From: Thermotogota bacterium
Lineage (GTDB): Bacteria > Thermotogota > Thermotogae > Thermotogales > Fervidobacteriaceae
Assembly: GCA_030550315.1 (NCBI GenBank)
Contig: JAUQPP010000006.1
Span: forward strand, 1-51,248
Direction of reading: 5' to 3'
DNA length: 51,248 nt
Part shown: positions 1 to 51,248 of the stretch, piece by piece
Numbering within the stretch: position 1 is the stretch's first letter
How the letters are laid out: each line of letters opens with the position of its first letter
Position numbers and translations under genes: made by a program
The notes under the pieces: model-generated
Database searches by the model: none
What the model was told of the DNA's origin: nothing
What the model saw: the letters and a program-made list of their open reading frames with translations, nothing else

Positions 1-132
1 ATCCTTATCTCCGGCAAAAACAGCTTTAAGCGCTCTCTCTAAGTCATTTACCGTGTCAAGCGCCAACGTCATCTGCCGATAGGCTATATCGAGAACTTTA
101 TCCTTACGTCTTTTCTCAAACCACCGCTCCAT
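1..132 (-). CDS. DUF47 (PhoU-like, phosphate-transport accessory) protein, N-terminal fragment
   Basis: The minus strand is open from an ATG at 132 to the left edge, giving the first 44 residues (MERWFEKRRKDKV...). The start has a GAGGAG Shine-Dalgarno about 9 bases upstream. The basic WF-[KR]-[KR] start followed by helices rich in Leu, Ala and Asp resembles the DUF47 family, all-helical PhoU-like proteins usually encoded beside a Pit-type phosphate permease. Most of the protein lies outside the window, so the assignment rests on the N-terminus only. Nothing downstream can be checked. Confidence 0.55.
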   Translation of the reverse strand, partial: MERWFEKRRKDKVLDIAYRQMTLALDTVNDLERALKAVFAGDKD

Positions 133-1046
133 ATATATGGGCTCCTCAACTCAGTATTTTAATTTTACTTTTATTTTTTATATGACTTTGTCTACATAAA
201 TTTAGTCTGTATTTTTATTTAATTTTTGTGACCTAAGTGCATTTATTGCATGAATTTTACTTAGCAGTTTTGGATTTAGTGTGTTAATACTAATCTTATT
301 TCTGCAATTTTTACCCGCACTGAAACATTGTGCTTTTGTCAAGAAGAACAATCCTCTGCAGTAAAGTTAAGATGTTACTTCTCTACGGAGCCAGTCAATT
401 GGAGAGGAGTTTATGAAACGAGAGGTTTGGTGAAGGTCTTTCAAAGCCAGCGTACTCTTTCACAAACTACAGTTGGCGTACAAGGTTATATGTAACCTGT
501 TTCTTGCGAAACGGTAAGCTATTCATTTTTCTTACTGGTGGATATTTTGAAACTGAGCTTTTTGGAATGTTATACAGTTAGGGAAAAATCGATAATCCGA
601 TTGGTTCAATGATTTCTGAGTTATCAAGTGTCCAACAGCCTTGGTTATCAAAGTTGCAAGGAGGCCGAATATAAGGCTGTTGAAGGGTTATTGATGACAG
701 GCAAGATGCATAGCTTGAGTTCGATAGCTCGTCTATTCACAGCTTGTTCAGTTTCCTAGCGCTTTTGACACTTGGAATTTCAAGGTGGTATCTCGAAAGC
801 GTTCAAAAAAATTGCAATATAAGAAACCTTATATTGCATTTTGTAGCTCGTAAAAATGTATGCCACAAATGTTTGTAAGTCTGCTTGAATAAAGATTTTC
901 TCGAATTTTCAATTTAAATAACTTTTGAGTGCTGTCACACCAGTGGTGATGGAATTAACCCATTGGAACACAATGCGGCGCAAATTTGAGCCTTTGGCGA
1001 GGGAGGATTTTCAGATGAGTGAGCTTCCGGCTTTTCCGATCCTCGA
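133..1046. other. Gene-free stretch with decayed coding fragments
   Basis: No intact gene is visible in about 0.9 kb between two minus-strand genes. The plus strand holds fragments that read like old coding sequence. A well-spaced GGAGAGG site leads to an ATG at 413 that is stopped after six codons, but the same frame then continues with FKASVLFHKLQLAYKV and similar text to about 515. Another fragment near 655-745 reads EAEYKAVEGLLMTGKMHSL. A third runs from an ATG at 949 to a stop at 1048-1050 (33 codons). Together they suggest a dead gene, possibly a transposase, but I could not identify a family. A strong hairpin lies at 813-838. The first 150 bases are very AT-rich and presumably carry the promoter of the DUF47 gene. 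Confidence 0.4.
813..838. repeat. Perfect 11-bp inverted repeat (hairpin)
   Basis: TGCAATATAAG at 813-823 is followed by a 4-base AAAC loop and its exact reverse complement at 828-838. It lies inside the decayed stretch with no intact gene on either side for more than 200 bp. There is no T-run directly after it on either strand, so it is not an ordinary terminator. It could be the end of a vanished mobile element or a leftover regulatory hairpin. Confidence 0.6.
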
Positions 1047-1391
1047 TTAAGTATCTCCACTACAGAAAAGTCCGCGTACTTCCTTGAAAACGAGAACTGC
1101 CGCGTTTCGGAGATAGGGATTTATTCTTTCTAGGAACCGTTGAGCAAGTTCGTCTGTTGTGAAAACCTCTATTATTATTGGGAGACTCGGTTCAACAATT
1201 TCTTTAAGAGAAGTGTGGAGCTTTTTGTCGAATATGTACCCTTCCATAGCTTTGTACTCAACCAAATCAGAGATACCTAACTCGATGGCTATATCTGCAA
1301 TGACTCTGTTGAGTGGTTTGTTATGCAATGCTTTGCACTTCTCGTTTTCGCGAACGTAGATTTTTATGTAGGTACCCACAAACTCGTACAT
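1047..1391 (-). CDS. DUF190 family protein
   Basis: This 114-residue protein matches the DUF190 family, a small ferredoxin-fold/PII-like family whose genes habitually sit beside crcB. Typical features are the KIYVREN strand near the N-terminus, the L-N-[KR]-V-I-A-D-I helix, the GYIFDKKLHTS segment (the family's G-x-x-x-x-x-x-x-H pattern) and the hydrophobic strand PIIIEVF. The ATG at 1391 follows GGGGGAAAGGGG at good distance. The stop lies only 16 bp downstream of the crcB stop in the direction of transcription, so crcB-DUF190 is very likely one transcript. The molecular role of DUF190 is unknown; context suggests it supports fluoride export. Confidence 0.8.
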   Translation of the reverse strand: MYEFVGTYIKIYVRENEKCKALHNKPLNRVIADIAIELGISDLVEYKAMEGYIFDKKLHTSLKEIVEPSLPIIIEVFTTDELAQRFLERINPYLRNAAVLVFKEVRGLFCSGDT

Positions 1392-1406
1392 AATCCCCTT
1401 TCCCCC

Positions 1407-1796
1407 TCAGAATCTGAACATCACGCGAACAAGGTTTATCCCTGCAAGAGCTCCGCCAAGGCCTAGCCCGAGATTCAAAACAATATTGGCAATGGCTTGC
1501 GAATAAAGCGCACTGTTTAAAAGAGCAACCGTTTCATAACTGAATGTCGAGAACGTTGTTAACCCTCCCATAATACCCGTGGTTAAGAATAATCTGACAT
1601 CGTAATTTAGGTCTGCATGTAGGGAAAATTCTAAGATTAGTCCAAGGAGAAAACTTCCAAGCACGTTCACTAAAAGTGTTCCTAACGGTACGAATGAATT
1701 CGGGAACTTTTCGTTTAGCCACAAAGAAATGAAGTACCGAAGAACACTACCAACCCAACCACCGATGCCAACAGACATAAGTTGCAGTAAGTGCAT
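1407..1796 (-). CDS. crcB: Fluoride ion channel CrcB/Fluc
   Basis: A 129-residue membrane protein with four hydrophobic segments. It shows the Fluc hallmarks: G-G-x-x-G-[SA]-x-x-R-[YF] at the N-terminus (GGWVGSVLRYF), the G-T-L-x-V-N-x-x-G-[SC] motif in TM2 (GTLLVNVLGSF) and the TM3 break with G-x-x-G-G-[LF]-T-T-F-S-T-F (GIMGGLTTFSTF). Fluc proteins are dual-topology dimers that let cytoplasmic fluoride out. The length is normal. An ATG with GAGGGAAC upstream starts it, and DUF190 follows. I looked for a fluoride riboswitch upstream (1797-1990, minus strand) and did not see its conserved core. Confidence 0.93.
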   Translation of the reverse strand: MHLLQLMSVGIGGWVGSVLRYFISLWLNEKFPNSFVPLGTLLVNVLGSFLLGLILEFSLHADLNYDVRLFLTTGIMGGLTTFSTFSYETVALLNSALYSQAIANIVLNLGLGLGGALAGINLVRVMFRF

Positions 1797-1997
1797 TAGT
1801 GTTCCCTCACTATCTTATATTCTGAACTCATTAAGCCAGGACATAATAATTCTTGAAGCAGATTATGATTAGTAAAAACTTAGAATCGTTGGATTTTAGG
1901 TTTTACTTCTGTCTATCTATATTTATTTTGTCATGGATACTAGCATCGGCTAACAAAAGTATCATAGGATACCAAAACTTCATCACGATTCTGTTCT

Positions 1998-2020
1998 CAA
2001 GTGATACACTGTGGTATAAT
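1998..2020 (+). promoter_or_regulatory. Probable promoter of the esterase gene (extended -10)
   Basis: TATAAT at 2015-2020 is preceded by TGG, an extended -10 (TGn-TATAAT). No good -35 hexamer is visible around 1992-1997. Transcription would start near 2027 and give an untranslated leader of about 125 bases before the ATG at 2154. Confidence 0.5.
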
Positions 2021-2033
2021 CTTTAAAGTGGCA

Positions 2034-2098
2034 AGCATGGGGTCAAATCTTTGTGAACTTTCGAAGTGTGTTTGAAAGTTATCTGCAGTTCACATGCT
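2034..2098 (+). promoter_or_regulatory. Structured 5' leader of the esterase gene
   Basis: Between the putative transcription start and the coding region, nested complementary segments can fold into one arm. These are AGCAT (2034-2038) with ATGCT (2094-2098), GTGAAC (2053-2058) with GTTCAC (2088-2093), and AACTTTC (2056-2062) with GAAAGTT (2074-2080). The last two pairings compete. A further inverted repeat, ATACAACT/AGTTGTAT (2113-2120 and 2126-2133), sits just before the Shine-Dalgarno. I do not recognise a known riboswitch. Confidence 0.35.
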
Positions 2099-2153
2099 AC
2101 CTGGTTGTAATTATACAACTTGTTGAGTTGTATGAAAAGAGGAGCTGATTTGA

Positions 2154-2891
2154 ATGAACGCTCTTGAATTTTTTAAGTCTTATGAGTACGTTAATGGGTC
2201 AGTAAGGATGAAGTACAGATTGTTTGAACCAAATGTGGAAACTGGTAGAAAGTATCCACTTGTGGTGTTTCTACATGGTGCTGGTGAACGAGGAGACGAT
2301 AACGAAAAACAAATTACGGCTAATGAAGGGGCCACGGTCTGGATAAGGCCCGAGGTTCAAGCCAAACATCCATGTTTTGTTCTGGCACCACAGTGTGCAC
2401 AAGATGGTTACTGGGGTACATCTTTTCGAGTGGAAAAAGATCCGCACAAGTTGATACCAAATTTTTATGTTGCAACTGTGTTGTTAATTATCGAGGACCT
2501 TCTTAGCAAAGCTCCCATTGACGAAGATCGAATTTACGTCACTGGCTTATCGATGGGAGGCTTTGGCACAATCGCACTGCTGACGCTAAACCCACAACTT
2601 TTTGCAGCAGGAGTTGTAGTTTGCGGTAGCAGAAATCCCGAACGATTGCATCGGATAAAGCACATTCCCTTGTGGTTATTTCATGCAGAAGATGACGATG
2701 TTGTCCCCGTAACATATTCGAGACTCTTGGTCCAAAAACTCAAAGAGCTCGGAGCGAGAGTGCTTTATACAGAGTATCCAGCTGGTTACATGAACTCTCT
2801 TGGTTTACCACCACATGCAAGCTGGGTACCGGCCTACAGAACTCAAGAAATGATATCTTGGCTTTTTGAGCAGAAACGTCGCGAAGAATGA
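2154..2891 (+). CDS. Alpha/beta-hydrolase, esterase/peptidase-like (COG4099-like)
   Basis: A 245-residue single-domain alpha/beta hydrolase. The oxyanion-hole segment is VVFLHGAGERGDDN (residues 37-50). The nucleophile is Ser133 in GLSMGGFG, the acid is probably Asp181 or Asp182 in HAEDDDVVP, and the base is His221 in PPHASW. The H-G-A-G-E-R-G-D-[DN] stretch and G-x-S-M-G-G-[FY]-G-[TA] nucleophile elbow are typical of the predicted peptidase/phospholipase-carboxylesterase group related to PHB depolymerase. No signal peptide is seen, so it is probably cytoplasmic. AGAGGAG lies 11 bases upstream of the ATG. It stands alone, ending 10 bp before the convergent aminotransferase gene. The natural substrate cannot be read from sequence. 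Confidence 0.8.
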   Translation: MNALEFFKSYEYVNGSVRMKYRLFEPNVETGRKYPLVVFLHGAGERGDDNEKQITANEGATVWIRPEVQAKHPCFVLAPQCAQDGYWGTSFRVEKDPHKLIPNFYVATVLLIIEDLLSKAPIDEDRIYVTGLSMGGFGTIALLTLNPQLFAAGVVVCGSRNPERLHRIKHIPLWLFHAEDDDVVPVTYSRLLVQKLKELGARVLYTEYPAGYMNSLGLPPHASWVPAYRTQEMISWLFEQKRREE

Positions 2892-2901
2892 CGCAAAGCT
2901 C

Positions 2902-4026
2902 TTACACCTTTAAAACTCGGCTAAAGCGCTCGGCAATTTCGTCAAGCTCATCATTGGAAACGTTCAACGGCAGCAAGAACCTAATAGTTTTTTCTCCAAC
3001 AATGTTGACCAATAGTCCCTCACTTAAGAACTCCTCCTTTGTCACTCGTTTTTCCAGCTCCACACCACGCATTAATCCCAAACCGCGAACCGTACCAAAT
3101 TGTGAGAATATTTCCTTAAAAGCCTTTCCAATATTCGTAACGTGTTCTAGTAGCTCAGCAGTTATCATCTGCAGTATTACACGTCCTGCTGCTAAAGCCA
3201 CAGGATTTGGTGCAAAAGTAGAACCATGTTCACCGGTTTCGAAGATGTCGGCCAACTCACCAAGCATTAGACAAGCTCCAAGTGGGAGACCTCCTCCGAT
3301 TCCTTTTGCAATGGTTACTATGTCTGGGTCTAAATCAAAATGTTGGTAGCCGTAGAATTTTCCAGTTCGTCCAAGACCACTTTGAACCTCGTCGGCAACA
3401 AGGAGAAAATTGTGCTTTTTTTGGTAAAATTTGATAACCTCAACCACTTCCCCCGGTATCATGTTCAGTCCTCCACTTCCATGAATAACTTCGAGAAAAA
3501 CTGCATCAACCGTTTCCGCTTTCATGAATACCTCGACTTCTGAAGCGTTGTATGGTAGAAAAACAACCTCAGTATCATGTTCTATAAAAGGTATTCTTAT
3601 TCTCTCAAAGCCCGTAATCCTTAAGGCACCCAACGTTCTTCCGTGAAAATTCTTGACAAAGCTCACGATCTTACCCTTTCGTCTGTTCCTCTTTCTGAAT
3701 TTTTCAATTACCTTCAGCGCACATTCGATGCTCTCTGCTCCAGAATTCGTAAAGAATACTTTCCCACCTTTTCCAGTTTCAGAGATAAGTCTACGAGCAA
3801 CGTACTCAGCATCTTCGTCGAGAAAGAAGTTCGACAGGTGGACGTACCGTTCCATTTTTTCCTTCATAGCTCGAATGACATTCGGATGGTTGTGCCCAAA
3901 TAGAAGTACACCGATACCCATGAAGGTATCAATGTATTCCTTGCCATCAAGATCCCAAATTCTTACTCCTGATGCGTTACGCACCTTAATTGGAAATCTG
4001 ATGTACGTGTCGGCAAGATAGGCCAT
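2902..4026 (-). CDS. Class-III PLP aminotransferase, acetylornithine / N-acetyl-diaminopimelate aminotransferase-like
   Basis: A 374-residue fold-type-I aminotransferase of subgroup III (ArgD/LysJ/GabT family). It shows the family's early W-D-x-[DE]-G-[KR]-[ER]-Y-[IL]-D motif (WDLDGKEYIDTFMGIG), the phosphate-binding loop TNSGAESIECALK, the D-E-V-Q-[ST]-G-[LF]-G-R-T-G-K motif and the PLP lysine in IAKGIGGGLPLGA. I start it at the ATG at 4026, after GGAGGGACGAGG, and not at 4140 inside lysC. It is the last gene of the lysine operon, so its likely job is transamination of the N-acetylated intermediate made by DapD. The usual acetyl-branch enzyme is a class-I PatA-type protein, so this may be an ArgD-type enzyme with that role or a dual arginine/lysine enzyme. 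Confidence 0.8.
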   Translation of the reverse strand: MAYLADTYIRFPIKVRNASGVRIWDLDGKEYIDTFMGIGVLLFGHNHPNVIRAMKEKMERYVHLSNFFLDEDAEYVARRLISETGKGGKVFFTNSGAESIECALKVIEKFRKRNRRKGKIVSFVKNFHGRTLGALRITGFERIRIPFIEHDTEVVFLPYNASEVEVFMKAETVDAVFLEVIHGSGGLNMIPGEVVEVIKFYQKKHNFLLVADEVQSGLGRTGKFYGYQHFDLDPDIVTIAKGIGGGLPLGACLMLGELADIFETGEHGSTFAPNPVALAAGRVILQMITAELLEHVTNIGKAFKEIFSQFGTVRGLGLMRGVELEKRVTKEEFLSEGLLVNIVGEKTIRFLLPLNVSNDELDEIAERFSRVLKV

Positions 4027-4069
4027 CCTCGTCCCTCCGCTCATCTTCCAATTCGCTTGACGTTTCCTG

Positions 4070-5281
4070 TCATTCTTCAACAAGCGAGAAAGCATAGCAT
4101 ATTTTTTCCACAAGTTTTTGAGCGTGTTCTTCAGGTACAAGAAGCGAGATTTTTATTTCCGACGTAGTCACTATTTCCGGTTCTATTCCCTCTTTGGATA
4201 GGATTTCCAAGAGTTTTGAAGCAACTCCGTAACTTGAACGCATCCCCGTACCAACAACCGTAATTTTTGCAAAACTGCCATAAAAATGATACTTTGCTCC
4301 ATAATCGCTGAGCGTATCATCCAGCAATTCTTTTATTCCATCAAGTTTATCCGGAACAACGGTGAATGAAATGTGCGTTCTTTCGCCATTCTTCACCAAA
4401 GAAATCATGTCCACGTTGATTCCCCTATCAGCAACACGTTTAAAAATATCCGAGACAACCGTGGCATCGCTGGTCAGATCGGTTATGGTGACTTTCACTT
4501 GGTTTTGCTCAAGGCTAACACCAGTTACAACCGGTTCTTCAAGCCATTCTGGAAGCCTGTCCACCACCCACGTTCCCTCCTCTTCTATGAAGGATGAACC
4601 ACAATAAATCTTGACACTGTATTTCTTTGCAATTTCTACAGCTCTCGAGTGAAGTACTTTCGCTCCAGTAGCTGCAAGCTCGAGCATGTCATCGTAAGTG
4701 ATATAAGACCATTTCTTTGGACGGCTAACAAGTTTAGGATCGCAACTGTACACACCGGGAACGTCGCTGTAGATCTCGCAGTCACATCTCAGTTTCGCAG
4801 CTAAGGCTACCGCAGACGTATCAGAGCCTCCCCTACCAAGTGTGGTATAATGACCATCTTCTGTAATACCTTGGAAACCTGTAATAACCAATACATCGTG
4901 TTCCTTGAGGTACTCTTTAAGATTGGGTAGGTTTATATCCAGAATACGCGCGTTTGTGTGATGTCTAGTGGTGAGTATTTTCGCTTGAAACGCGTTAAGA
5001 GATATTGCTTTGACCCTAAGATCCTTTAGAGCCATTGCAACCAGTGCACACGAGACCTGCTCACCCGTGGCAAGTAACATGTCGAGTTCCCTTTCATCCG
5101 GTCGATTTGAAACGCTCTTTGCAAGTGCAATTAACTGGTCTGTTGTTTTTCCCATAGCTGAGGCAACAACAACTACTTTGAATCCGTCACGCACTTTTCT
5201 CACGATACGATTTGCAACATTCCTGATTCGCTCTGGATCAGCAACCGATGATCCACCGTATTTTTGAACGATTACTTTCAA
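4070..5281 (-). CDS. lysC: Aspartate kinase
   Basis: A 403-residue monofunctional aspartokinase catalysing the first step of the aspartate family (aspartate to 4-phosphoaspartate). The N-terminal kinase domain (to about residue 245) starts with the signature VQKYGGSSV and contains the FQGITEDGHYTTLGRGGSD catalytic segment. Two C-terminal ACT domains follow (about 260-330 and 340-400), which bind feedback amino acids, so allosteric inhibition by lysine and/or threonine is expected. The ATG overlaps the dapD stop by 4 bp (ATGA), indicating translational coupling, and the aminotransferase follows after 43 bp. Confidence 0.95.
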   Translation of the reverse strand: MKVIVQKYGGSSVADPERIRNVANRIVRKVRDGFKVVVVASAMGKTTDQLIALAKSVSNRPDERELDMLLATGEQVSCALVAMALKDLRVKAISLNAFQAKILTTRHHTNARILDINLPNLKEYLKEHDVLVITGFQGITEDGHYTTLGRGGSDTSAVALAAKLRCDCEIYSDVPGVYSCDPKLVSRPKKWSYITYDDMLELAATGAKVLHSRAVEIAKKYSVKIYCGSSFIEEEGTWVVDRLPEWLEEPVVTGVSLEQNQVKVTITDLTSDATVVSDIFKRVADRGINVDMISLVKNGERTHISFTVVPDKLDGIKELLDDTLSDYGAKYHFYGSFAKITVVGTGMRSSYGVASKLLEILSKEGIEPEIVTTSEIKISLLVPEEHAQKLVEKICYAFSLVEE

Positions 5282-6075
5282 GTCCGCCCACCCCCAGCAC
5301 TATCTCCTCTAAGAATCTCCAGAATCTGTGTCTTACTTTCGGTCTTTTCGTCAACGGTTTTTATAACTCTGGCAGGTACACCCGCAACTACTGTTCGTGG
5401 TGGTACGTCGGTGACCACAACGGCACCAGCTGCGACAACCGCACCATCTCCAACCTTCACACCTTCCAATACAACTGCGTTCGCACCGATGACTACACGG
5501 TCACCAATAACCACCGGTTTGGCACTCGGAGGTTCAACCACACCGGCAATAACACTGCCAGCGCCGATATGACAATACCTACCTATCCGCGCCTTGGCAC
5601 CGATTACAACGTTCATATCTATCATCGTGCCTTCACCAATGACAGCTCCTATGTTGATGACTGCCCCCATCATGATAATCGCGTTATCGCCTATTTCCAC
5701 ATATTCTCGAATAATTGCCCCTGGCTCAATTCGAGCGTTGAATTTTGAAATATCGGACAGAGGAATTGCAGAACGTCTGGCTAAGTATTCCACTTTGTAG
5801 GTGTCGACAATTCCACTCTCGAGAATGGGACGGATAAATTCATAATTTCCAAGGAAAATACCAAAATCTCTTCCACCCACAAATTCAAACTCAGTTCCGT
5901 ATCCTTCGAAGCTTTTAAGTAATGCGAGATTTGAAAAATCACCAGAGGCGTACACTCTTACAAGATCTCTCTTCTTGCTCCTGGTAATAAGTTCCACTAT
6001 CTCCTCGCTCGTCAATTCGGTCGGATGTTTTTGAAAGTTACTCATCGTGGTATTGATATGCGTCTTTTTATCCAT
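5278..6075 (-). CDS. dapD: 2,3,4,5-tetrahydropyridine-2,6-dicarboxylate N-acetyltransferase
   Basis: A 265-residue acyltransferase that acetylates tetrahydrodipicolinate, committing the pathway to the acetyl branch. The first ~90 residues are the DapH-type N-terminal domain (TSEEIVELI..., SGDFSNLAL). After that a left-handed beta-helix of hexapeptide repeats runs from about residue 95 to 220 (GDNAIIMMGAVINIG, GAVVVTDVPPRTVVAGVPA). The acetyl rather than succinyl type is inferred from length and architecture. I start at the ATG at 6075, which has GGAGG 8 bases upstream; an in-frame ATG at 6099 lies deeper in dapB without a site. It overlaps dapB by 8 bp and lysC by 4 bp. Confidence 0.92.
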   Translation of the reverse strand: MDKKTHINTTMSNFQKHPTELTSEEIVELITRSKKRDLVRVYASGDFSNLALLKSFEGYGTEFEFVGGRDFGIFLGNYEFIRPILESGIVDTYKVEYLARRSAIPLSDISKFNARIEPGAIIREYVEIGDNAIIMMGAVINIGAVIGEGTMIDMNVVIGAKARIGRYCHIGAGSVIAGVVEPPSAKPVVIGDRVVIGANAVVLEGVKVGDGAVVAAGAVVVTDVPPRTVVAGVPARVIKTVDEKTESKTQILEILRGDSAGGGRT

Positions 6076-6727
6076 GCTCGATACCTCCTTCGAGAACATC
6101 CAGGAAGTTGTAGAATCCCTTTTTTACCTTCAAACAGAAGAGAGCAGCTCTTCTTGCACCACTTGCAAAAACTTTTCTTGATATAGCCGAATGTTTTAGC
6201 TCAAAAACTTCGTAAGTGTTGGCAAAGTAAATAACATGCTCCCCAAAAACTCCACCTATCCTTAACGAACTTATCGGCACCTCTCTACCGACTTCGTGTT
6301 TTAGCATAATGGCAGTGCCAGATGGTGCATCCTTTTTTTGGTTGTGATGTGTTTCAACAATCCAGCAATCCCAACCTGCGAATAGATGAGAAAATTCCCT
6401 CAGTAGCTTCTGAAATATTGCTATTCCCTCTGAAAAATTGAAGCTTTGGACGACCGCAACTTGTTTCCCCAGTTCCCTAAGTATTTCAAAGTGTTCTTGA
6501 GTGAGTGCAGTTGTTCCTATGACCAAATGTGCCGAATATCTTTTACAAAGTTCAACGGTCGTTGAGACAGCACTAGGGGAAGAAAAATCAACAATGACCT
6601 CGGGAGTGCCTCTCTCATCAAAATAATCAACATCAACTTCAAGAACAAGCTCATCCCCATGGCTCGAAAAAAGTTCTCTTAACTCTCTTCCCATCTTACC
6701 CTTCGCACCAACAATACCGTACCTCAT
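6068..6727 (-). CDS. dapB: 4-hydroxy-tetrahydrodipicolinate reductase
   Basis: A 219-residue DapB, the short form typical of Thermotogales (E. coli DapB is about 270). The NAD(P)-binding motif is GIVGAKGKMG at the N-terminus. The catalytic signature E-x-H-H-x-x-K-x-D-A-P-S-G-T-A is present as ETHHNQKKDAPSGTA (residues 125-139), with His127/His128 and Lys132 expected to protonate and bind substrate. It reduces the DapA product to tetrahydrodipicolinate. The ATG overlaps the dapA stop by 4 bp (ATGA). Confidence 0.95.
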   Translation of the reverse strand: MRYGIVGAKGKMGRELRELFSSHGDELVLEVDVDYFDERGTPEVIVDFSSPSAVSTTVELCKRYSAHLVIGTTALTQEHFEILRELGKQVAVVQSFNFSEGIAIFQKLLREFSHLFAGWDCWIVETHHNQKKDAPSGTAIMLKHEVGREVPISSLRIGGVFGEHVIYFANTYEVFELKHSAISRKVFASGARRAALFCLKVKKGFYNFLDVLEGGIEHG

Positions 6728-7623
6728 GTTCCCAACTCCTTTAGAACCTGCGAAAGCTTATCGATCGTCTGTGGCGAAGCTGGAACGAGTGGCAACCTTA
6801 GCTCGTTTTGGATGAAACCCATAAGTGAAAGTAGTGCCTTCACCGGGATTGGATTTGTTTCGATGAAGAGTAGTTTCATAAGTTTAAGGTATCTGAAGTG
6901 AATCTCAAGGGCCCTTTTTACATCCCCGTTTAAAATTGAGTGGGTCATTTCAACCATCGCTTTTGGTATAACGTTGGAGGCTACGGAAATCACCCCCTTT
7001 GCACCAGCGCACATTGTGTGAAACGCGCGGTCGTCGTTACCCGAGTATATGTAAAAGTTCATTGCCCAAGTCAGACGGTAGATCTCATCCGATTGACCTA
7101 CATCGGGGTTTGCTTCTTTGATTGCCACGATATTTGAACAATCTGATGCAAGACGTGCAACGGTCTCAGGCAAAATGTTCACACCGGTTCGTGAGGGAAC
7201 GTTGTAAATAATGATGGGGATATCGAGGCGTTCGGAGAGAAATCTGTAATGAGCGTATAAACCCTCCTGTGTTGGTTTGTTGTAGTAGGGCGTCACTACC
7301 AGTACTGCATCCGCACCATGTTGTTGTGCGTTCTTGGAAAGTTCGAGAGTTTTTCTCGTATCGTTTGTCCCAGTACTTACAATGACTTGAATAGCAGGCC
7401 CACAAATCTCTTTCGTCAGGGAAGTCAATTTATTTCTCTCGTCAACAGTTAGTGTTGCACCTTCTCCAGTTGTACCCGCGACAACAATTGCATCCACACC
7501 ATTCTCCACTTGCCATCGAACAAGTTTTTCGTACGCTCGATAATCCACCTCTCCATCCTTGAAAGGAGTAACGATCGCTGTACCAACTCCACAAAACATC
7601 CTCCAGCCCCTAACATCACTCAT
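6724..7623 (-). CDS. dapA: 4-hydroxy-tetrahydrodipicolinate synthase
   Basis: A 299-residue TIM-barrel aldolase condensing pyruvate with aspartate semialdehyde. The Schiff-base lysine is Lys169 in IVAIKEAN. Tyr140 (IIIYNVPSRTG), the YY pair in TPYYNKP (about 113-114) and the GTTGEG loop complete the active site. The ATG at 7623 overlaps the dapF stop (ATGAGTGA) and is preceded by GGGGGGTG, so it has the stronger ribosome site. However, family members normally begin at MFCGVGTAIV, eight codons later (7599). Either start may be used. The chain ends with the Thermotogales-like segment NELRLPLVPAS. Confidence 0.96.
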   Translation of the reverse strand: MSDVRGWRMFCGVGTAIVTPFKDGEVDYRAYEKLVRWQVENGVDAIVVAGTTGEGATLTVDERNKLTSLTKEICGPAIQVIVSTGTNDTRKTLELSKNAQQHGADAVLVVTPYYNKPTQEGLYAHYRFLSERLDIPIIIYNVPSRTGVNILPETVARLASDCSNIVAIKEANPDVGQSDEIYRLTWAMNFYIYSGNDDRAFHTMCAGAKGVISVASNVIPKAMVEMTHSILNGDVKRALEIHFRYLKLMKLLFIETNPIPVKALLSLMGFIQNELRLPLVPASPQTIDKLSQVLKELGT

Positions 7624-8410
7624 TCACTACACCCCCCGAAAGATAGAGCCTATCAGTTTCAAAATGAACCTTAAGTGATCCTCCACGAGTGGTAATCTGT
7701 ACAGTAAAGTCATCGAATGTTTCATCACGATTCAGACTGGAGAAATCTTCCAATGCGTAAACGTACGCACAGGCAGTTACTCCTGACCCACAAGAAAGTG
7801 TTTCACGCTCAACGCCACGCTCGTAAGTACGTACTTTGATGTGTCCTCTGGCAAGAACGTGGAAAAAATTTACGTTTGCGTCGTATTTGCGTCTCAAATC
7901 TGAAGCATACTTCATTAAGTGCTCGACCAAATCTTCTTCCGTAAAAACTCCGTTGGACGTAACCCCAATGGTTAGGTGTGAAACACCGACATTTACAAGT
8001 TTTCCGGCAAGAATCGCACCGTGGAAAACTTCCAAAATATCTCTATCAATTCTTGGTTTAGGCATTTCTACCTTGATTTCTTCACTGATAATTGCATGTA
8101 GGAAACCCACTGATGTTTCAAATCGAAGGTCTCCACAGAGTCCGTATTTATCATGCAAATACCCCGCAAATACCCTCGCACCATTGCCACAAAACGCTGC
8201 CCTTCTCCCATCTCTGTTGAAGTAGTCCATTCGGAAGTTTAAACCTTCATTGGAACGTTCGACGAAAATAACTCCGTCCCTCTCGCCAACAACATTAAGT
8301 ACAATTTGAGATTTTTCTTTGTCAGTCAGTGATAATTCGGGCAAAAGCTCTACCACAACAAATGTGTTACCCGTTGCAGTGTATGGAACAATATCCAAAA
8401 TACCGTCCAT
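7616..8410 (-). CDS. dapF: Diaminopimelate epimerase
   Basis: A 264-residue cofactor-independent racemase that converts LL- to meso-diaminopimelate for lysine and peptidoglycan. Both catalytic cysteines are present: Cys74 in AFCGNGARV and Cys207 in LSCGSGVTACAY. The N-terminal F-x-x-x-x-x-x-G-N-x-F pattern is seen as YTATGNTFVVV; the usual Asp of G-N-D-F is Thr here. The ATG at 8410 follows GAAGGGAA. It is the second gene of the operon, 14 bp after asd, and overlaps dapA by 8 bp. Confidence 0.95.
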   Translation of the reverse strand: MDGILDIVPYTATGNTFVVVELLPELSLTDKEKSQIVLNVVGERDGVIFVERSNEGLNFRMDYFNRDGRRAAFCGNGARVFAGYLHDKYGLCGDLRFETSVGFLHAIISEEIKVEMPKPRIDRDILEVFHGAILAGKLVNVGVSHLTIGVTSNGVFTEEDLVEHLMKYASDLRRKYDANVNFFHVLARGHIKVRTYERGVERETLSCGSGVTACAYVYALEDFSSLNRDETFDDFTVQITTRGGSLKVHFETDRLYLSGGVVNE

Positions 8411-8424
8411 TCGTTTCCCTTCTT

Positions 8425-9420
8425 TCAGTAGCGTTGTGTTACTTGTTTATACGATAAACTCGAACTAGCGTGTTTTAATAAGATTCGAACAGCGTTGGTA
8501 GCTGCTCCAACTCTCAAGTTGTCTGCGACAACCCAAACTCCAAATGTATGGGCATCGAATAATCTAATCCGACAAACGTACGTTAAATCGCTTCCAGCCA
8601 CATCGACGGGGGTAATAATATCATCCGATACCACGACATTCTCCCCACTGGAGATTGTCTCTATTAAATCGGCTCTCGACATGATAGGAAACAGCGTCCG
8701 TGCTATGATTGCTTCAGAGTGACCAATTCGGACTGGTACCCTCACGGTTGTTGGGTAAACACCTAGCGTTCTTGAGTTCAAAATTTTTCTCGTTTCGTTG
8801 ATCATCTTCCACTCTTCTTGTGATATATCATCCCTCAAATCACCAATCAATGGAATCACGTTGTGAGCAATCCGTTTTGCAAAAACTTTCGGCTCGTAAA
8901 CACCTGTAAGTTGTTGTTCATATTCGGAAATTCCCTTGTAACCAGCTCCAGAAACGGATTGGTAGGTCGAGACAAAGATTTCCGAAAGTTGATACCTGTC
9001 GTGCACTCTATACAGCGCCAGAAGCATTTGAATTGTTGAACAATTTGGATTTGCAACAATTCCGCGATAGCCTTTCAGTAAATACCCGTTTATTTCAGGG
9101 ACAACAAGAGGAATGGCCGGATCCATCCTGAAAGCTGATGAATTGTCAATTACAAGGTTGCTATAATGCGCGGCAATTGGAGCAAAATGTTTCGCAACCT
9201 CGGAACCTGCTGAGAAGAGCACATAGTCATAACCGCGAGCAAAGACGTCTTCAGTAAGTTTTTCTACGGGCAATTCAATCCCCTTAAAGCTCATCCTTTG
9301 GCCAGCAGAACGTTCGGAAGCATACAAGTGGAGTTCGTCAATATTTACCTCCGTGTTTTCAAGTACTGCCATCATGTTTCTACCAACCGCTCCAGTTGCT
9401 CCCACTATCGCAATACGCAT
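8425..9420 (-). CDS. asd: Aspartate-semialdehyde dehydrogenase
   Basis: A 331-residue Asd that reduces 4-phosphoaspartate to the semialdehyde, the branch point to lysine, threonine and methionine. It begins with the NADP-binding loop VGATGAVGRNMM. The catalytic cysteine is Cys127 in NPNCSTIQM. The substrate-binding and base region is VPVRIGHSEA, with the catalytic His. The ATG at 9420 has a very strong GAGGAGGAGAGG upstream. It is the first structural gene of the operon and sits about 50 bp downstream of the leader terminator, so its expression depends on read-through. Confidence 0.95.
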   Translation of the reverse strand: MRIAIVGATGAVGRNMMAVLENTEVNIDELHLYASERSAGQRMSFKGIELPVEKLTEDVFARGYDYVLFSAGSEVAKHFAPIAAHYSNLVIDNSSAFRMDPAIPLVVPEINGYLLKGYRGIVANPNCSTIQMLLALYRVHDRYQLSEIFVSTYQSVSGAGYKGISEYEQQLTGVYEPKVFAKRIAHNVIPLIGDLRDDISQEEWKMINETRKILNSRTLGVYPTTVRVPVRIGHSEAIIARTLFPIMSRADLIETISSGENVVVSDDIITPVDVAGSDLTYVCRIRLFDAHTFGVWVVADNLRVGAATNAVRILLKHASSSLSYKQVTQRY

Positions 9421-9470
9421 CCGCCTCTCCTCCTCTCTGTTGTGATAATCGAAAAGACGAATTAACGCTC

Positions 9471-9510
9471 TAATAAAAAAGCGGGCTACAGTTTCATACT
9501 GTAGCCCGCT
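9471..9510 (-). terminator. Rho-independent terminator in the asd operon leader (attenuator)
   Basis: On the minus strand, AGCGGGCTACAG pairs perfectly with CTGTAGCCCGCT (plus coordinates 9480-9491 and 9499-9510, 7-base loop), followed by TTTTTTATTA. It lies between the operon promoter and asd, so it can only act as a regulated leader terminator. Its 5' arm overlaps one strand of the competing helix at 9504-9582. Confidence 0.9.
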
Positions 9511-9582
9511 GGTATTTTCTGGCCTTGGCCTGCTTTAGCCTTTATACCAAGCCAAACGCAGGCTGACCACTTCCCAGCGGGC
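9504..9582 (-). promoter_or_regulatory. Antiterminator-like helix competing with the leader terminator
   Basis: On the minus strand, GCCCGCTGG (plus 9574-9582) is an exact complement of CCAGCGGGC (plus 9504-9512). The second strand shares seven bases with the 5' arm of the terminator, so the two structures exclude each other. The bases between them can form a stacked arm: UGGUC with GGCCA, GCCUGC with GCAGGC, and UUUGGCUU with AAGGCUAAA. The upstream strand lies inside the leader ORF, 13-18 bases after its lysine codon doublet. No known riboswitch core was recognised. Confidence 0.7.
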
Positions 9583-9658
9583 AGCCGCGTTTAGCTTTTT
9601 TGCACATGTTCTTTCTAACTTCGAAAAATCCCAAATGGAAGCGTACAGAACTTATCAT
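9542..9658 (-). CDS. Putative regulatory leader peptide of the lysine operon
   Basis: This 38-codon ORF begins at an ATG (9658) with GGTGGAGG about 9 bases upstream. It ends at a TAA (9542-9544) inside the leader RNA structure. Residues 15-24 read RKNMCKKAKR, so six of the eight codons at positions 16-23 are Lys, Asn or Met, all derived from aspartate, the substrate of the downstream pathway. The lysine codon pair (plus 9596-9601) lies 13 bases before the strand that forms the antiterminator helix. A ribosome waiting there for lysyl-tRNA should leave that strand free; one that reads on to the stop would disrupt the inner arm. This is inference from the sequence layout. Translation is not proven, and the ORF is too short for a functional enzyme. 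Confidence 0.6.
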   Translation of the reverse strand: MISSVRFHLGFFEVRKNMCKKAKRGCPLGSGQPAFGLV

Positions 9659-9735
9659 CCGGCTTTTCCTCCACCAAATTGCGATTTTCTTTGTGATTCA
9701 TTCTCTATTTTTTGTTTTCTCGTTTTGTTGCTTAC

Positions 9736-9766
9736 ATTATATCATAAATCCACCTGGGTGTGTCAA
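9736..9766 (-). promoter_or_regulatory. Promoter of the asd-dap-lysC operon
   Basis: On the minus strand, a perfect TTGACA (plus 9761-9766) is followed by TGATATAAT, with TATAAT at plus 9736-9741. The spacer to TATAAT is 19 bases, or 17 to the overlapping GATATA. The TGn before TATAAT gives an extended -10. Predicted start near 9729, about 70 bases before the leader ORF. Confidence 0.75.
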
Positions 9767-9782
9767 TACCTTTTCTTGAAAT

Positions 9783-9813
9783 AAACAAAAATGCCCCGCC
9801 GGAGGCGGAGCAT
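9783..9813 (-). terminator. Terminator of the por operon
   Basis: On the minus strand ATGCTCCGCC and GGCGGGGCAT (plus 9804-9813 and 9791-9800) form a 10-bp stem with one U-G pair and a 3-base loop, followed by TTTTTGTTT. It lies 26 bp after the porB stop and just before the lysine operon promoter. Confidence 0.85.
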
Positions 9814-9838
9814 TCTTTATATAATTTAGCACCTTCGA

Positions 9839-10858
9839 TTACATCGCATGCTCATCTGTTTGAAAGTCTTCTTTTGCCCAGGGACCTCTCAATGGTTTGT
9901 CCTTTGTAATCTCTTCAAGTGCGAGTAACCTTTCGTATCTGGAAGTTACATACTGCTGAAGTTCTTCAATAATTTCTTTCGCGTCAGGTCTTGAAAGAAG
10001 TGGTCTGAACCTTCCTTGTGACCTGATGTATTCTTCAACGGGTTTTGGATTGGTAATCTTCTTGGTAACTCTGTAAACACCGCGTTCAACTTCGTAAAGT
10101 GGCCAGTAAAGTGTTTCAACTGCAAGTCTCGCGCTCTCAACAGCTTTATCGTCGTTTACCCTCCAGAACCTCACACACGCGGAATGTGCAGCGATGAACG
10201 CAGGACCATCGAATTCAAGTGCTTTCTCTATCTTCTTCATGAAATCAATAGGTTCAGATATAGCCACAGTGGCAACGTAGACATTTTCGTGTGCAGCCAT
10301 AATTTCAACGATGTTCTTTTTGAGCTGAAGTTTTCCCGGGATTTGCTTTCCAACTGGTGCAGTAGTCGTATCGGAACCCGGAGGTGTTGCCCCAGATCTC
10401 TGATTACCAGTGTTCATGTAACCTTCGTTGTCGTAAACAATGTAGATAAACTTATGACCACGTTCAACAGCACCGGAGAGTGATTGAAGACCTATATCGT
10501 AAGTTCCACCGTCGCCCGCAAAGGCGAAGAAAGCAAGTTTCTTGTCGGGTGGTATCTCTCCGCGCTTTTTCGCAGCCCTGAAAGCCGTTTCGACGCCACT
10601 TATCGTTGCTGCCACATTTTCAAACGCGTTGTGAATGTACGGCACATTCCACGCCGTATAAGGGAATATCGTCGTGGAAACTTCAAGACAACCGGTCGCA
10701 AGTCCAACTACTGGATGGTATCCCTTCGCTATCGCAGTCATGAGAGCAAACTTTACGACATTTGGAGCAGCGCAACCCGGACACATCCTGTGACCTGGGG
10801 TTATCCCAGGATTTTTATCGTGGAACAGTTTTGCAAGCTCTATAGCATTCAGTGGCAT
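9839..10858 (-). CDS. porB: Pyruvate:ferredoxin oxidoreductase, beta subunit
   Basis: A 339-residue beta subunit that binds thiamine diphosphate and one 4Fe-4S cluster. The TPP/Mg motif is GDGGTYDIGLQSL...YDNEGYMNTGNQRSG, with the usual G-D-G...N-x-x-Y-x-x-T-G-x-Q pattern. Cysteines in RMCPGCAAP (26 and 29), ATGCLEV and AHSACVRF fit the four cluster ligands. With the gamma, delta and alpha subunits it oxidises pyruvate to acetyl-CoA and reduces ferredoxin, which feeds hydrogen production. The ATG follows GAGGAGGTG. It is the last of the four por genes, and a terminator follows. Confidence 0.95.
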   Translation of the reverse strand: MPLNAIELAKLFHDKNPGITPGHRMCPGCAAPNVVKFALMTAIAKGYHPVVGLATGCLEVSTTIFPYTAWNVPYIHNAFENVAATISGVETAFRAAKKRGEIPPDKKLAFFAFAGDGGTYDIGLQSLSGAVERGHKFIYIVYDNEGYMNTGNQRSGATPPGSDTTTAPVGKQIPGKLQLKKNIVEIMAAHENVYVATVAISEPIDFMKKIEKALEFDGPAFIAAHSACVRFWRVNDDKAVESARLAVETLYWPLYEVERGVYRVTKKITNPKPVEEYIRSQGRFRPLLSRPDAKEIIEELQQYVTSRYERLLALEEITKDKPLRGPWAKEDFQTDEHAM

Positions 10859-10874
10859 TCAGCACACCTCCTCT

Positions 10875-12044
10875 TTACTCTCTCAAACCAAGGTATCGCT
10901 CTTCATCCGCAATTAGGTATCCTTTGAACGCATCTTCGAACGCTTGCCTGATGTGTGCAGGTGTTATGTCTCTACCACCGAGACCATAGACATAGCTACC
11001 CAGTTGCGGTCTGACGGCAACTTCGTACAACGCGGATTTAACAGCTTCGTAGAGAGGGGCTTCTGCACCAAAAGATGCAGAACGATCAAGCACTATGACA
11101 CCTTTTCTACCATTCAAAATTCTTTGAAGCTCGAATTTCGGGAACGGTCTGAAAACCCACGGTTTAACCAAACCAACTTTCTTTCCTTCCGCTCTTAGTT
11201 CCTTAATCGTATGCTTAATTGTACCAGCCGTGGAACCGAGAGCAATCATTATATATTCTGCGTCATCGGTCATGTATTCCTCAACCAGATCGTATTTTCG
11301 TCCAGAGATTTTTTCAAATTCTTCTGCAACCTGTTTGAATACTTTTGGTACATGTTTCATTGCTTCAATTTGTTGGCGTTTGTGCTCAAAGTAATAGTCG
11401 TACAGATCAAGTGGACCGTAGGTAACTGGGTGTTCGGTATCAAGGAGTGAGTACATTTTTATTGGTTTTCCAACAAAACTCTTAACAACGTCGTCATCCA
11501 ATGTTTCCAGAACCTCGACACCGTGGGAAATGATAAATCCATCGAAGTTTATCATGACCGGGAGCCGCACATCCGGATGTTCGCCTATACGGTAAGCCAT
11601 CACGGTAAAGTCGTAAGCTTCTTGAACATTCTCAGCCCAAAGTTGTATCCAACCGCTGTCTCTCTCAGCCATGGCATCACTGTGGTCACAGTGGATGTTG
11701 ATTGGACCGGATAGTGCCCTGTTCGCAACGGCCATAACAATAGGAAGCCTCAATGAAGCGGCAATGTAGACTATCTCGTGCATCAGTGCAAGTCCAACTG
11801 CCGCAGTGGCTGTAAAGGCCCTTGCACCGGCTGCTGCAGCACCAACACAAGCACTCATCGCTGAGTGTTCACTTTCAACGGGAATCATTTCCGTATCGAC
11901 AACACCATCAGCAACGTACTTTGCAAAGTACTCCACAACAGGAGTCTGCGGCGTTATCGGATACGCGGCAACAACATCGGGATTTATCTGTTTCATTGCG
12001 TACGCAATTGCTTCTGCACCTGTAAGCGCTTGCTTAGCTGGCAT
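10875..12044 (-). CDS. porA: Pyruvate:ferredoxin oxidoreductase, alpha subunit
   Basis: A 389-residue alpha subunit with the pyrimidine-binding domain at the N-terminus (YPITPQTPVVE near residue 38; the conserved glutamate is in MIPVESEHSAMSACVGAAAAG), followed by the transketolase-C-like domain with ALGSTAGTIKHTI. The order porG-porD-porA-porB and separate subunits match the four-subunit enzyme of Thermotoga and archaea, not the single-chain bacterial enzyme. A close relative acting on 2-oxoisovalerate (Vor) is the main alternative, but the Thermotoga-like order favours pyruvate. It starts 12 bp after porD. Confidence 0.94.
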   Translation of the reverse strand: MPAKQALTGAEAIAYAMKQINPDVVAAYPITPQTPVVEYFAKYVADGVVDTEMIPVESEHSAMSACVGAAAAGARAFTATAAVGLALMHEIVYIAASLRLPIVMAVANRALSGPINIHCDHSDAMAERDSGWIQLWAENVQEAYDFTVMAYRIGEHPDVRLPVMINFDGFIISHGVEVLETLDDDVVKSFVGKPIKMYSLLDTEHPVTYGPLDLYDYYFEHKRQQIEAMKHVPKVFKQVAEEFEKISGRKYDLVEEYMTDDAEYIMIALGSTAGTIKHTIKELRAEGKKVGLVKPWVFRPFPKFELQRILNGRKGVIVLDRSASFGAEAPLYEAVKSALYEVAVRPQLGSYVYGLGGRDITPAHIRQAFEDAFKGYLIADEERYLGLRE

Positions 12045-12056
12045 CCTAACACCTCC

Positions 12057-12407
12057 TCATTCCTCGGCAAAGTCAGTTTCAGGTCTCATGACTATTGCGC
12101 GTTTTTCTTCAGGCGCCGGTTGTTTTGTCTTTGGATCAGTGCTCTTTGGACAGACATTTGCACAAAGACCACAACCTTTGCAGTAATAGTAATTATAGCC
12201 TCGCATTTTTGGTTTACCATCGACAATCTCAACAACGATAGCTTGGTCGGGACAGTATAGCCAGCATTGCATACAGTGAATACAGTTTTCAGGCTGATAA
12301 ACAGGTCTCAAGACCCTCCAAGTTCCCGTTTTGTACTGCTTTGCATTGCCGGGTTCCACGATAAGTCCACCGATTGGCAATTCTTTCCATCCCTTCAGTT
12401 CAGGCAT
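12057..12407 (-). CDS. porD: Pyruvate:ferredoxin oxidoreductase, delta (ferredoxin-like) subunit
   Basis: A 116-residue 2[4Fe-4S] ferredoxin-like subunit. Both cluster motifs are present: CIHCMQCWLYCP and CKGCGLCANVCPKS. An N-terminal extension of about 40 residues is normal for PorD. It passes electrons from the catalytic subunits to external ferredoxin. The ATG overlaps the end of porG by 8 bp and follows GAGGTGAGATGCG. Confidence 0.95.
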   Translation of the reverse strand: MPELKGWKELPIGGLIVEPGNAKQYKTGTWRVLRPVYQPENCIHCMQCWLYCPDQAIVVEIVDGKPKMRGYNYYYCKGCGLCANVCPKSTDPKTKQPAPEEKRAIVMRPETDFAEE

Positions 12408-12975
12408 CGCATCTCACCTCTTCGTATCCCCTGTGAAGTGCCCTGATGTTCTTCTTAACAATTTCTTCACCAAACTTCTTAAGGAACATATCTCTTATCT
12501 TTTCTTCGACGTACTTGAGTTCGATAATACCGGTAACTCTAGCAATTGCACCAAGCATAACTGTATTTGGTGTACCCCTTCCAAGTTCTTCTAGGGCAAT
12601 ATCTGTTGCCTTAACAACACAAATCCTCCCTTTGAAACCGGACTTTTGCCTAACCCAAGTGGAGTCTCTTACGGTGTTGACAACCATTATCGTGTTTTCA
12701 TCCGTTCCAGCAATGATATCCGGGTTTCCAAGGAGGGTATCATCAATAACTACAACAAGATCCGGCTTTTCAACAGAGGAATGGATAAGAATTGGCTCAT
12801 CTGAAATTCTGTTGAAAGCTTTCATGGGAGCTCCCGTTCGCTCCGCACCGTACTCCGGAAACGCTTGAATGTATTTTCCCATGTCCAAAGCCGCTTCTGC
12901 AAGCATTTGCGAAGCACTTTTCGCACCTTGACCAGCTCGCCCATGCCATCTGACCTCAAACAATTTACCAGGCAC
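12400..12975 (-). CDS. porG: Pyruvate:ferredoxin oxidoreductase, gamma subunit
   Basis: A 191-residue gamma subunit with the family start [FV]-x-[VI]-R-W-H-G-R-A-G-Q-G (VRWHGRAGQGAKSA) and the conserved AFPEYGAERTGAP loop. The start codon is GTG at 12975, with a near-perfect AAAGGAGG 8 bases upstream. It is the first gene of the por operon. No promoter fits between the hairpin at 13002-13022 and this start, so transcription probably enters from upstream. Confidence 0.94.
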   Translation of the reverse strand: MPGKLFEVRWHGRAGQGAKSASQMLAEAALDMGKYIQAFPEYGAERTGAPMKAFNRISDEPILIHSSVEKPDLVVVIDDTLLGNPDIIAGTDENTIMVVNTVRDSTWVRQKSGFKGRICVVKATDIALEELGRGTPNTVMLGAIARVTGIIELKYVEEKIRDMFLKKFGEEIVKKNIRALHRGYEEVRCDA

Positions 12976-13001
12976 CTTGCTTACCTCCTTTCAACACAAC
13001 A

Positions 13002-13022
13002 CCCCGGGAAGTATTCCCGGGG
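13002..13022. terminator. Strong GC-rich hairpin between the branching-enzyme gene and porG
   Basis: CCCCGGGAA (13002-13010) and TTCCCGGGG (13014-13022) form a perfect 9-bp stem with a 3-base loop. On the plus strand it is followed by AGTTTTTG; on the minus strand, the direction of all nearby genes, only by TGTTGTGTTG. As a minus-strand terminator it would be weak, allowing partial read-through into porG. Confidence 0.55.
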
Positions 13023-13053
13023 AGTTTTTGAAGCTAAAAATTGTTCGCCTCCG

Positions 13054-14655
13054 TCACAGTCTTAGGTACATCCGGTAATCTGCGTCGGGAAAGATGTCGT
13101 CGACGTACTCAAGCCTCTGCAACTCCCCAATGTCTATATTACCACTCTTCAGCATCTCGTACAAGTTTAAAAATCGTTTCACGTGGGTTTTTGTTCTGTT
13201 AACTGCGTAATCAACGCTCGTGCGTGTTGTCATTATAAATGCCCAGTCACTCGATTGTGCAAGTAATAATTCCCTCACCATTTGGTTTAGGACCCTAACC
13301 TTAATTGGATCGGCTTCACTTGCATGCTGCTTGGCCATTTCCGTCATCTTTTCGACCATTTCGTGTAGGTGTGGATAAATCCAGTCGTTCGTACCATTCA
13401 ACCAAACTTCGTTGTAGCCGTTTGCTCCCCAGCTCGAGGCAGCTGGTGTAACAATTTGCACCTTCTCAATCCAATCTACAACATCGCAGGCTCGCACGAT
13501 TCTCAATTTCGTACTTCTTGCAGCTTCGCGCATGAAATACTCAAGGAAGTAAGGCCCTTCAAACCACCAATGACCGAACAATTCTGCATCGAATGGAGCA
13601 ACTATAATTGGTTCAAGACCGTCGAAAAGATTGAGTAGGTACTCCACCTGGGCTTCCTTTTTCCGGAGAAAGTCACGAGCATGCTCGTGAGCAACCTGCT
13701 TGGCTTCGTCGATATCGTAAAGTTGCTTAGCTTCAAGCGGAAGCTCTTTGGAAGTGATTTTATGGTATTTAATCCCTGTGTTAGTCCTCACACCGCTTGG
13801 ATCAATGTAGGGTTTTATGTATTCATACTCTCTGTCAAATCCAATATCCCTGTAGAACTCCCTGTACCTTGAGTCACCAGGATAACCTATTTGCGCACTC
13901 CAAACCTGTTCGGAACTCTCGGGATCACGTGCAAAAACAAATACATTGTTTGGTGTAATAACCGGGCGGTATACACCGTACCTTGGTCTCTCGTCCGCAT
14001 ACCACAAGCCATGTGAATCGACAAAGAAATATTCAAGTCCGTACTCCGCTAAGTACTTGTCCAAGCCTGGGAAATAAGCGCACTCTGCAAGCCAAATTCC
14101 TCTCGGTTTTACACCCATGTGACGTTCGTATGTTTTCACAGCTTGTTCCAATTGTGCACGGATAGCTTGGGGATACTGTTCCATAAAAGGTAGGTAACCA
14201 TGCGTGGCGTTACAAGTTATGATGTCCAAGTACCCTTTTGACATGTAATCCCTGAATGCAGCTAGCAAATTACCCTTGTAAACGTCTCTAAATAGATGTA
14301 GTGTCTCTTGGAAATCTTCAAGATAAAACTTTGCCATTTTGTGTTTCAATGGATGCTCAAGCGCCGTTCTTTGGACCTCTTTTCCCGCAAGTTCTATCAG
14401 CTGCGTTAGTCTTCTCTCGTATTTTCGCTGAAGGTCTGGATGGGCGAGCATTTCCATCAGCGGTGGGGTAATCGACATGGTGAGTTTAAAAGGTACTCTA
14501 TCTCTTTCAAGGTTTCTGAACATTTTCAACAACGGTATGTACGTTTCCGTCATTGCCTCAAACAACCACTGCTCTTCCAAGAAAAACGGATACTCTGGAT
14601 GATGAACGTAAGGCAAATGCGCATGAAGGACGAAGACTATTTGACCACGCGGCAT
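13054..14655 (-). CDS. GH57 1,4-alpha-glucan branching enzyme (AmyC-like)
   Basis: A 533-residue glycoside hydrolase family 57 protein, close in length to Thermotoga AmyC-type enzymes. Motif 1 is HAHLPYVHHPE at the N-terminus. The nucleophile is Glu191 in GIWLAECAYFPG, and the acid/base is Asp356 in FDAELFGHWWFEG. The C-terminal DUF1957 helical domain follows (about 420-533), the hallmark of GH57 branching enzymes as opposed to alpha-amylases. It probably makes alpha-1,6 branches in glycogen-like polymer. No signal peptide, so cytoplasmic. It starts 2 bp after the DUF4912 gene, so the two are almost certainly translated together. Confidence 0.88.
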   Translation of the reverse strand: MPRGQIVFVLHAHLPYVHHPEYPFFLEEQWLFEAMTETYIPLLKMFRNLERDRVPFKLTMSITPPLMEMLAHPDLQRKYERRLTQLIELAGKEVQRTALEHPLKHKMAKFYLEDFQETLHLFRDVYKGNLLAAFRDYMSKGYLDIITCNATHGYLPFMEQYPQAIRAQLEQAVKTYERHMGVKPRGIWLAECAYFPGLDKYLAEYGLEYFFVDSHGLWYADERPRYGVYRPVITPNNVFVFARDPESSEQVWSAQIGYPGDSRYREFYRDIGFDREYEYIKPYIDPSGVRTNTGIKYHKITSKELPLEAKQLYDIDEAKQVAHEHARDFLRKKEAQVEYLLNLFDGLEPIIVAPFDAELFGHWWFEGPYFLEYFMREAARSTKLRIVRACDVVDWIEKVQIVTPAASSWGANGYNEVWLNGTNDWIYPHLHEMVEKMTEMAKQHASEADPIKVRVLNQMVRELLLAQSSDWAFIMTTRTSVDYAVNRTKTHVKRFLNLYEMLKSGNIDIGELQRLEYVDDIFPDADYRMYLRL

Positions 14656-14657
14656 AC

Positions 14658-15434
14658 TTATATCCCCTTCCCACTGAGTTGGAATACGCTGATGCTACCG
14701 ACGTTGGAAATGCGAAAAAGATGTTCTAATCCGTGAGGCGAACCTGGAACACGCTCGATGATTGGCGTGAGCATTCCAGCAGCCGGAGTTACAATCCTTC
14801 TATGTTTTCTTAAATCGAGCCAGCGCTCTCGCGTCGACGAACTTGGAGAATTTGTTGGTACTTTGCACAGATTCGAACGGATAATGGATACGTATCGTCC
14901 TTCAGCATCGTAGTATCCGATTTCTCCGAGGTAATGCGCTCCGGGCATGGGGATGTTTAAGTAGTAGTTCCTGATAGACAAATCAATCGGAACTTCAAAT
15001 GTTCTGTGAGCGTTGGTACCATCAAACTCAATGAAGGTTACATCATAAACACGGAGGACAAGTTTTCGAACGTTGCCAGAAGCAAGGAATCTTCTGTTCT
15101 CTTCAGAGAAGTCCCAGTACAGGTGGATCCAGTAAGGATTGACCGGCATGGCAACGAGTTTATCTTTGTTGTAAGTTTCCGGAAGGTTTAAGTCCTCGCG
15201 TACAGGAACCTGTCGTTCGGCAATCCGCGTTTCAACTTGCGCACTACCCATCGAAGAAACGTTCACCGGAGTTTGGTCGCCAAGTCTGACTCTTTCAAGA
15301 AACTTCTCAATCATGCGCCGAACATCGTTTTTCGTCATCTGCTTTCTTACAGGAAGACCGAGTTCTTTAGCTTTGGCTTTCAGTTCCTGGATCGTCAAGT
15401 TCTGCTTGAGCCATTCCTCAAGCTCTTTCCACAT
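14658..15434 (-). CDS. DUF4912 domain protein with SAP/Rho-N-like N-terminus
   Basis: 258 residues. The first ~45 (TIQELKAKAKELGLPVRKQMTKNDVRRMI) look like a SAP/Rho-N helix-turn-helix of the kind that binds nucleic acid. From about residue 80 comes DUF4912 (LPETYNKDKLVAMPVNPYWI..YWDF), a beta-rich domain with aromatic residues reminiscent of carbohydrate-binding folds. Function is unknown. Its tight pairing with the GH57 branching enzyme points to glycogen metabolism, but a regulatory role is equally possible. The ATG follows AGGGGGGTGG. It is the promoter-proximal gene of the pair. Confidence 0.75.
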   Translation of the reverse strand: MWKELEEWLKQNLTIQELKAKAKELGLPVRKQMTKNDVRRMIEKFLERVRLGDQTPVNVSSMGSAQVETRIAERQVPVREDLNLPETYNKDKLVAMPVNPYWIHLYWDFSEENRRFLASGNVRKLVLRVYDVTFIEFDGTNAHRTFEVPIDLSIRNYYLNIPMPGAHYLGEIGYYDAEGRYVSIIRSNLCKVPTNSPSSSTRERWLDLRKHRRIVTPAAGMLTPIIERVPGSPHGLEHLFRISNVGSISVFQLSGKGI

Positions 15435-15487
15435 AGGTCCACCCCCCTACAGTAAAAGTCGGTTGGTTTTATTTCACCTCAGCTGAA

Positions 15488-15515
15488 ATTATAGCACCCT
15501 GAACAGTGTTGTAAA
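15488..15515 (-). promoter_or_regulatory. Promoter of the DUF4912-branching enzyme operon
   Basis: On the minus strand, TTTACA (plus 15510-15515) and TATAAT (plus 15488-15493) are separated by 16 bases. Predicted leader of about 45 bases to the ATG at 15434. One copy of a 13-bp inverted repeat overlaps the -35 and spacer. Confidence 0.65.
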
Positions 15516-15607
15516 ATGTTGTACTCAATATGAAAATAACATTTTTTGAACATTAATTGGCTCTAATAAGTACTTTTTCTGGTAAAAAGACATATTACAA
15601 CACTGTT
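15502..15607. repeat. 13-bp inverted repeat pair flanking the DUF4912 promoter region
   Basis: AACAGTGTTGTAA at 15502-15514 recurs exactly as its reverse complement at 15595-15607, 80 bp apart. The promoter-proximal copy overlaps the -35 hexamer and the spacer, so the pair could be operator half-sites or loop-forming sites. The rest of the ~330-bp gap (15435-15765) is AT-rich and otherwise holds only the promoter and the upstream terminator. Confidence 0.5.
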
Positions 15608-15672
15608 TCGTTTTTTGCTTTCTTCCTCATCGAAATTACAGTTGTTATGGGCAGTTGGCTGGTGAGTACTGA

Positions 15673-15712
15673 TAAATAAAAAGCCCGGTCTTAAACTACT
15701 CTAAGGCCGGGG
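15673..15712 (-). terminator. Terminator of the amino-acid ABC transporter operon
   Basis: On the minus strand CCCGGCCTTA and TAAGACCGGG (plus 15702-15711 and 15683-15692) pair with one mismatch around an 8-9 base loop, followed by CTTTTTATTT. It lies about 55 bp after the ATPase gene's stop. Confidence 0.8.
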
Positions 15713-15765
15713 ACAAAATAAGGGGGTTATTAAATTCGTTTTTCGATGAAATAAGAAGAAAGTTC

Positions 15766-16524
15766 TCATTCAAGGATTCTTCTCAAAAATTCTTTAGTTC
15801 TCTGTTTTTGTGGCTGCTTTAATATCTGTTCCGGCGGGCCTTCCTCCTCAACAACACCGTTGCTTATGAATACGATTCGGTCGGCAGCATCGCGTGCAAA
15901 TCCCATTTCGTGGGTAACCACCAGCATGGTCATACCACTCTCGGCGAGGTTTTTCATTACATCCAAGACTTCTCCCACTAATTCTGGATCAAGAGCAGAA
16001 GTTGGTTCGTCAAAAAGCATAACCTCAGGATCCATCATTAAAGCTCTCGCAATCGCAACGCGCTGTTTCTGACCTCCTGAAAGTTGCTCTGGAAAGGCGT
16101 AAATTTTGTCCAAAAGTCCTACTCGTTGAAGCAGCAAGTGTGCTTTTTCAATGGCCTGCTCTTTAGACATGTTTTTAACTTTGATAGGAGCTAAAATAAG
16201 GTTTTGTAAGACATTCATGTGCGGAAAGAGATTGAATTGTTGAAAAACCATACCAACACGCGTCCTAAGCTTGTTGACGTCAATCTGCTGGATATCAACC
16301 CCGTCAAGAAAAATTTTTCCACCTTGATACTCTTCAAGTCTATTGATACATCTTAAAAGGGTGCTTTTACCTCCACCGCTGGGACCAATTATAACGATAG
16401 TTTCCGCTCTCCTTACTGAAAGATTTACACCCTTCAGAACTTCAAGGTTTCCAAAACGTTTGTGAAGATTCTCAATTCTTAAAATTTCTTGGGAGGCTGC
16501 CGAATTTGTGGCCTGCTGATTCAT
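15766..16524 (-). CDS. Polar amino-acid ABC transporter, ATP-binding protein
   Basis: A 252-residue GlnQ/HisP-type ATPase. Walker A is GPSGGGKST, the Q-loop is [12 protein letters not shown], the signature motif is LSGGQKQRV, Walker B is [14 protein letters not shown] and the H-loop is VVTHEMGFA. It energises uptake through the permease encoded immediately upstream, whose stop overlaps this ATG by 4 bp. A short disordered N-terminus (about 12 residues) precedes the usual [12 protein letters not shown] start. Substrate is not determined by the ATPase. Confidence 0.93.
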
Positions 16525-17174
16525 CCTACCGAGAGCCTCCTTTCGGCATAGCGCACAATTCTTGAGATGACGAGGGTCATTATAAAGTAAATGAACGCGA
16601 TACCAAAATAGATGGAGAAGGTTTGGAACGTCCGGGAAATGACGAACTGGCCGCTTCTCATCAGTTCCGATACACCTATTACCGATGCTAGCGAGCTGTC
16701 TTTTGTAAGGGTGATAAACTCATTTCCCAGAGCTGGCAGGATGTTCCTGAACGCTTGAGGAAGGATTATATACCTCATAGATTGCCAATGTGTGAGCCCC
16801 AATGACCTTGCAGCTTCGTACTGACCACGAGGAATAGACTGTATTCCAGCCCTTACTATTTCCGCAATGTAGGCTCCACTGTTCAAACCGAGCGCAGTAA
16901 CGGCTGCAGGATATGGTGCAAGTTGTATTCCCACCTGAGGCAAACCGAAGTATATAATTGATATTTGAACAAGCAACGGTGTTCCCCGCAAGAATTCAAC
17001 ATATGCTGTACATGGGTAATTGATTATCCTATAGCGCGACAGCCGTCCCATACCGATAAACGTTCCCAGTATCAAGCCAATGCCAACGGAAAAAGAGGTC
17101 AGTTTCAGCGTTTCCCACGCACCGATCAGCAAGAAATTGAAGTTCTTAAGAAGTTCGTAAAAGGCCTCCACCAT
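16521..17174 (-). CDS. Polar amino-acid ABC transporter, permease
   Basis: A 217-residue HisM/GlnP-type permease with about five transmembrane helices. The N-terminal segment [16 protein letters not shown] is typical of the family. The EAA loop is present as [23 protein letters not shown], the contact site for the ATPase. [13 protein letters not shown] is the other conserved segment. It is normally a homodimer in systems with one permease gene, as here. Confidence 0.92.
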
Positions 17175-17220
17175 CCCACTCCCCGTTAGTCAACACAGTT
17201 TCAAACTCTAATATTCATTA

Positions 17221-17252
17221 CAAAAAACGAGACACGCACTAGAGCGTGTCTC
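17221..17252 (-). terminator. Intercistronic terminator between binding protein and permease
   Basis: GAGACACGC (17229-17237) pairs perfectly with GCGTGTCTC (17244-17252). On the minus strand the stem is followed by GTTTTTTG. It lies between the substrate-binding protein gene and the permease gene, where partial termination would give more binding protein than membrane components. Confidence 0.8.
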
Positions 17253-17281
17253 ATCAAATGCTCAGAATCTTTCTACTGGAA

Positions 17282-18031
17282 TTACTCGAACCACTTCTGA
17301 ATCAGCTTGTTGTAAACTCCTGTGGACTTGAGGATGTCAAGTGTCTGATTCACAAAATTTAAAAGTTCCCTGTTCCCTTTCTTCACAGCTATTCCGTACG
17401 TCTCCCCAGTATCAATAACCGTACTTAAGATGAATTTAGGGAATTTTTTAACGTAAGCTTTCGCCGGAGCCTCATCAAGCACCACCGCATCCACCCTACC
17501 GTTTTGAAGCTCAAGAAAGGCATCGGTGAACTTCTGGAACCTTACGACTTCTATACCTTTTACCTCACTTACGACCAGGTCGCCCGTTGTTCCAAGCTGT
17601 ACCGCCACCTTTTTACCAACCAGATCATCGATCTTCTTGGGTTGGAACTTGGAATCTCCGCGCACAACAATAGCTTGGTTGGCTTCAAAATAAGGCTTAG
17701 AAAAATCTACAACTTTTGCACGTTCTTCAGTAATAGTCATGCCGGCAATAATCAGGTCAATCTTACCTTGCTGCAAAGCTGGAATGAGACTGTCAAAAGG
17801 TAAGCTGACGATTTCGAGTTTTACCCCAAGTCTCTTGGCAAGTTCATTTGCAATGTCGATATCAAATCCAACAATTTGATTCTTCTCATCCACGAATTCA
17901 AACGGTGGGAATGTCGGTTCAGTGCCAATGATCAACTTGCCACGCTTTTTTATGGTGTTCAAACTTTGCGGGAAAAAAACTGTTGCTACTAATAACACAA
18001 CCGCAAGAACCGCAAGACCCCTCTTCAACAT
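17282..18031 (-). CDS. Polar amino-acid ABC transporter, substrate-binding protein
   Basis: A 249-residue periplasmic binding protein of family 3 (SBP_bac_3). The first ~22 residues (MLKRGLAVLAVVLLVATVFF) are a Sec signal; no lipobox cysteine is seen. The mature start KKRGKLIIGTEPTFPPFEF and the G-F-D-[IV]-D-[IL]-A segment (VGFDIDIANELAKRLG) are the family signature. The carboxylate-binding arginine is likely in MTITEERAKVVDFS. A precise ligand cannot be assigned. First gene of the transporter operon; the terminator-like hairpin follows. Confidence 0.92.
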   Translation of the reverse strand: MLKRGLAVLAVVLLVATVFFPQSLNTIKKRGKLIIGTEPTFPPFEFVDEKNQIVGFDIDIANELAKRLGVKLEIVSLPFDSLIPALQQGKIDLIIAGMTITEERAKVVDFSKPYFEANQAIVVRGDSKFQPKKIDDLVGKKVAVQLGTTGDLVVSEVKGIEVVRFQKFTDAFLELQNGRVDAVVLDEAPAKAYVKKFPKFILSTVIDTGETYGIAVKKGNRELLNFVNQTLDILKSTGVYNKLIQKWFE

Positions 18032-18060
18032 CCGTCATCCCCCCAAACGTTATTGAAGAA

Positions 18061-18834
18061 TTAGAATTGCGCTGTAACTTTCCAGTATAAGCGTTCGCTT
18101 CCGTAGCTTATCGAAGCGTTGAAAAACGGGAACGAAACTCCCCCTCCAAAGACCCAGTTACCCTCCTTCTGCGACAAGCCTACGTACAACAAGTTGCTCA
18201 GTGGAAGTGCTAAAGCAAATTCATAGTCAAAGGTACCCTCAAGCGCACTTTTGATACTCTTCAGAAGAAAGTGGAAGTAGAAATAGCCATTTTCGTAAGA
18301 CTCGAGTTTAAGGCGTAGTTGTGCCTCCAACCAGTCTGGGTTTTCAACGATAGATATCCTCCCATTTTTTATTTCAAGAAGTGTCTTTGGAATGTATGAA
18401 AGCTCAAAGCGACTCCATGAGTTAACAAGTTTCTCAGTTTTTCTCGTAGAAATAAGGCCAGCACCAACCTTGAGTTCAGAGTAACTTGCAGGGTTGAAAA
18501 TGTTGCTCGGATCAGTCTTAGCGGAAATTCCCATGTACAGCTTGCCAAGATTTACGCCTGCCGCAATGTACAACTCCTTTGAAAATGTCCAGTTACCGTT
18601 ATCGAAGGAAAGAATAGTTCCAGCTGATAGATTCAGTCCAAAGCCAGAAATATGCCCCTCAACACCCGTATAAAAACGATTCGAACAACATTGTAGAGCA
18701 CTTGCTCTAAAGTAATAAGTTTGAGCAACTGCATTTCCAGGATCTGAGGCGTTAACTAAAGAATTTGTGAAGATGTCGGCGAATATTACAGCTACCGCTA
18801 AAATGGTGAATAACAATGTGCCCAACCTTTTCAT
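18061..18834 (-). CDS. Putative secreted beta-barrel (outer-membrane-type) protein
   Basis: 257 residues, not recognised by family. A clear signal peptide (MKRLGTLLFTILAVAVIFA) starts at the ATG at 18834, which has GGGAGGTG upstream; an in-frame ATG at 18858 lacks a site. The mature part has alternating hydrophobic/polar residues and many aromatics in short strands, and the chain ends in Phe (YWKVTAQF), the classic C-terminal aromatic of outer-membrane barrels. Two adjacent cysteines (LQCCSNRF) occur early. A Thermotogales toga (outer sheath) barrel is the natural guess. It lies 36 bp after glyS and 29 bp before the binding-protein gene. Confidence 0.6.
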   Translation of the reverse strand: MKRLGTLLFTILAVAVIFADIFTNSLVNASDPGNAVAQTYYFRASALQCCSNRFYTGVEGHISGFGLNLSAGTILSFDNGNWTFSKELYIAAGVNLGKLYMGISAKTDPSNIFNPASYSELKVGAGLISTRKTEKLVNSWSRFELSYIPKTLLEIKNGRISIVENPDWLEAQLRLKLESYENGYFYFHFLLKSIKSALEGTFDYEFALALPLSNLLYVGLSQKEGNWVFGGGVSFPFFNASISYGSERLYWKVTAQF

Positions 18835-18870
18835 GATGTTCACCTCCCGCAAGTTCAAACATTAGTCGCT

Positions 18871-20883
18871 CTAATGCTTCTCTATTTGTGTAAGATCACC
18901 AATTCTTAGAAAAAGTTCGTCCAAATTTTTGAGAAATCCGAGTCTGTTTAGCCTGATGTCCTCTTCTTCTACCATAACAAATACTTTATCGAAGTAATTG
19001 TCTATAAATGGCCTGAGTCTTATGAGTTCTTCCAAAGCTTCTTTGTAATTCAGATGTTTCAAAGCCTCAAGTACTTTCACTTTGGTATCAAGATACTTTT
19101 CAAACAATGTTTTTTCCTCTTCCTGAACGAATTTAGCTGCGTCGAACTCCGTGGAAGCGTGCTTTTTGCTTATGTTATGTACCCGTTCAAAACCAACTAT
19201 CAGATGCTTGAAATCCTCCGTACCCACGAGCGCTGCTATAGCCTGTGTTGATAAAATACCACGAATCGGTATCTTCCAAAGATGTTTTGTTGCACGCGCA
19301 ATGTCGTATCTGATCTTTGAGTTATACAGTTCGAACCTGGTTTCAAAAAACTCAATAAGCTCTGTGGGTACTGTTTTTCCAAGCAACTTACAGGCTTCCG
19401 TTAAAAGTTGGTCAAGGTCCAGTAACCACTCGAATTTTTCGGTAATCTTGAAGATATCATCTACTTTGCTTCTTAAACCATACGGATCTTTTGAACCTGT
19501 TGGGATGTTTCCGATGAGGAAATTACCAACCACGGTGTCAATCCTGTCAGCAATACCTACAACCGCGCCTGTTATTGTATCAGGGTCTCCGGAGTAATGT
19601 TCCTCTATACCAATCGCAACTTCTTCGGGTTCACCGTCTTTAAGTGCGTAAATACGCCCCATTGTCCCTTGAAGCTCAGGGAATTCGTAGACAACATGCG
19701 AACCGATATCTGCCTTGCACAACTTAGCTGTCCTTAATATTTTACCACTAAGTTTCTGCAATCCCAAAGCGTTTATTATAATCTCTGAGAGCTTCTCAAT
19801 TCTTAAAACCTTATCGTAAAGCGTTCCAAGCTCCTTTTGGAATACGATTTCTTTCAATTTCTCGTTGAAATTTTCGAGAGGTACTTTTATATCCTTTTCA
19901 TAATAGTACCTTGCATCTTCCAAACGAGCATTTATAACTCTCTCGTAACCCTTACGAGCATTTTCATTAACATCCTCCGGTTTGTCGATGAAAGCCACAA
20001 ACGTGTTCGTTAATCGTCCTTCCTTATAGGTTGTGAAAGCACGTTGATGGTGCTTTATGGTGGTTCTTATGAGTTCTTCCGGTAGGCTCATGAATTTTGG
20101 GTCAAACGTTCCGGAAATCAGTTTTGGATACTCAGTTAGGATCGCAACTTCGTTAATTAGATCTTCGTCTTTGTCTACGCTCAATCCACTCTTCTCGAAT
20201 TCAGAAAGCTGAGATTTTATGAACTCTACGCGCTCACTCATTATCGGGATTACGTAAAATTCCTTCATTTTACGAAGATAATCCTCAATACTCAAAACCT
20301 CAAAGTAATCATCTTTGACAAAACGGTGCCCGTTGCTTTTGTTCGAGCTATTTAATCCGAACAATTCGAACTCAACAACTTCACCGTTGAATATTGCCAA
20401 TATATGATGTGGAATTCTTACGAATTCATACTTGCCATCTCTCCACTTCATTGGCTTTCGAAACCTGAGAGACTCGACTATCTTAGGAACAACCGTTTCC
20501 AAAACTTCCTTTGTTGGCAGACCTTCCAGCTTCTTTTGTACGTAGACGTAATTTTCGATAATCTTTACGTCTTCCAGGCTTGCTCCTGTCGACTTTAGAA
20601 ACCCAAGCAACGCTTTTGTAGGCTGTCCATTTTCGTCGTAAGCAATTTGGACCGACGGTCCTTTTTTCTCAACCAACTTGTCAGCAGATTTGCTAGGCAA
20701 TCCGCGAAGCCAAAAACCAAAACGCCTTGGCGCGAGTATTATCACTTTTTCTTCGAATGTCAATCCCTCGCTTGAAACGTACCTGTCAATCAACTCATTT
20801 AACTGACTGACAATTCCCTGAACTTCGGTCGTAGGAAGCTCTTCAACGCCTATTTCAAGCAAAAATTCGTTTTTTACACCCAT
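18871..20883 (-). CDS. glyS: Glycine-tRNA ligase, beta subunit
   Basis: A 670-residue beta subunit of the alpha2-beta2 bacterial glycyl-tRNA synthetase, with the usual N-terminal [13 protein letters not shown] and the conserved [19 protein letters not shown] segment. The internal HD-like and C-terminal anticodon-binding (DALR-like) regions end in [16 protein letters not shown]. It helps bind tRNA-Gly and is required for activity with GlyQ. The ATG overlaps the glyQ stop by 10 bp. Confidence 0.96.
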
Positions 20884-21731
20884 TTCTCCTCACCCTCCAA
20901 TTCAAGGAAAAGCTTTGCACATCTTGTAGCCATACTCCGAATTTCCCTGATAAAGGACTGCCTTTGAGCGACACTAATTGCATTACGAGCGTCCAACAGA
21001 TTGAACGTGTGCGAACATTTCAAAAGTTGTTCGTAAGCTGGGAAGAGTAATCCAAGAGTTATCAGTTCCTCGAATTCAGCCTTGTACATTTCGTACATTT
21101 TGAAGAGGCGTTCGGTATTCGCTTTCTCGAAATTGTAAATTGAGAACTGGCGTTCATTTTCCTTAAACAACTCCCCGTACTTAACGTCCTTGTTCCACAT
21201 CACATCGAAGACGTTATCGACTCCTTGTAAATACATTGCAATCCTTTCCACACCGTAAGTTATTTCAAGCGGTATTTCCTTCAAGTTGAGTCCTCCAACC
21301 TGCTGGAAATACGTGAACTGAGTTATTTCCATTCCATCGAGCCAAACTTCCCATCCGATACCCCAAGCTCCAAGTGTCGGAGATTCCCAATTGTCTTCGA
21401 CAAACCTTATGTCATGCTCTTCGGGTTTTATGCCAAGTGCCCTGAGTGATTCAAGATAGACTTCTTGAGATCTTTCCGGGTGGGGTTTCATAATAACCTG
21501 GTACTGGAAAAACCTTTGCATTCTATTCGGATTCTCGCCATAACGTCCGTCTGTGGGCCTTCTACTTGGTTGAACAAAAGCCACATTCCACGGTCTTTTT
21601 TTCAAAACCCCAAAGAACGTTGACGTATGAAACGTACCAGCACCCATTTCAATATCGTACGGTTGTTCAATAAAACATCCTTGACTCGCCCAGAACTCGT
21701 CTAAGGTTTTAATCACGTCCTGCAGGTACAT
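20874..21731 (-). CDS. glyQ: Glycine-tRNA ligase, alpha subunit
   Basis: A 285-residue class-II synthetase catalytic subunit. It carries the GlyQ signatures [38 protein letters not shown] (motif 2) and [15 protein letters not shown] (motif 3). It activates glycine and charges tRNA-Gly with the GlyS subunit. The ATG at 21731 has GAGAGGAGGAAAGG upstream. A TATAAT on the minus strand (plus 21764-21769) about 35 bp before the start could serve as a local promoter, but no convincing -35 was seen. Confidence 0.97.
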
Positions 21732-21785
21732 GTTACCTTTCCTCCTCTCGAACCTTCCTCAAGATTATAAGCATTATCTTTGTCT

Positions 21786-22706
21786 CTATTTCCATATCTT
21801 TTCCAGCACTACTGCCCAGAGTGGCAGTGTCAAAAGTGAGAGTAACGTACTGAGTGCAACCGATATGCCAGCCTTTCCCGCAGCGTCGCCCTTAAAAGTG
21901 CTAACAACCACAACACTGTTCACACCTATTGGCATCGCACATTCAAGAAGGAACACCTTTGACTCCAAGCTTCCCAGTCGCAAAACTCTTGAGGTATTCG
22001 TAAGCAAGACGAAAAACAGCATGATCATAGGAATGACTACTAAACGTTCAAAGCTGACTAATACGTAAGTTTTCAAATCCCTTTTGTTAAGCTCTATCCT
22101 CGCAATTGAAAGCCCCACCTGGAAGAGAAGAAAAGGTATTGCCATCCCTTTTAGCCACGTAAAATAACTCAAGAACCCAGCCGGTAACTGCTTGTAAGAG
22201 ATTCCCAATTTTCCGAAAATCCAACCAGCTACCATTGCATAGATAAACGGCAGTCTAAAGACGTTTTTAAGTTCAAGTCTACCACTAATAAATGCCGGTA
22301 GTAAGGTGCTTCCAAAGAGAACGTTTACGAAAGAGTATACAACACCGAAAGCCAGTCCACGTTCACCCCAAAGGGCAAGTAAAACTGGATACCCCAAGTA
22401 CCCAGAGTTGACGTAAACGTTTCCGGTGAAAATAATTTCTCTGTCCGTTGAGTGAAGTCTTGAACTGATGTAGGATATTAAAAACATCAAAAAGAAGCCG
22501 AAAGAAAATTTCGCCAGTATTACGTATTCGGGTGTGTAATCGTTCACAAATGCGTACGTGATAACCGGTGCCATCAACCAAGTAGCCACCTTGCTGAAAA
22601 GCTCAATGCTGTAATTTTTGAATATTTTTCCGTACGCAAAACCGGAAAAAATCATCAAGAACGATGGCAAAACTGCATTAAACGCATTCTTTATCAGGCT
22701 CGTCAC
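21786..22706 (-). CDS. AEC-family (auxin efflux carrier-like) permease
   Basis: 306 residues with roughly ten hydrophobic segments. It has the AEC family layout: N-terminal VLPSFLMIFSGFAYG, the NVYVNSGYLGYPVLLALWG core (conserved N-x-G-[FY]-[ML]-G-[FY]-P) and C-terminal ECAMPIGVNSVVVVSTF. Bacterial members export or exchange carboxylates such as malate, but the substrate cannot be told from sequence. The start codon is GTG at 22706 with a poor ribosome site. It follows the beta-barrel gene by 27 bp and precedes glyQ by 54 bp. Confidence 0.82.
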   Translation of the reverse strand: MTSLIKNAFNAVLPSFLMIFSGFAYGKIFKNYSIELFSKVATWLMAPVITYAFVNDYTPEYVILAKFSFGFFLMFLISYISSRLHSTDREIIFTGNVYVNSGYLGYPVLLALWGERGLAFGVVYSFVNVLFGSTLLPAFISGRLELKNVFRLPFIYAMVAGWIFGKLGISYKQLPAGFLSYFTWLKGMAIPFLLFQVGLSIARIELNKRDLKTYVLVSFERLVVIPMIMLFFVLLTNTSRVLRLGSLESKVFLLECAMPIGVNSVVVVSTFKGDAAGKAGISVALSTLLSLLTLPLWAVVLEKIWK

Positions 22707-22733
22707 CCCTGATTCTCTGTTTTACCATCTGTT

Positions 22734-24161
22734 TTACCAATTAAGTTTCACGTTCGTACTTAAAGAAAAAGAAACCAACGCAGTGTTATTTCCAAGTTGA
22801 GGACGCAACAATGGACGTTTTACATTATCGCTCTCCACGTTTACCAAAACAGAACGGTTCCATACATAGCCAAACTGACCAGAAAGTTTCAATTCCAACC
22901 AATCTAGCACCTTCCATGGGACGTAAATTTCCAAGTTCAATCTGTGCTCCAAAACGGGATCATCCAGCAGGTGCGTCCCTGCAGGCGGAGTTGAAAGCTC
23001 ACCCCAAGCATTTATAGGAGATCGCTCACCGAGAACGACGTACTCAAAATTAAACTTCGCCTGACGAACTCCAAAGAGGTCCTTCGGCACGTATTCAACG
23101 TTGAATGCGAGGTTGTTTTCGCCGTACTTGTATCCTACGTAAAGAAACTCCAAAGGCAATATCATGTCTTTTCCATCTTGCTGCTTATATTGAAAATCAT
23201 TGTAAATTGTATATCCGTAGAATCTATTATTTCCAGATTCACCAGATGGTTGAAAAGTGTATTTGGTTGCTCCCGCATGATGTATGGCCAACCGACCTAC
23301 CTCAGTGTTAAAACTTGCACCAAAACTCCATGCGATCTTATCAGGATTCTGAAATTCGCTCGGTTTCAGGAACCTGTTCATGTTGATATCATCAATGAGT
23401 ATCTGTGAGTAAAGGTAAAAATCACTTGTCTTAAAGTCCGCGCAAAATCCCATAATAAAATTGCATTCTCCGATTCCTTCTGGATATGGACGTCCAGCAT
23501 CCTTAACATACTGGATGAAAAAACCTGGGACGGGATTTGCGAAAAATTCAAAATCAAAATTCTTTCCCACGTATATGTTTGCTTCCTCGTAGCCAAATCG
23601 GAAAGCCCCGGCCTTCAGCACGTATGACTTAAAATTCGCTCCCCTAAAACGTTCTTCGGACGGCTTGTGTTCATCTCTTAAATTTGTCAGTTCGAGCCAT
23701 CTAGAAATATATAGGAACCTCTCATCCTCGTATTTTAATTCGAAAAAATTTCTTGGCAAATGTGTCGAAGAGGCAAACAAAGGATAACTGGATTCGACCA
23801 AATCACCGAGATAACCTTTACCAACTGAAATGCTGAAGGGGCTCATACGTAAGGTTAAGCAGCTGTTCCCAAAATCGAAGTAGAAACCACCGTAGTAACT
23901 ATCCGTAAATGGATCCCGAAAATATCTATCGTTTCTGGCGAGTAACGAAATATTAAGGGAAACTTGAGGGTTTTCATGAGTTACTGAAAACTCCGCAGCA
24001 ATTTGAACAGCTCCCCCGAATCCGTTGTAAAGGCCGAAAATAGAATTGCCGAACTTTAAGTCTGTGCCAACGCCAAGTGTTAAGCCGTAAAGAATGGTAG
24101 ACATAAATATGATAAAGTAAATCCCAAGTTGAAGCTTGATAATTATTCGTGAGCTTTCCAT
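22734..24161 (-). CDS. Putative beta-barrel outer-sheath protein
   Basis: 475 residues, family not recognised. A hydrophobic signal (LGIYFIIFMSTILYGLTLG) occupies roughly residues 11-29. The rest is rich in Tyr, Phe, Asn and Gly in alternating strand patterns (FYGYTIYNDFQYK, FLYVGYKYGENNLAFNVEYV). The chain ends SLSTNVKLNW, an amphipathic strand closed by an aromatic residue, as in outer-membrane barrels. This argues for an outer-membrane/toga protein. The ATG overlaps the small upstream gene by 19 bp and follows GGGGGAACG. Confidence 0.6.
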   Translation of the reverse strand: MESSRIIIKLQLGIYFIIFMSTILYGLTLGVGTDLKFGNSIFGLYNGFGGAVQIAAEFSVTHENPQVSLNISLLARNDRYFRDPFTDSYYGGFYFDFGNSCLTLRMSPFSISVGKGYLGDLVESSYPLFASSTHLPRNFFELKYEDERFLYISRWLELTNLRDEHKPSEERFRGANFKSYVLKAGAFRFGYEEANIYVGKNFDFEFFANPVPGFFIQYVKDAGRPYPEGIGECNFIMGFCADFKTSDFYLYSQILIDDINMNRFLKPSEFQNPDKIAWSFGASFNTEVGRLAIHHAGATKYTFQPSGESGNNRFYGYTIYNDFQYKQQDGKDMILPLEFLYVGYKYGENNLAFNVEYVPKDLFGVRQAKFNFEYVVLGERSPINAWGELSTPPAGTHLLDDPVLEHRLNLEIYVPWKVLDWLELKLSGQFGYVWNRSVLVNVESDNVKRPLLRPQLGNNTALVSFSLSTNVKLNW

Positions 24162-24367
24162 AAAACGTTCCCCCTGTGTGTTATTGTCTTAACTTCCGGA
24201 GGGACAGTAATTCCTGACTTTATCACCTCAATAATCAGATCCACGGGAAGTGAAGTCTCAAACCACAATTCCTCTACCTCTATCTCTTCCCAGCCCTTAT
24301 CAGCAAATCTCTGAATGACCTTTTCGATAGCTTTTCTGTACTTTTCGATATCAAGCTGATATTTCAT
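24143..24367 (-). CDS. Small conserved-looking protein of unknown function
   Basis: 74 residues, acidic, no signal or membrane segment. It is preceded by an ideal AAGGAGGTG and overlaps the following beta-barrel gene by 19 bp, so it is very probably translated. Predicted helices (EKYRKAIEKVIQRFADKGW, SLPVDLIIEVIKSG) followed by a short basic strand (KTITHRGNVLWKA) are compatible with a small winged-helix fold, but I cannot assign a family. Confidence 0.6.
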   Translation of the reverse strand: MKYQLDIEKYRKAIEKVIQRFADKGWEEIEVEELWFETSLPVDLIIEVIKSGITVPPEVKTITHRGNVLWKAHE

Positions 24368-24390
24368 ACTGAAACACCTCCTTATCTTTG

Positions 24391-25141
24391 TTATTCGTTA
24401 TCAGTTAGTACGCTTCGAACTTTTTTCTTCGGTCGACCAACTTTAGTAATTTTCGATAGCAGAAATAGGCCGTATTCATCCCTCGAAAGGTCAGTTATTT
24501 CAACGCACATGTTGTGACCGTTCGCATGAATCACTTTGTTATCACCAATGTACATCATAACGTGACCAGGTAAGAAAAACAAATCACCTGGTACTGGATC
24601 CTGCACTGCTTCGCAAAATTCCTCTTGCAGCGAAGCATCTCTCGGAAGGTCCATATCGAAGACATCGTACATCCTGTTTGTAAAACCTGAGCAATCGAAT
24701 CCGTAAGTTGATGTACCACCCCAAAGGTATGGAACCCCTAAGAACTTTTTTGAGAATTCCGCTATATCATGAGTATCAGGCAAAGGATCGTCAAGCAGTC
24801 TAAAGTGACGCCCGTTAGGTAAAACAAAAATATCTCCGTCCACAATCAAACGACTACGACGGGTAGCGTATATTCGACTGCGCCGGAAGCTCTACAGAAC
24901 GGTACCTTGACCTTAATAACTCTATTAGACAAAAGAAGCCTGTTATATTCTTGAATATCAATAGTTAAGAGCTGATTCTTCTTTGCATAACTCTATAATT
25001 GATCCGCACATCACGGACAAGTAATTAATCGTTATCGGTTTCCTCTAAAACTTCCACTACCTCCCCAAAGACCAACTGATGTATCCTTTCAGACTTAAAC
25101 TTAGGTTCACTTCTGACATCCGCGACAGTATAAACAATCAT
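24391..25141 (-). pseudogene. Broken SH3-NlpC/P60 cell-wall peptidase (YkfC-like)
   Basis: The C-terminal NlpC/P60 domain is intact from about 24849 to 24391, with catalytic Cys in YGFDCSGFTNRMY, His in LPGHVMMYIGD and a third polar residue in VIHAN. Its N-terminal SH3 domains lie upstream in shifted frames. ADVRSEPKFKSERIHQLVFG starts at an ATG at 25141 and hits a TAA at 25025-25027. A second piece (YAKKNQLLTIDIQEYN, then IKVKVPFCRASGAVEYTLP) is in another frame, and a further shift near 24855-24865 joins the peptidase domain. So there are at least one stop and two frameshifts. The only start available to the peptidase part is a TTG at 24849 without a ribosome site. The gene encoded a peptidoglycan gamma-D-glutamyl endopeptidase and is now probably dead. 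Confidence 0.8.
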
Positions 25142-25301
25142 ACCATAGCCGCGCCCCAACAGGCTCACCACCGACTTTCAAAATTGATCGTGCTCAAAGA
25201 GATTAAATGTTTCATCGACCATTTTACCACAAAACGTTCATAGAGAGAATACTTAGCTGATTTTTTTTAATACCGTGTCCACCGTATTTCGCTAATGTGC
25301 G

Positions 25302-25361
25302 GGTTACCGTAACCTGTTTCTAAAACAGAATTTTTAATGACTTATGCTATAATTTTAGAAA
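25302..25361 (+). promoter_or_regulatory. Extended -10 promoter with two inverted repeats, upstream of the hydrolase pair
   Basis: TGC-TATAAT at 25345-25353 is an extended -10; no -35 is obvious. GGTTAC-C-GTAACC (25302-25314) is a perfect palindrome 30 bp upstream. TTTCTAAAA (25317-25325) and TTTTAGAAA (25353-25361) are exact inverted repeats that flank the -35/-10 region. Either could be an operator. The rest of 25142-25383 holds nothing else I can name. Confidence 0.5.
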
Positions 25362-25383
25362 TAGCGTTCAAGGAGGATGAAAG

Positions 25384-26295
25384 ATGCAAACTGCCAAGAA
25401 TAATTCTGCAAAAAAGTTTATCCTCAAAATTTCCTTGATCGTGATAGCCTCGATACTTGGCTTTTGGAATTCACTGGTAACCTTGGTTGTGCTTTTAATA
25501 CTCAACGTACCAATCATTCGGAAAACCGTTTTCGGAAAGCTTCCCACGGATCCAGGATTTAAACGATTCGCACGTTTGGAGAGCTACGAGTATATTCCCG
25601 GCCGGTTCATCGATATTTACTACCCAGCGGAGTACAAACAAGCGCAGAAAGTGATAATGTTCGCACACGGTGGAGGATGGATTTCAGGATACAAGAAACA
25701 GCCCAACAACATGTCGTGGTATAGATTTTTAACATCCCGAGGCTTTATCGTAGCCACGATCCAATATTCGAGGGGTTATAAGGCAGGAATAGAAATTCTA
25801 ATTTCCGAGCTTGAGAAAGCCATTCTGTTCCTGAATCAGAAGTTCAGAATTAAAATTTCGTTGATGGGCTTGTCAGCTGGTGGTCACTTAGCACTGTTAA
25901 CCGCATCGAGGAAATACCAACTTGTGGGTAAAGTGGTATCGTACTATGCTCCCGCGGACCTTCTGGATATATGGGAAGCTCCATCAATCTTTGCGCGTAT
26001 TGCAACACTTGCAACGCTAAAACGCTTGCCAGATAAGGATAGAGCCATCTATGAGAAATACTCACCGGTAAATAACGTTCACGATAATTTTCCACCAACG
26101 CTACTAGTACACGGTTTAAAGGACGATGTCGTACCTTACGTGTCTTCGGTTAAAATGTTCAAGAAATTGAGAGAAACTCGCGCACCTGCAAGGTTGCTCC
26201 TGCATCCGTTGGGTGGTCATGGGTTTGAATTCGTTCAAAAGGACCCACGCACGGTTGAAATACTGATAAAAACAATCGAGTTCTTGGGGGAATAA
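25384..26295 (+). CDS. Membrane-anchored alpha/beta hydrolase (HSL/BD-FAE-like esterase)
   Basis: 303 residues. A basic N-terminus and a hydrophobic segment (about 12-46) anchor it or act as an uncleaved signal. The esterase core has the oxyanion-hole motif HGGGW (95-99), nucleophile Ser164 in GLSAGGH, acid Asp248 in HGLKDDVVP and base His279 in GGHGFEF, as in the hormone-sensitive-lipase/carboxylesterase group. The ATG follows AAGGAGGATGAAAG. The second hydrolase starts 2 bp after this stop, so the two form an operon. Substrate unknown; a lipid or acylated carbohydrate is possible. Confidence 0.82.
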   Translation: MQTAKNNSAKKFILKISLIVIASILGFWNSLVTLVVLLILNVPIIRKTVFGKLPTDPGFKRFARLESYEYIPGRFIDIYYPAEYKQAQKVIMFAHGGGWISGYKKQPNNMSWYRFLTSRGFIVATIQYSRGYKAGIEILISELEKAILFLNQKFRIKISLMGLSAGGHLALLTASRKYQLVGKVVSYYAPADLLDIWEAPSIFARIATLATLKRLPDKDRAIYEKYSPVNNVHDNFPPTLLVHGLKDDVVPYVSSVKMFKKLRETRAPARLLLHPLGGHGFEFVQKDPRTVEILIKTIEFLGE

Positions 26296-26297
26296 TT

Positions 26298-27305
26298 ATG
26301 GTGAGTTTCGAATACAGCGGTCAAATCACAGACGTAACTGAAGGATTCATATTCAAGGCAAAAAAACTCAGAGTAAAGCTCGTTAAGTTCAGAACACTTT
26401 ACAGGGCTCCGGAGCGCGGAACGGAGTTTGTTGAATACTATCTTTTTGATCCAAAGGAAGAACCAGCTGGTTTGCTTTTCCTGCTGCACGGTTTAGGAAC
26501 AACAAACATTCCTTTTATTTTGTGGATGGCCACCCATCTTGCAAACGCTGGGATTCGCGTGGTAGTCCCCATCTTACCAGGAAACTTTACAAGAGTCGCG
26601 CATGGTTCGGTTAGCGGTAAGGATTTCTTTGACCTTAACCCGACACGTGCAACAAAGTTTTGGGAGCAATCTGTAGTCGATGTACTTTCAATTGTGGACT
26701 ATTTGAAAATAAATTTACAATGGATCGACGATGCCTACATGTTCGGTTTTTGTTTGGGTGGAATGGTTGCGGTAATGATTAACGCAGTTCGGGATGTGTT
26801 CAAAAAAACGATTCTCATGACTGTTGGCGGAGAGATGGCCACTTTAATGTGGCATTCTCCAACACTTTCGTTTTTTAGACGCAACGTCGAAAAGATAAGA
26901 AAGTCTGAACATTTCAAAGAGTACCTACACGACGCTTCTGCCATGAAAAAAATTTATACTAAGCAACTTGAGACTCTTCAAGACCATCAGGATGTAAAAT
27001 CCTTTCAAGAAAGCAACGTACATCCCTATCTTAAGCTTGATCCTATTGCGTATGCTAAATACGTTGATAGAAGTAAAATCATCTTCGTGGAAGCACTTTT
27101 TGATCGGGCACTCCCACGGAGAAGCAGGAAACTACTTTGGGAGGCTCTCGGAAGACCAAAAAGATATATCATTCCAAGTGGACATGTTACCTGGCTCCCA
27201 CTGCAATTTTTCGTTGCAAAGTTCGTTCTCAAAGTCATGGGAATTAAAGAACTCAGAAGACACATTGAGTTGGTGAAAAAGGTCAAAGCTGAGGAGAAAA
27301 AATAA
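26298..27305 (+). CDS. Alpha/beta hydrolase with a cysteine nucleophile (PHA-synthase/dienelactone-hydrolase-like)
   Basis: 335 residues. The alpha/beta-hydrolase start is LLFLLHGLGTT (59-69). The nucleophile elbow is GFCLGGM with Cys152 in place of serine, like PhaC polymerases and dienelactone hydrolases. The acid is probably Asp269 (ALFDRALP) and the base His296 (PSGHVTWLP). No signal peptide. A helical insertion (about 185-260) may form a lid. It is translationally coupled to the membrane esterase upstream. A hydrolase or acyltransferase role is open; there is no phaE, phaR or phasin gene nearby, so true polyester synthesis is not supported. Confidence 0.75.
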   Translation: MVSFEYSGQITDVTEGFIFKAKKLRVKLVKFRTLYRAPERGTEFVEYYLFDPKEEPAGLLFLLHGLGTTNIPFILWMATHLANAGIRVVVPILPGNFTRVAHGSVSGKDFFDLNPTRATKFWEQSVVDVLSIVDYLKINLQWIDDAYMFGFCLGGMVAVMINAVRDVFKKTILMTVGGEMATLMWHSPTLSFFRRNVEKIRKSEHFKEYLHDASAMKKIYTKQLETLQDHQDVKSFQESNVHPYLKLDPIAYAKYVDRSKIIFVEALFDRALPRRSRKLLWEALGRPKRYIIPSGHVTWLPLQFFVAKFVLKVMGIKELRRHIELVKKVKAEEKK

Positions 27306-27348
27306 TCTTTGAAGGCTCAGTAGTTTTCCATTTTAAAACACCTGCGCC

Positions 27349-27723
27349 TTAACTATCTTTTCTGAGCACCGTTCTTGTTGCGACTACATCAGCGCCGGTG
27401 TTTAAAATGTTTTCAACCAAAACATCACCCATGTAAACTGGAGCTTTGACCCTCACACGTTTCAGAGCATCTATCAGCTGAAACAAGAGTTTCCTCGGCA
27501 CAGGCTTATTTGTCTTAACCGATACAAGTTCCATCTCGCCATTTTCCACTAAAACGCTTGTCGTTAGTATTCTATGAGGAGCTATCATCTCTTGGCGCCC
27601 ATATTCTACACCTCTTTGACACCTATAACCACTGACAATTACTTGTCCGTTCTCATCGAGAGCTACCTCGATCCGACATCCTACAGGGCACATAATACAA
27701 ACCATTTGTTCAGTTTTTTTCAC
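27349..27723 (-). CDS. DUF1667 protein (cysteine-rich, putative redox partner)
   Basis: 124 residues. The N-terminus carries C-x-x-C-x-x-x-C (VCIMCPVGCRI) and a later GYRCQRGVEYG, a four-cysteine pattern able to bind a metal or iron-sulfur cluster. The C-terminal half (PRKLLFQLIDALKRVRVKAPVYMGDVLVENIL) is the conserved DUF1667 part. In other genomes, including Thermotoga, it sits next to glycerol-3-phosphate dehydrogenase-like and NAD(FAD) oxidoreductase genes; here those are absent, so its partner must be elsewhere. The start is GTG at 27723 after GGGGGTG. Confidence 0.8.
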   Translation of the reverse strand: MKKTEQMVCIMCPVGCRIEVALDENGQVIVSGYRCQRGVEYGRQEMIAPHRILTTSVLVENGEMELVSVKTNKPVPRKLLFQLIDALKRVRVKAPVYMGDVLVENILNTGADVVATRTVLRKDS

Positions 27724-27856
27724 CGAAACACCCCCAGCGGAAATTATATGCAGCTAATCCAACCTTTGGAATTTTACCTATGACACACGATACGGAAATC
27801 CAGAACCGCTTTGAAAATCTAAACACTTAAAATTTCAATCCTCCACTTCAAACGTC

Positions 27857-27886
27857 ATTATACCACCTTTAACTGCCTTGTAGCAA
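27857..27886 (-). promoter_or_regulatory. Candidate promoter for the DUF1667 gene
   Basis: On the minus strand, TTGCTA (plus 27881-27886), an 18-base spacer and TATAAT (plus 27857-27862). It lies after the purM stop and gives a leader of about 125 bases. The leader contains a 38-codon ORF (27710-27826, GTG start) whose only GGAGG is 13 bases away, so I do not call it a gene. Confidence 0.5.
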
Positions 27887-27968
27887 AGATACACAGCAAA
27901 CGAAAATCCCCGTTTGAAGAAATGCGTTCAGTTAAACTTATATCATTTCGAGCCCTCCAAACAAATGT

Positions 27969-28913
27969 TCAAGCAGTCTCAACCCTGACCTCAATATCAC
28001 CCTCTATGACATATCCGAGAATGTCGCTACTAATCTGTGTAGACAAATCATGCGCATGCTCTTTATCGGTAACTATCAACATTCCATACCCCATGTTAAA
28101 TGTTCTTAGAGCCTCCTCAATTGATACATACTTGAGAACCCAGCGTATATATTTCGGCACTTTACGAATCGCAACTTTAGCCCCTTTTCCCTGTAGAACT
28201 CTTTTCAACGCTCTCAGCAACCCACCGCCCGTCACATGAGCAAGACCTTTCACTTTCTCGAAAAACTGAACTACTTCTGAGTAAATTCTCGTTCCTGCTA
28301 ACAAATCAAAGGGTAATTCTTCCACGGATATGTTTTCGTCTTTAAGTATCTTCCTTATCAAAGACCAACCGTTTGAATGGAAACCGGATGCCGGCAGGCC
28401 TATGATCACATCGCCAGGTTCTATAGTCTCAACTGGTAACCGCCGTTTTAAGATACCCACGCAAAATCCAGCAACGTCCCATTCCTGTTCGTTGTATATA
28501 GACGGAATTTCGGCTGTTTCGCCGGCAACCAGTGCCATGCCGAGTTTTGAAACCTCCTCTTGCAAAAGTTCGATGAATTTGTAATGTACTTGGTCTATGT
28601 GGTGCACACCTAAGTAATCTACAAACGCTAAAGGCTGACCCCCAACACAAATAATATCGTTGTAATTCATCGCTATTAGATCCTTCGCCGCATCTCGTAA
28701 TCTTCCGTATTGTATTTCAAGAAGAAGTTTCGAACCTATTCCGTCTGCGGTCAAAACTATCGGAGGAGTTGTGATATTTAGTATCGTTGCATATCCGGTT
28801 GGCTCTCTCATAACCCAGCTTGGCAAATGCACTTTAGACTTTATGAAATCGGTGAACTCGTCGTTTCTGTTAACATCTACGCCAGAACTTGCATATGTGT
28901 ATTTGTTGTCCAT
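27969..28913 (-). CDS. purM: Phosphoribosylformylglycinamidine cyclo-ligase (AIR synthetase)
   Basis: A 314-residue PurM. It begins with the conserved TYASSGVDVNRNDEF, has the glycine-rich ATP-binding region and shows LVAGETAEIPSIY, PASGFHSNGWSLIR and GLAHVTGGGLLRAL, all typical of the AIRS family. It closes the imidazole ring of AIR. The ATG follows GGAGGGATTTAA. It is the last gene of the purine operon, 13 bp after purD. Confidence 0.95.
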   Translation of the reverse strand: MDNKYTYASSGVDVNRNDEFTDFIKSKVHLPSWVMREPTGYATILNITTPPIVLTADGIGSKLLLEIQYGRLRDAAKDLIAMNYNDIICVGGQPLAFVDYLGVHHIDQVHYKFIELLQEEVSKLGMALVAGETAEIPSIYNEQEWDVAGFCVGILKRRLPVETIEPGDVIIGLPASGFHSNGWSLIRKILKDENISVEELPFDLLAGTRIYSEVVQFFEKVKGLAHVTGGGLLRALKRVLQGKGAKVAIRKVPKYIRWVLKYVSIEEALRTFNMGYGMLIVTDKEHAHDLSTQISSDILGYVIEGDIEVRVETA

Positions 28914-28926
28914 TTAAATCCCTCCA

Positions 28927-30117
28927 TCAAAGAGATGCAATATCCGTCCTGAAAAACATTCCTTCAAAACGAACCCTTGAGACGTTACGATAGGCCTCTT
29001 CCCTTGCTGTTTCCAATGTTGAGCCTCTACCCATCGCGTGCAGTACACGTCCACCAGAGACGTAGAACTTTCCATTGCTTTCCGAGACTCCAGCGAAGAA
29101 ATAAAACCCACCCGGCTGTACGTGAATTTCCTGACCTTTTTTTGGAGATTCCGGATAACCTTCAGAAGCGATTACAACATCAACTGCGTACTGATTCGGA
29201 AAATACTCATCAAATGGTTCACCATTGAAAGCTTTAAGTACATTTTCCACGAATAGCTCAGGGGCCATGTAAACGATGGCCTCAGTTTCCGGATCCCCTA
29301 ACCTTACGTTGAATTCTAAAACGTAGGGGTCATCATCCACCAGCATTAATCCAGCATAAAGGAAGCCCCTGTAGGATATCCCCTCCTGCTCCAAACCAGA
29401 TAGCGTTCTTGCAAAAATATCTTCTACCTTGGCCTTGAGTTTATCGTCGATTTGTACAGGTCCGTAAGAACCCATACCTCCCGTGTTTGGCCCCAGATTT
29501 CCAGTAAATGCACGCTTATAATCTCGCGTGAATGGAAGTAGAGCAAATCTACGGCCTTGGATGATACTGATCGCTGACAACTCTTTCCCTTCCAAAAATT
29601 CCTCGATTACAAGTTTTCCACCAACCCCTTTGACGAACTCTCCTCTCAGCATCTTCATTCCAATATCGTATGCAAATCTTTTCTCCTGTGCTATCACAAC
29701 ACCTTTTCCTTGCGCCAGCCCATCGAGTTTTAGCACAAAAGGTGGCGTAAAGTTCTCTAAAGCTTTCAGCAAACTCTCCTCGTTTGTAACCGTTTCATAC
29801 CGAGCTGTCGGGACTCCGTATTTAATCATGAACGATTTTGCAAAAGACTTTGAAGCCTCTAGTAACGCACCCTTTTTATCAGGTCCAAAGACGTTTGGTC
29901 TTCCATCCGCAACACCCATTGCCAAAAACTCCTCCGAGCCCGGAATTACAAGATCGTATTCCTTTAGAGTTTCCCAAGATTCGATCTTTACATTCCTCCC
30001 ACACCGAGCGGTTCCAGGGTTACCGGGATAAAAATCAACCTGAAAACCACTTTGCGCAAAAGCCCAACCTATTGCGTGCTCGCGCCCACCACTGCCTAGC
30101 ACAAGTACTCTTTTCAC
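28927..30117 (-). CDS. purD: Phosphoribosylamine-glycine ligase (GAR synthetase)
   Basis: A 396-residue ATP-grasp ligase. The N-terminal VLVLGSGGREHAIGWAF is the PurD signature; the ATP-grasp core includes PFVLKLDGLAQGKGV and TGNLGPNTGGMGSYGP, and the metal-binding end is VLEFNVRLGDPETEA. I start at the GTG at 30117, which has GGAGG six bases upstream, because an ORF reading back to 30264 only adds sequence that overlaps purH in another frame. It follows purH by 22 bp. Confidence 0.94.
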   Translation of the reverse strand: MKRVLVLGSGGREHAIGWAFAQSGFQVDFYPGNPGTARCGRNVKIESWETLKEYDLVIPGSEEFLAMGVADGRPNVFGPDKKGALLEASKSFAKSFMIKYGVPTARYETVTNEESLLKALENFTPPFVLKLDGLAQGKGVVIAQEKRFAYDIGMKMLRGEFVKGVGGKLVIEEFLEGKELSAISIIQGRRFALLPFTRDYKRAFTGNLGPNTGGMGSYGPVQIDDKLKAKVEDIFARTLSGLEQEGISYRGFLYAGLMLVDDDPYVLEFNVRLGDPETEAIVYMAPELFVENVLKAFNGEPFDEYFPNQYAVDVVIASEGYPESPKKGQEIHVQPGGFYFFAGVSESNGKFYVSGGRVLHAMGRGSTLETAREEAYRNVSRVRFEGMFFRTDIASL

Positions 30118-30139
30118 AGGTCCACCTCCAACAGCGCCA

Positions 30140-31048
30140 TTAGTGTCTAAATACTCTAATTGGTGATTTGTAGAACGAGATTCCGGCTTTTTGGGCATAC
30201 TCCAAAACTTCTTGGTCCCTGATAGAACCGAGTGGAGCAACAACACATCTAACTCCAGCATCAATTAAAACTTCCAAGCTGTCGGTGAACGGGAAAAACG
30301 CATCGGAACACGCAATCGCACCCCTGGCTTTTTCACCGGCCAACGTAACGGCAATCCACGCTGCCCTTTTTCTTGAAGGCTGACCTCCGCCGATTCCCAC
30401 GGTAACGCCGTCTCTTACAATGATTATTGCATTTGATTTAACACCCTCTGCAACAATTAGGGAAAAGAGGATTTCGTTGATATCGTAAGGTTGTCCGAAA
30501 ATGAGCTCTGGTATTCCCTCAAACTTGCGTTCCGAAATAAGAAGACTACCAAACGCGAGTTTACCGTTGAAGGGTATATAATCCCTAGGTTGTATCAACC
30601 TTACTTTTTTCTTTGAAAGTACTCTCACAGCCTCCTCTTCGAAATCAGGTGCGACGATAACCTCGAGATAGTTTTTTAGAGATTCAGCAATCTCCCGGTT
30701 TATTGGAAATGAAGTGGCAAGTATTCCTCCGTAACTGGACTCCGCATCTGCTTGTATTGCAAGGTTCACACATTCAACACGGGTCCTACCGGGTACCAGA
30801 TACGCCGCACCACATGGGTTTTGGTGTTTCACAACAACCGCACCGCCACCGATGCGGCTTAAATTCGATGCAACTATCCACGCTGCTTCTGCATCAAGTA
30901 TGTTGTTGAAAGATAGTTGCTTTCCCTCGTGAAGAACATCAAAAGCAGGTGCTCCGTAAACAAAGGACGCTTCATGAGGATTTTCACCGTATCGAAGATC
31001 CATAGAAATCCTCTCAAAACAAATTTTTTTCTCCTCAGCAAAGGCCAT
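30140..31048 (-). CDS. purH: AICAR transformylase domain protein (PurH lacking IMP cyclohydrolase)
   Basis: 302 residues. Every recognisable part belongs to the C-terminal formyltransferase half of PurH: RYGENPHEASF near residue 18, the catalytic lysine-histidine in VVKHQNPCGAA, SSYGGILAT, GGQPSRKRAAW, and the ending R-x-F-R-H. The usual N-terminal ~150-200-residue MGS-fold domain that closes the IMP ring is missing, and upstream sequence is purN, so nothing was simply mis-started. The ATG at 31048 shares its A with the purN stop (TGATG) and has GAGGAGGG upstream. The protein should formylate AICAR, while IMP cyclohydrolase must be encoded elsewhere or replaced. Confidence 0.9.
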   Translation of the reverse strand: MAFAEEKKICFERISMDLRYGENPHEASFVYGAPAFDVLHEGKQLSFNNILDAEAAWIVASNLSRIGGGAVVVKHQNPCGAAYLVPGRTRVECVNLAIQADAESSYGGILATSFPINREIAESLKNYLEVIVAPDFEEEAVRVLSKKKVRLIQPRDYIPFNGKLAFGSLLISERKFEGIPELIFGQPYDINEILFSLIVAEGVKSNAIIIVRDGVTVGIGGGQPSRKRAAWIAVTLAGEKARGAIACSDAFFPFTDSLEVLIDAGVRCVVAPLGSIRDQEVLEYAQKAGISFYKSPIRVFRH

Positions 31049-31680
31049 CACAATCCCTCCTCGTTGAGCCAACGAAACTTGCGGCCCACAATTTCGAACG
31101 GTATGCTAAGCAAATCACGTATGACCTTCCAGTACCACTCGTGTTCGATTCGGTGAATCCTTTCCTCAAGTTCTTCCAGACTCCAAGCCTCATCAACATC
31201 TATCGACTTTTGGAAAATGATTGGCCCTGTATCTATTCCCTTATCAACAATGTGTATGGTCACACCCGTTACCTTAACACCGTAGTTGTAGGCTTGAGTA
31301 ATTGCATCTTTCCCAGGGAACGCAGGTAGCAGTGAAGGGTGGATGTTAATAATCCTTGGAAAGTACTTCTCCACAAGATTCTCCGGAATTATTTTCATGA
31401 ATCCAGCAAGGACAATCAAATGCGGTTCTATTTTATCCACTATCTCCTCAAAATTTTGATACCAAGGTTTTGACAAAACATAACTTGGTATTCCAAAGAG
31501 TTTCGCAATCTCCAAAGCACCGCATTGACGATCAACAACAAGACACTCGAGGCTAACATTCAATTGTCCATCATTAATCATTTCGACAATCTTCTTGAAA
31601 TTAGTCCCCTTCCCAGATGCAGCAACGATTATCTTGGGTTTTACCGAGTCGGATATTCCAGGTCGAAACAACCTGTACAT
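31048..31680 (-). CDS. purN: Phosphoribosylglycinamide formyltransferase
   Basis: About 210 residues. The formyl-transferase core is clear: VAASGKGTNFKKIVE at the N-terminus, LIVLAGFMKIIPENLV, and the catalytic NIHPSLLPAFPGKDA with the later Asp in DKGIDTGPII. It transfers a formyl group from formyl-THF to GAR. The start is uncertain: the ATG at 31680 has GGGGTG upstream and overlaps purF by 40 bp; an in-frame codon at 31698 is also possible. The domain proper begins near KPKIIVAASG. Confidence 0.93.
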   Translation of the reverse strand: MYRLFRPGISDSVKPKIIVAASGKGTNFKKIVEMINDGQLNVSLECLVVDRQCGALEIAKLFGIPSYVLSKPWYQNFEEIVDKIEPHLIVLAGFMKIIPENLVEKYFPRIINIHPSLLPAFPGKDAITQAYNYGVKVTGVTIHIVDKGIDTGPIIFQKSIDVDEAWSLEELEERIHRIEHEWYWKVIRDLLSIPFEIVGRKFRWLNEEGL

Positions 31681-32954
31681 ATTCCTTTCACCCCACAATT
31701 TTCGAATACTTTCTTGAACCCCTCCACGGAAAGGTAGAAAATGTGGTCGGCACCTATTGCTTTCTTTAGCTCCTCGACTTCTAAGTTCGAAGCTATCAGC
31801 TCACTGCGTCTTGATGTATCTATACCGTAATAACACGGACCCTTGACCGGTGGTGAATGGATGCCAACAAAGACTCTCTTTGCCCCTGCTTCCCTAACCA
31901 TTTCCACGATAATCCTCATTGTTGTTCCGCGAACAATTGAATCGTCTACGAGTATCACTTCCTTACCCTCGATCACTTTTCTAATCGGGGCAAGTTTTCG
32001 TCTAACGATATCTTGCCGGTCACGTGGCATGATAAAGCTGCGTCCCAGGTAATGATTGCGTATTAACCCGAGTTCCAAGGGAATACCGGAGGAAAGACTG
32101 TAGCCGAGGGCTCCAGAGAAACCGCTGTCCAGTACTGGAACAACAACATCAGCATAAACTTTGGACTCCTCGAATAACCTCTCTCCAAGCTTTTTCCTGA
32201 GCTCGTGAACATTCACTCCATAAAAACTACTATCTGGGCGTGCAAAGTATACAAATTCAAACGAACAAAATCGATCATTTCGTTCTGCGAATTTGATTAC
32301 CCGGGGTTCTCGCGTTTCCTCACTAAAAACAACCATCGTTCCAGGTTCTATTTCGCGAACATCTGAAGCACCGATAGCAAATAAAGCCGAGTCCTCGGAA
32401 GCCATCACGTAGCCGTTTTCATAAACACCATAAAATAATGGGCGAATCCCAAACGGGTCTCGTGCAGCGGCGATAAAGGTTTCGTGCATGATTAGAACAG
32501 AATAAGCAGCAGGAATCCTCGAGAGGGCCCATTGGAGAGAGTTCAAGGGGTCAGCGTATGGAGCAAGAGAAAAGTAGTGGATGAATAATTCTGAATCTAA
32601 AGTAGTCGAGAATATACCACCATTCTCCATCACAAACTTCCTTCTAAGGAGGGCATCGTAAATGTTTCCGTTGTGAGCAACTGCGATGGTACCTTTAAGT
32701 GTGTAGGCAGAAATAGGCTGGATTTCGGAAATGGAACCGAATGTGGAGTAGCGAACGTGACCAATACCTTTTGAGCCCTCTAAAAAACGCTCATCAGTCA
32801 AAACGGATTCAACCAAACCGAGTCCTTTAACACTCTTGAATCCTTCCAGAACCACACCAGCAGCCTGTTGTCCGCGGTGTTGAAGGGCTAATAATAAATC
32901 ATGAATTACGTTGTATGAATCTACAACGTTCCATGAGCCTGCTATTCCACACAT
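31641..32954 (-). CDS. purF: Amidophosphoribosyltransferase
   Basis: 437 residues. I start at the ATG at 32954 so that Cys2 becomes the N-terminal nucleophile (MCGIAGSW) of the glutaminase domain; GGGGGG lies upstream. The PRTase domain has the PRPP loop VILVDDSIVRGTTM. Cysteines in DRFCSFEF, KGPCYYG and GICTGC fit the four ligands of the B. subtilis-type 4Fe-4S cluster. It catalyses the first committed step of purine synthesis and heads the operon. A weak AT-rich promoter is possible in the 60 bp upstream. Confidence 0.94.
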   Translation of the reverse strand: MCGIAGSWNVVDSYNVIHDLLLALQHRGQQAAGVVLEGFKSVKGLGLVESVLTDERFLEGSKGIGHVRYSTFGSISEIQPISAYTLKGTIAVAHNGNIYDALLRRKFVMENGGIFSTTLDSELFIHYFSLAPYADPLNSLQWALSRIPAAYSVLIMHETFIAAARDPFGIRPLFYGVYENGYVMASEDSALFAIGASDVREIEPGTMVVFSEETREPRVIKFAERNDRFCSFEFVYFARPDSSFYGVNVHELRKKLGERLFEESKVYADVVVPVLDSGFSGALGYSLSSGIPLELGLIRNHYLGRSFIMPRDRQDIVRRKLAPIRKVIEGKEVILVDDSIVRGTTMRIIVEMVREAGAKRVFVGIHSPPVKGPCYYGIDTSRRSELIASNLEVEELKKAIGADHIFYLSVEGFKKVFENCGVKGICTGCFDLEYPTR

Positions 32955-33015
32955 CCTTATTCCCCCCACGGCCAAACTTCTTTGCTTTTCTTCTATTTTA
33001 TTTTGCTAGTTCGGA

Positions 33016-33572
33016 TTACACTACCGTGTTCAAAAGCATCCCAATCAAGAACTCCGGCATCTTCATTCCGAACATTAACGCGTTCATAGCCATTGTCAAC
33101 ATTATAATCTGCTCAGACAACTTCTCACGCTCAAGGGGATCTTTTTCGTATGCGAGCTTTCTGTAAAGCTCGTCAATTTTTTGCTGGATTTTCGACTTTC
33201 TGATATCCTGATCCGAGCCTCCTTGTTCAGTTTCTCGCACCGTTTCTCCACTGCCCAATCTCTCGTTTTGCTTTGGAACGTAAATCCATACTTTGGTCTT
33301 TCCAGCCACTGCGGCAAGAAAAGACCCACGTTTGCGAAGATCGAGATAGATTCCTCCGGATATTATGAACCCACCCTGCTCAGCTGCCTCTTTCTTGAAA
33401 TCAAGGTAATTTGCTATCTCTTGGTTTAGAACCCGAAGTATGCTCTGGCTCGCCGGTGCGCCAGATGGAATTCCAGGCTCACCCGGATCAAGCTTATAAC
33501 CCAGAACTGGATTTGAGATAACCGGCTGTGAATACCCTACTCCCGTCAGACTCGCAACAACACCTACCCCAT
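33016..33572 (-). pseudogene. Uncharacterised protein gene interrupted by a one-base shift at its start
   Basis: The frame is open without a stop from 33576 down to 33016 but has no canonical start at its head. At 33572 an ATG with GGAG eight bases upstream reads ATG-GGG-TAG. If the run of four Gs had five, the same ATG would enter the long frame (MGVGVVASLTGVG...), giving about 185 residues. The protein contains SGGIYLDLRKRGSFLAAVAG, a charged helical middle (SKIQQKIDELYRKLAYEKD) and a Met-rich end (MFGMKMPEFLIGMLL). Function not recognised. It is either a real homopolymer mutation, a programmed shift or a sequencing error. An internal ATG at 33309 would give only the last 97 residues. It follows ruvA by about 44 bp. 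Confidence 0.65.
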
Positions 33573-33616
33573 TCTCTCATCTCCGAAAATCCTGAGCCCG
33601 GGACAGTAAAATCCTC

Positions 33617-34195
33617 TCACACAGGATTTTTCGAGATTACCTTTAAAGCTTCCTTCAAAAGCTCAGAGATGTTGTACTTTCTGCCATCTTTAAATGACGC
33701 TTTTGCTTGCTTTACTGCCGACTTAGCCATTGTTCGGCTGTAACCGAGTGCAACAAGAGCCTCTATAACCTCTAACTCATTGTTATCGATGCCCGTGAGT
33801 TCGAACTCGTCTTTTAGTTCCATAACAATACGCTCCGCAGTCTTTTTTCCAATTCCTGGTATCGTTGAGAGCTTTTCAATATCACCAGCTGCGATCATGT
33901 TTGCTAACGTCTCAGGAGATACAGACGAGAGTATTTTAACGGCGGTTTTAGGTCCAAGTTTCGATACCTTAATTAGTTTTTCAAAAAGGCTTCTTTTTTC
34001 CTTAGAATCAAATCCGTAGATCGTTATATCCTCCTGTGTTATAACCAGTTTTGTAAAAACGGTAATCACATCTCCGATGAGCGAATCCGCAAAACTTTCC
34101 GCATCGGTCATGACCCTGAGAACGATATAACCCAAGTCTATTAGAACGCAACCTTCAGAACGTCCAACAAATTTGCCACTCAAACTTTCAATCAT
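33617..34195 (-). CDS. ruvA: Holliday junction DNA helicase RuvA
   Basis: A 192-residue RuvA with the OB-fold domain I (start MIESLSGKFVG), tandem helix-hairpin-helix motifs in domain II (VSKLGPKTAVKILSS and LSTIPGIGKKTAERIV) and the C-terminal RuvB-contacting domain III (VIEALVALGYSRTMAKSAV). It binds four-way junctions and loads RuvB. ruvB is not nearby. It starts 29 bp after tatD. Confidence 0.95.
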   Translation of the reverse strand: MIESLSGKFVGRSEGCVLIDLGYIVLRVMTDAESFADSLIGDVITVFTKLVITQEDITIYGFDSKEKRSLFEKLIKVSKLGPKTAVKILSSVSPETLANMIAAGDIEKLSTIPGIGKKTAERIVMELKDEFELTGIDNNELEVIEALVALGYSRTMAKSAVKQAKASFKDGRKYNISELLKEALKVISKNPV

Positions 34196-34224
34196 AGCTC
34201 ATAACCCCATCCCATACTAATTCG

Positions 34225-35040
34225 TCAAGTTCTAAGTCCAAAAATCTCGAGTGTATTATGGTAAATCTCCTCGGCGATATCTTCCAAATTCTCTCCCAAT
34301 ATCTCGGCGATTGTCATCGTAACGTACACCACGTAAGACGGTTCGTTCCTCTTGCCACGAAATTGTTGAGGTGGTAAGTAGGGGCTGTCAGTTTCGGTGA
34401 CGATGTTCTTCACTCCTATTATTTTGACTACCTGACGTAGCATTTCGTTCTTGGGATATGTAACTGGACCTCCAATCCCTATTGAAAATCCTTCCTTGAC
34501 GAACCGTTTGGCCCAGATCGTGTCTCCACTGAATGCGTGCACTATGCCCCCCTTCTTGATGGGCCCCACAGACTTAATTATATCATATACCTCGTTGTAT
34601 GCATCACGGATGTGAAGTATTACTGGAAGTTCCAATTCGTTTGCAAGCATAAGCTGTTCAACAAAGACCTTCTTTTGCACGTCCGGCGGGGATATATTTC
34701 TAAACAAGTCTAGACCTATCTCCCCAATCGCTACCACTTTGTCAGTGGACTTGCATTTTTGTGCCAACTTTTTGAGATAAGCAGACGATACATCCTTCGA
34801 ATCATGTGGATGAATACCCAACGCAACGTATGCGTTATCAAACCACTTCGCCATTTCCAGGGCAGGCTCAAGATCGGACTCCGAGGTAGAAACGTTTAAG
34901 ATAAATTTGAGGTTCTTCGAACGCTCGGCAACCTCGTCCCAGTCGTTCTCAAAGTGTCTCATGTGTAGATGCGCGTGTGCATCGACAAAAGGCAACTTTT
35001 TGAGATAGCTTTCGAAATCCACAAGCGTCCTAAAATCCAT
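34225..35040 (-). CDS. TatD family metal-dependent DNase
   Basis: A 271-residue TIM-barrel hydrolase. Metal ligands and family motifs are DAHAHLHM at residues 20-27 (H-x-H), the glutamate in IGEIGLDLF, the histidines in HIRDAY and VHAFSGD, and the aspartate in TETDSPYLPP. TatD proteins are 3'-5' exonucleases or D-aminoacyl-tRNA deacylase-like enzymes. The N-terminus is about 17 residues longer than usual. The ATG follows GGGAGGGATTTTG. Probably co-transcribed with ruvA from the divergent promoter at 35061-35078. Confidence 0.92.
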   Translation of the reverse strand: MDFRTLVDFESYLKKLPFVDAHAHLHMRHFENDWDEVAERSKNLKFILNVSTSESDLEPALEMAKWFDNAYVALGIHPHDSKDVSSAYLKKLAQKCKSTDKVVAIGEIGLDLFRNISPPDVQKKVFVEQLMLANELELPVILHIRDAYNEVYDIIKSVGPIKKGGIVHAFSGDTIWAKRFVKEGFSIGIGGPVTYPKNEMLRQVVKIIGVKNIVTETDSPYLPPQQFRGKRNEPSYVVYVTMTIAEILGENLEDIAEEIYHNTLEIFGLRT

Positions 35041-35060
35041 ACTACAAAATCCCTCCCGTT

Positions 35061-35078
35061 CTGGTATAATTATACCAG
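35061..35078. promoter_or_regulatory. Palindromic divergent promoter between tatD and tdk
   Basis: CTGGTATAATTATACCAG is a perfect 18-bp palindrome. Each strand reads TGG-TATAAT, an extended -10 element (plus strand 35062-35070, minus strand 35069-35077). The two -10 boxes overlap, so RNA polymerase can open only one direction at a time. No good -35 is seen on either side. It could also be an operator. Confidence 0.6.
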
Positions 35079-35146
35079 GTCATTTCGCAAGTTTTGGAAA
35101 AATCCACGAAAAAACTCCGAAAAATACGTGAAAGCGAGGGATTGAC

Positions 35147-35710
35147 TTGGCCTTCGGAAAGCTCACGCTAATTGTTGGACCTATGTACTCAGGAAAAACA
35201 ACCGAACTTCTCAACTTTGCCGAGATTTACGAAATTGGTCGAAAAAATATCTTATTATTCAAACCACGCATCGATGAGCGCTACAGTAAAGAACATATAG
35301 TGACACATAAACTTTTCAAGGTCGTGGCCACTCCAGTTGCCTCAGGTGAAGAAATACTCAAACACTATCAAGATTTCGGAAAGCGGGTGGATGCTGTGTT
35401 TGTCGACGAGGTTCACTTTTTCGAACCGAGCATATGTAAAGTCCTAAAAGAAATAACCCAGCGAGGTACAGATGTTTACTGTGCAGGACTCGACATGAAT
35501 TACCTTTGGCAGCCTTTTGAGACAACCGCGTTATTACTCGCTTTGGCAGATGAGGTTATAAAGAAAAAGGCTGTTTGCGAACTTTGCGGAGAATACAAAG
35601 CAACGTTGTCTTTCAAGAAAGAGTCGAACGGAAATATCTTTGATGTTGGTGGCAAGGAAAAATACATAGCCGTATGCAAAGATTGCTACAATAAGGTATG
35701 TAACCATTAA
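35147..35710 (+). CDS. tdk: Thymidine kinase
   Basis: A 187-residue type-II thymidine kinase of the dTTP salvage pathway. The P-loop is GPMYSGKTTELL near residue 11; the catalytic glutamate is in VDEVHFFEP; the zinc site is CELC...CKDC plus a final Cys, as in the lasso domain. The start codon is TTG at 35147 with GAGGGA six bases upstream. Length is normal. It is followed after 29 bp by the nucleotidase-like gene. Confidence 0.93.
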   Translation: MAFGKLTLIVGPMYSGKTTELLNFAEIYEIGRKNILLFKPRIDERYSKEHIVTHKLFKVVATPVASGEEILKHYQDFGKRVDAVFVDEVHFFEPSICKVLKEITQRGTDVYCAGLDMNYLWQPFETTALLLALADEVIKKKAVCELCGEYKATLSFKKESNGNIFDVGGKEKYIAVCKDCYNKVCNH

Positions 35711-35739
35711 ACGAAATAATCAAGAAGGGAGGGTACATC

Positions 35740-37515
35740 ATGCGAAGCACAAAACTAACACAAGTTTTGGTTTCATTTTTAATGATTTTTATGATAATCT
35801 CATCTTACTCGTTAGCTAACACGCTCAAAGAGTCCAGGCTCATAATTGTCCATACAGCGAATATTTACGGTGATCTCACCCCAACTAACTACTTCACTAG
35901 TAATTTCGAACAAAAAGGAGCCGCGTATCTTGTAAACTATTTGAGAAACTTGCGTACGAAATACGACTCAGTCTTGGCGATAGATACAGGAAACTTACTT
36001 TATGGTTCGCCATTTGGTGATTACTACCTAAATGTTGATAACAACCCTGTTTTGAAAATCTTCAATATTCTCGCTTATGACTTCTTCATTCCCGGAACGT
36101 TCGAGCTTGGAATGAGCACCGAGCAACTTGAAAAGATCGTCGCAAGTTTAAAGCCAAAAACACTTGCGGCAAACTTGAAAGGCATTAAAGGAGCAGCCTC
36201 TTACAGCATTATTACTCTGAAAAATGGCGTCAAAGTCGCAGTTATCGGTATTGTAGCGGAAAATGGTAACCACTCGTTCGTACCATATCTAGACGTTGCC
36301 AAAAGGATCGTTGAAGACATAAGGAAAAATCGTAGGGCAGACGTGGTAGTTATTGCCACGAGCGCAGGGGTTAAGACTTCTCCTGCAACTTCCAATGTAC
36401 GCTCACTTGATTCAAAATTTGCGTTCGGTGATCAATTGATAAAGGAACTTTCTGGTTCTGTTGATGTTTTCCTCTTTGGAAATCAATCTCTGACTCTGGT
36501 TTACAGCAAAAATAATAAAGTCTATTCTCTCCCACCCTCTAACGGTCGTGGACTGAACCAAATAGAGCTTGTGCTTTCACGGGATGCAAAAGGCTGGAAA
36601 ATCACCAGAGCGCAGGTAAAGCTCGTAGATTTTAAAATGGTAACCCCCGATGAAGTAATATTAGAGGAGCTTAAGAATTATGAAGCTGAGCTTGAAAAGT
36701 GGCTTGATGAACCGGTGGGAAGTGTACCGTCTAATGTTCCTTTCCATAAGTATATGGCAATAATAGAAGACAATCCGGCAATTGAATTTGTGGCGCGGAA
36801 CTTAATGAAGGCAACACAAGCGAATCTTGCTGTGTGGAATGTTTTTAACCCAAACTTCTTTGGTTTATCCGCAGGAGACCTCACGCGAAGAACAATTTAT
36901 CAATTAGTTGGAACAGTAACAACCCTCAAAGTTCTCAAGATTAAAGGTTCCGAGCTCGAAAAACTACTTTCACAAATCTTCAAGTACGTGAAGTACGAAA
37001 ACGGTATCTTGGTACTTTCAAAAGAAATATTAGGTTCTCCTTGGAAGGTGGATTTATTCGAAGGAGTGAGTTACGATCTTGTAATCAACAAAGGCGTGGT
37101 TCGAAACGTAACCGTCGATAATAAACCTCTCGAGGTAAATAAAGAATACATGCTTGTCGTTCCAACAGTCAGAACCCAGGGAGCAGATCGCATTGCCTAC
37201 GGAAAGGTAATTATGGAGGTTGAACAACCAGTTTCTCTAATCATACTTAACTTATTGTCCTCATGTGACAACGAAAAGGTATTTACGCTGGACTTCAACA
37301 GAAGGACACTTGCAGAGCTTGAATACGTGGTGAAACCGGGAGACACCCTAAGACAGCTCGAGTGGCGCTTAGGTGTGCCGCAATGGGAAATCATGCAACT
37401 GAATCCCTTTATAAAAAATCCGAATTTGCTGAGACCGGGATGGAAGTTGATATACTATAGAAGCTATCTCGAACTTGTTCCTCCACTTCAGAACTTTTTT
37501 ATCTTCAACAATTGA
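35740..37515 (+). CDS. Secreted 5'-nucleotidase-like protein with degenerate metal site and C-terminal LysM
   Basis: 591 residues. Signal peptide at 1-27. The layout is that of the UshA/YfkN family: a metallophosphoesterase domain (about 33-300) and a 5'-nucleotidase C-terminal domain (about 330-515; NPAIEFVARNLMKATQANL, LKIKGSELEKLL). A LysM repeat (YVVKPGDTL...RPGWKLIY) follows at about 535-578. The metal motifs are lost: H-T-N-D-x-H-G is HTANIYG (38-44), G-D-x-x-x-G is GNLLYG, and G-N-H-E-F is GTFELG (119-124). Near 240 there is GNQS where a histidine motif is expected. It is therefore probably not an active phosphohydrolase and may bind peptidoglycan or nucleotides. The ATG follows AAGGGAGGG. 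Confidence 0.8.
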   Translation: MRSTKLTQVLVSFLMIFMIISSYSLANTLKESRLIIVHTANIYGDLTPTNYFTSNFEQKGAAYLVNYLRNLRTKYDSVLAIDTGNLLYGSPFGDYYLNVDNNPVLKIFNILAYDFFIPGTFELGMSTEQLEKIVASLKPKTLAANLKGIKGAASYSIITLKNGVKVAVIGIVAENGNHSFVPYLDVAKRIVEDIRKNRRADVVVIATSAGVKTSPATSNVRSLDSKFAFGDQLIKELSGSVDVFLFGNQSLTLVYSKNNKVYSLPPSNGRGLNQIELVLSRDAKGWKITRAQVKLVDFKMVTPDEVILEELKNYEAELEKWLDEPVGSVPSNVPFHKYMAIIEDNPAIEFVARNLMKATQANLAVWNVFNPNFFGLSAGDLTRRTIYQLVGTVTTLKVLKIKGSELEKLLSQIFKYVKYENGILVLSKEILGSPWKVDLFEGVSYDLVINKGVVRNVTVDNKPLEVNKEYMLVVPTVRTQGADRIAYGKVIMEVEQPVSLIILNLLSSCDNEKVFTLDFNRRTLAELEYVVKPGDTLRQLEWRLGVPQWEIMQLNPFIKNPNLLRPGWKLIYYRSYLELVPPLQNFFIFNN

Positions 37516-37549
37516 AAGTCTGAAGCAACTATCTTTGGAGGTGTACAAG

Positions 37550-39514
37550 GTGGCCAAAAGTTTTTACATTACAACACCGATATACTACGTTAATGCCGAG
37601 CCACATATTGGAAGTTCATACACAACTATAATCGGGGACATCATCGCCAGGTATAAGAGACTACTGGGTTACGAAGTATTTTATTTGACTGGAACCGATG
37701 AACATGGCCAAAAAATTGCTCAGGCAGCTAAAGAGAAGGGTGTTGAACCACAACAACTTTGCGATGAACTTGCTGAAAAATTTAAAGAGCTTTGGAAAGA
37801 CCTCCAAATCACAAATGATTATTTCATCCGTACTACCGACGACTATCACATAAAGACCGTGCAGTACTTTGTGAAAAAGATGATGGAAAATGGAGATATT
37901 TACAAGGGTGTATACGAGGGATGGTATTGCGTTCCGTGCGAAACTTACTGGAACGAGGATGAACTTGAGCACGATGAGCATGGTAAAAATCTCTGTCCTT
38001 CGTGTAAAAGAGAAGTCCAGCTCCTTAAGGAAGAGAACTACTTTTTCAGGCTCTCAAAGTACACGGAACCACTCTTAAGACATTTCCGAGAAAATCCCGA
38101 TTTTGTAGAACCAGACTTTAGGCGCAACGAGATGATAAAAATTCTTGAGTCTGGACTGAAAGATCTCTCAATAACTCGCACCACACTCAAGTGGGGAATT
38201 CCCATGCCGGACGATCCGGAGCACGTTATATACGTTTGGGTGGATGCGCTGATAAACTACATCTCGGCAATTGGTTACCCGTATGATGAAGAGAGGTTTA
38301 AGAAGTGGTGGCCCGCAGATGTGCACCTAATAGGTAAAGAAATAAATAGGTTCCACAGCATAATCTGGCCTGCCATGCTGATGTCAGTTGGACTGCCATT
38401 GCCGAAGAAAATTTATGCGCACGGTTGGCTTACAGTTAATGGACAGAAGATTAGTAAATCCTTAGGCAATGCTATCGATCCTCGTGAATATGTAAAAAAA
38501 TACGGCAATGACGTAGTTAGGTATTATCTTGTCCGCGATATTGTATTTGGTAAGGATGGTGATTTCTCGGAAGAAAACCTTGTAAAACGGCTAAATTCAG
38601 ATTTAGCAAACGACTATGGTAACCTACTTCATAGAACACTCGCAATTGTACAAAAACAATTTAGTTCGCACATGCCAGAGTACGGTCCGTTTGAAGAAAT
38701 TGACCGAAGGCTTATGGAAGAGTACGAAAATGTGAAAAAGGAATATCTAAATCTCATGGACAGTTATAAACTCACAGAAGCTTTGGAAAAGCTCTGGGGA
38801 TTCATTGCAACGTTGAATAAGTATTTTGACGAAACAAAACCATGGATACTTGCAAAAGAAGGAAAGATGGAACGACTTGGAACGGTACTGCGCTTAGTCT
38901 CCGAATGCATCTTGAAGGTTGCAACGCTAGTTTCACCGGTGATGCCGAATACCTCCGCGGAGATTTACAGAAGACTTGGACTAGAAGCCACGTTCTCGAA
39001 AGAGCACTTAGATGGTTGGGACAAGCTCAAAGGAAGAATAATCATGCACGGTGACCCGCTTTTCAAGAAAATTGAAAAACTCGAAAAAGCTGACCTTCAA
39101 CCTATCGAAAAAGCCGAAAAAACAGAGAAAACGGAGGGAAAGACCATGCAACAAGGTTCCCCCATAGCTGACAACGTTTTGACAACGGAATTGATTGACA
39201 TAGATTTCTTTAAGAAAGTTGACCTTAGGGTTGCCAAAGTGTTAGAAGCCGAGCGTGTGGAGAAGTCGGAAAAGCTTGTAAAATTGAAAGTGGATCTTGG
39301 TGAGCTTGGTGTAAGGCAAATTGTGGCGGGAATTGCTAAGTATTACACACCGCAAGAGCTTGTTGGAAAATTGATCATTATAGTTGCAAACTTGAAACCG
39401 GCGAAACTTATGGGTATAGAATCACAAGGCATGCTCTTGGCCGCAAAACTTGGCGAGAAGTTGACACTTTTGACGGTTTCAAGTGAAATTGAACCGGGAG
39501 CCAAGATATCGTAA
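37550..39514 (+). CDS. metG: Methionine-tRNA ligase
   Basis: 654 residues. The catalytic core begins YITTPIYYVNAEPHIGSSY (the HIGH motif is PHIG) and has the zinc knuckle CVPCETYW...CPSC and KISKS in GQKISKSLGN. After an anticodon-binding helical domain and a charged linker rich in Glu and Lys (about 525-560) comes a C-terminal EMAP-II/Trbp111-like tRNA-binding OB-fold (VDLRVAKVLEAERVEKSEKL). The start is the GTG at 37550, after GGAGGTG; an upstream frame extension to 37475 overlaps the preceding gene. gyrA follows after about 48 bp. Confidence 0.96.
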   Translation: MAKSFYITTPIYYVNAEPHIGSSYTTIIGDIIARYKRLLGYEVFYLTGTDEHGQKIAQAAKEKGVEPQQLCDELAEKFKELWKDLQITNDYFIRTTDDYHIKTVQYFVKKMMENGDIYKGVYEGWYCVPCETYWNEDELEHDEHGKNLCPSCKREVQLLKEENYFFRLSKYTEPLLRHFRENPDFVEPDFRRNEMIKILESGLKDLSITRTTLKWGIPMPDDPEHVIYVWVDALINYISAIGYPYDEERFKKWWPADVHLIGKEINRFHSIIWPAMLMSVGLPLPKKIYAHGWLTVNGQKISKSLGNAIDPREYVKKYGNDVVRYYLVRDIVFGKDGDFSEENLVKRLNSDLANDYGNLLHRTLAIVQKQFSSHMPEYGPFEEIDRRLMEEYENVKKEYLNLMDSYKLTEALEKLWGFIATLNKYFDETKPWILAKEGKMERLGTVLRLVSECILKVATLVSPVMPNTSAEIYRRLGLEATFSKEHLDGWDKLKGRIIMHGDPLFKKIEKLEKADLQPIEKAEKTEKTEGKTMQQGSPIADNVLTTELIDIDFFKKVDLRVAKVLEAERVEKSEKLVKLKVDLGELGVRQIVAGIAKYYTPQELVGKLIIIVANLKPAKLMGIESQGMLLAAKLGEKLTLLTVSSEIEPGAKIS

Positions 39515-39562
39515 AAATGGTTTAAGTTTTCAGAAACTCTCATGAGTAAGGAGGTTTCGTTT

Positions 39563-42013
39563 GTGGAAGAGGAAATCACTCAAAAAAGCGACAACAATGT
39601 TATTGAAAGAATCCTGGAAGAGGAGCTTGTGAAATCTTACCTCAGTTATTCGATGAGCGTTATCATAGGACGTGCCATCCCGGACGTTCGGGATGGTTTA
39701 AAGCCTGTCCAACGGCGCATATTGTACTCTATGTACGAACTTGGGCTCACACACAATAAACCCTTTAAAAAATCGGCTCGTATTGTCGGTGAAGTGATGG
39801 GTAAGTATCACCCACACGGTGATGCCTCCATATACGAAGCACTTGTCAGAATGGCCCAGCCTTGGGTGATGAGGTACCCATTAATCGAAGGGCAGGGGAA
39901 CTTCGGATCAGTAGACCGCGATCCACCAGCAGCGATGCGATATACCGAAGCACGGCTTCAAAAGATAGCAGAAGAGATGATTGAGGATATAGACAAGCAG
40001 ACAGTCAATATGCTAAAGAATTTTGATGAGACTCTTGAGGAACCTGAAGTTTTGCCTGCTAAGGTTCCAAATTTGCTTCTTAACGGAGCAAGTGGCATAG
40101 CGGTAGGAATGGCCACAAACATACCAACGCACAACCTTGCGGATGTAGTGGATGCGATAGTTGCTTACATCAAAAATCCAGAAATAAGTGCCGAAGAGCT
40201 TGCGGATAAAATCAAAGGTCCTGACTTCCCAACCGGTGGTATCATAATCGGCAAAGCTGGCTTGCGCGAAATGTATTTAACTGGTAAAGGAAGTTTCACG
40301 GTGCGTGGTAGGGTCGAAGTAAAACATGAGAAGAAACGCAAGTTAATCATTATTACGGAAATCCCTTATAACGTGAGCAAAGCTGAGTTGATCGAGCAAA
40401 TAGCTGATTTCCTCCAACATGATGAAATTCCGGTAAAGGATCTCAGAGATGAGAGCGACAAAGATGGCTTGAGGGTAGTTATTGAACTGCCAGAGGAAAT
40501 AAACGAAGAGGTAATAATCAATAACCTTTACCAAAGAACGAGTTTGCAAGTTCGCTTCAATGCAAACTTCCTTGTAATTGATGCAGACAAGCAACCGAAG
40601 TTAATGAACCTTAAGCAGATAATTGAGGCGTACGTTAAACACCGATTTGAAGTAGTTAGGAGGAGAACGCAACATGCTTATTTGCACGATTCCAAACGCG
40701 CGCATGTAGTTGAAGGGTTGATAAAAGCTTCGCGTGCAATAGACACCGTCGTAAGTATAGTCCGCAGCGCCAAAGATATTAATGAGGCAACAGCGCAACT
40801 TGTAGAAATTCTTGGACTTTCTGAGGATCAAGCAAAAGCAGTACTTGAAATGAGGCTTGGCCGATTGACCAACTTAGAAGTTAATAATCTTATGCAGGAG
40901 TACAAAGACTTGATCCAGAGAATCGAACGGGAAAAAGAATTACTCGCACACGATGAGAAGGTTTACGAAGTTATTGCACAGGAGTTGCTCGAACTTAAAG
41001 AAAAGTACAGCGACAAGAGGTTGACGGAAATTCTCGAACAGGAGGAAATCACAACAAAATTCGACAAAAAGGACCTAATAGCCAACAAAGATGTGGTTAT
41101 AACATTGACCAGAAGGGGATTCCTGAAATTGATGGACTTAAATGTTTTCCGTACTCAAAGGAGAAACGGTAAGGGTGTAGCCGGTGCCAACTTGATGGAG
41201 GATGATATTATTTCTCTCATCATCTACACCAAGTTGCATAACAAGATGTTGTTCTTTACATCTCTGGGAAAAGTCTACGAACTTGAGAATATAGACATAG
41301 AAGAAAGTGGACGAAACACAAAGGGTAAGCCAATTACGAAGTACTTGAAACTCGAACCTGGTGAAAAAGTACTTAGCATGATTGACATATCCGACTACAG
41401 TGGAGACCTCTTCTTTGTAACAAAAAATGGCTTTGTTAAGAGAACGAGTTTGGATGAATTCAAGAATATAACATCTAAGGGCATTCGCGCAATCAGTTTC
41501 AAAGAAGGTGACGAGCTTGTATCAGTTTTGAGAGTTTCATCGGAGGAGAGTACAGTACTCATTTCAACAAAGTTTGGCATGAGCATAAGGTTCTCTGTTT
41601 CGGAAGTACGTACGATGGGCCGATCGGCGGCTGGTGTTCATGGAATACGTTTAAGAGAAGGAGACGAAGTTATATCTGCAACAATTCTTGATTCAGATAA
41701 CGGTTACATCCTTACTATCACAGAAAACGGATACGGTAGACTAAGCGAAGTGACGGAGTACAGAAAACAATCACGTGATGGTCTCGGAATCAAGAACATC
41801 GGTGAGATTGAAAAAACGGGACCAATTGTAGGTGTCTCTCACGTCCACGGGACTGAGGAAGTCGTTGTCTTCACTAAATACGGCACGAGTTTAAAATTCA
41901 AAGTCTCGGATATTCCTATTCGCAGTCGAACTGCGCAGGGAGTAAAAATTATACATCTAGCAGAGGGTGATACTATCGCAGACTTTGCAGTGATTGCAGA
42001 TGAGGAAGACTAG
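39563..42013 (+). CDS. gyrA: DNA gyrase subunit A
   Basis: 816 residues from the GTG at 39563, chosen because AAGGAGG lies eight bases upstream; an ATG seven codons earlier (39542) overlaps that site. The breakage-reunion domain contains [16 protein letters not shown] and the catalytic tyrosine in [10 protein letters not shown]. The C-terminal beta-propeller has the GyrA box TQRRNGKG (consensus Q-R-R-G-G-K-G), which identifies a gyrase rather than topoisomerase IV. It pairs with GyrB (not in window) to introduce negative supercoils. Confidence 0.96.
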
Positions 42014-42030
42014 GAGTGAGGTCTTCCAAT

Positions 42031-42432
42031 ATGTATAAGGATATTTCGCACACAGCAGATCTTGCATACGAGATAATCTTTCAGAACGGCAAGGAACTCT
42101 TGAGAGACGTAATTAGCATAATAGCGTCGCATACCGAAGTTCTTGAAGGACAAAGACTTAAGGTTAGGGTGAAAAAATTGCAAAAACCGCAAAGGAAATG
42201 TTATAATAGTTTGAGAAACGTTGACAACGTGAACGAGGATTTCATCTTCGATATGGTGAACGAGATAATCACGATTATCGACATGGGATACTTCCCAACC
42301 AAAGTCGAAGAATTTTGCGTAGAACTGGAACCACGAAACATTGTGTGTAAAATAAAGGCACTCACTTACCACATGCTTCGTATTACAAAGGAAGGGAATC
42401 ACTTTCGGCTCAGGATGGTGTTTGACGTATGA
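42031..42432 (+). CDS. Archease-like protein
   Basis: A 133-residue protein of the archease family. It starts MYKDISHTADLAYEI, matching the family's H-T-A-D motif, and ends with a basic strand and FRLRMVFDV, where the terminal D-V is conserved. Archease activates the RNA ligase RtcB by helping its GTP-dependent guanylylation. No rtcB is in the window. The ATG at 42031 has GTGAGG nine bases upstream; a GTG at 42016 is the alternative. It starts 17 bp after gyrA and overlaps lexA by 4 bp. Confidence 0.82.
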   Translation: MYKDISHTADLAYEIIFQNGKELLRDVISIIASHTEVLEGQRLKVRVKKLQKPQRKCYNSLRNVDNVNEDFIFDMVNEIITIIDMGYFPTKVEEFCVELEPRNIVCKIKALTYHMLRITKEGNHFRLRMVFDV

Positions 42433-43025
42433 AAGATTTAACCGAAAAACAAGCAAAGGTGTACGAATTCATTAAGAATTACATACTTTTGAAGGGTCAC
42501 TCGCCTTCAATACGAGACATTGCACGTCATTTTAAAATGACACCGCGTGGTGCTCAGCAACACGTAATAGCACTTGAGAAGAAGGGTTACATAAAGCGTG
42601 GCCATGGTGCTCGAACCATATCACTCGTTGAGCGTACAGAAAGCATCGCAATCCCGGTGAAAGGAAAGATTGCCGCGGGGCAAGCCATAGAAATGTTTGA
42701 AGAGGTCGGAGAAGAAATCGAAGTTCCAGTCATGATGCTGAGAGGCTATGGAGAGTACTTTGCACTTAAAGTACAAGGTGACAGTATGATAAATGCGCAC
42801 ATAGTCGACGGTGATTACGTTATTTTGAAGAAGCAGCACACAGCTGAAAACAACTCAATTGTAGCCGTAGTTGTCGATGACAAGATTACCTTGAAGAGGT
42901 TCGTTTTGAGAAACAACCATGTGGAGTTAGTTCCAGAGAACGAGAATTTTGAGGTCATAAAAGTAGATCCGAAGAAGGTGCGTATTGTCGGAAAGATGGT
43001 CGGATTAATAAGAATACTCAAGTAG
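42429..43025 (+). CDS. lexA: LexA repressor
   Basis: A 198-residue SOS repressor. The winged helix at 1-66 is the LexA DNA-binding domain (LTEKQAKVYEFI, SPSIRDIARHF). Self-cleavage machinery is complete: cleavage site Ala83-Gly84 (KIAAGQ), nucleophile Ser119 in QGDSMI and base Lys156 in TLKRF. It should control a DNA-damage response. The ATG overlaps the archease stop (ATGA). I did not find a convincing repeated operator in the window. Confidence 0.95.
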   Translation: MKDLTEKQAKVYEFIKNYILLKGHSPSIRDIARHFKMTPRGAQQHVIALEKKGYIKRGHGARTISLVERTESIAIPVKGKIAAGQAIEMFEEVGEEIEVPVMMLRGYGEYFALKVQGDSMINAHIVDGDYVILKKQHTAENNSIVAVVVDDKITLKRFVLRNNHVELVPENENFEVIKVDPKKVRIVGKMVGLIRILK

Positions 43026-43049
43026 CTTCCAAATTTTGGGGGGAAGAAT

Positions 43050-43385
43050 ATGAACTATGAAATAATCGATGGCATTATGAAAATTTCTATTCCGGATGAG
43101 TTAGAACTGAACAACGCACAAGATGTGAAAAGATTTGTCTATGATCAAGCTTTTGGAAAGGGCTTTAAATACGTCATTTTAGATTTTTCACAAACACATT
43201 ACATCGATAGCACGGGAATAGGTGTTATAGTTGCGCTGCACAAACAGGCTTTGGCAAATGCAGGTGCTGTTGCTTTCGTGAATATGGACCAAAACATAAA
43301 AAATTTACTCAAAATAACCGCGCTGGACCGCGTATTGAACATCTTTGACACATTAGAAGAGGCCGTAAGGTTTTTGAGATTATGA
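43050..43385 (+). CDS. Anti-sigma-factor antagonist (STAS domain)
   Basis: A 111-residue single STAS domain. The phosphorylatable serine is Ser54 in YIDSTGIGVIV, the SpoIIAA/RsbV signature D-S-[ST]-G. Such proteins bind and neutralise an anti-sigma kinase when unphosphorylated. No partner kinase or phosphatase is encoded in the window. GGGGGGAAG precedes the ATG. A second STAS gene follows after 42 bp; the two share the same length and are probably an old duplication. Confidence 0.9.
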   Translation: MNYEIIDGIMKISIPDELELNNAQDVKRFVYDQAFGKGFKYVILDFSQTHYIDSTGIGVIVALHKQALANAGAVAFVNMDQNIKNLLKITALDRVLNIFDTLEEAVRFLRL

Positions 43386-43427
43386 AAGACAGGAACCAAA
43401 AAACAACTAAAAGGAGGGGGATAAGAA

Positions 43428-43763
43428 ATGTACAGGTACACTGAGCAATTGGGAGTTGCGATAGTGGCCCTCGAGGGTGATGTTAGCATGCAGAACGCCA
43501 TGAGCCTGAGGAATTGGGTAGTTGACAACTTGATCAAAGCTGGAAAGGTTAAAATCGTTTTTGATTTCTCCAAGGTTGGTTCTGTCGATAGTTTTGGGCT
43601 TGGAACATTCGTTAGCATCCACAAAACCGCTGTTTCCAACGGCGGTTCGATTGCATTCGCTTCAGTTAACGAGAACGTGAAAAAATTGCTTTCTCTAACC
43701 GCACTTGACAAAGTTATAAGAACTTTCGATAGTGTATCTGACGCGGTCAACGCGATTAGGTAA
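43428..43763 (+). CDS. Second anti-sigma-factor antagonist (STAS domain)
   Basis: 111 residues, the same size and fold as the preceding STAS protein but clearly diverged. The key serine is Ser55 in SVDSFGLGTFVSIHK, with Phe instead of Thr after it; the end (LDKVIRTFDSVSDAVNAIR) matches the first copy's LDRVLNIFDTLEEAVRFLR. AAGGAGGGGG precedes the ATG. The two may answer different kinases or act together; their sigma factor is not visible here. Confidence 0.88.
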   Translation: MYRYTEQLGVAIVALEGDVSMQNAMSLRNWVVDNLIKAGKVKIVFDFSKVGSVDSFGLGTFVSIHKTAVSNGGSIAFASVNENVKKLLSLTALDKVIRTFDSVSDAVNAIR

Positions 43764-43796
43764 CCAAAGCAATATATAACTATGCGAGGTGTTCCA

Positions 43797-44234
43797 ATGA
43801 GGATAGCCATAGGAAGTGACCATGCTGCATTTGAGCTTAAGGAAAGGGTGAAGGAGTATCTTCAGAAGAAAGGCATAGAAGTTTTGGACTGCGGGACCTA
43901 CTCAATTGAGAGTGTTGACTATCCAGACTACGCAAAAAAAGTTTGCGAAAAAGTCGTCAGCAAGGAATGTGATTTTGGAATTCTTATGTGCGGTACGGGC
44001 ATCGGAATGTCCATAGCTGCGAACAAGTTTAAGGGAATAAGAGCTGCTCTTTGCTTGTTCCCTGATATGGCTCATTACGCAAGAAGACATAACGACGCAA
44101 ACGTTTTGGTACTCCCTGGGAGACTAATGGGAACAGAACTTGCAAAATGGACGATCGATGCCTTTTTAAACACGAGTTTTGAGGGTGGCAGGCATGAAAG
44201 ACGAGTAAAGAAAATTGAAGAATTGGAGGGTTAA
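43797..44234 (+). CDS. rpiB: Ribose-5-phosphate isomerase B
   Basis: A 145-residue RpiB/LacAB-family isomerase. It starts MRIAIGSDHAAFELK, with the conserved G-[SA]-D-H-[AG]; the catalytic cysteine is in LMCGTGIGMSIAANK and the phosphate-binding histidines in MAHYARRHNDANVL. It interconverts ribose-5-phosphate and ribulose-5-phosphate. The ATG at 43797 has GAGGTG upstream; an ATG at 43782 is in frame but lacks a site. The final residues include the Shine-Dalgarno of the next gene. Confidence 0.94.
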   Translation: MRIAIGSDHAAFELKERVKEYLQKKGIEVLDCGTYSIESVDYPDYAKKVCEKVVSKECDFGILMCGTGIGMSIAANKFKGIRAALCLFPDMAHYARRHNDANVLVLPGRLMGTELAKWTIDAFLNTSFEGGRHERRVKKIEELEG

Positions 44235-44236
44235 AA

Positions 44237-45229
44237 ACGAAGAATCTCGAACTTGTCTTTTTTGCAGAGCTAAATTTTGAATTTCAGCCTACAAAAGAGA
44301 TAGATAATGGAAAATTTATAAGGAATCCTGAAAAACCTTCTAGACTAAAATTTATCTTCGAATTCCTAGCGAAAAACTTTCCGGCTGGCGAAGCACTTTC
44401 TTTTCCCGAGGATGTTCTAAGCTTAGCACACGAAGAGGAGTATATCAGGTACTTGAAAACGAAAAGCGCTCAAGTTGAAGGTGAGTACATTCCTGAAGTT
44501 TTCTTTATCGATAAAGTTTACGATACGGGAACACCAATCCTACGACAAACTTTTGAGGCAGCAAAGAGAGCCGTTGATACCGTACTCTCAGCCGTCGAAT
44601 ATAGTGTAGCCTCCAAGCAGATAACCTATGCCCTAACTCGCCCTCCTGGTCATCATGCAATGAAATCTTATGCTGGGGGATACTGTTATTTTAACAACGT
44701 TGCAGTTGCCGGAAGATACTTGGAAAATAAAGGTATGAAAGTCGCGATTCTTGATTTGGATTTTCACCATGGTAATGGCACTCAGGATATCTTTTACCAT
44801 GATCCGAACGTGCTTTTTGTATCACTGCATGGTACGCCTGAAGAGTTCTATCCTTGGTTTTCGGGCTTCGAAACTGAAATTGGCGAAGGTCGTGCAGCCG
44901 GGCTAAACTTGAATATTCCGCTTCCGAGGGGAACGAATGGTGCAAAGTACATCGAGGCACTAAGAGCTGGATGTAAAAAGATTAGAGAATTCAAGCCAGA
45001 CTATCTGCTCGTTTCGCTGGGAACAGACACGCATATCGACGATCCTGTAGGAAAGTTCTCACTTATCGATAAAGACTACATTTTAATCGGTGCTGAACTT
45101 TCGAAGCTGTGCGAAACAGTACCACTGGTTACATTTGTTCAGGAGGGTGGCTATAATCCCCGAGCGAATGCGAGAGCTGTGAAACATCTACTGTATGGAT
45201 TTTTTGGAAATTGCGCGGTGGAGGGATGA
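44237..45229 (+). CDS. Histone-deacetylase-like amidohydrolase with an apparent ACG start
   Basis: About 330 residues. The zinc hydrolase motifs are complete: RPPGHHAM, LDLDFHHGNGTQDIFY, LGTDTHIDDPVG and EGGYNPRA. The family's N-terminal helix region (NPEKPSRLKFIFEFL, HEEEYIRYL) is encoded well upstream of the first ATG, GTG or TTG (TTG at 44453), so that start would cut the fold. The frame opens only after a stop at 44216-44218. GGAGGG at 44225-44230 sits six bases before an ACG at 44237, the best-placed initiation point. Relatives deacetylate polyamines, acetoin-type compounds or lysine side chains. It overlaps no gene and follows rpiB by 2 bp. Confidence 0.8.
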   Translation, partial: TKNLELVFFAELNFEFQPTKEIDNGKFIRNPEKPSRLKFIFEFLAKNFPAGEALSFPEDVLSLAHEEEYIRYLKTKSAQVEGEYIPEVFFIDKVYDTGTPILRQTFEAAKRAVDTVLSAVEYSVASKQITYALTRPPGHHAMKSYAGGYCYFNNVAVAGRYLENKGMKVAILDLDFHHGNGTQDIFYHDPNVLFVSLHGTPEEFYPWFSGFETEIGEGRAAGLNLNIPLPRGTNGAKYIEALRAGCKKIREFKPDYLLVSLGTDTHIDDPVGKFSLIDKDYILIGAELSKLCETVPLVTFVQEGGYNPRANARAVKHLLYGFFGNCAVEG

Positions 45230-45233
45230 GGAG

Positions 45234-45683
45234 ATGACACTGAAGGAGAAGATCCTGAATGATCTCAAAGAAGCTATGAAATCGAAGGATGAGCTCAGGT
45301 TAAAGGTACTTAGAGCTATAAAGACCGCTATAGGATACTTCGAGGTTGAAGGGGAGAAGAGGGAGGCAACTGATGAGGACGTACAAAAGCTGATCCTCAA
45401 AGAGATGAAAAAGCGTCAGGAAGCAATGGAGGAATACAGGAAAGCAGGTCGTGAGGACCTTGCTGCGAGTGAAGAAGCCGAGTTGCGTATCCTTGAAGAA
45501 TACGCTCCAAAGATGAAGAGCAAGGAGGAAATCGAAGCGGTAGTCAGAGAAATTGTTGCAGAGTTGAATGCAACCCAAAAGGACTTTGGTAAGGTTATGA
45601 AGGAAGCGATGAATCGGCTGAAGGGATCGGCAGATGGTAAACTTGTAAACGAGGTTGTAAAGGAGTTGTTGAGTAACCGGTGA
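45234..45683 (+). CDS. GatB/YqeY domain protein
   Basis: A 149-residue YqeY-like protein: helical bundle (LKEKILNDLKEAMKSKDE, RLKVLRAIKTAI), then the tRNA-binding tail domain of GatB (PKMKSKEEIEAVVREIV, NRLKGSADGKLVNEVVKELL). Stand-alone YqeY proteins are of uncertain role, perhaps linked to tRNA amidation. The ATG at 45234 has GGAGGGATGAGGAG upstream. It overlaps the radical-SAM gene by 4 bp. Confidence 0.9.
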   Translation: MTLKEKILNDLKEAMKSKDELRLKVLRAIKTAIGYFEVEGEKREATDEDVQKLILKEMKKRQEAMEEYRKAGREDLAASEEAELRILEEYAPKMKSKEEIEAVVREIVAELNATQKDFGKVMKEAMNRLKGSADGKLVNEVVKELLSNR

Positions 45684-46699
45684 AGGTGTTTGGAAAGGGA
45701 CCAAAAATCTTTCCAATCTTCTTGCCAAATCTCGGTTGCAAAGGCACATGTGTGTATTGCAATCAACGCGTCATGACAGGTGAAGAGTTGCTAGCCCCGC
45801 AGGAACTTGCTAGAAACGACTTTTCCAAAGTGGACGAAATAGCTTTCTACGGTGGGACATTTACCGGGCTTGACTTGAACTTAATTGAGGATTATTTAAA
45901 ACTCGCACCGGAAAAACCCAAGCGAATTTCAACGCGTCCAGATGCGATAACCGAAGAGGTAGTAGCGCTTTTGAAAAAGTACAACGTGAGAACGGTGGAA
46001 CTGGGTATAGAGAGCCTTTTCGAGGACGTGTTACATGCCTCGAGAAGGTACTACGATGAAGGCCTTGTTCGAAATGTAATTGAGAGTTTGAAGAAAGACT
46101 TTGACATCGTTGCACATCTGATGACGGGGCTCCCCAAAGATTCTTCGGAGAAAAGTTTAATATCTACGTTAAAATTGCTCGAAATGGGCGTAAAAACCTT
46201 CCGAATTCACCCAACTTTAGTTTTTGCAGGTACAGAACTTGAAAAAATGTACCGCTCCGGTCAATACGAACCTCAACCACTTGAAGAAGCTGTAATTACA
46301 GTTGCTCGGATTCTTGTCACAATCGAATCGCACGGTGGAAAAGTTATAAGGCTAGGATACCATGTACCAAAAAGCCAAAATGGATACATAGTAGCTGGCC
46401 CATATCATCCGTCCTTCGGAGACCTTGTTCGTGCACGACTGGTGAAGGAAATTGTGAACTCTCTTAGAATTAAAGTTGCTTATGTTCCAGGAAGGTTCTT
46501 GCCTTGGTTTACGAGTTATGGAAACAATGAACTTGACCTAACCTTGATACCGACTGAAGGTGAGGAAATTCTCCTTGACAATCTTGCTTTTGTAGAAGCA
46601 GAAAGTTTGTATTTTCAAAGATTTGTAAAACAGACAATTTTCAAGTCTGCGCACGTTGCTAACCTTGATTTTTCAGAGGTGAGTACATGCAAGAGCTAA
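45680..46699 (+). CDS. Radical SAM protein, Elp3-like group
   Basis: A 339-residue radical SAM enzyme with GTG start. The cluster motif is GCKGTCVYCNQ (C-x-x-x-C-x-x-C); the glycine-rich SAM contact is FYGGTFTGL, and STRPDAITEEVV plus TVELGIES follow the Elp3/coproporphyrinogen-oxidase-like pattern. An Elp3 acetyltransferase domain is missing; instead a C-terminal radical-SAM-C-like segment (GYHVPKSQNGYIVAGPYHP) is present. The reaction is unknown; tRNA modification is a possibility. It overlaps yqeY by 4 bp and the next gene by 13 bp. Confidence 0.85.
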   Translation: MKVFGKGPKIFPIFLPNLGCKGTCVYCNQRVMTGEELLAPQELARNDFSKVDEIAFYGGTFTGLDLNLIEDYLKLAPEKPKRISTRPDAITEEVVALLKKYNVRTVELGIESLFEDVLHASRRYYDEGLVRNVIESLKKDFDIVAHLMTGLPKDSSEKSLISTLKLLEMGVKTFRIHPTLVFAGTELEKMYRSGQYEPQPLEEAVITVARILVTIESHGGKVIRLGYHVPKSQNGYIVAGPYHPSFGDLVRARLVKEIVNSLRIKVAYVPGRFLPWFTSYGNNELDLTLIPTEGEEILLDNLAFVEAESLYFQRFVKQTIFKSAHVANLDFSEVSTCKS

Positions 46700-47340
46700 T
46701 TTTTTGGATTATATTTTTGACGGTAACCTTTTCCCTTTTGATTTCTCAAAGCATTCTTAGAGTTGAGAGACCAATTTTACCATCCCCGCAGGGTACACTG
46801 CTTGAAACACTCCCAGATCCGAAAAAAGAGGATCCCGCCCTCGTTTTAGAATACGAAAACACGGTCGTTAGGGAAAGACTTGTTAAACTTGATAAAAGAA
46901 CGGACTTGGTTTACGGACTGGGAAAAAATTCTGGACCGGACCTAGACATTGCCATGATTAGGGAAGGAGCCAGACAGTTCGCACTTCAACAAATCATCTC
47001 AAAACTCGAGGAAAAGAAAAGTCTAATTCTCGAACTTCTGAAAAAGAGTGTTACAAACGAAACTTACCTCACTGAACTGCAAAGTGTTATAGGTCAAGCT
47101 TTTCTGCAACTGTATTCTGGGATCTCGCTCGAGGAGGGAGCGTTGATAAGCACCTTTAGAATATGGACTAAGACCGAAAAGCAAATAACCACTTATTATT
47201 TTCTGGTCGTTTTCGACCAGGATTATGCGTTAAGTTACGTACTTTCCCTTTACCCGGAACTCACAACGATTTCCTACAATGGAAAACATATTCCTTTTGA
47301 AGCATTGTGGTATACCGTTTTTCAAGTGTCGGGAAACTAA
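46687..47340 (+). CDS. Membrane-anchored or secreted protein of unknown function
   Basis: 217 residues. One hydrophobic segment (LIFWIIFLTVTFSLLI, about 4-19) is a signal or anchor. After it comes a proline-rich linker (PILPSPQGTLLETLPDPKK), then an alpha/beta region with FALQQIISKLEEKK and IWTKTEKQITTYYFLVVFD. I recognise no family. GAGGTGAG precedes the ATG, and it overlaps the radical-SAM gene by 13 bp, so it is the last gene of that operon. No terminator is evident before the antisense tRNA. Confidence 0.65.
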   Translation: MQELIFWIIFLTVTFSLLISQSILRVERPILPSPQGTLLETLPDPKKEDPALVLEYENTVVRERLVKLDKRTDLVYGLGKNSGPDLDIAMIREGARQFALQQIISKLEEKKSLILELLKKSVTNETYLTELQSVIGQAFLQLYSGISLEEGALISTFRIWTKTEKQITTYYFLVVFDQDYALSYVLSLYPELTTISYNGKHIPFEALWYTVFQVSGN

Positions 47341-47349
47341 AAATAAAAA

Positions 47350-47438
47350 TGGCGGAGGCGGTGGGACTCGAACCCACAAGGACCGTAAGGTCCACCGATT
47401 TTCGAGACCGGCTCCTTAGCCAGTTCGGACACGCCTCC
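47350..47438 (-). tRNA. tRNA-Ser (anticodon CGA)
   Basis: An 89-base class-II tRNA including encoded CCA. Acceptor strands GGAGGCG and CGCCTCC pair, the T arm reads GTGGGTTCGAGTCCCAC, a long variable arm (GGACCTTACGGTCC) is typical of serine tRNA, and the anticodon stem CCGGT/ATCGG encloses CTCGAAA with anticodon CGA at plus 47402-47404. It reads UCG codons. Confidence 0.97.
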
Positions 47439-47482
47439 GTCCGTATTTTTATAATAAATTTAAGTGCTTTTGCCAGAACAAC

Positions 47483-47511
47483 ATTATAGCATTGCTTTGG
47501 AATTTTTTCAA
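47483..47511 (-). promoter_or_regulatory. Promoter of tRNA-Ser
   Basis: On the minus strand, TTGAAA (plus 47506-47511), exactly 17 bases, then TATAAT (plus 47483-47488). It lies 45 bp upstream of the tRNA 5' end and also overlaps the leader of the response regulator gene on the other strand. Confidence 0.85.
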
Positions 47512-47537
47512 GTGGTAGAGTGAGGAGGCCGATAAAG

Positions 47538-48224
47538 TTGAGCAAACCAAAGATCATGGTCGTAGAGGATGACAAAAAGCTTCGCCGCCTTTTAGAACTG
47601 GAGCTCCAGCACGCCGGCTATGAGGTAGTGAGTTACGAAGAGGGATTGGACGCCATAGAGAATTTCAGAGCCGATAAACCAGATCTAGTGATACTAGATA
47701 TCATGTTGCCAGATACAAGTGGGTACGAAGTAGCAATCGAGTTGAGAAAACTCAGTCCCGACGTGCTAATAATTATGCTAACAGCACTTGGGATGAAGAA
47801 GGACAAGTTGACAGGTTTTGAGTCAGGTGCTGATGATTACATTACAAAGCCGTTTGATACTGAGGAACTACTAGCTCGAATTCGGGCATTGCTCAGGCGG
47901 AAACACATAAGTATGACAAAACCTTTAGTAATTGGAAAGTTGGAGATATACGAAAACGAGCGGAGAGTTGTTTATAGAGGTAAAGAAGTAGAAATGAGTA
48001 AAACGGAATTTGATCTTCTACTTTACCTTGCGAAAAACTCTAACCGTGTTGTTAGCAAGGAGGAAATCCTTAACTCTGTATGGGGTATAGATTATTATGG
48101 TTCGGACAACACCGTCGAGGTGTACGTAAACTACATTCGTAAAAAGCTCTCCCCCGAAGTCATAAAAACTTACAGAGGGCTGGGTTACAAGCTGGTGGAG
48201 GAAAACGATGAAACTTCGAACTAA
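47538..48224 (+). CDS. OmpR-family response regulator
   Basis: A 228-residue regulator. The receiver domain (VVEDDKKLRRLLELE) has phospho-acceptor Asp54 in LVILDIMLPDTSG and the conserved K in ADDYITKPFD. The C-terminal winged helix (about 130-225; LVVSKEEILNSVWG-like region and YIRKKLSPEVIKTYRGLGYKL) is the OmpR/PhoB output. Start is the TTG at 47538, nine bases after GGAGG; a GTG at 47520 is an alternative. It overlaps the kinase gene by 17 bp. Confidence 0.93.
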   Translation: MSKPKIMVVEDDKKLRRLLELELQHAGYEVVSYEEGLDAIENFRADKPDLVILDIMLPDTSGYEVAIELRKLSPDVLIIMLTALGMKKDKLTGFESGADDYITKPFDTEELLARIRALLRRKHISMTKPLVIGKLEIYENERRVVYRGKEVEMSKTEFDLLLYLAKNSNRVVSKEEILNSVWGIDYYGSDNTVEVYVNYIRKKLSPEVIKTYRGLGYKLVEENDETSN

Positions 48225-49407
48225 AATTTCAGTCTTTAACACTATTGCAAGCGTAACCATCGTTTTGGGTGTATTCTTCGTGATATACCAGTTCTTCTGC
48301 GTCTCAGTAAATAGGAGCATTAAGAACGAATTGGCAGATGCGGAACGTGCAGTTACTATTATAAAGACCCCTTTTGGTGTTCAGTACATTGTTAGAAGAT
48401 GGGACCTCTACGTAGCCCTAATGAGCGATCAAACTATCCTGAACGACCCTTATGGTATAGGATACGTGGACTCAGAGGGGCTTCAGAAGATAGGAAATCG
48501 GTATGTTTACTTCTCGAAATTCGGGGACTTAGTTTTCGGGAAAGATGTAACACCGTCTGTCAGATTCTTGAATTTGTTAAAACTGCTCTTTACGGTTTCA
48601 TTGTTGGCACTTGGGTTAGCTATATTCATAAGTAACTACGTAATCTCCCAACGGAGCGTAAACGACTTAAAAGAGTTCGTTACCCAACTTGAACAACTTG
48701 GAGGAAAGGACGTTACTTTTCGTGTGCGAATAGAGCCAAAAAGTGATGAGGTTAAGGAACTCATAAACAAATTTAATGACCTGATGGACAGGATCGAGCG
48801 TACATATAAATCTCAAGAGTCTTTCGTTGCTGCCGTTTCTCATGAATTGAGGACACCCGTGGCGAACCTAATTGGGTACGTGAATATGCTAAAGAGATGG
48901 GGAACAAAGAATCAGGAAATTTTAGCCGAGTCGATTACAGCCATCGAAGAAAGCAGCCGAGAGATTAAAGACATAATAGAGAACATGCTTTTAATCGCCA
49001 AAGTTGAGACGTTAACCAAGGAACGACTGAGCCTTCGCGAGTTAGTTGAGGATATAGTAAGACAGAAGTTCAAAGATTCAAATATCGAAGTTGAAGGATT
49101 CGGTTCACTTGAGGCCAACAAAGAGGGGCTTTCCATTATTATCTCCATTTTGGTTGACAATGCGATCAAGCACGGTAAACCTCCTATTAGAGTGGTCTTA
49201 TCGGACAATAAAATCGATGTTATCAACCACGGTGACATGATACCGGAGAAAGATATTCCAAAGATCTTCGAAATGTTCTACAAAGGTAAGAACTCTGAAG
49301 GCACAGGACTAGGACTTTACATAGCAAATGAGATCGCTAAGAAAATCGGCTTGAATATCAGTGTAAGCAGCACTCAAGAACGAACAATTTTTTCCGTGCA
49401 TAACTGA
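48208..49407 (+). CDS. Sensor histidine kinase
   Basis: A 399-residue membrane kinase. TM1 at about 8-32 and TM2 at about 120-144 enclose a short extracytoplasmic sensor of about 85 residues; a HAMP-like linker leads to HisKA with His212 in AAVSHELRTPVANL. The ATP-binding domain has the N-box LVDNAIKHG and G2-box GTGLGLYIANEIAKKIG. It phosphorylates the partner regulator encoded just upstream. The signal is unknown. Confidence 0.93.
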   Translation: MKLRTKISVFNTIASVTIVLGVFFVIYQFFCVSVNRSIKNELADAERAVTIIKTPFGVQYIVRRWDLYVALMSDQTILNDPYGIGYVDSEGLQKIGNRYVYFSKFGDLVFGKDVTPSVRFLNLLKLLFTVSLLALGLAIFISNYVISQRSVNDLKEFVTQLEQLGGKDVTFRVRIEPKSDEVKELINKFNDLMDRIERTYKSQESFVAAVSHELRTPVANLIGYVNMLKRWGTKNQEILAESITAIEESSREIKDIIENMLLIAKVETLTKERLSLRELVEDIVRQKFKDSNIEVEGFGSLEANKEGLSIIISILVDNAIKHGKPPIRVVLSDNKIDVINHGDMIPEKDIPKIFEMFYKGKNSEGTGLGLYIANEIAKKIGLNISVSSTQERTIFSVHN

Positions 49408-49415
49408 GTTTTACG

Positions 49416-49458
49416 AAAAACAAGTGCGGAGCATTGTGCTCCGCACTTGTTTTTTTTC
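49416..49458. terminator. Bidirectional terminator
   Basis: AAAAACAAGTGCGGAGC (49416-49432) pairs with GCTCCGCACTTGTTTTT (49438-49454) around a 5-base loop. T-runs follow in both directions, so it terminates both the plus-strand kinase gene and the converging minus-strand gene. Confidence 0.95.
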
Positions 49459-49476
49459 TTTACTTTGCGCTGGCAA

Positions 49477-50820
49477 TTATCTCAACAAGCCCTTTTCTTT
49501 CAGGAAGTCTGTCAAAACTTGTTCGAGTGTAGGTTCACCTATTTCTTGAAGCTCGTACCTAACCCTGACAGCTGGCTTGTTGAGTTTGAGAACCCTTCTT
49601 AGGTCTATCGGAGTTCCAATGACTACAACGTCAGCATCGGATCTGTTAATTGTTTCTTCAAGTTCTTTCATCTGCTTTTCTCCGTAACCCATAGCTGGGA
49701 GTATTACGTCCAGGTGTGTGTACTTGTTGTAAGTATCGATGATCGAACCTACTGCAAACGGTCTCGGGTCAACGATCTCCTTGGCTCCGAATCGCTTGGC
49801 AGCCACATAACCTGCTCCGTAGCGCATATCACCATGTGTTAGGGTTGGACCGTCCTCAACAACGAGGACTCGTTTACCCTTGATGAGCGACGGATTATCA
49901 ACGAAGATTGGTGAAGCAGCATCGATAACTATCGCCCTTGGATTCCACTTTGCAATGTTCTTCCTAACCGTTTCGATGTCATCCCTGTTAGCCGTTTCTT
50001 CTTTGTTTATAACGATAACATCAGCCATGAGTAAGTTTGTCATACCGGGATAGTACGTTATCTCGTGCCCCGGCCTGTGCGGATCTACTACAACTATGTG
50101 GAGGTCCGTTTTATAGAACGGGAAGTCGTTGTTTCCACCGTCCCAGAGAATAATGTCCGGATTTTCCGCTTCCGCAGATCTAATAATCGCTTCATAATCA
50201 ACACCGGCGTAAATCACACTTCTGCGGTCGATGTGCGGTTCGTACTCTTCTCTTTCTTCGATTGTACAATTATGCTTATCAAGGTCCGAATAATCTGCAA
50301 ATCTTTGAACCTTTTGAGCAACGAGGTCACCGTAAGGCATTGGATGCCTGATGGAAATGACTTTTAAACCTTTACTCCTTAGAATATCGAGTACTCTCCT
50401 TGTGGTCTGGCTCTTTCCACAGCCAGTTCGCACGGCGCACACAGAAACCACAGGTTTTGTTGACTCAATCATCGTGGCCTTTGGTCCCATCAATTTAAAA
50501 TCAGCACCAGCTGCAAGCGCAATTGCGGCCCTTTCCATGACGTACTGGTGCGGAAGGTCACTGTAAGCGAGAATTACTTCGTCAACGTCGTACTTCTTAA
50601 TAAGTTCAGTTAACTTGGCTTCATCTTCGATAGGTATACCGTTTGGATAAAGTGGTCCCGCGAGTTCAGGTGGATAAATCCTTCCAGCAATATCCGGTAT
50701 CTGGGTAGCGGTGAAAGCTACTACCTCATAATCTGGATTGTTGCGGAAGAAGGTGTTAAAGTTGTGGAAATCCCGCCCAGCAGCACCCAATATGATAACT
50801 CTTCTTCTCCTCTTCTCCAT
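49477..50820 (-). CDS. Cyclic 2,3-diphosphoglycerate synthetase-like P-loop protein
   Basis: A 447-residue protein. The N-terminal Rossmann-like part is VIILGAAGRDFHNFNTFFR, and the P-loop is AVRTGCGKSQTTR near residue 135, followed by WDGGNNDFPFYKTD and the C-terminal VVEDGPTLTHGDMRYGAGY. This matches the archaeal cDPG synthetase family, also found in Thermotogales, which joins the two phosphates of 2,3-DPG to give a cyclic thermoprotectant. The bacterial function is inferred from family only; some members are annotated simply as GTPases. The ATG at 50820 has GGAGG eight bases upstream; a GTG at 50829 is in frame. Confidence 0.82.
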   Translation of the reverse strand: MEKRRRRVIILGAAGRDFHNFNTFFRNNPDYEVVAFTATQIPDIAGRIYPPELAGPLYPNGIPIEDEAKLTELIKKYDVDEVILAYSDLPHQYVMERAAIALAAGADFKLMGPKATMIESTKPVVSVCAVRTGCGKSQTTRRVLDILRSKGLKVISIRHPMPYGDLVAQKVQRFADYSDLDKHNCTIEEREEYEPHIDRRSVIYAGVDYEAIIRSAEAENPDIILWDGGNNDFPFYKTDLHIVVVDPHRPGHEITYYPGMTNLLMADVIVINKEETANRDDIETVRKNIAKWNPRAIVIDAASPIFVDNPSLIKGKRVLVVEDGPTLTHGDMRYGAGYVAAKRFGAKEIVDPRPFAVGSIIDTYNKYTHLDVILPAMGYGEKQMKELEETINRSDADVVVIGTPIDLRRVLKLNKPAVRVRYELQEIGEPTLEQVLTDFLKEKGLLR

Positions 50821-50836
50821 CGATGGCACCTCCTAC

Positions 50837-50855
50837 ATTCCAACGTTGTTGGAAT
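50837..50855. repeat. Inverted repeat in the leader of the cDPG-synthetase-like gene
   Basis: ATTCCAAC (50837-50844) and GTTGGAAT (50848-50855) are exact 8-bp inverted repeats with a 3-base gap. They lie between the promoter and the ribosome site of the minus-strand gene, so they could be a repressor operator or an RNA hairpin affecting translation. Confidence 0.55.
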
Positions 50856-50912
50856 AGACAGAATGGGAATCTGGATTTCACGAATCACTGAAATTTTCGA
50901 TGGCCGAAACGT

Positions 50913-50941
50913 ATTATAGTTTAGCTTGTCTACTTTTTCAA
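50913..50941 (-). promoter_or_regulatory. Promoter of the cDPG-synthetase-like gene
   Basis: On the minus strand, TTGAAA (plus 50936-50941), exactly 17 bases, then TATAAT (plus 50913-50918). Predicted leader of about 85 bases containing the inverted repeat at 50837-50855. Confidence 0.82.
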
Positions 50942-51081
50942 GGACATGGAGCGATGATTATGTGAAATTGCTGAGTCATTTTGTTTTTATGCTTAAGTAT
51001 GCAAGAGTATGCAAATTTTTGTTGTCTTATCTTTTGCTTGTCGAGAAGTTGGGAGTAATATGGAAACTTTTCCAAAAGTTG

Positions 51082-51109
51082 TTTACTTTGGAACTGTTTG
51101 TTGTATAAT
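51082..51109 (+). promoter_or_regulatory. Promoter of the right-edge secreted-protein gene
   Basis: TTTACT (51082-51087), 16 bases, TATAAT (51104-51109). It lies 65 bp before the ATG at 51175. The rest of 50942-51081 is AT-rich with no gene seen. Confidence 0.6.
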
Positions 51110-51174
51110 ATCTTTGGTGTCTTTGGAAGATCAAGTCACTCCGTCATGCCACTTTGAAAGGGGAGGTAGAGCGT

Positions 51175-51248
51175 ATGAGGAAGTTTTTGACGGTTCTCTT
51201 GGCTGTTTTGTTTGTCTTTATGGTATTTGCACAAACAAAGAAGATCAC
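51175..51248 (+). CDS. N-terminus of a secreted protein (runs off the window)
   Basis: Only 24 full codons are visible: MRKFLTVLLAVLFVFMVFAQ then charged residues. This is a typical Sec signal peptide with cleavage likely after VFA. GGGGAGGTAGAGC lies upstream of the ATG. The mature protein is outside the window, so no function can be given; a solute-binding protein is one common possibility for such a start. Confidence 0.75.
   Translation, partial: MRKFLTVLLAVLFVFMVFAQTKKI

Follow-up and report, generated by a model that had tools for sequence, protein, structure and literature searches.

The asd leader and the operon downstream

The window analyzed here is a 51,248-nucleotide stretch of contig JAUQPP010000006.1 from a Thermotogota bacterium of the family Fervidobacteriaceae. 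On its minus strand, a leader of approximately 250 nt lies between porB, whose terminator is at 9817-9787, and asd, which starts at 9420. The genes following asd are dapF, dapA, dapB, dapD, lysC, and an argD-like aminotransferase gene (Table 1). Based on its position in the operon, this aminotransferase is probably the lysine-pathway transaminase. Homoserine dehydrogenase was not found in the window's genome nor in any genome of its family, so the asd operon should feed lysine and diaminopimelate only.

Table 1. Features of the asd leader and operon in the window
Feature	Position	Strand	Basis or remarks
Promoter	TTGACA 9766-9761; TATAAT 9741-9736	-	19-nt spacer, TGn extension; from sequence
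Shine-Dalgarno of leader ORF, GGAGG	9672-9668	-	9 nt upstream of ATG
Leader peptide ORF, MISSVRFHLGFFEVRKNMCKKAKRGCPLGSGQPAFGLV	9658-9542	-	38 codons, stop TAA
Control codons Lys20 Lys21 Ala22 Lys23	9590-9601	-	Homologue alignment; K-A-K invariant in nine genomes
P1 (anti-antiterminator or protector) hairpin	9595-9551; arms 9595-9582 and 9565-9551	-	Within the ORF
Antiterminator (AT)	9582-9504	-	9582-9574/9512-9504, 9569-9565/9524-9520, 9563-9558/9533-9528, 9556-9549/9541-9534
Intrinsic terminator (T)	9510-9480 (stem); 9475-9510 with U-tract	-	13-bp stem
asd, aspartate-semialdehyde dehydrogenase	8425-9420	-	NCBIfam NF011456, 1.7e-103
dapF, diaminopimelate epimerase	7616-8410	-	TIGR00652
dapA	6724-7623	-	TIGR00674
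dapB	6068-6727	-	TIGR00036
dapD, N-acetyltransferase type	5278-6099	-	TIGR03532
lysC, aspartate kinase	4070-5281	-	NF005154, 1.3e-158
argD-like aminotransferase	2902-4140	-	TIGR00707 subfamily, below its cut-off

The promoter was not listed by the automatic scan because the scan accepts spacers of 16-18 nt only. The same arrangement is seen in most of the homologous leaders, and the start of the transcript is inferred to lie probably at approximately 9729-9731. Codons 16-23 of the leader ORF specify K N M C K K A K, and its stop codon sits in the AT loop. A preliminary description of the locus, made from sequence alone, had reported the promoter, the 38-codon ORF, its ribosome site, and the identity of codons 16-23. 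All of these held, as did their coordinates. The 9-bp pairing that it reported between 9574-9582 and 9504-9512 also held, but makes up just the outer helix of AT, which is much longer. Similarly, its 12-bp terminator at 9480-9510 was confirmed, the stem being counted here as 13 bp plus the U-tract. The P1 hairpin had been missed, and its inclusion alters the default state of the leader.

Conservation and folding of the leader

A whole-genome search identified a homologous leader upstream of asd in eight further genomes of the family, one of them Fervidobacterium sp. UBA5837. A purine-rich, Shine-Dalgarno-like stretch and a start codon were present in all nine leaders, followed by a 37- to 44-codon ORF. 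In 9/9 leaders this frame (frame 0) is uninterrupted, and the other two contain 1-8 stops each. The peptides of the homologous ORFs end in ...KAKR[SG]CPLx[GS]GQ[LP]AF..., and their N-terminal half is unconserved apart from staying open. The 5′ half of the leader RNA is likewise unconserved, the conserved portion being only P1, AT, and T.

The control region of the homologues contains two or three Lys codons. Within it, AAAGCTAAACGC (AAA GCT AAA) is invariant in the nine leaders though the P1 partner strand varies. In one genome, G006, a P1 pair at GCU has been lost and the Lys-Ala-Lys codons are nonetheless unchanged, suggesting that it is the codons as such that matter. Elsewhere in P1, a double change between two genera has turned one A-U pair into G-C in the window's genus. 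This change alters two residues (S to G and L to P) and keeps the pair; thus, pairing outweighs the peptide at that spot. Formal covariation is thin, with a double change in 1 of 33 pairs, because the core is nearly invariant. The spacer between the leader stop codon and the terminator has diverged and varies from 20 to 35 nt, yet it completes AT in 9/9 leaders: in each of the nine species, only 0-4 of 500 spacer-only shuffles were as stable as the native AT. For the window, whose AT has a predicted stability of −47.6 kcal/mol, none of the 500 shuffles was equally stable. The terminator stem, GCGGGCTACAG/CTGTAGCCCGC, is invariant in the nine genomes.

The window's leader folds with a z score of −5.25, and none of 200 shuffles was equally stable. 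P1, AT, and T compete: AT and T are mutually exclusive, and P1 acts as the protector. In equilibrium folding, the untranslated full-length RNA adopts P1 and T (T = 1.00), corresponding to a default-off state, and AT is favored without a ribosome only in the intermediate that lacks the 3′ arm of the terminator.

The effect of a ribosome was evaluated by footprint folding, an equilibrium model with an assumed footprint. Specifically, the ribosome was placed at each codon, the RNA was blocked as far as 12 nt beyond where the P-site codon begins, and the remainder was folded. In the intermediate preceding the terminator 3′ arm, AT was available through the last Lys codon, and never beyond it, in 9/9 leaders. 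In the window, the last AT-permissive A-site codon is Lys23, and AT is unavailable one codon later. Overall, all 33 Lys codons fall no later than the switch point, and the 144 codons beyond it include no Lys codon. When the footprint was extended by 3 nt, the boundary moved one codon earlier and 24 of the 33 Lys codons were still permissive. With the complete terminator, each of the nine leaders had its AT maximum in the region of the Lys codons, at approximately 0.04-0.43 at 37 °C and 0.06-0.68 at 70 °C, and T was still favored in most species even with the ribosome on Lys. As T wins at equilibrium in most species, read-through must be kinetic, with AT forming first.

The lysine riboswitch and sibling leaders in Thermotogota

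Thermotogota have been credited with lysine riboswitches in a text that does not mention Fervidobacterium (PMC5584792). Among 61 related genomes, 26 contained the lysine riboswitch, RF00168, which is found directly upstream of asd in the family's other genera and in sister families. The window-type leader occupies the exact site at which these relatives have the riboswitch, and RF00168 is absent from every genome with a window-type leader, including that of the window. When Lys attenuators at dapA, dapD, dapF, or asd are counted, 20 genomes carry an attenuator, 26 carry the riboswitch, and none carries both. In the window leader, RF00168 gave no match at the gathering score or at E ≤ 10, and neither the T-box (RF00230) nor the Rfam His, Thr, Trp, and Leu leader families matched at E ≤ 10. 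Searching the leader against Rfam at gathering and relaxed thresholds yielded chance microRNA matches only.

We searched 103 genomes of the phylum with two covariance models, the first built from the nine leaders and the other broader in scope. Sibling leaders with Lys codons were detected at dapA (NKKAK, IKKTK, and IIIKK), at dapD (KNAKK and KKDKK), at dapF (a single Lys, NIK), and at asd of a third lineage, G047 (KKAK). In G030, hom-thrC is preceded by the same scaffold with TTTT replacing the Lys codons (G030:C1:388500-391700; match at 390990-391113, minus strand); no Thr leader was found upstream of hom in any of the other genomes searched. Aromatic codons occur in leaders of DAHP synthase-aroA (FFYAYWF) and of TrpX-type ABC transporters (FSYAYWF, YYFWY, and YFYFYW), and Met codons in that of an aspartokinase-homocysteine synthesis operon (NMMIMC; G004:C1:1484445-1484566). 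Leaders of polar-amino-acid ABC transporters contain KHHAK, KKHVK, or KHYNR, and might respond to two or more basic amino acids. Finally, the leader of a citrate synthase operon contains NNQPEPK, with Gln-Pro-Glu-Pro at the switch point (G089:C13:279022-279143). These codons hint at regulation by the glutamate family. Pfam supports the main gene names downstream of the sibling leaders.

As side observations, the DAHP synthase-aroA and TrpX-type leaders of G030 have a common (F/S)YAYWF run and similar flanks (C1:490299-490451, minus strand; 1961942-1962093, plus strand), and G004, which has the Met-type NMMIMC leader, retains the lysine riboswitch at asd. Weak covariance-model matches designated G002b, G009b, G010, G011, G102, G030d, G066, G070b, G056b, and G071b were dropped as plain terminators inside or after genes.

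In footprint folding of the siblings, the AT-permissive limit fell at or adjoining the matching codons in most leaders. The result was weak or unclear for dapA of G028, dapA and hom of G030, dapF of G024, the G004 leader, and the early codons of some dapD leaders. Across 16 representatives, cognate residues accounted for 50 of the 80 control-window positions and for 25 of the 474 positions outside that window (Fisher, 2e-31). This enrichment was matched by 0 of 20000 within-ORF permutations and 0 of 20000 operon-label shuffles. The latter is the fairer control, as the model that detected the siblings has the scaffold and some of the codons in common with them. The Thr, Met, DAHP synthase, and citrate synthase siblings are each represented by one genome.

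As a check independent of the covariance models, we inspected the DNA preceding hisG, to approximately 1.1 kb before the HisG match. Of 23 Thermotogota his operons, 16 are preceded by a short ORF rich in His codons (HHH, HHHH, HFHH, and HCHH), identified by sequence only. The carriers include G001, of the window's genus, and several members of a family bearing the lysine riboswitch. A bolder reading, which we consider likely, is that the phylum possesses a set of code-swappable attenuators (for Lys, His, Thr, Phe/Tyr/Trp, Met, and probably Lys/His/Arg and Glu/Gln/Pro), several of which share a single RNA scaffold with the codons exchanged according to the operon, and with the lysine member occupying the riboswitch's usual site in at least three lineages.

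A predicted lysine attenuator and its alternatives

The asd leader very probably acts by ribosome-mediated transcription attenuation, its leader peptide serving to gauge the supply of lysyl-tRNA, although there are no expression, ribosome-profiling, or termination data. The computed support consists of a translatable ORF conserved in frame, mutually exclusive helices, a match between codons and switch point, and sibling codons that match their operons. Actual stalling of the ribosome, the kinetic choice between structures, and lysine as the effector are inferred. In the proposed mechanism, transcription would begin approximately 70 nt upstream of the leader ORF and a ribosome would load at the GGAGG/ATG. 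If Lys-tRNA were ample, the ribosome would pass K20, K21, A22, and K23, cover the 5′ arm of AT, reach the TAA in the AT loop, and depart; P1 and T would then form, and transcription would end before asd. If Lys-tRNA were scarce, the ribosome would wait on a Lys codon, masking the 5′ arm of P1 and leaving that of AT free. AT would then form before the 3′ arm of the terminator is made, and RNA polymerase would enter asd-dapF-dapA-dapB-dapD-lysC. Without translation, the full-length RNA is predicted to adopt P1 and the terminator, the off state.

The preliminary description had proposed attenuation by a stalled ribosome, a reading that the computations support strongly. It had considered the fold without translation to favor read-through, unlike the trp model. 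This holds only for the intermediate before the terminator 3′ arm; at full length, P1 and T win, as in the trp model. Its proposed comparison of relatives was run: conservation was found for the ORF and its frame, for the Lys codons, and for P1, AT, and T alike, with the thin covariation described above. It had also named the lysine riboswitch as the usual control in Thermotogota, and relatives do carry it at asd.

That description had further cast the signal as the aspartate family, and this part failed. An attenuator answering several of these amino acids (Lys, Asn, and Met) could draw on codons 16-19 of the window, K N M C, and on the N-M or K-M just upstream of the Lys run in most homologues. 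However, the Asn and Met positions vary, Met is missing there in G006, the Cys codon is also unconserved, most of the Lys leaders designated f2 and f6 have other residues at these positions, and the family lacks a detectable homoserine dehydrogenase. We therefore regard such a sensor as very unlikely, the signal being lysine instead. Also very unlikely is a nascent-peptide arrest leader, in which the peptide KAKRxCPLxGGQxAF would itself halt the ribosome when lysine is sensed. Nine genomes do have a similar C-terminal half of the leader peptide, but this stretch is constrained by pairing in P1 and AT, the double change in P1 swapped two residues while preserving the pair, and the siblings have helices and codon position in common, not peptide.

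A riboswitch, in which the RNA itself would be the receptor for lysine or another metabolite, with an incidental ORF, must also be considered: the RNA upstream of asd is strongly structured and strongly conserved, and relatives have a lysine riboswitch at the same site. Against this, there is no Rfam match, the lysine riboswitch included, and no separate conserved aptamer beyond P1, AT, and T. Moreover, the Shine-Dalgarno-like site and the frame have been preserved in an RNA whose 5′ half varies, and the sibling leaders exchange codons according to operon. A riboswitch is thus highly doubtful, and attenuation through lysyl-tRNA remains the preferred reading.

Attenuation of this kind is known from the Yanofsky-type systems, and the leader meets all of the defining features that are testable in sequence: a Shine-Dalgarno site with a short ORF, a run of cognate codons, protector, AT, and T helices, and the appropriate stall position in the folding model. 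The gammaproteobacterial trp, his, thr, leu, ilv, and phe attenuators are alike in having such an ORF, cognate codons, and helices, with the terminator before a biosynthetic operon. In contrast to these, the window leader uses Lys codons, occurs in Thermotogota, matches no Rfam leader family, and has both P1 arms inside the ORF and the stop codon in the AT loop. The lysine riboswitch shares the gene, position, and presumed signal of the window leader, but is an untranslated aptamer that binds its ligand directly. The T-box also senses tRNA charging before amino-acid genes, but binds uncharged tRNA without translation. Among attenuators, Rfam contains only His, Leu, Thr, and Trp families, with Ile/Val and Phe also mentioned, and a gammaproteobacterial origin with few transfers has been suggested for amino-acid attenuators (PMC3766115). 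We found no prior account of leader-peptide attenuation in Thermotogota in the literature searched, which excluded Lopatovskaya 2010 (predicted attenuation; cited in PMC4833913), a study that may overlap with this one. What appears to be new is the specificity for lysine, the use of such leaders across the phylum, and the substitution for a riboswitch.

A lysine-codon leader with codon-swapped siblings in a deep-branching phylum of thermophiles would mean that translation-coupled attenuation is wider than thought, and an attenuator implies close coupling of transcription and translation at high growth temperature. Replacement of a riboswitch by a sensor of tRNA charging at one operon makes evolution between RNA sensors testable. 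The leader core is conserved more strongly than a simple attenuation model needs. The sharing of strands among P1, AT, and T, a three-way pairing, is the probable explanation of this invariance, though it is not proven.

Separately, we observed that the terminator stem GGGCTAC/GTAGCCC (9480-9510 in the window, and in the homologues) is preserved in three of the phylum's families, a conservation exceeding the needs of pairing.
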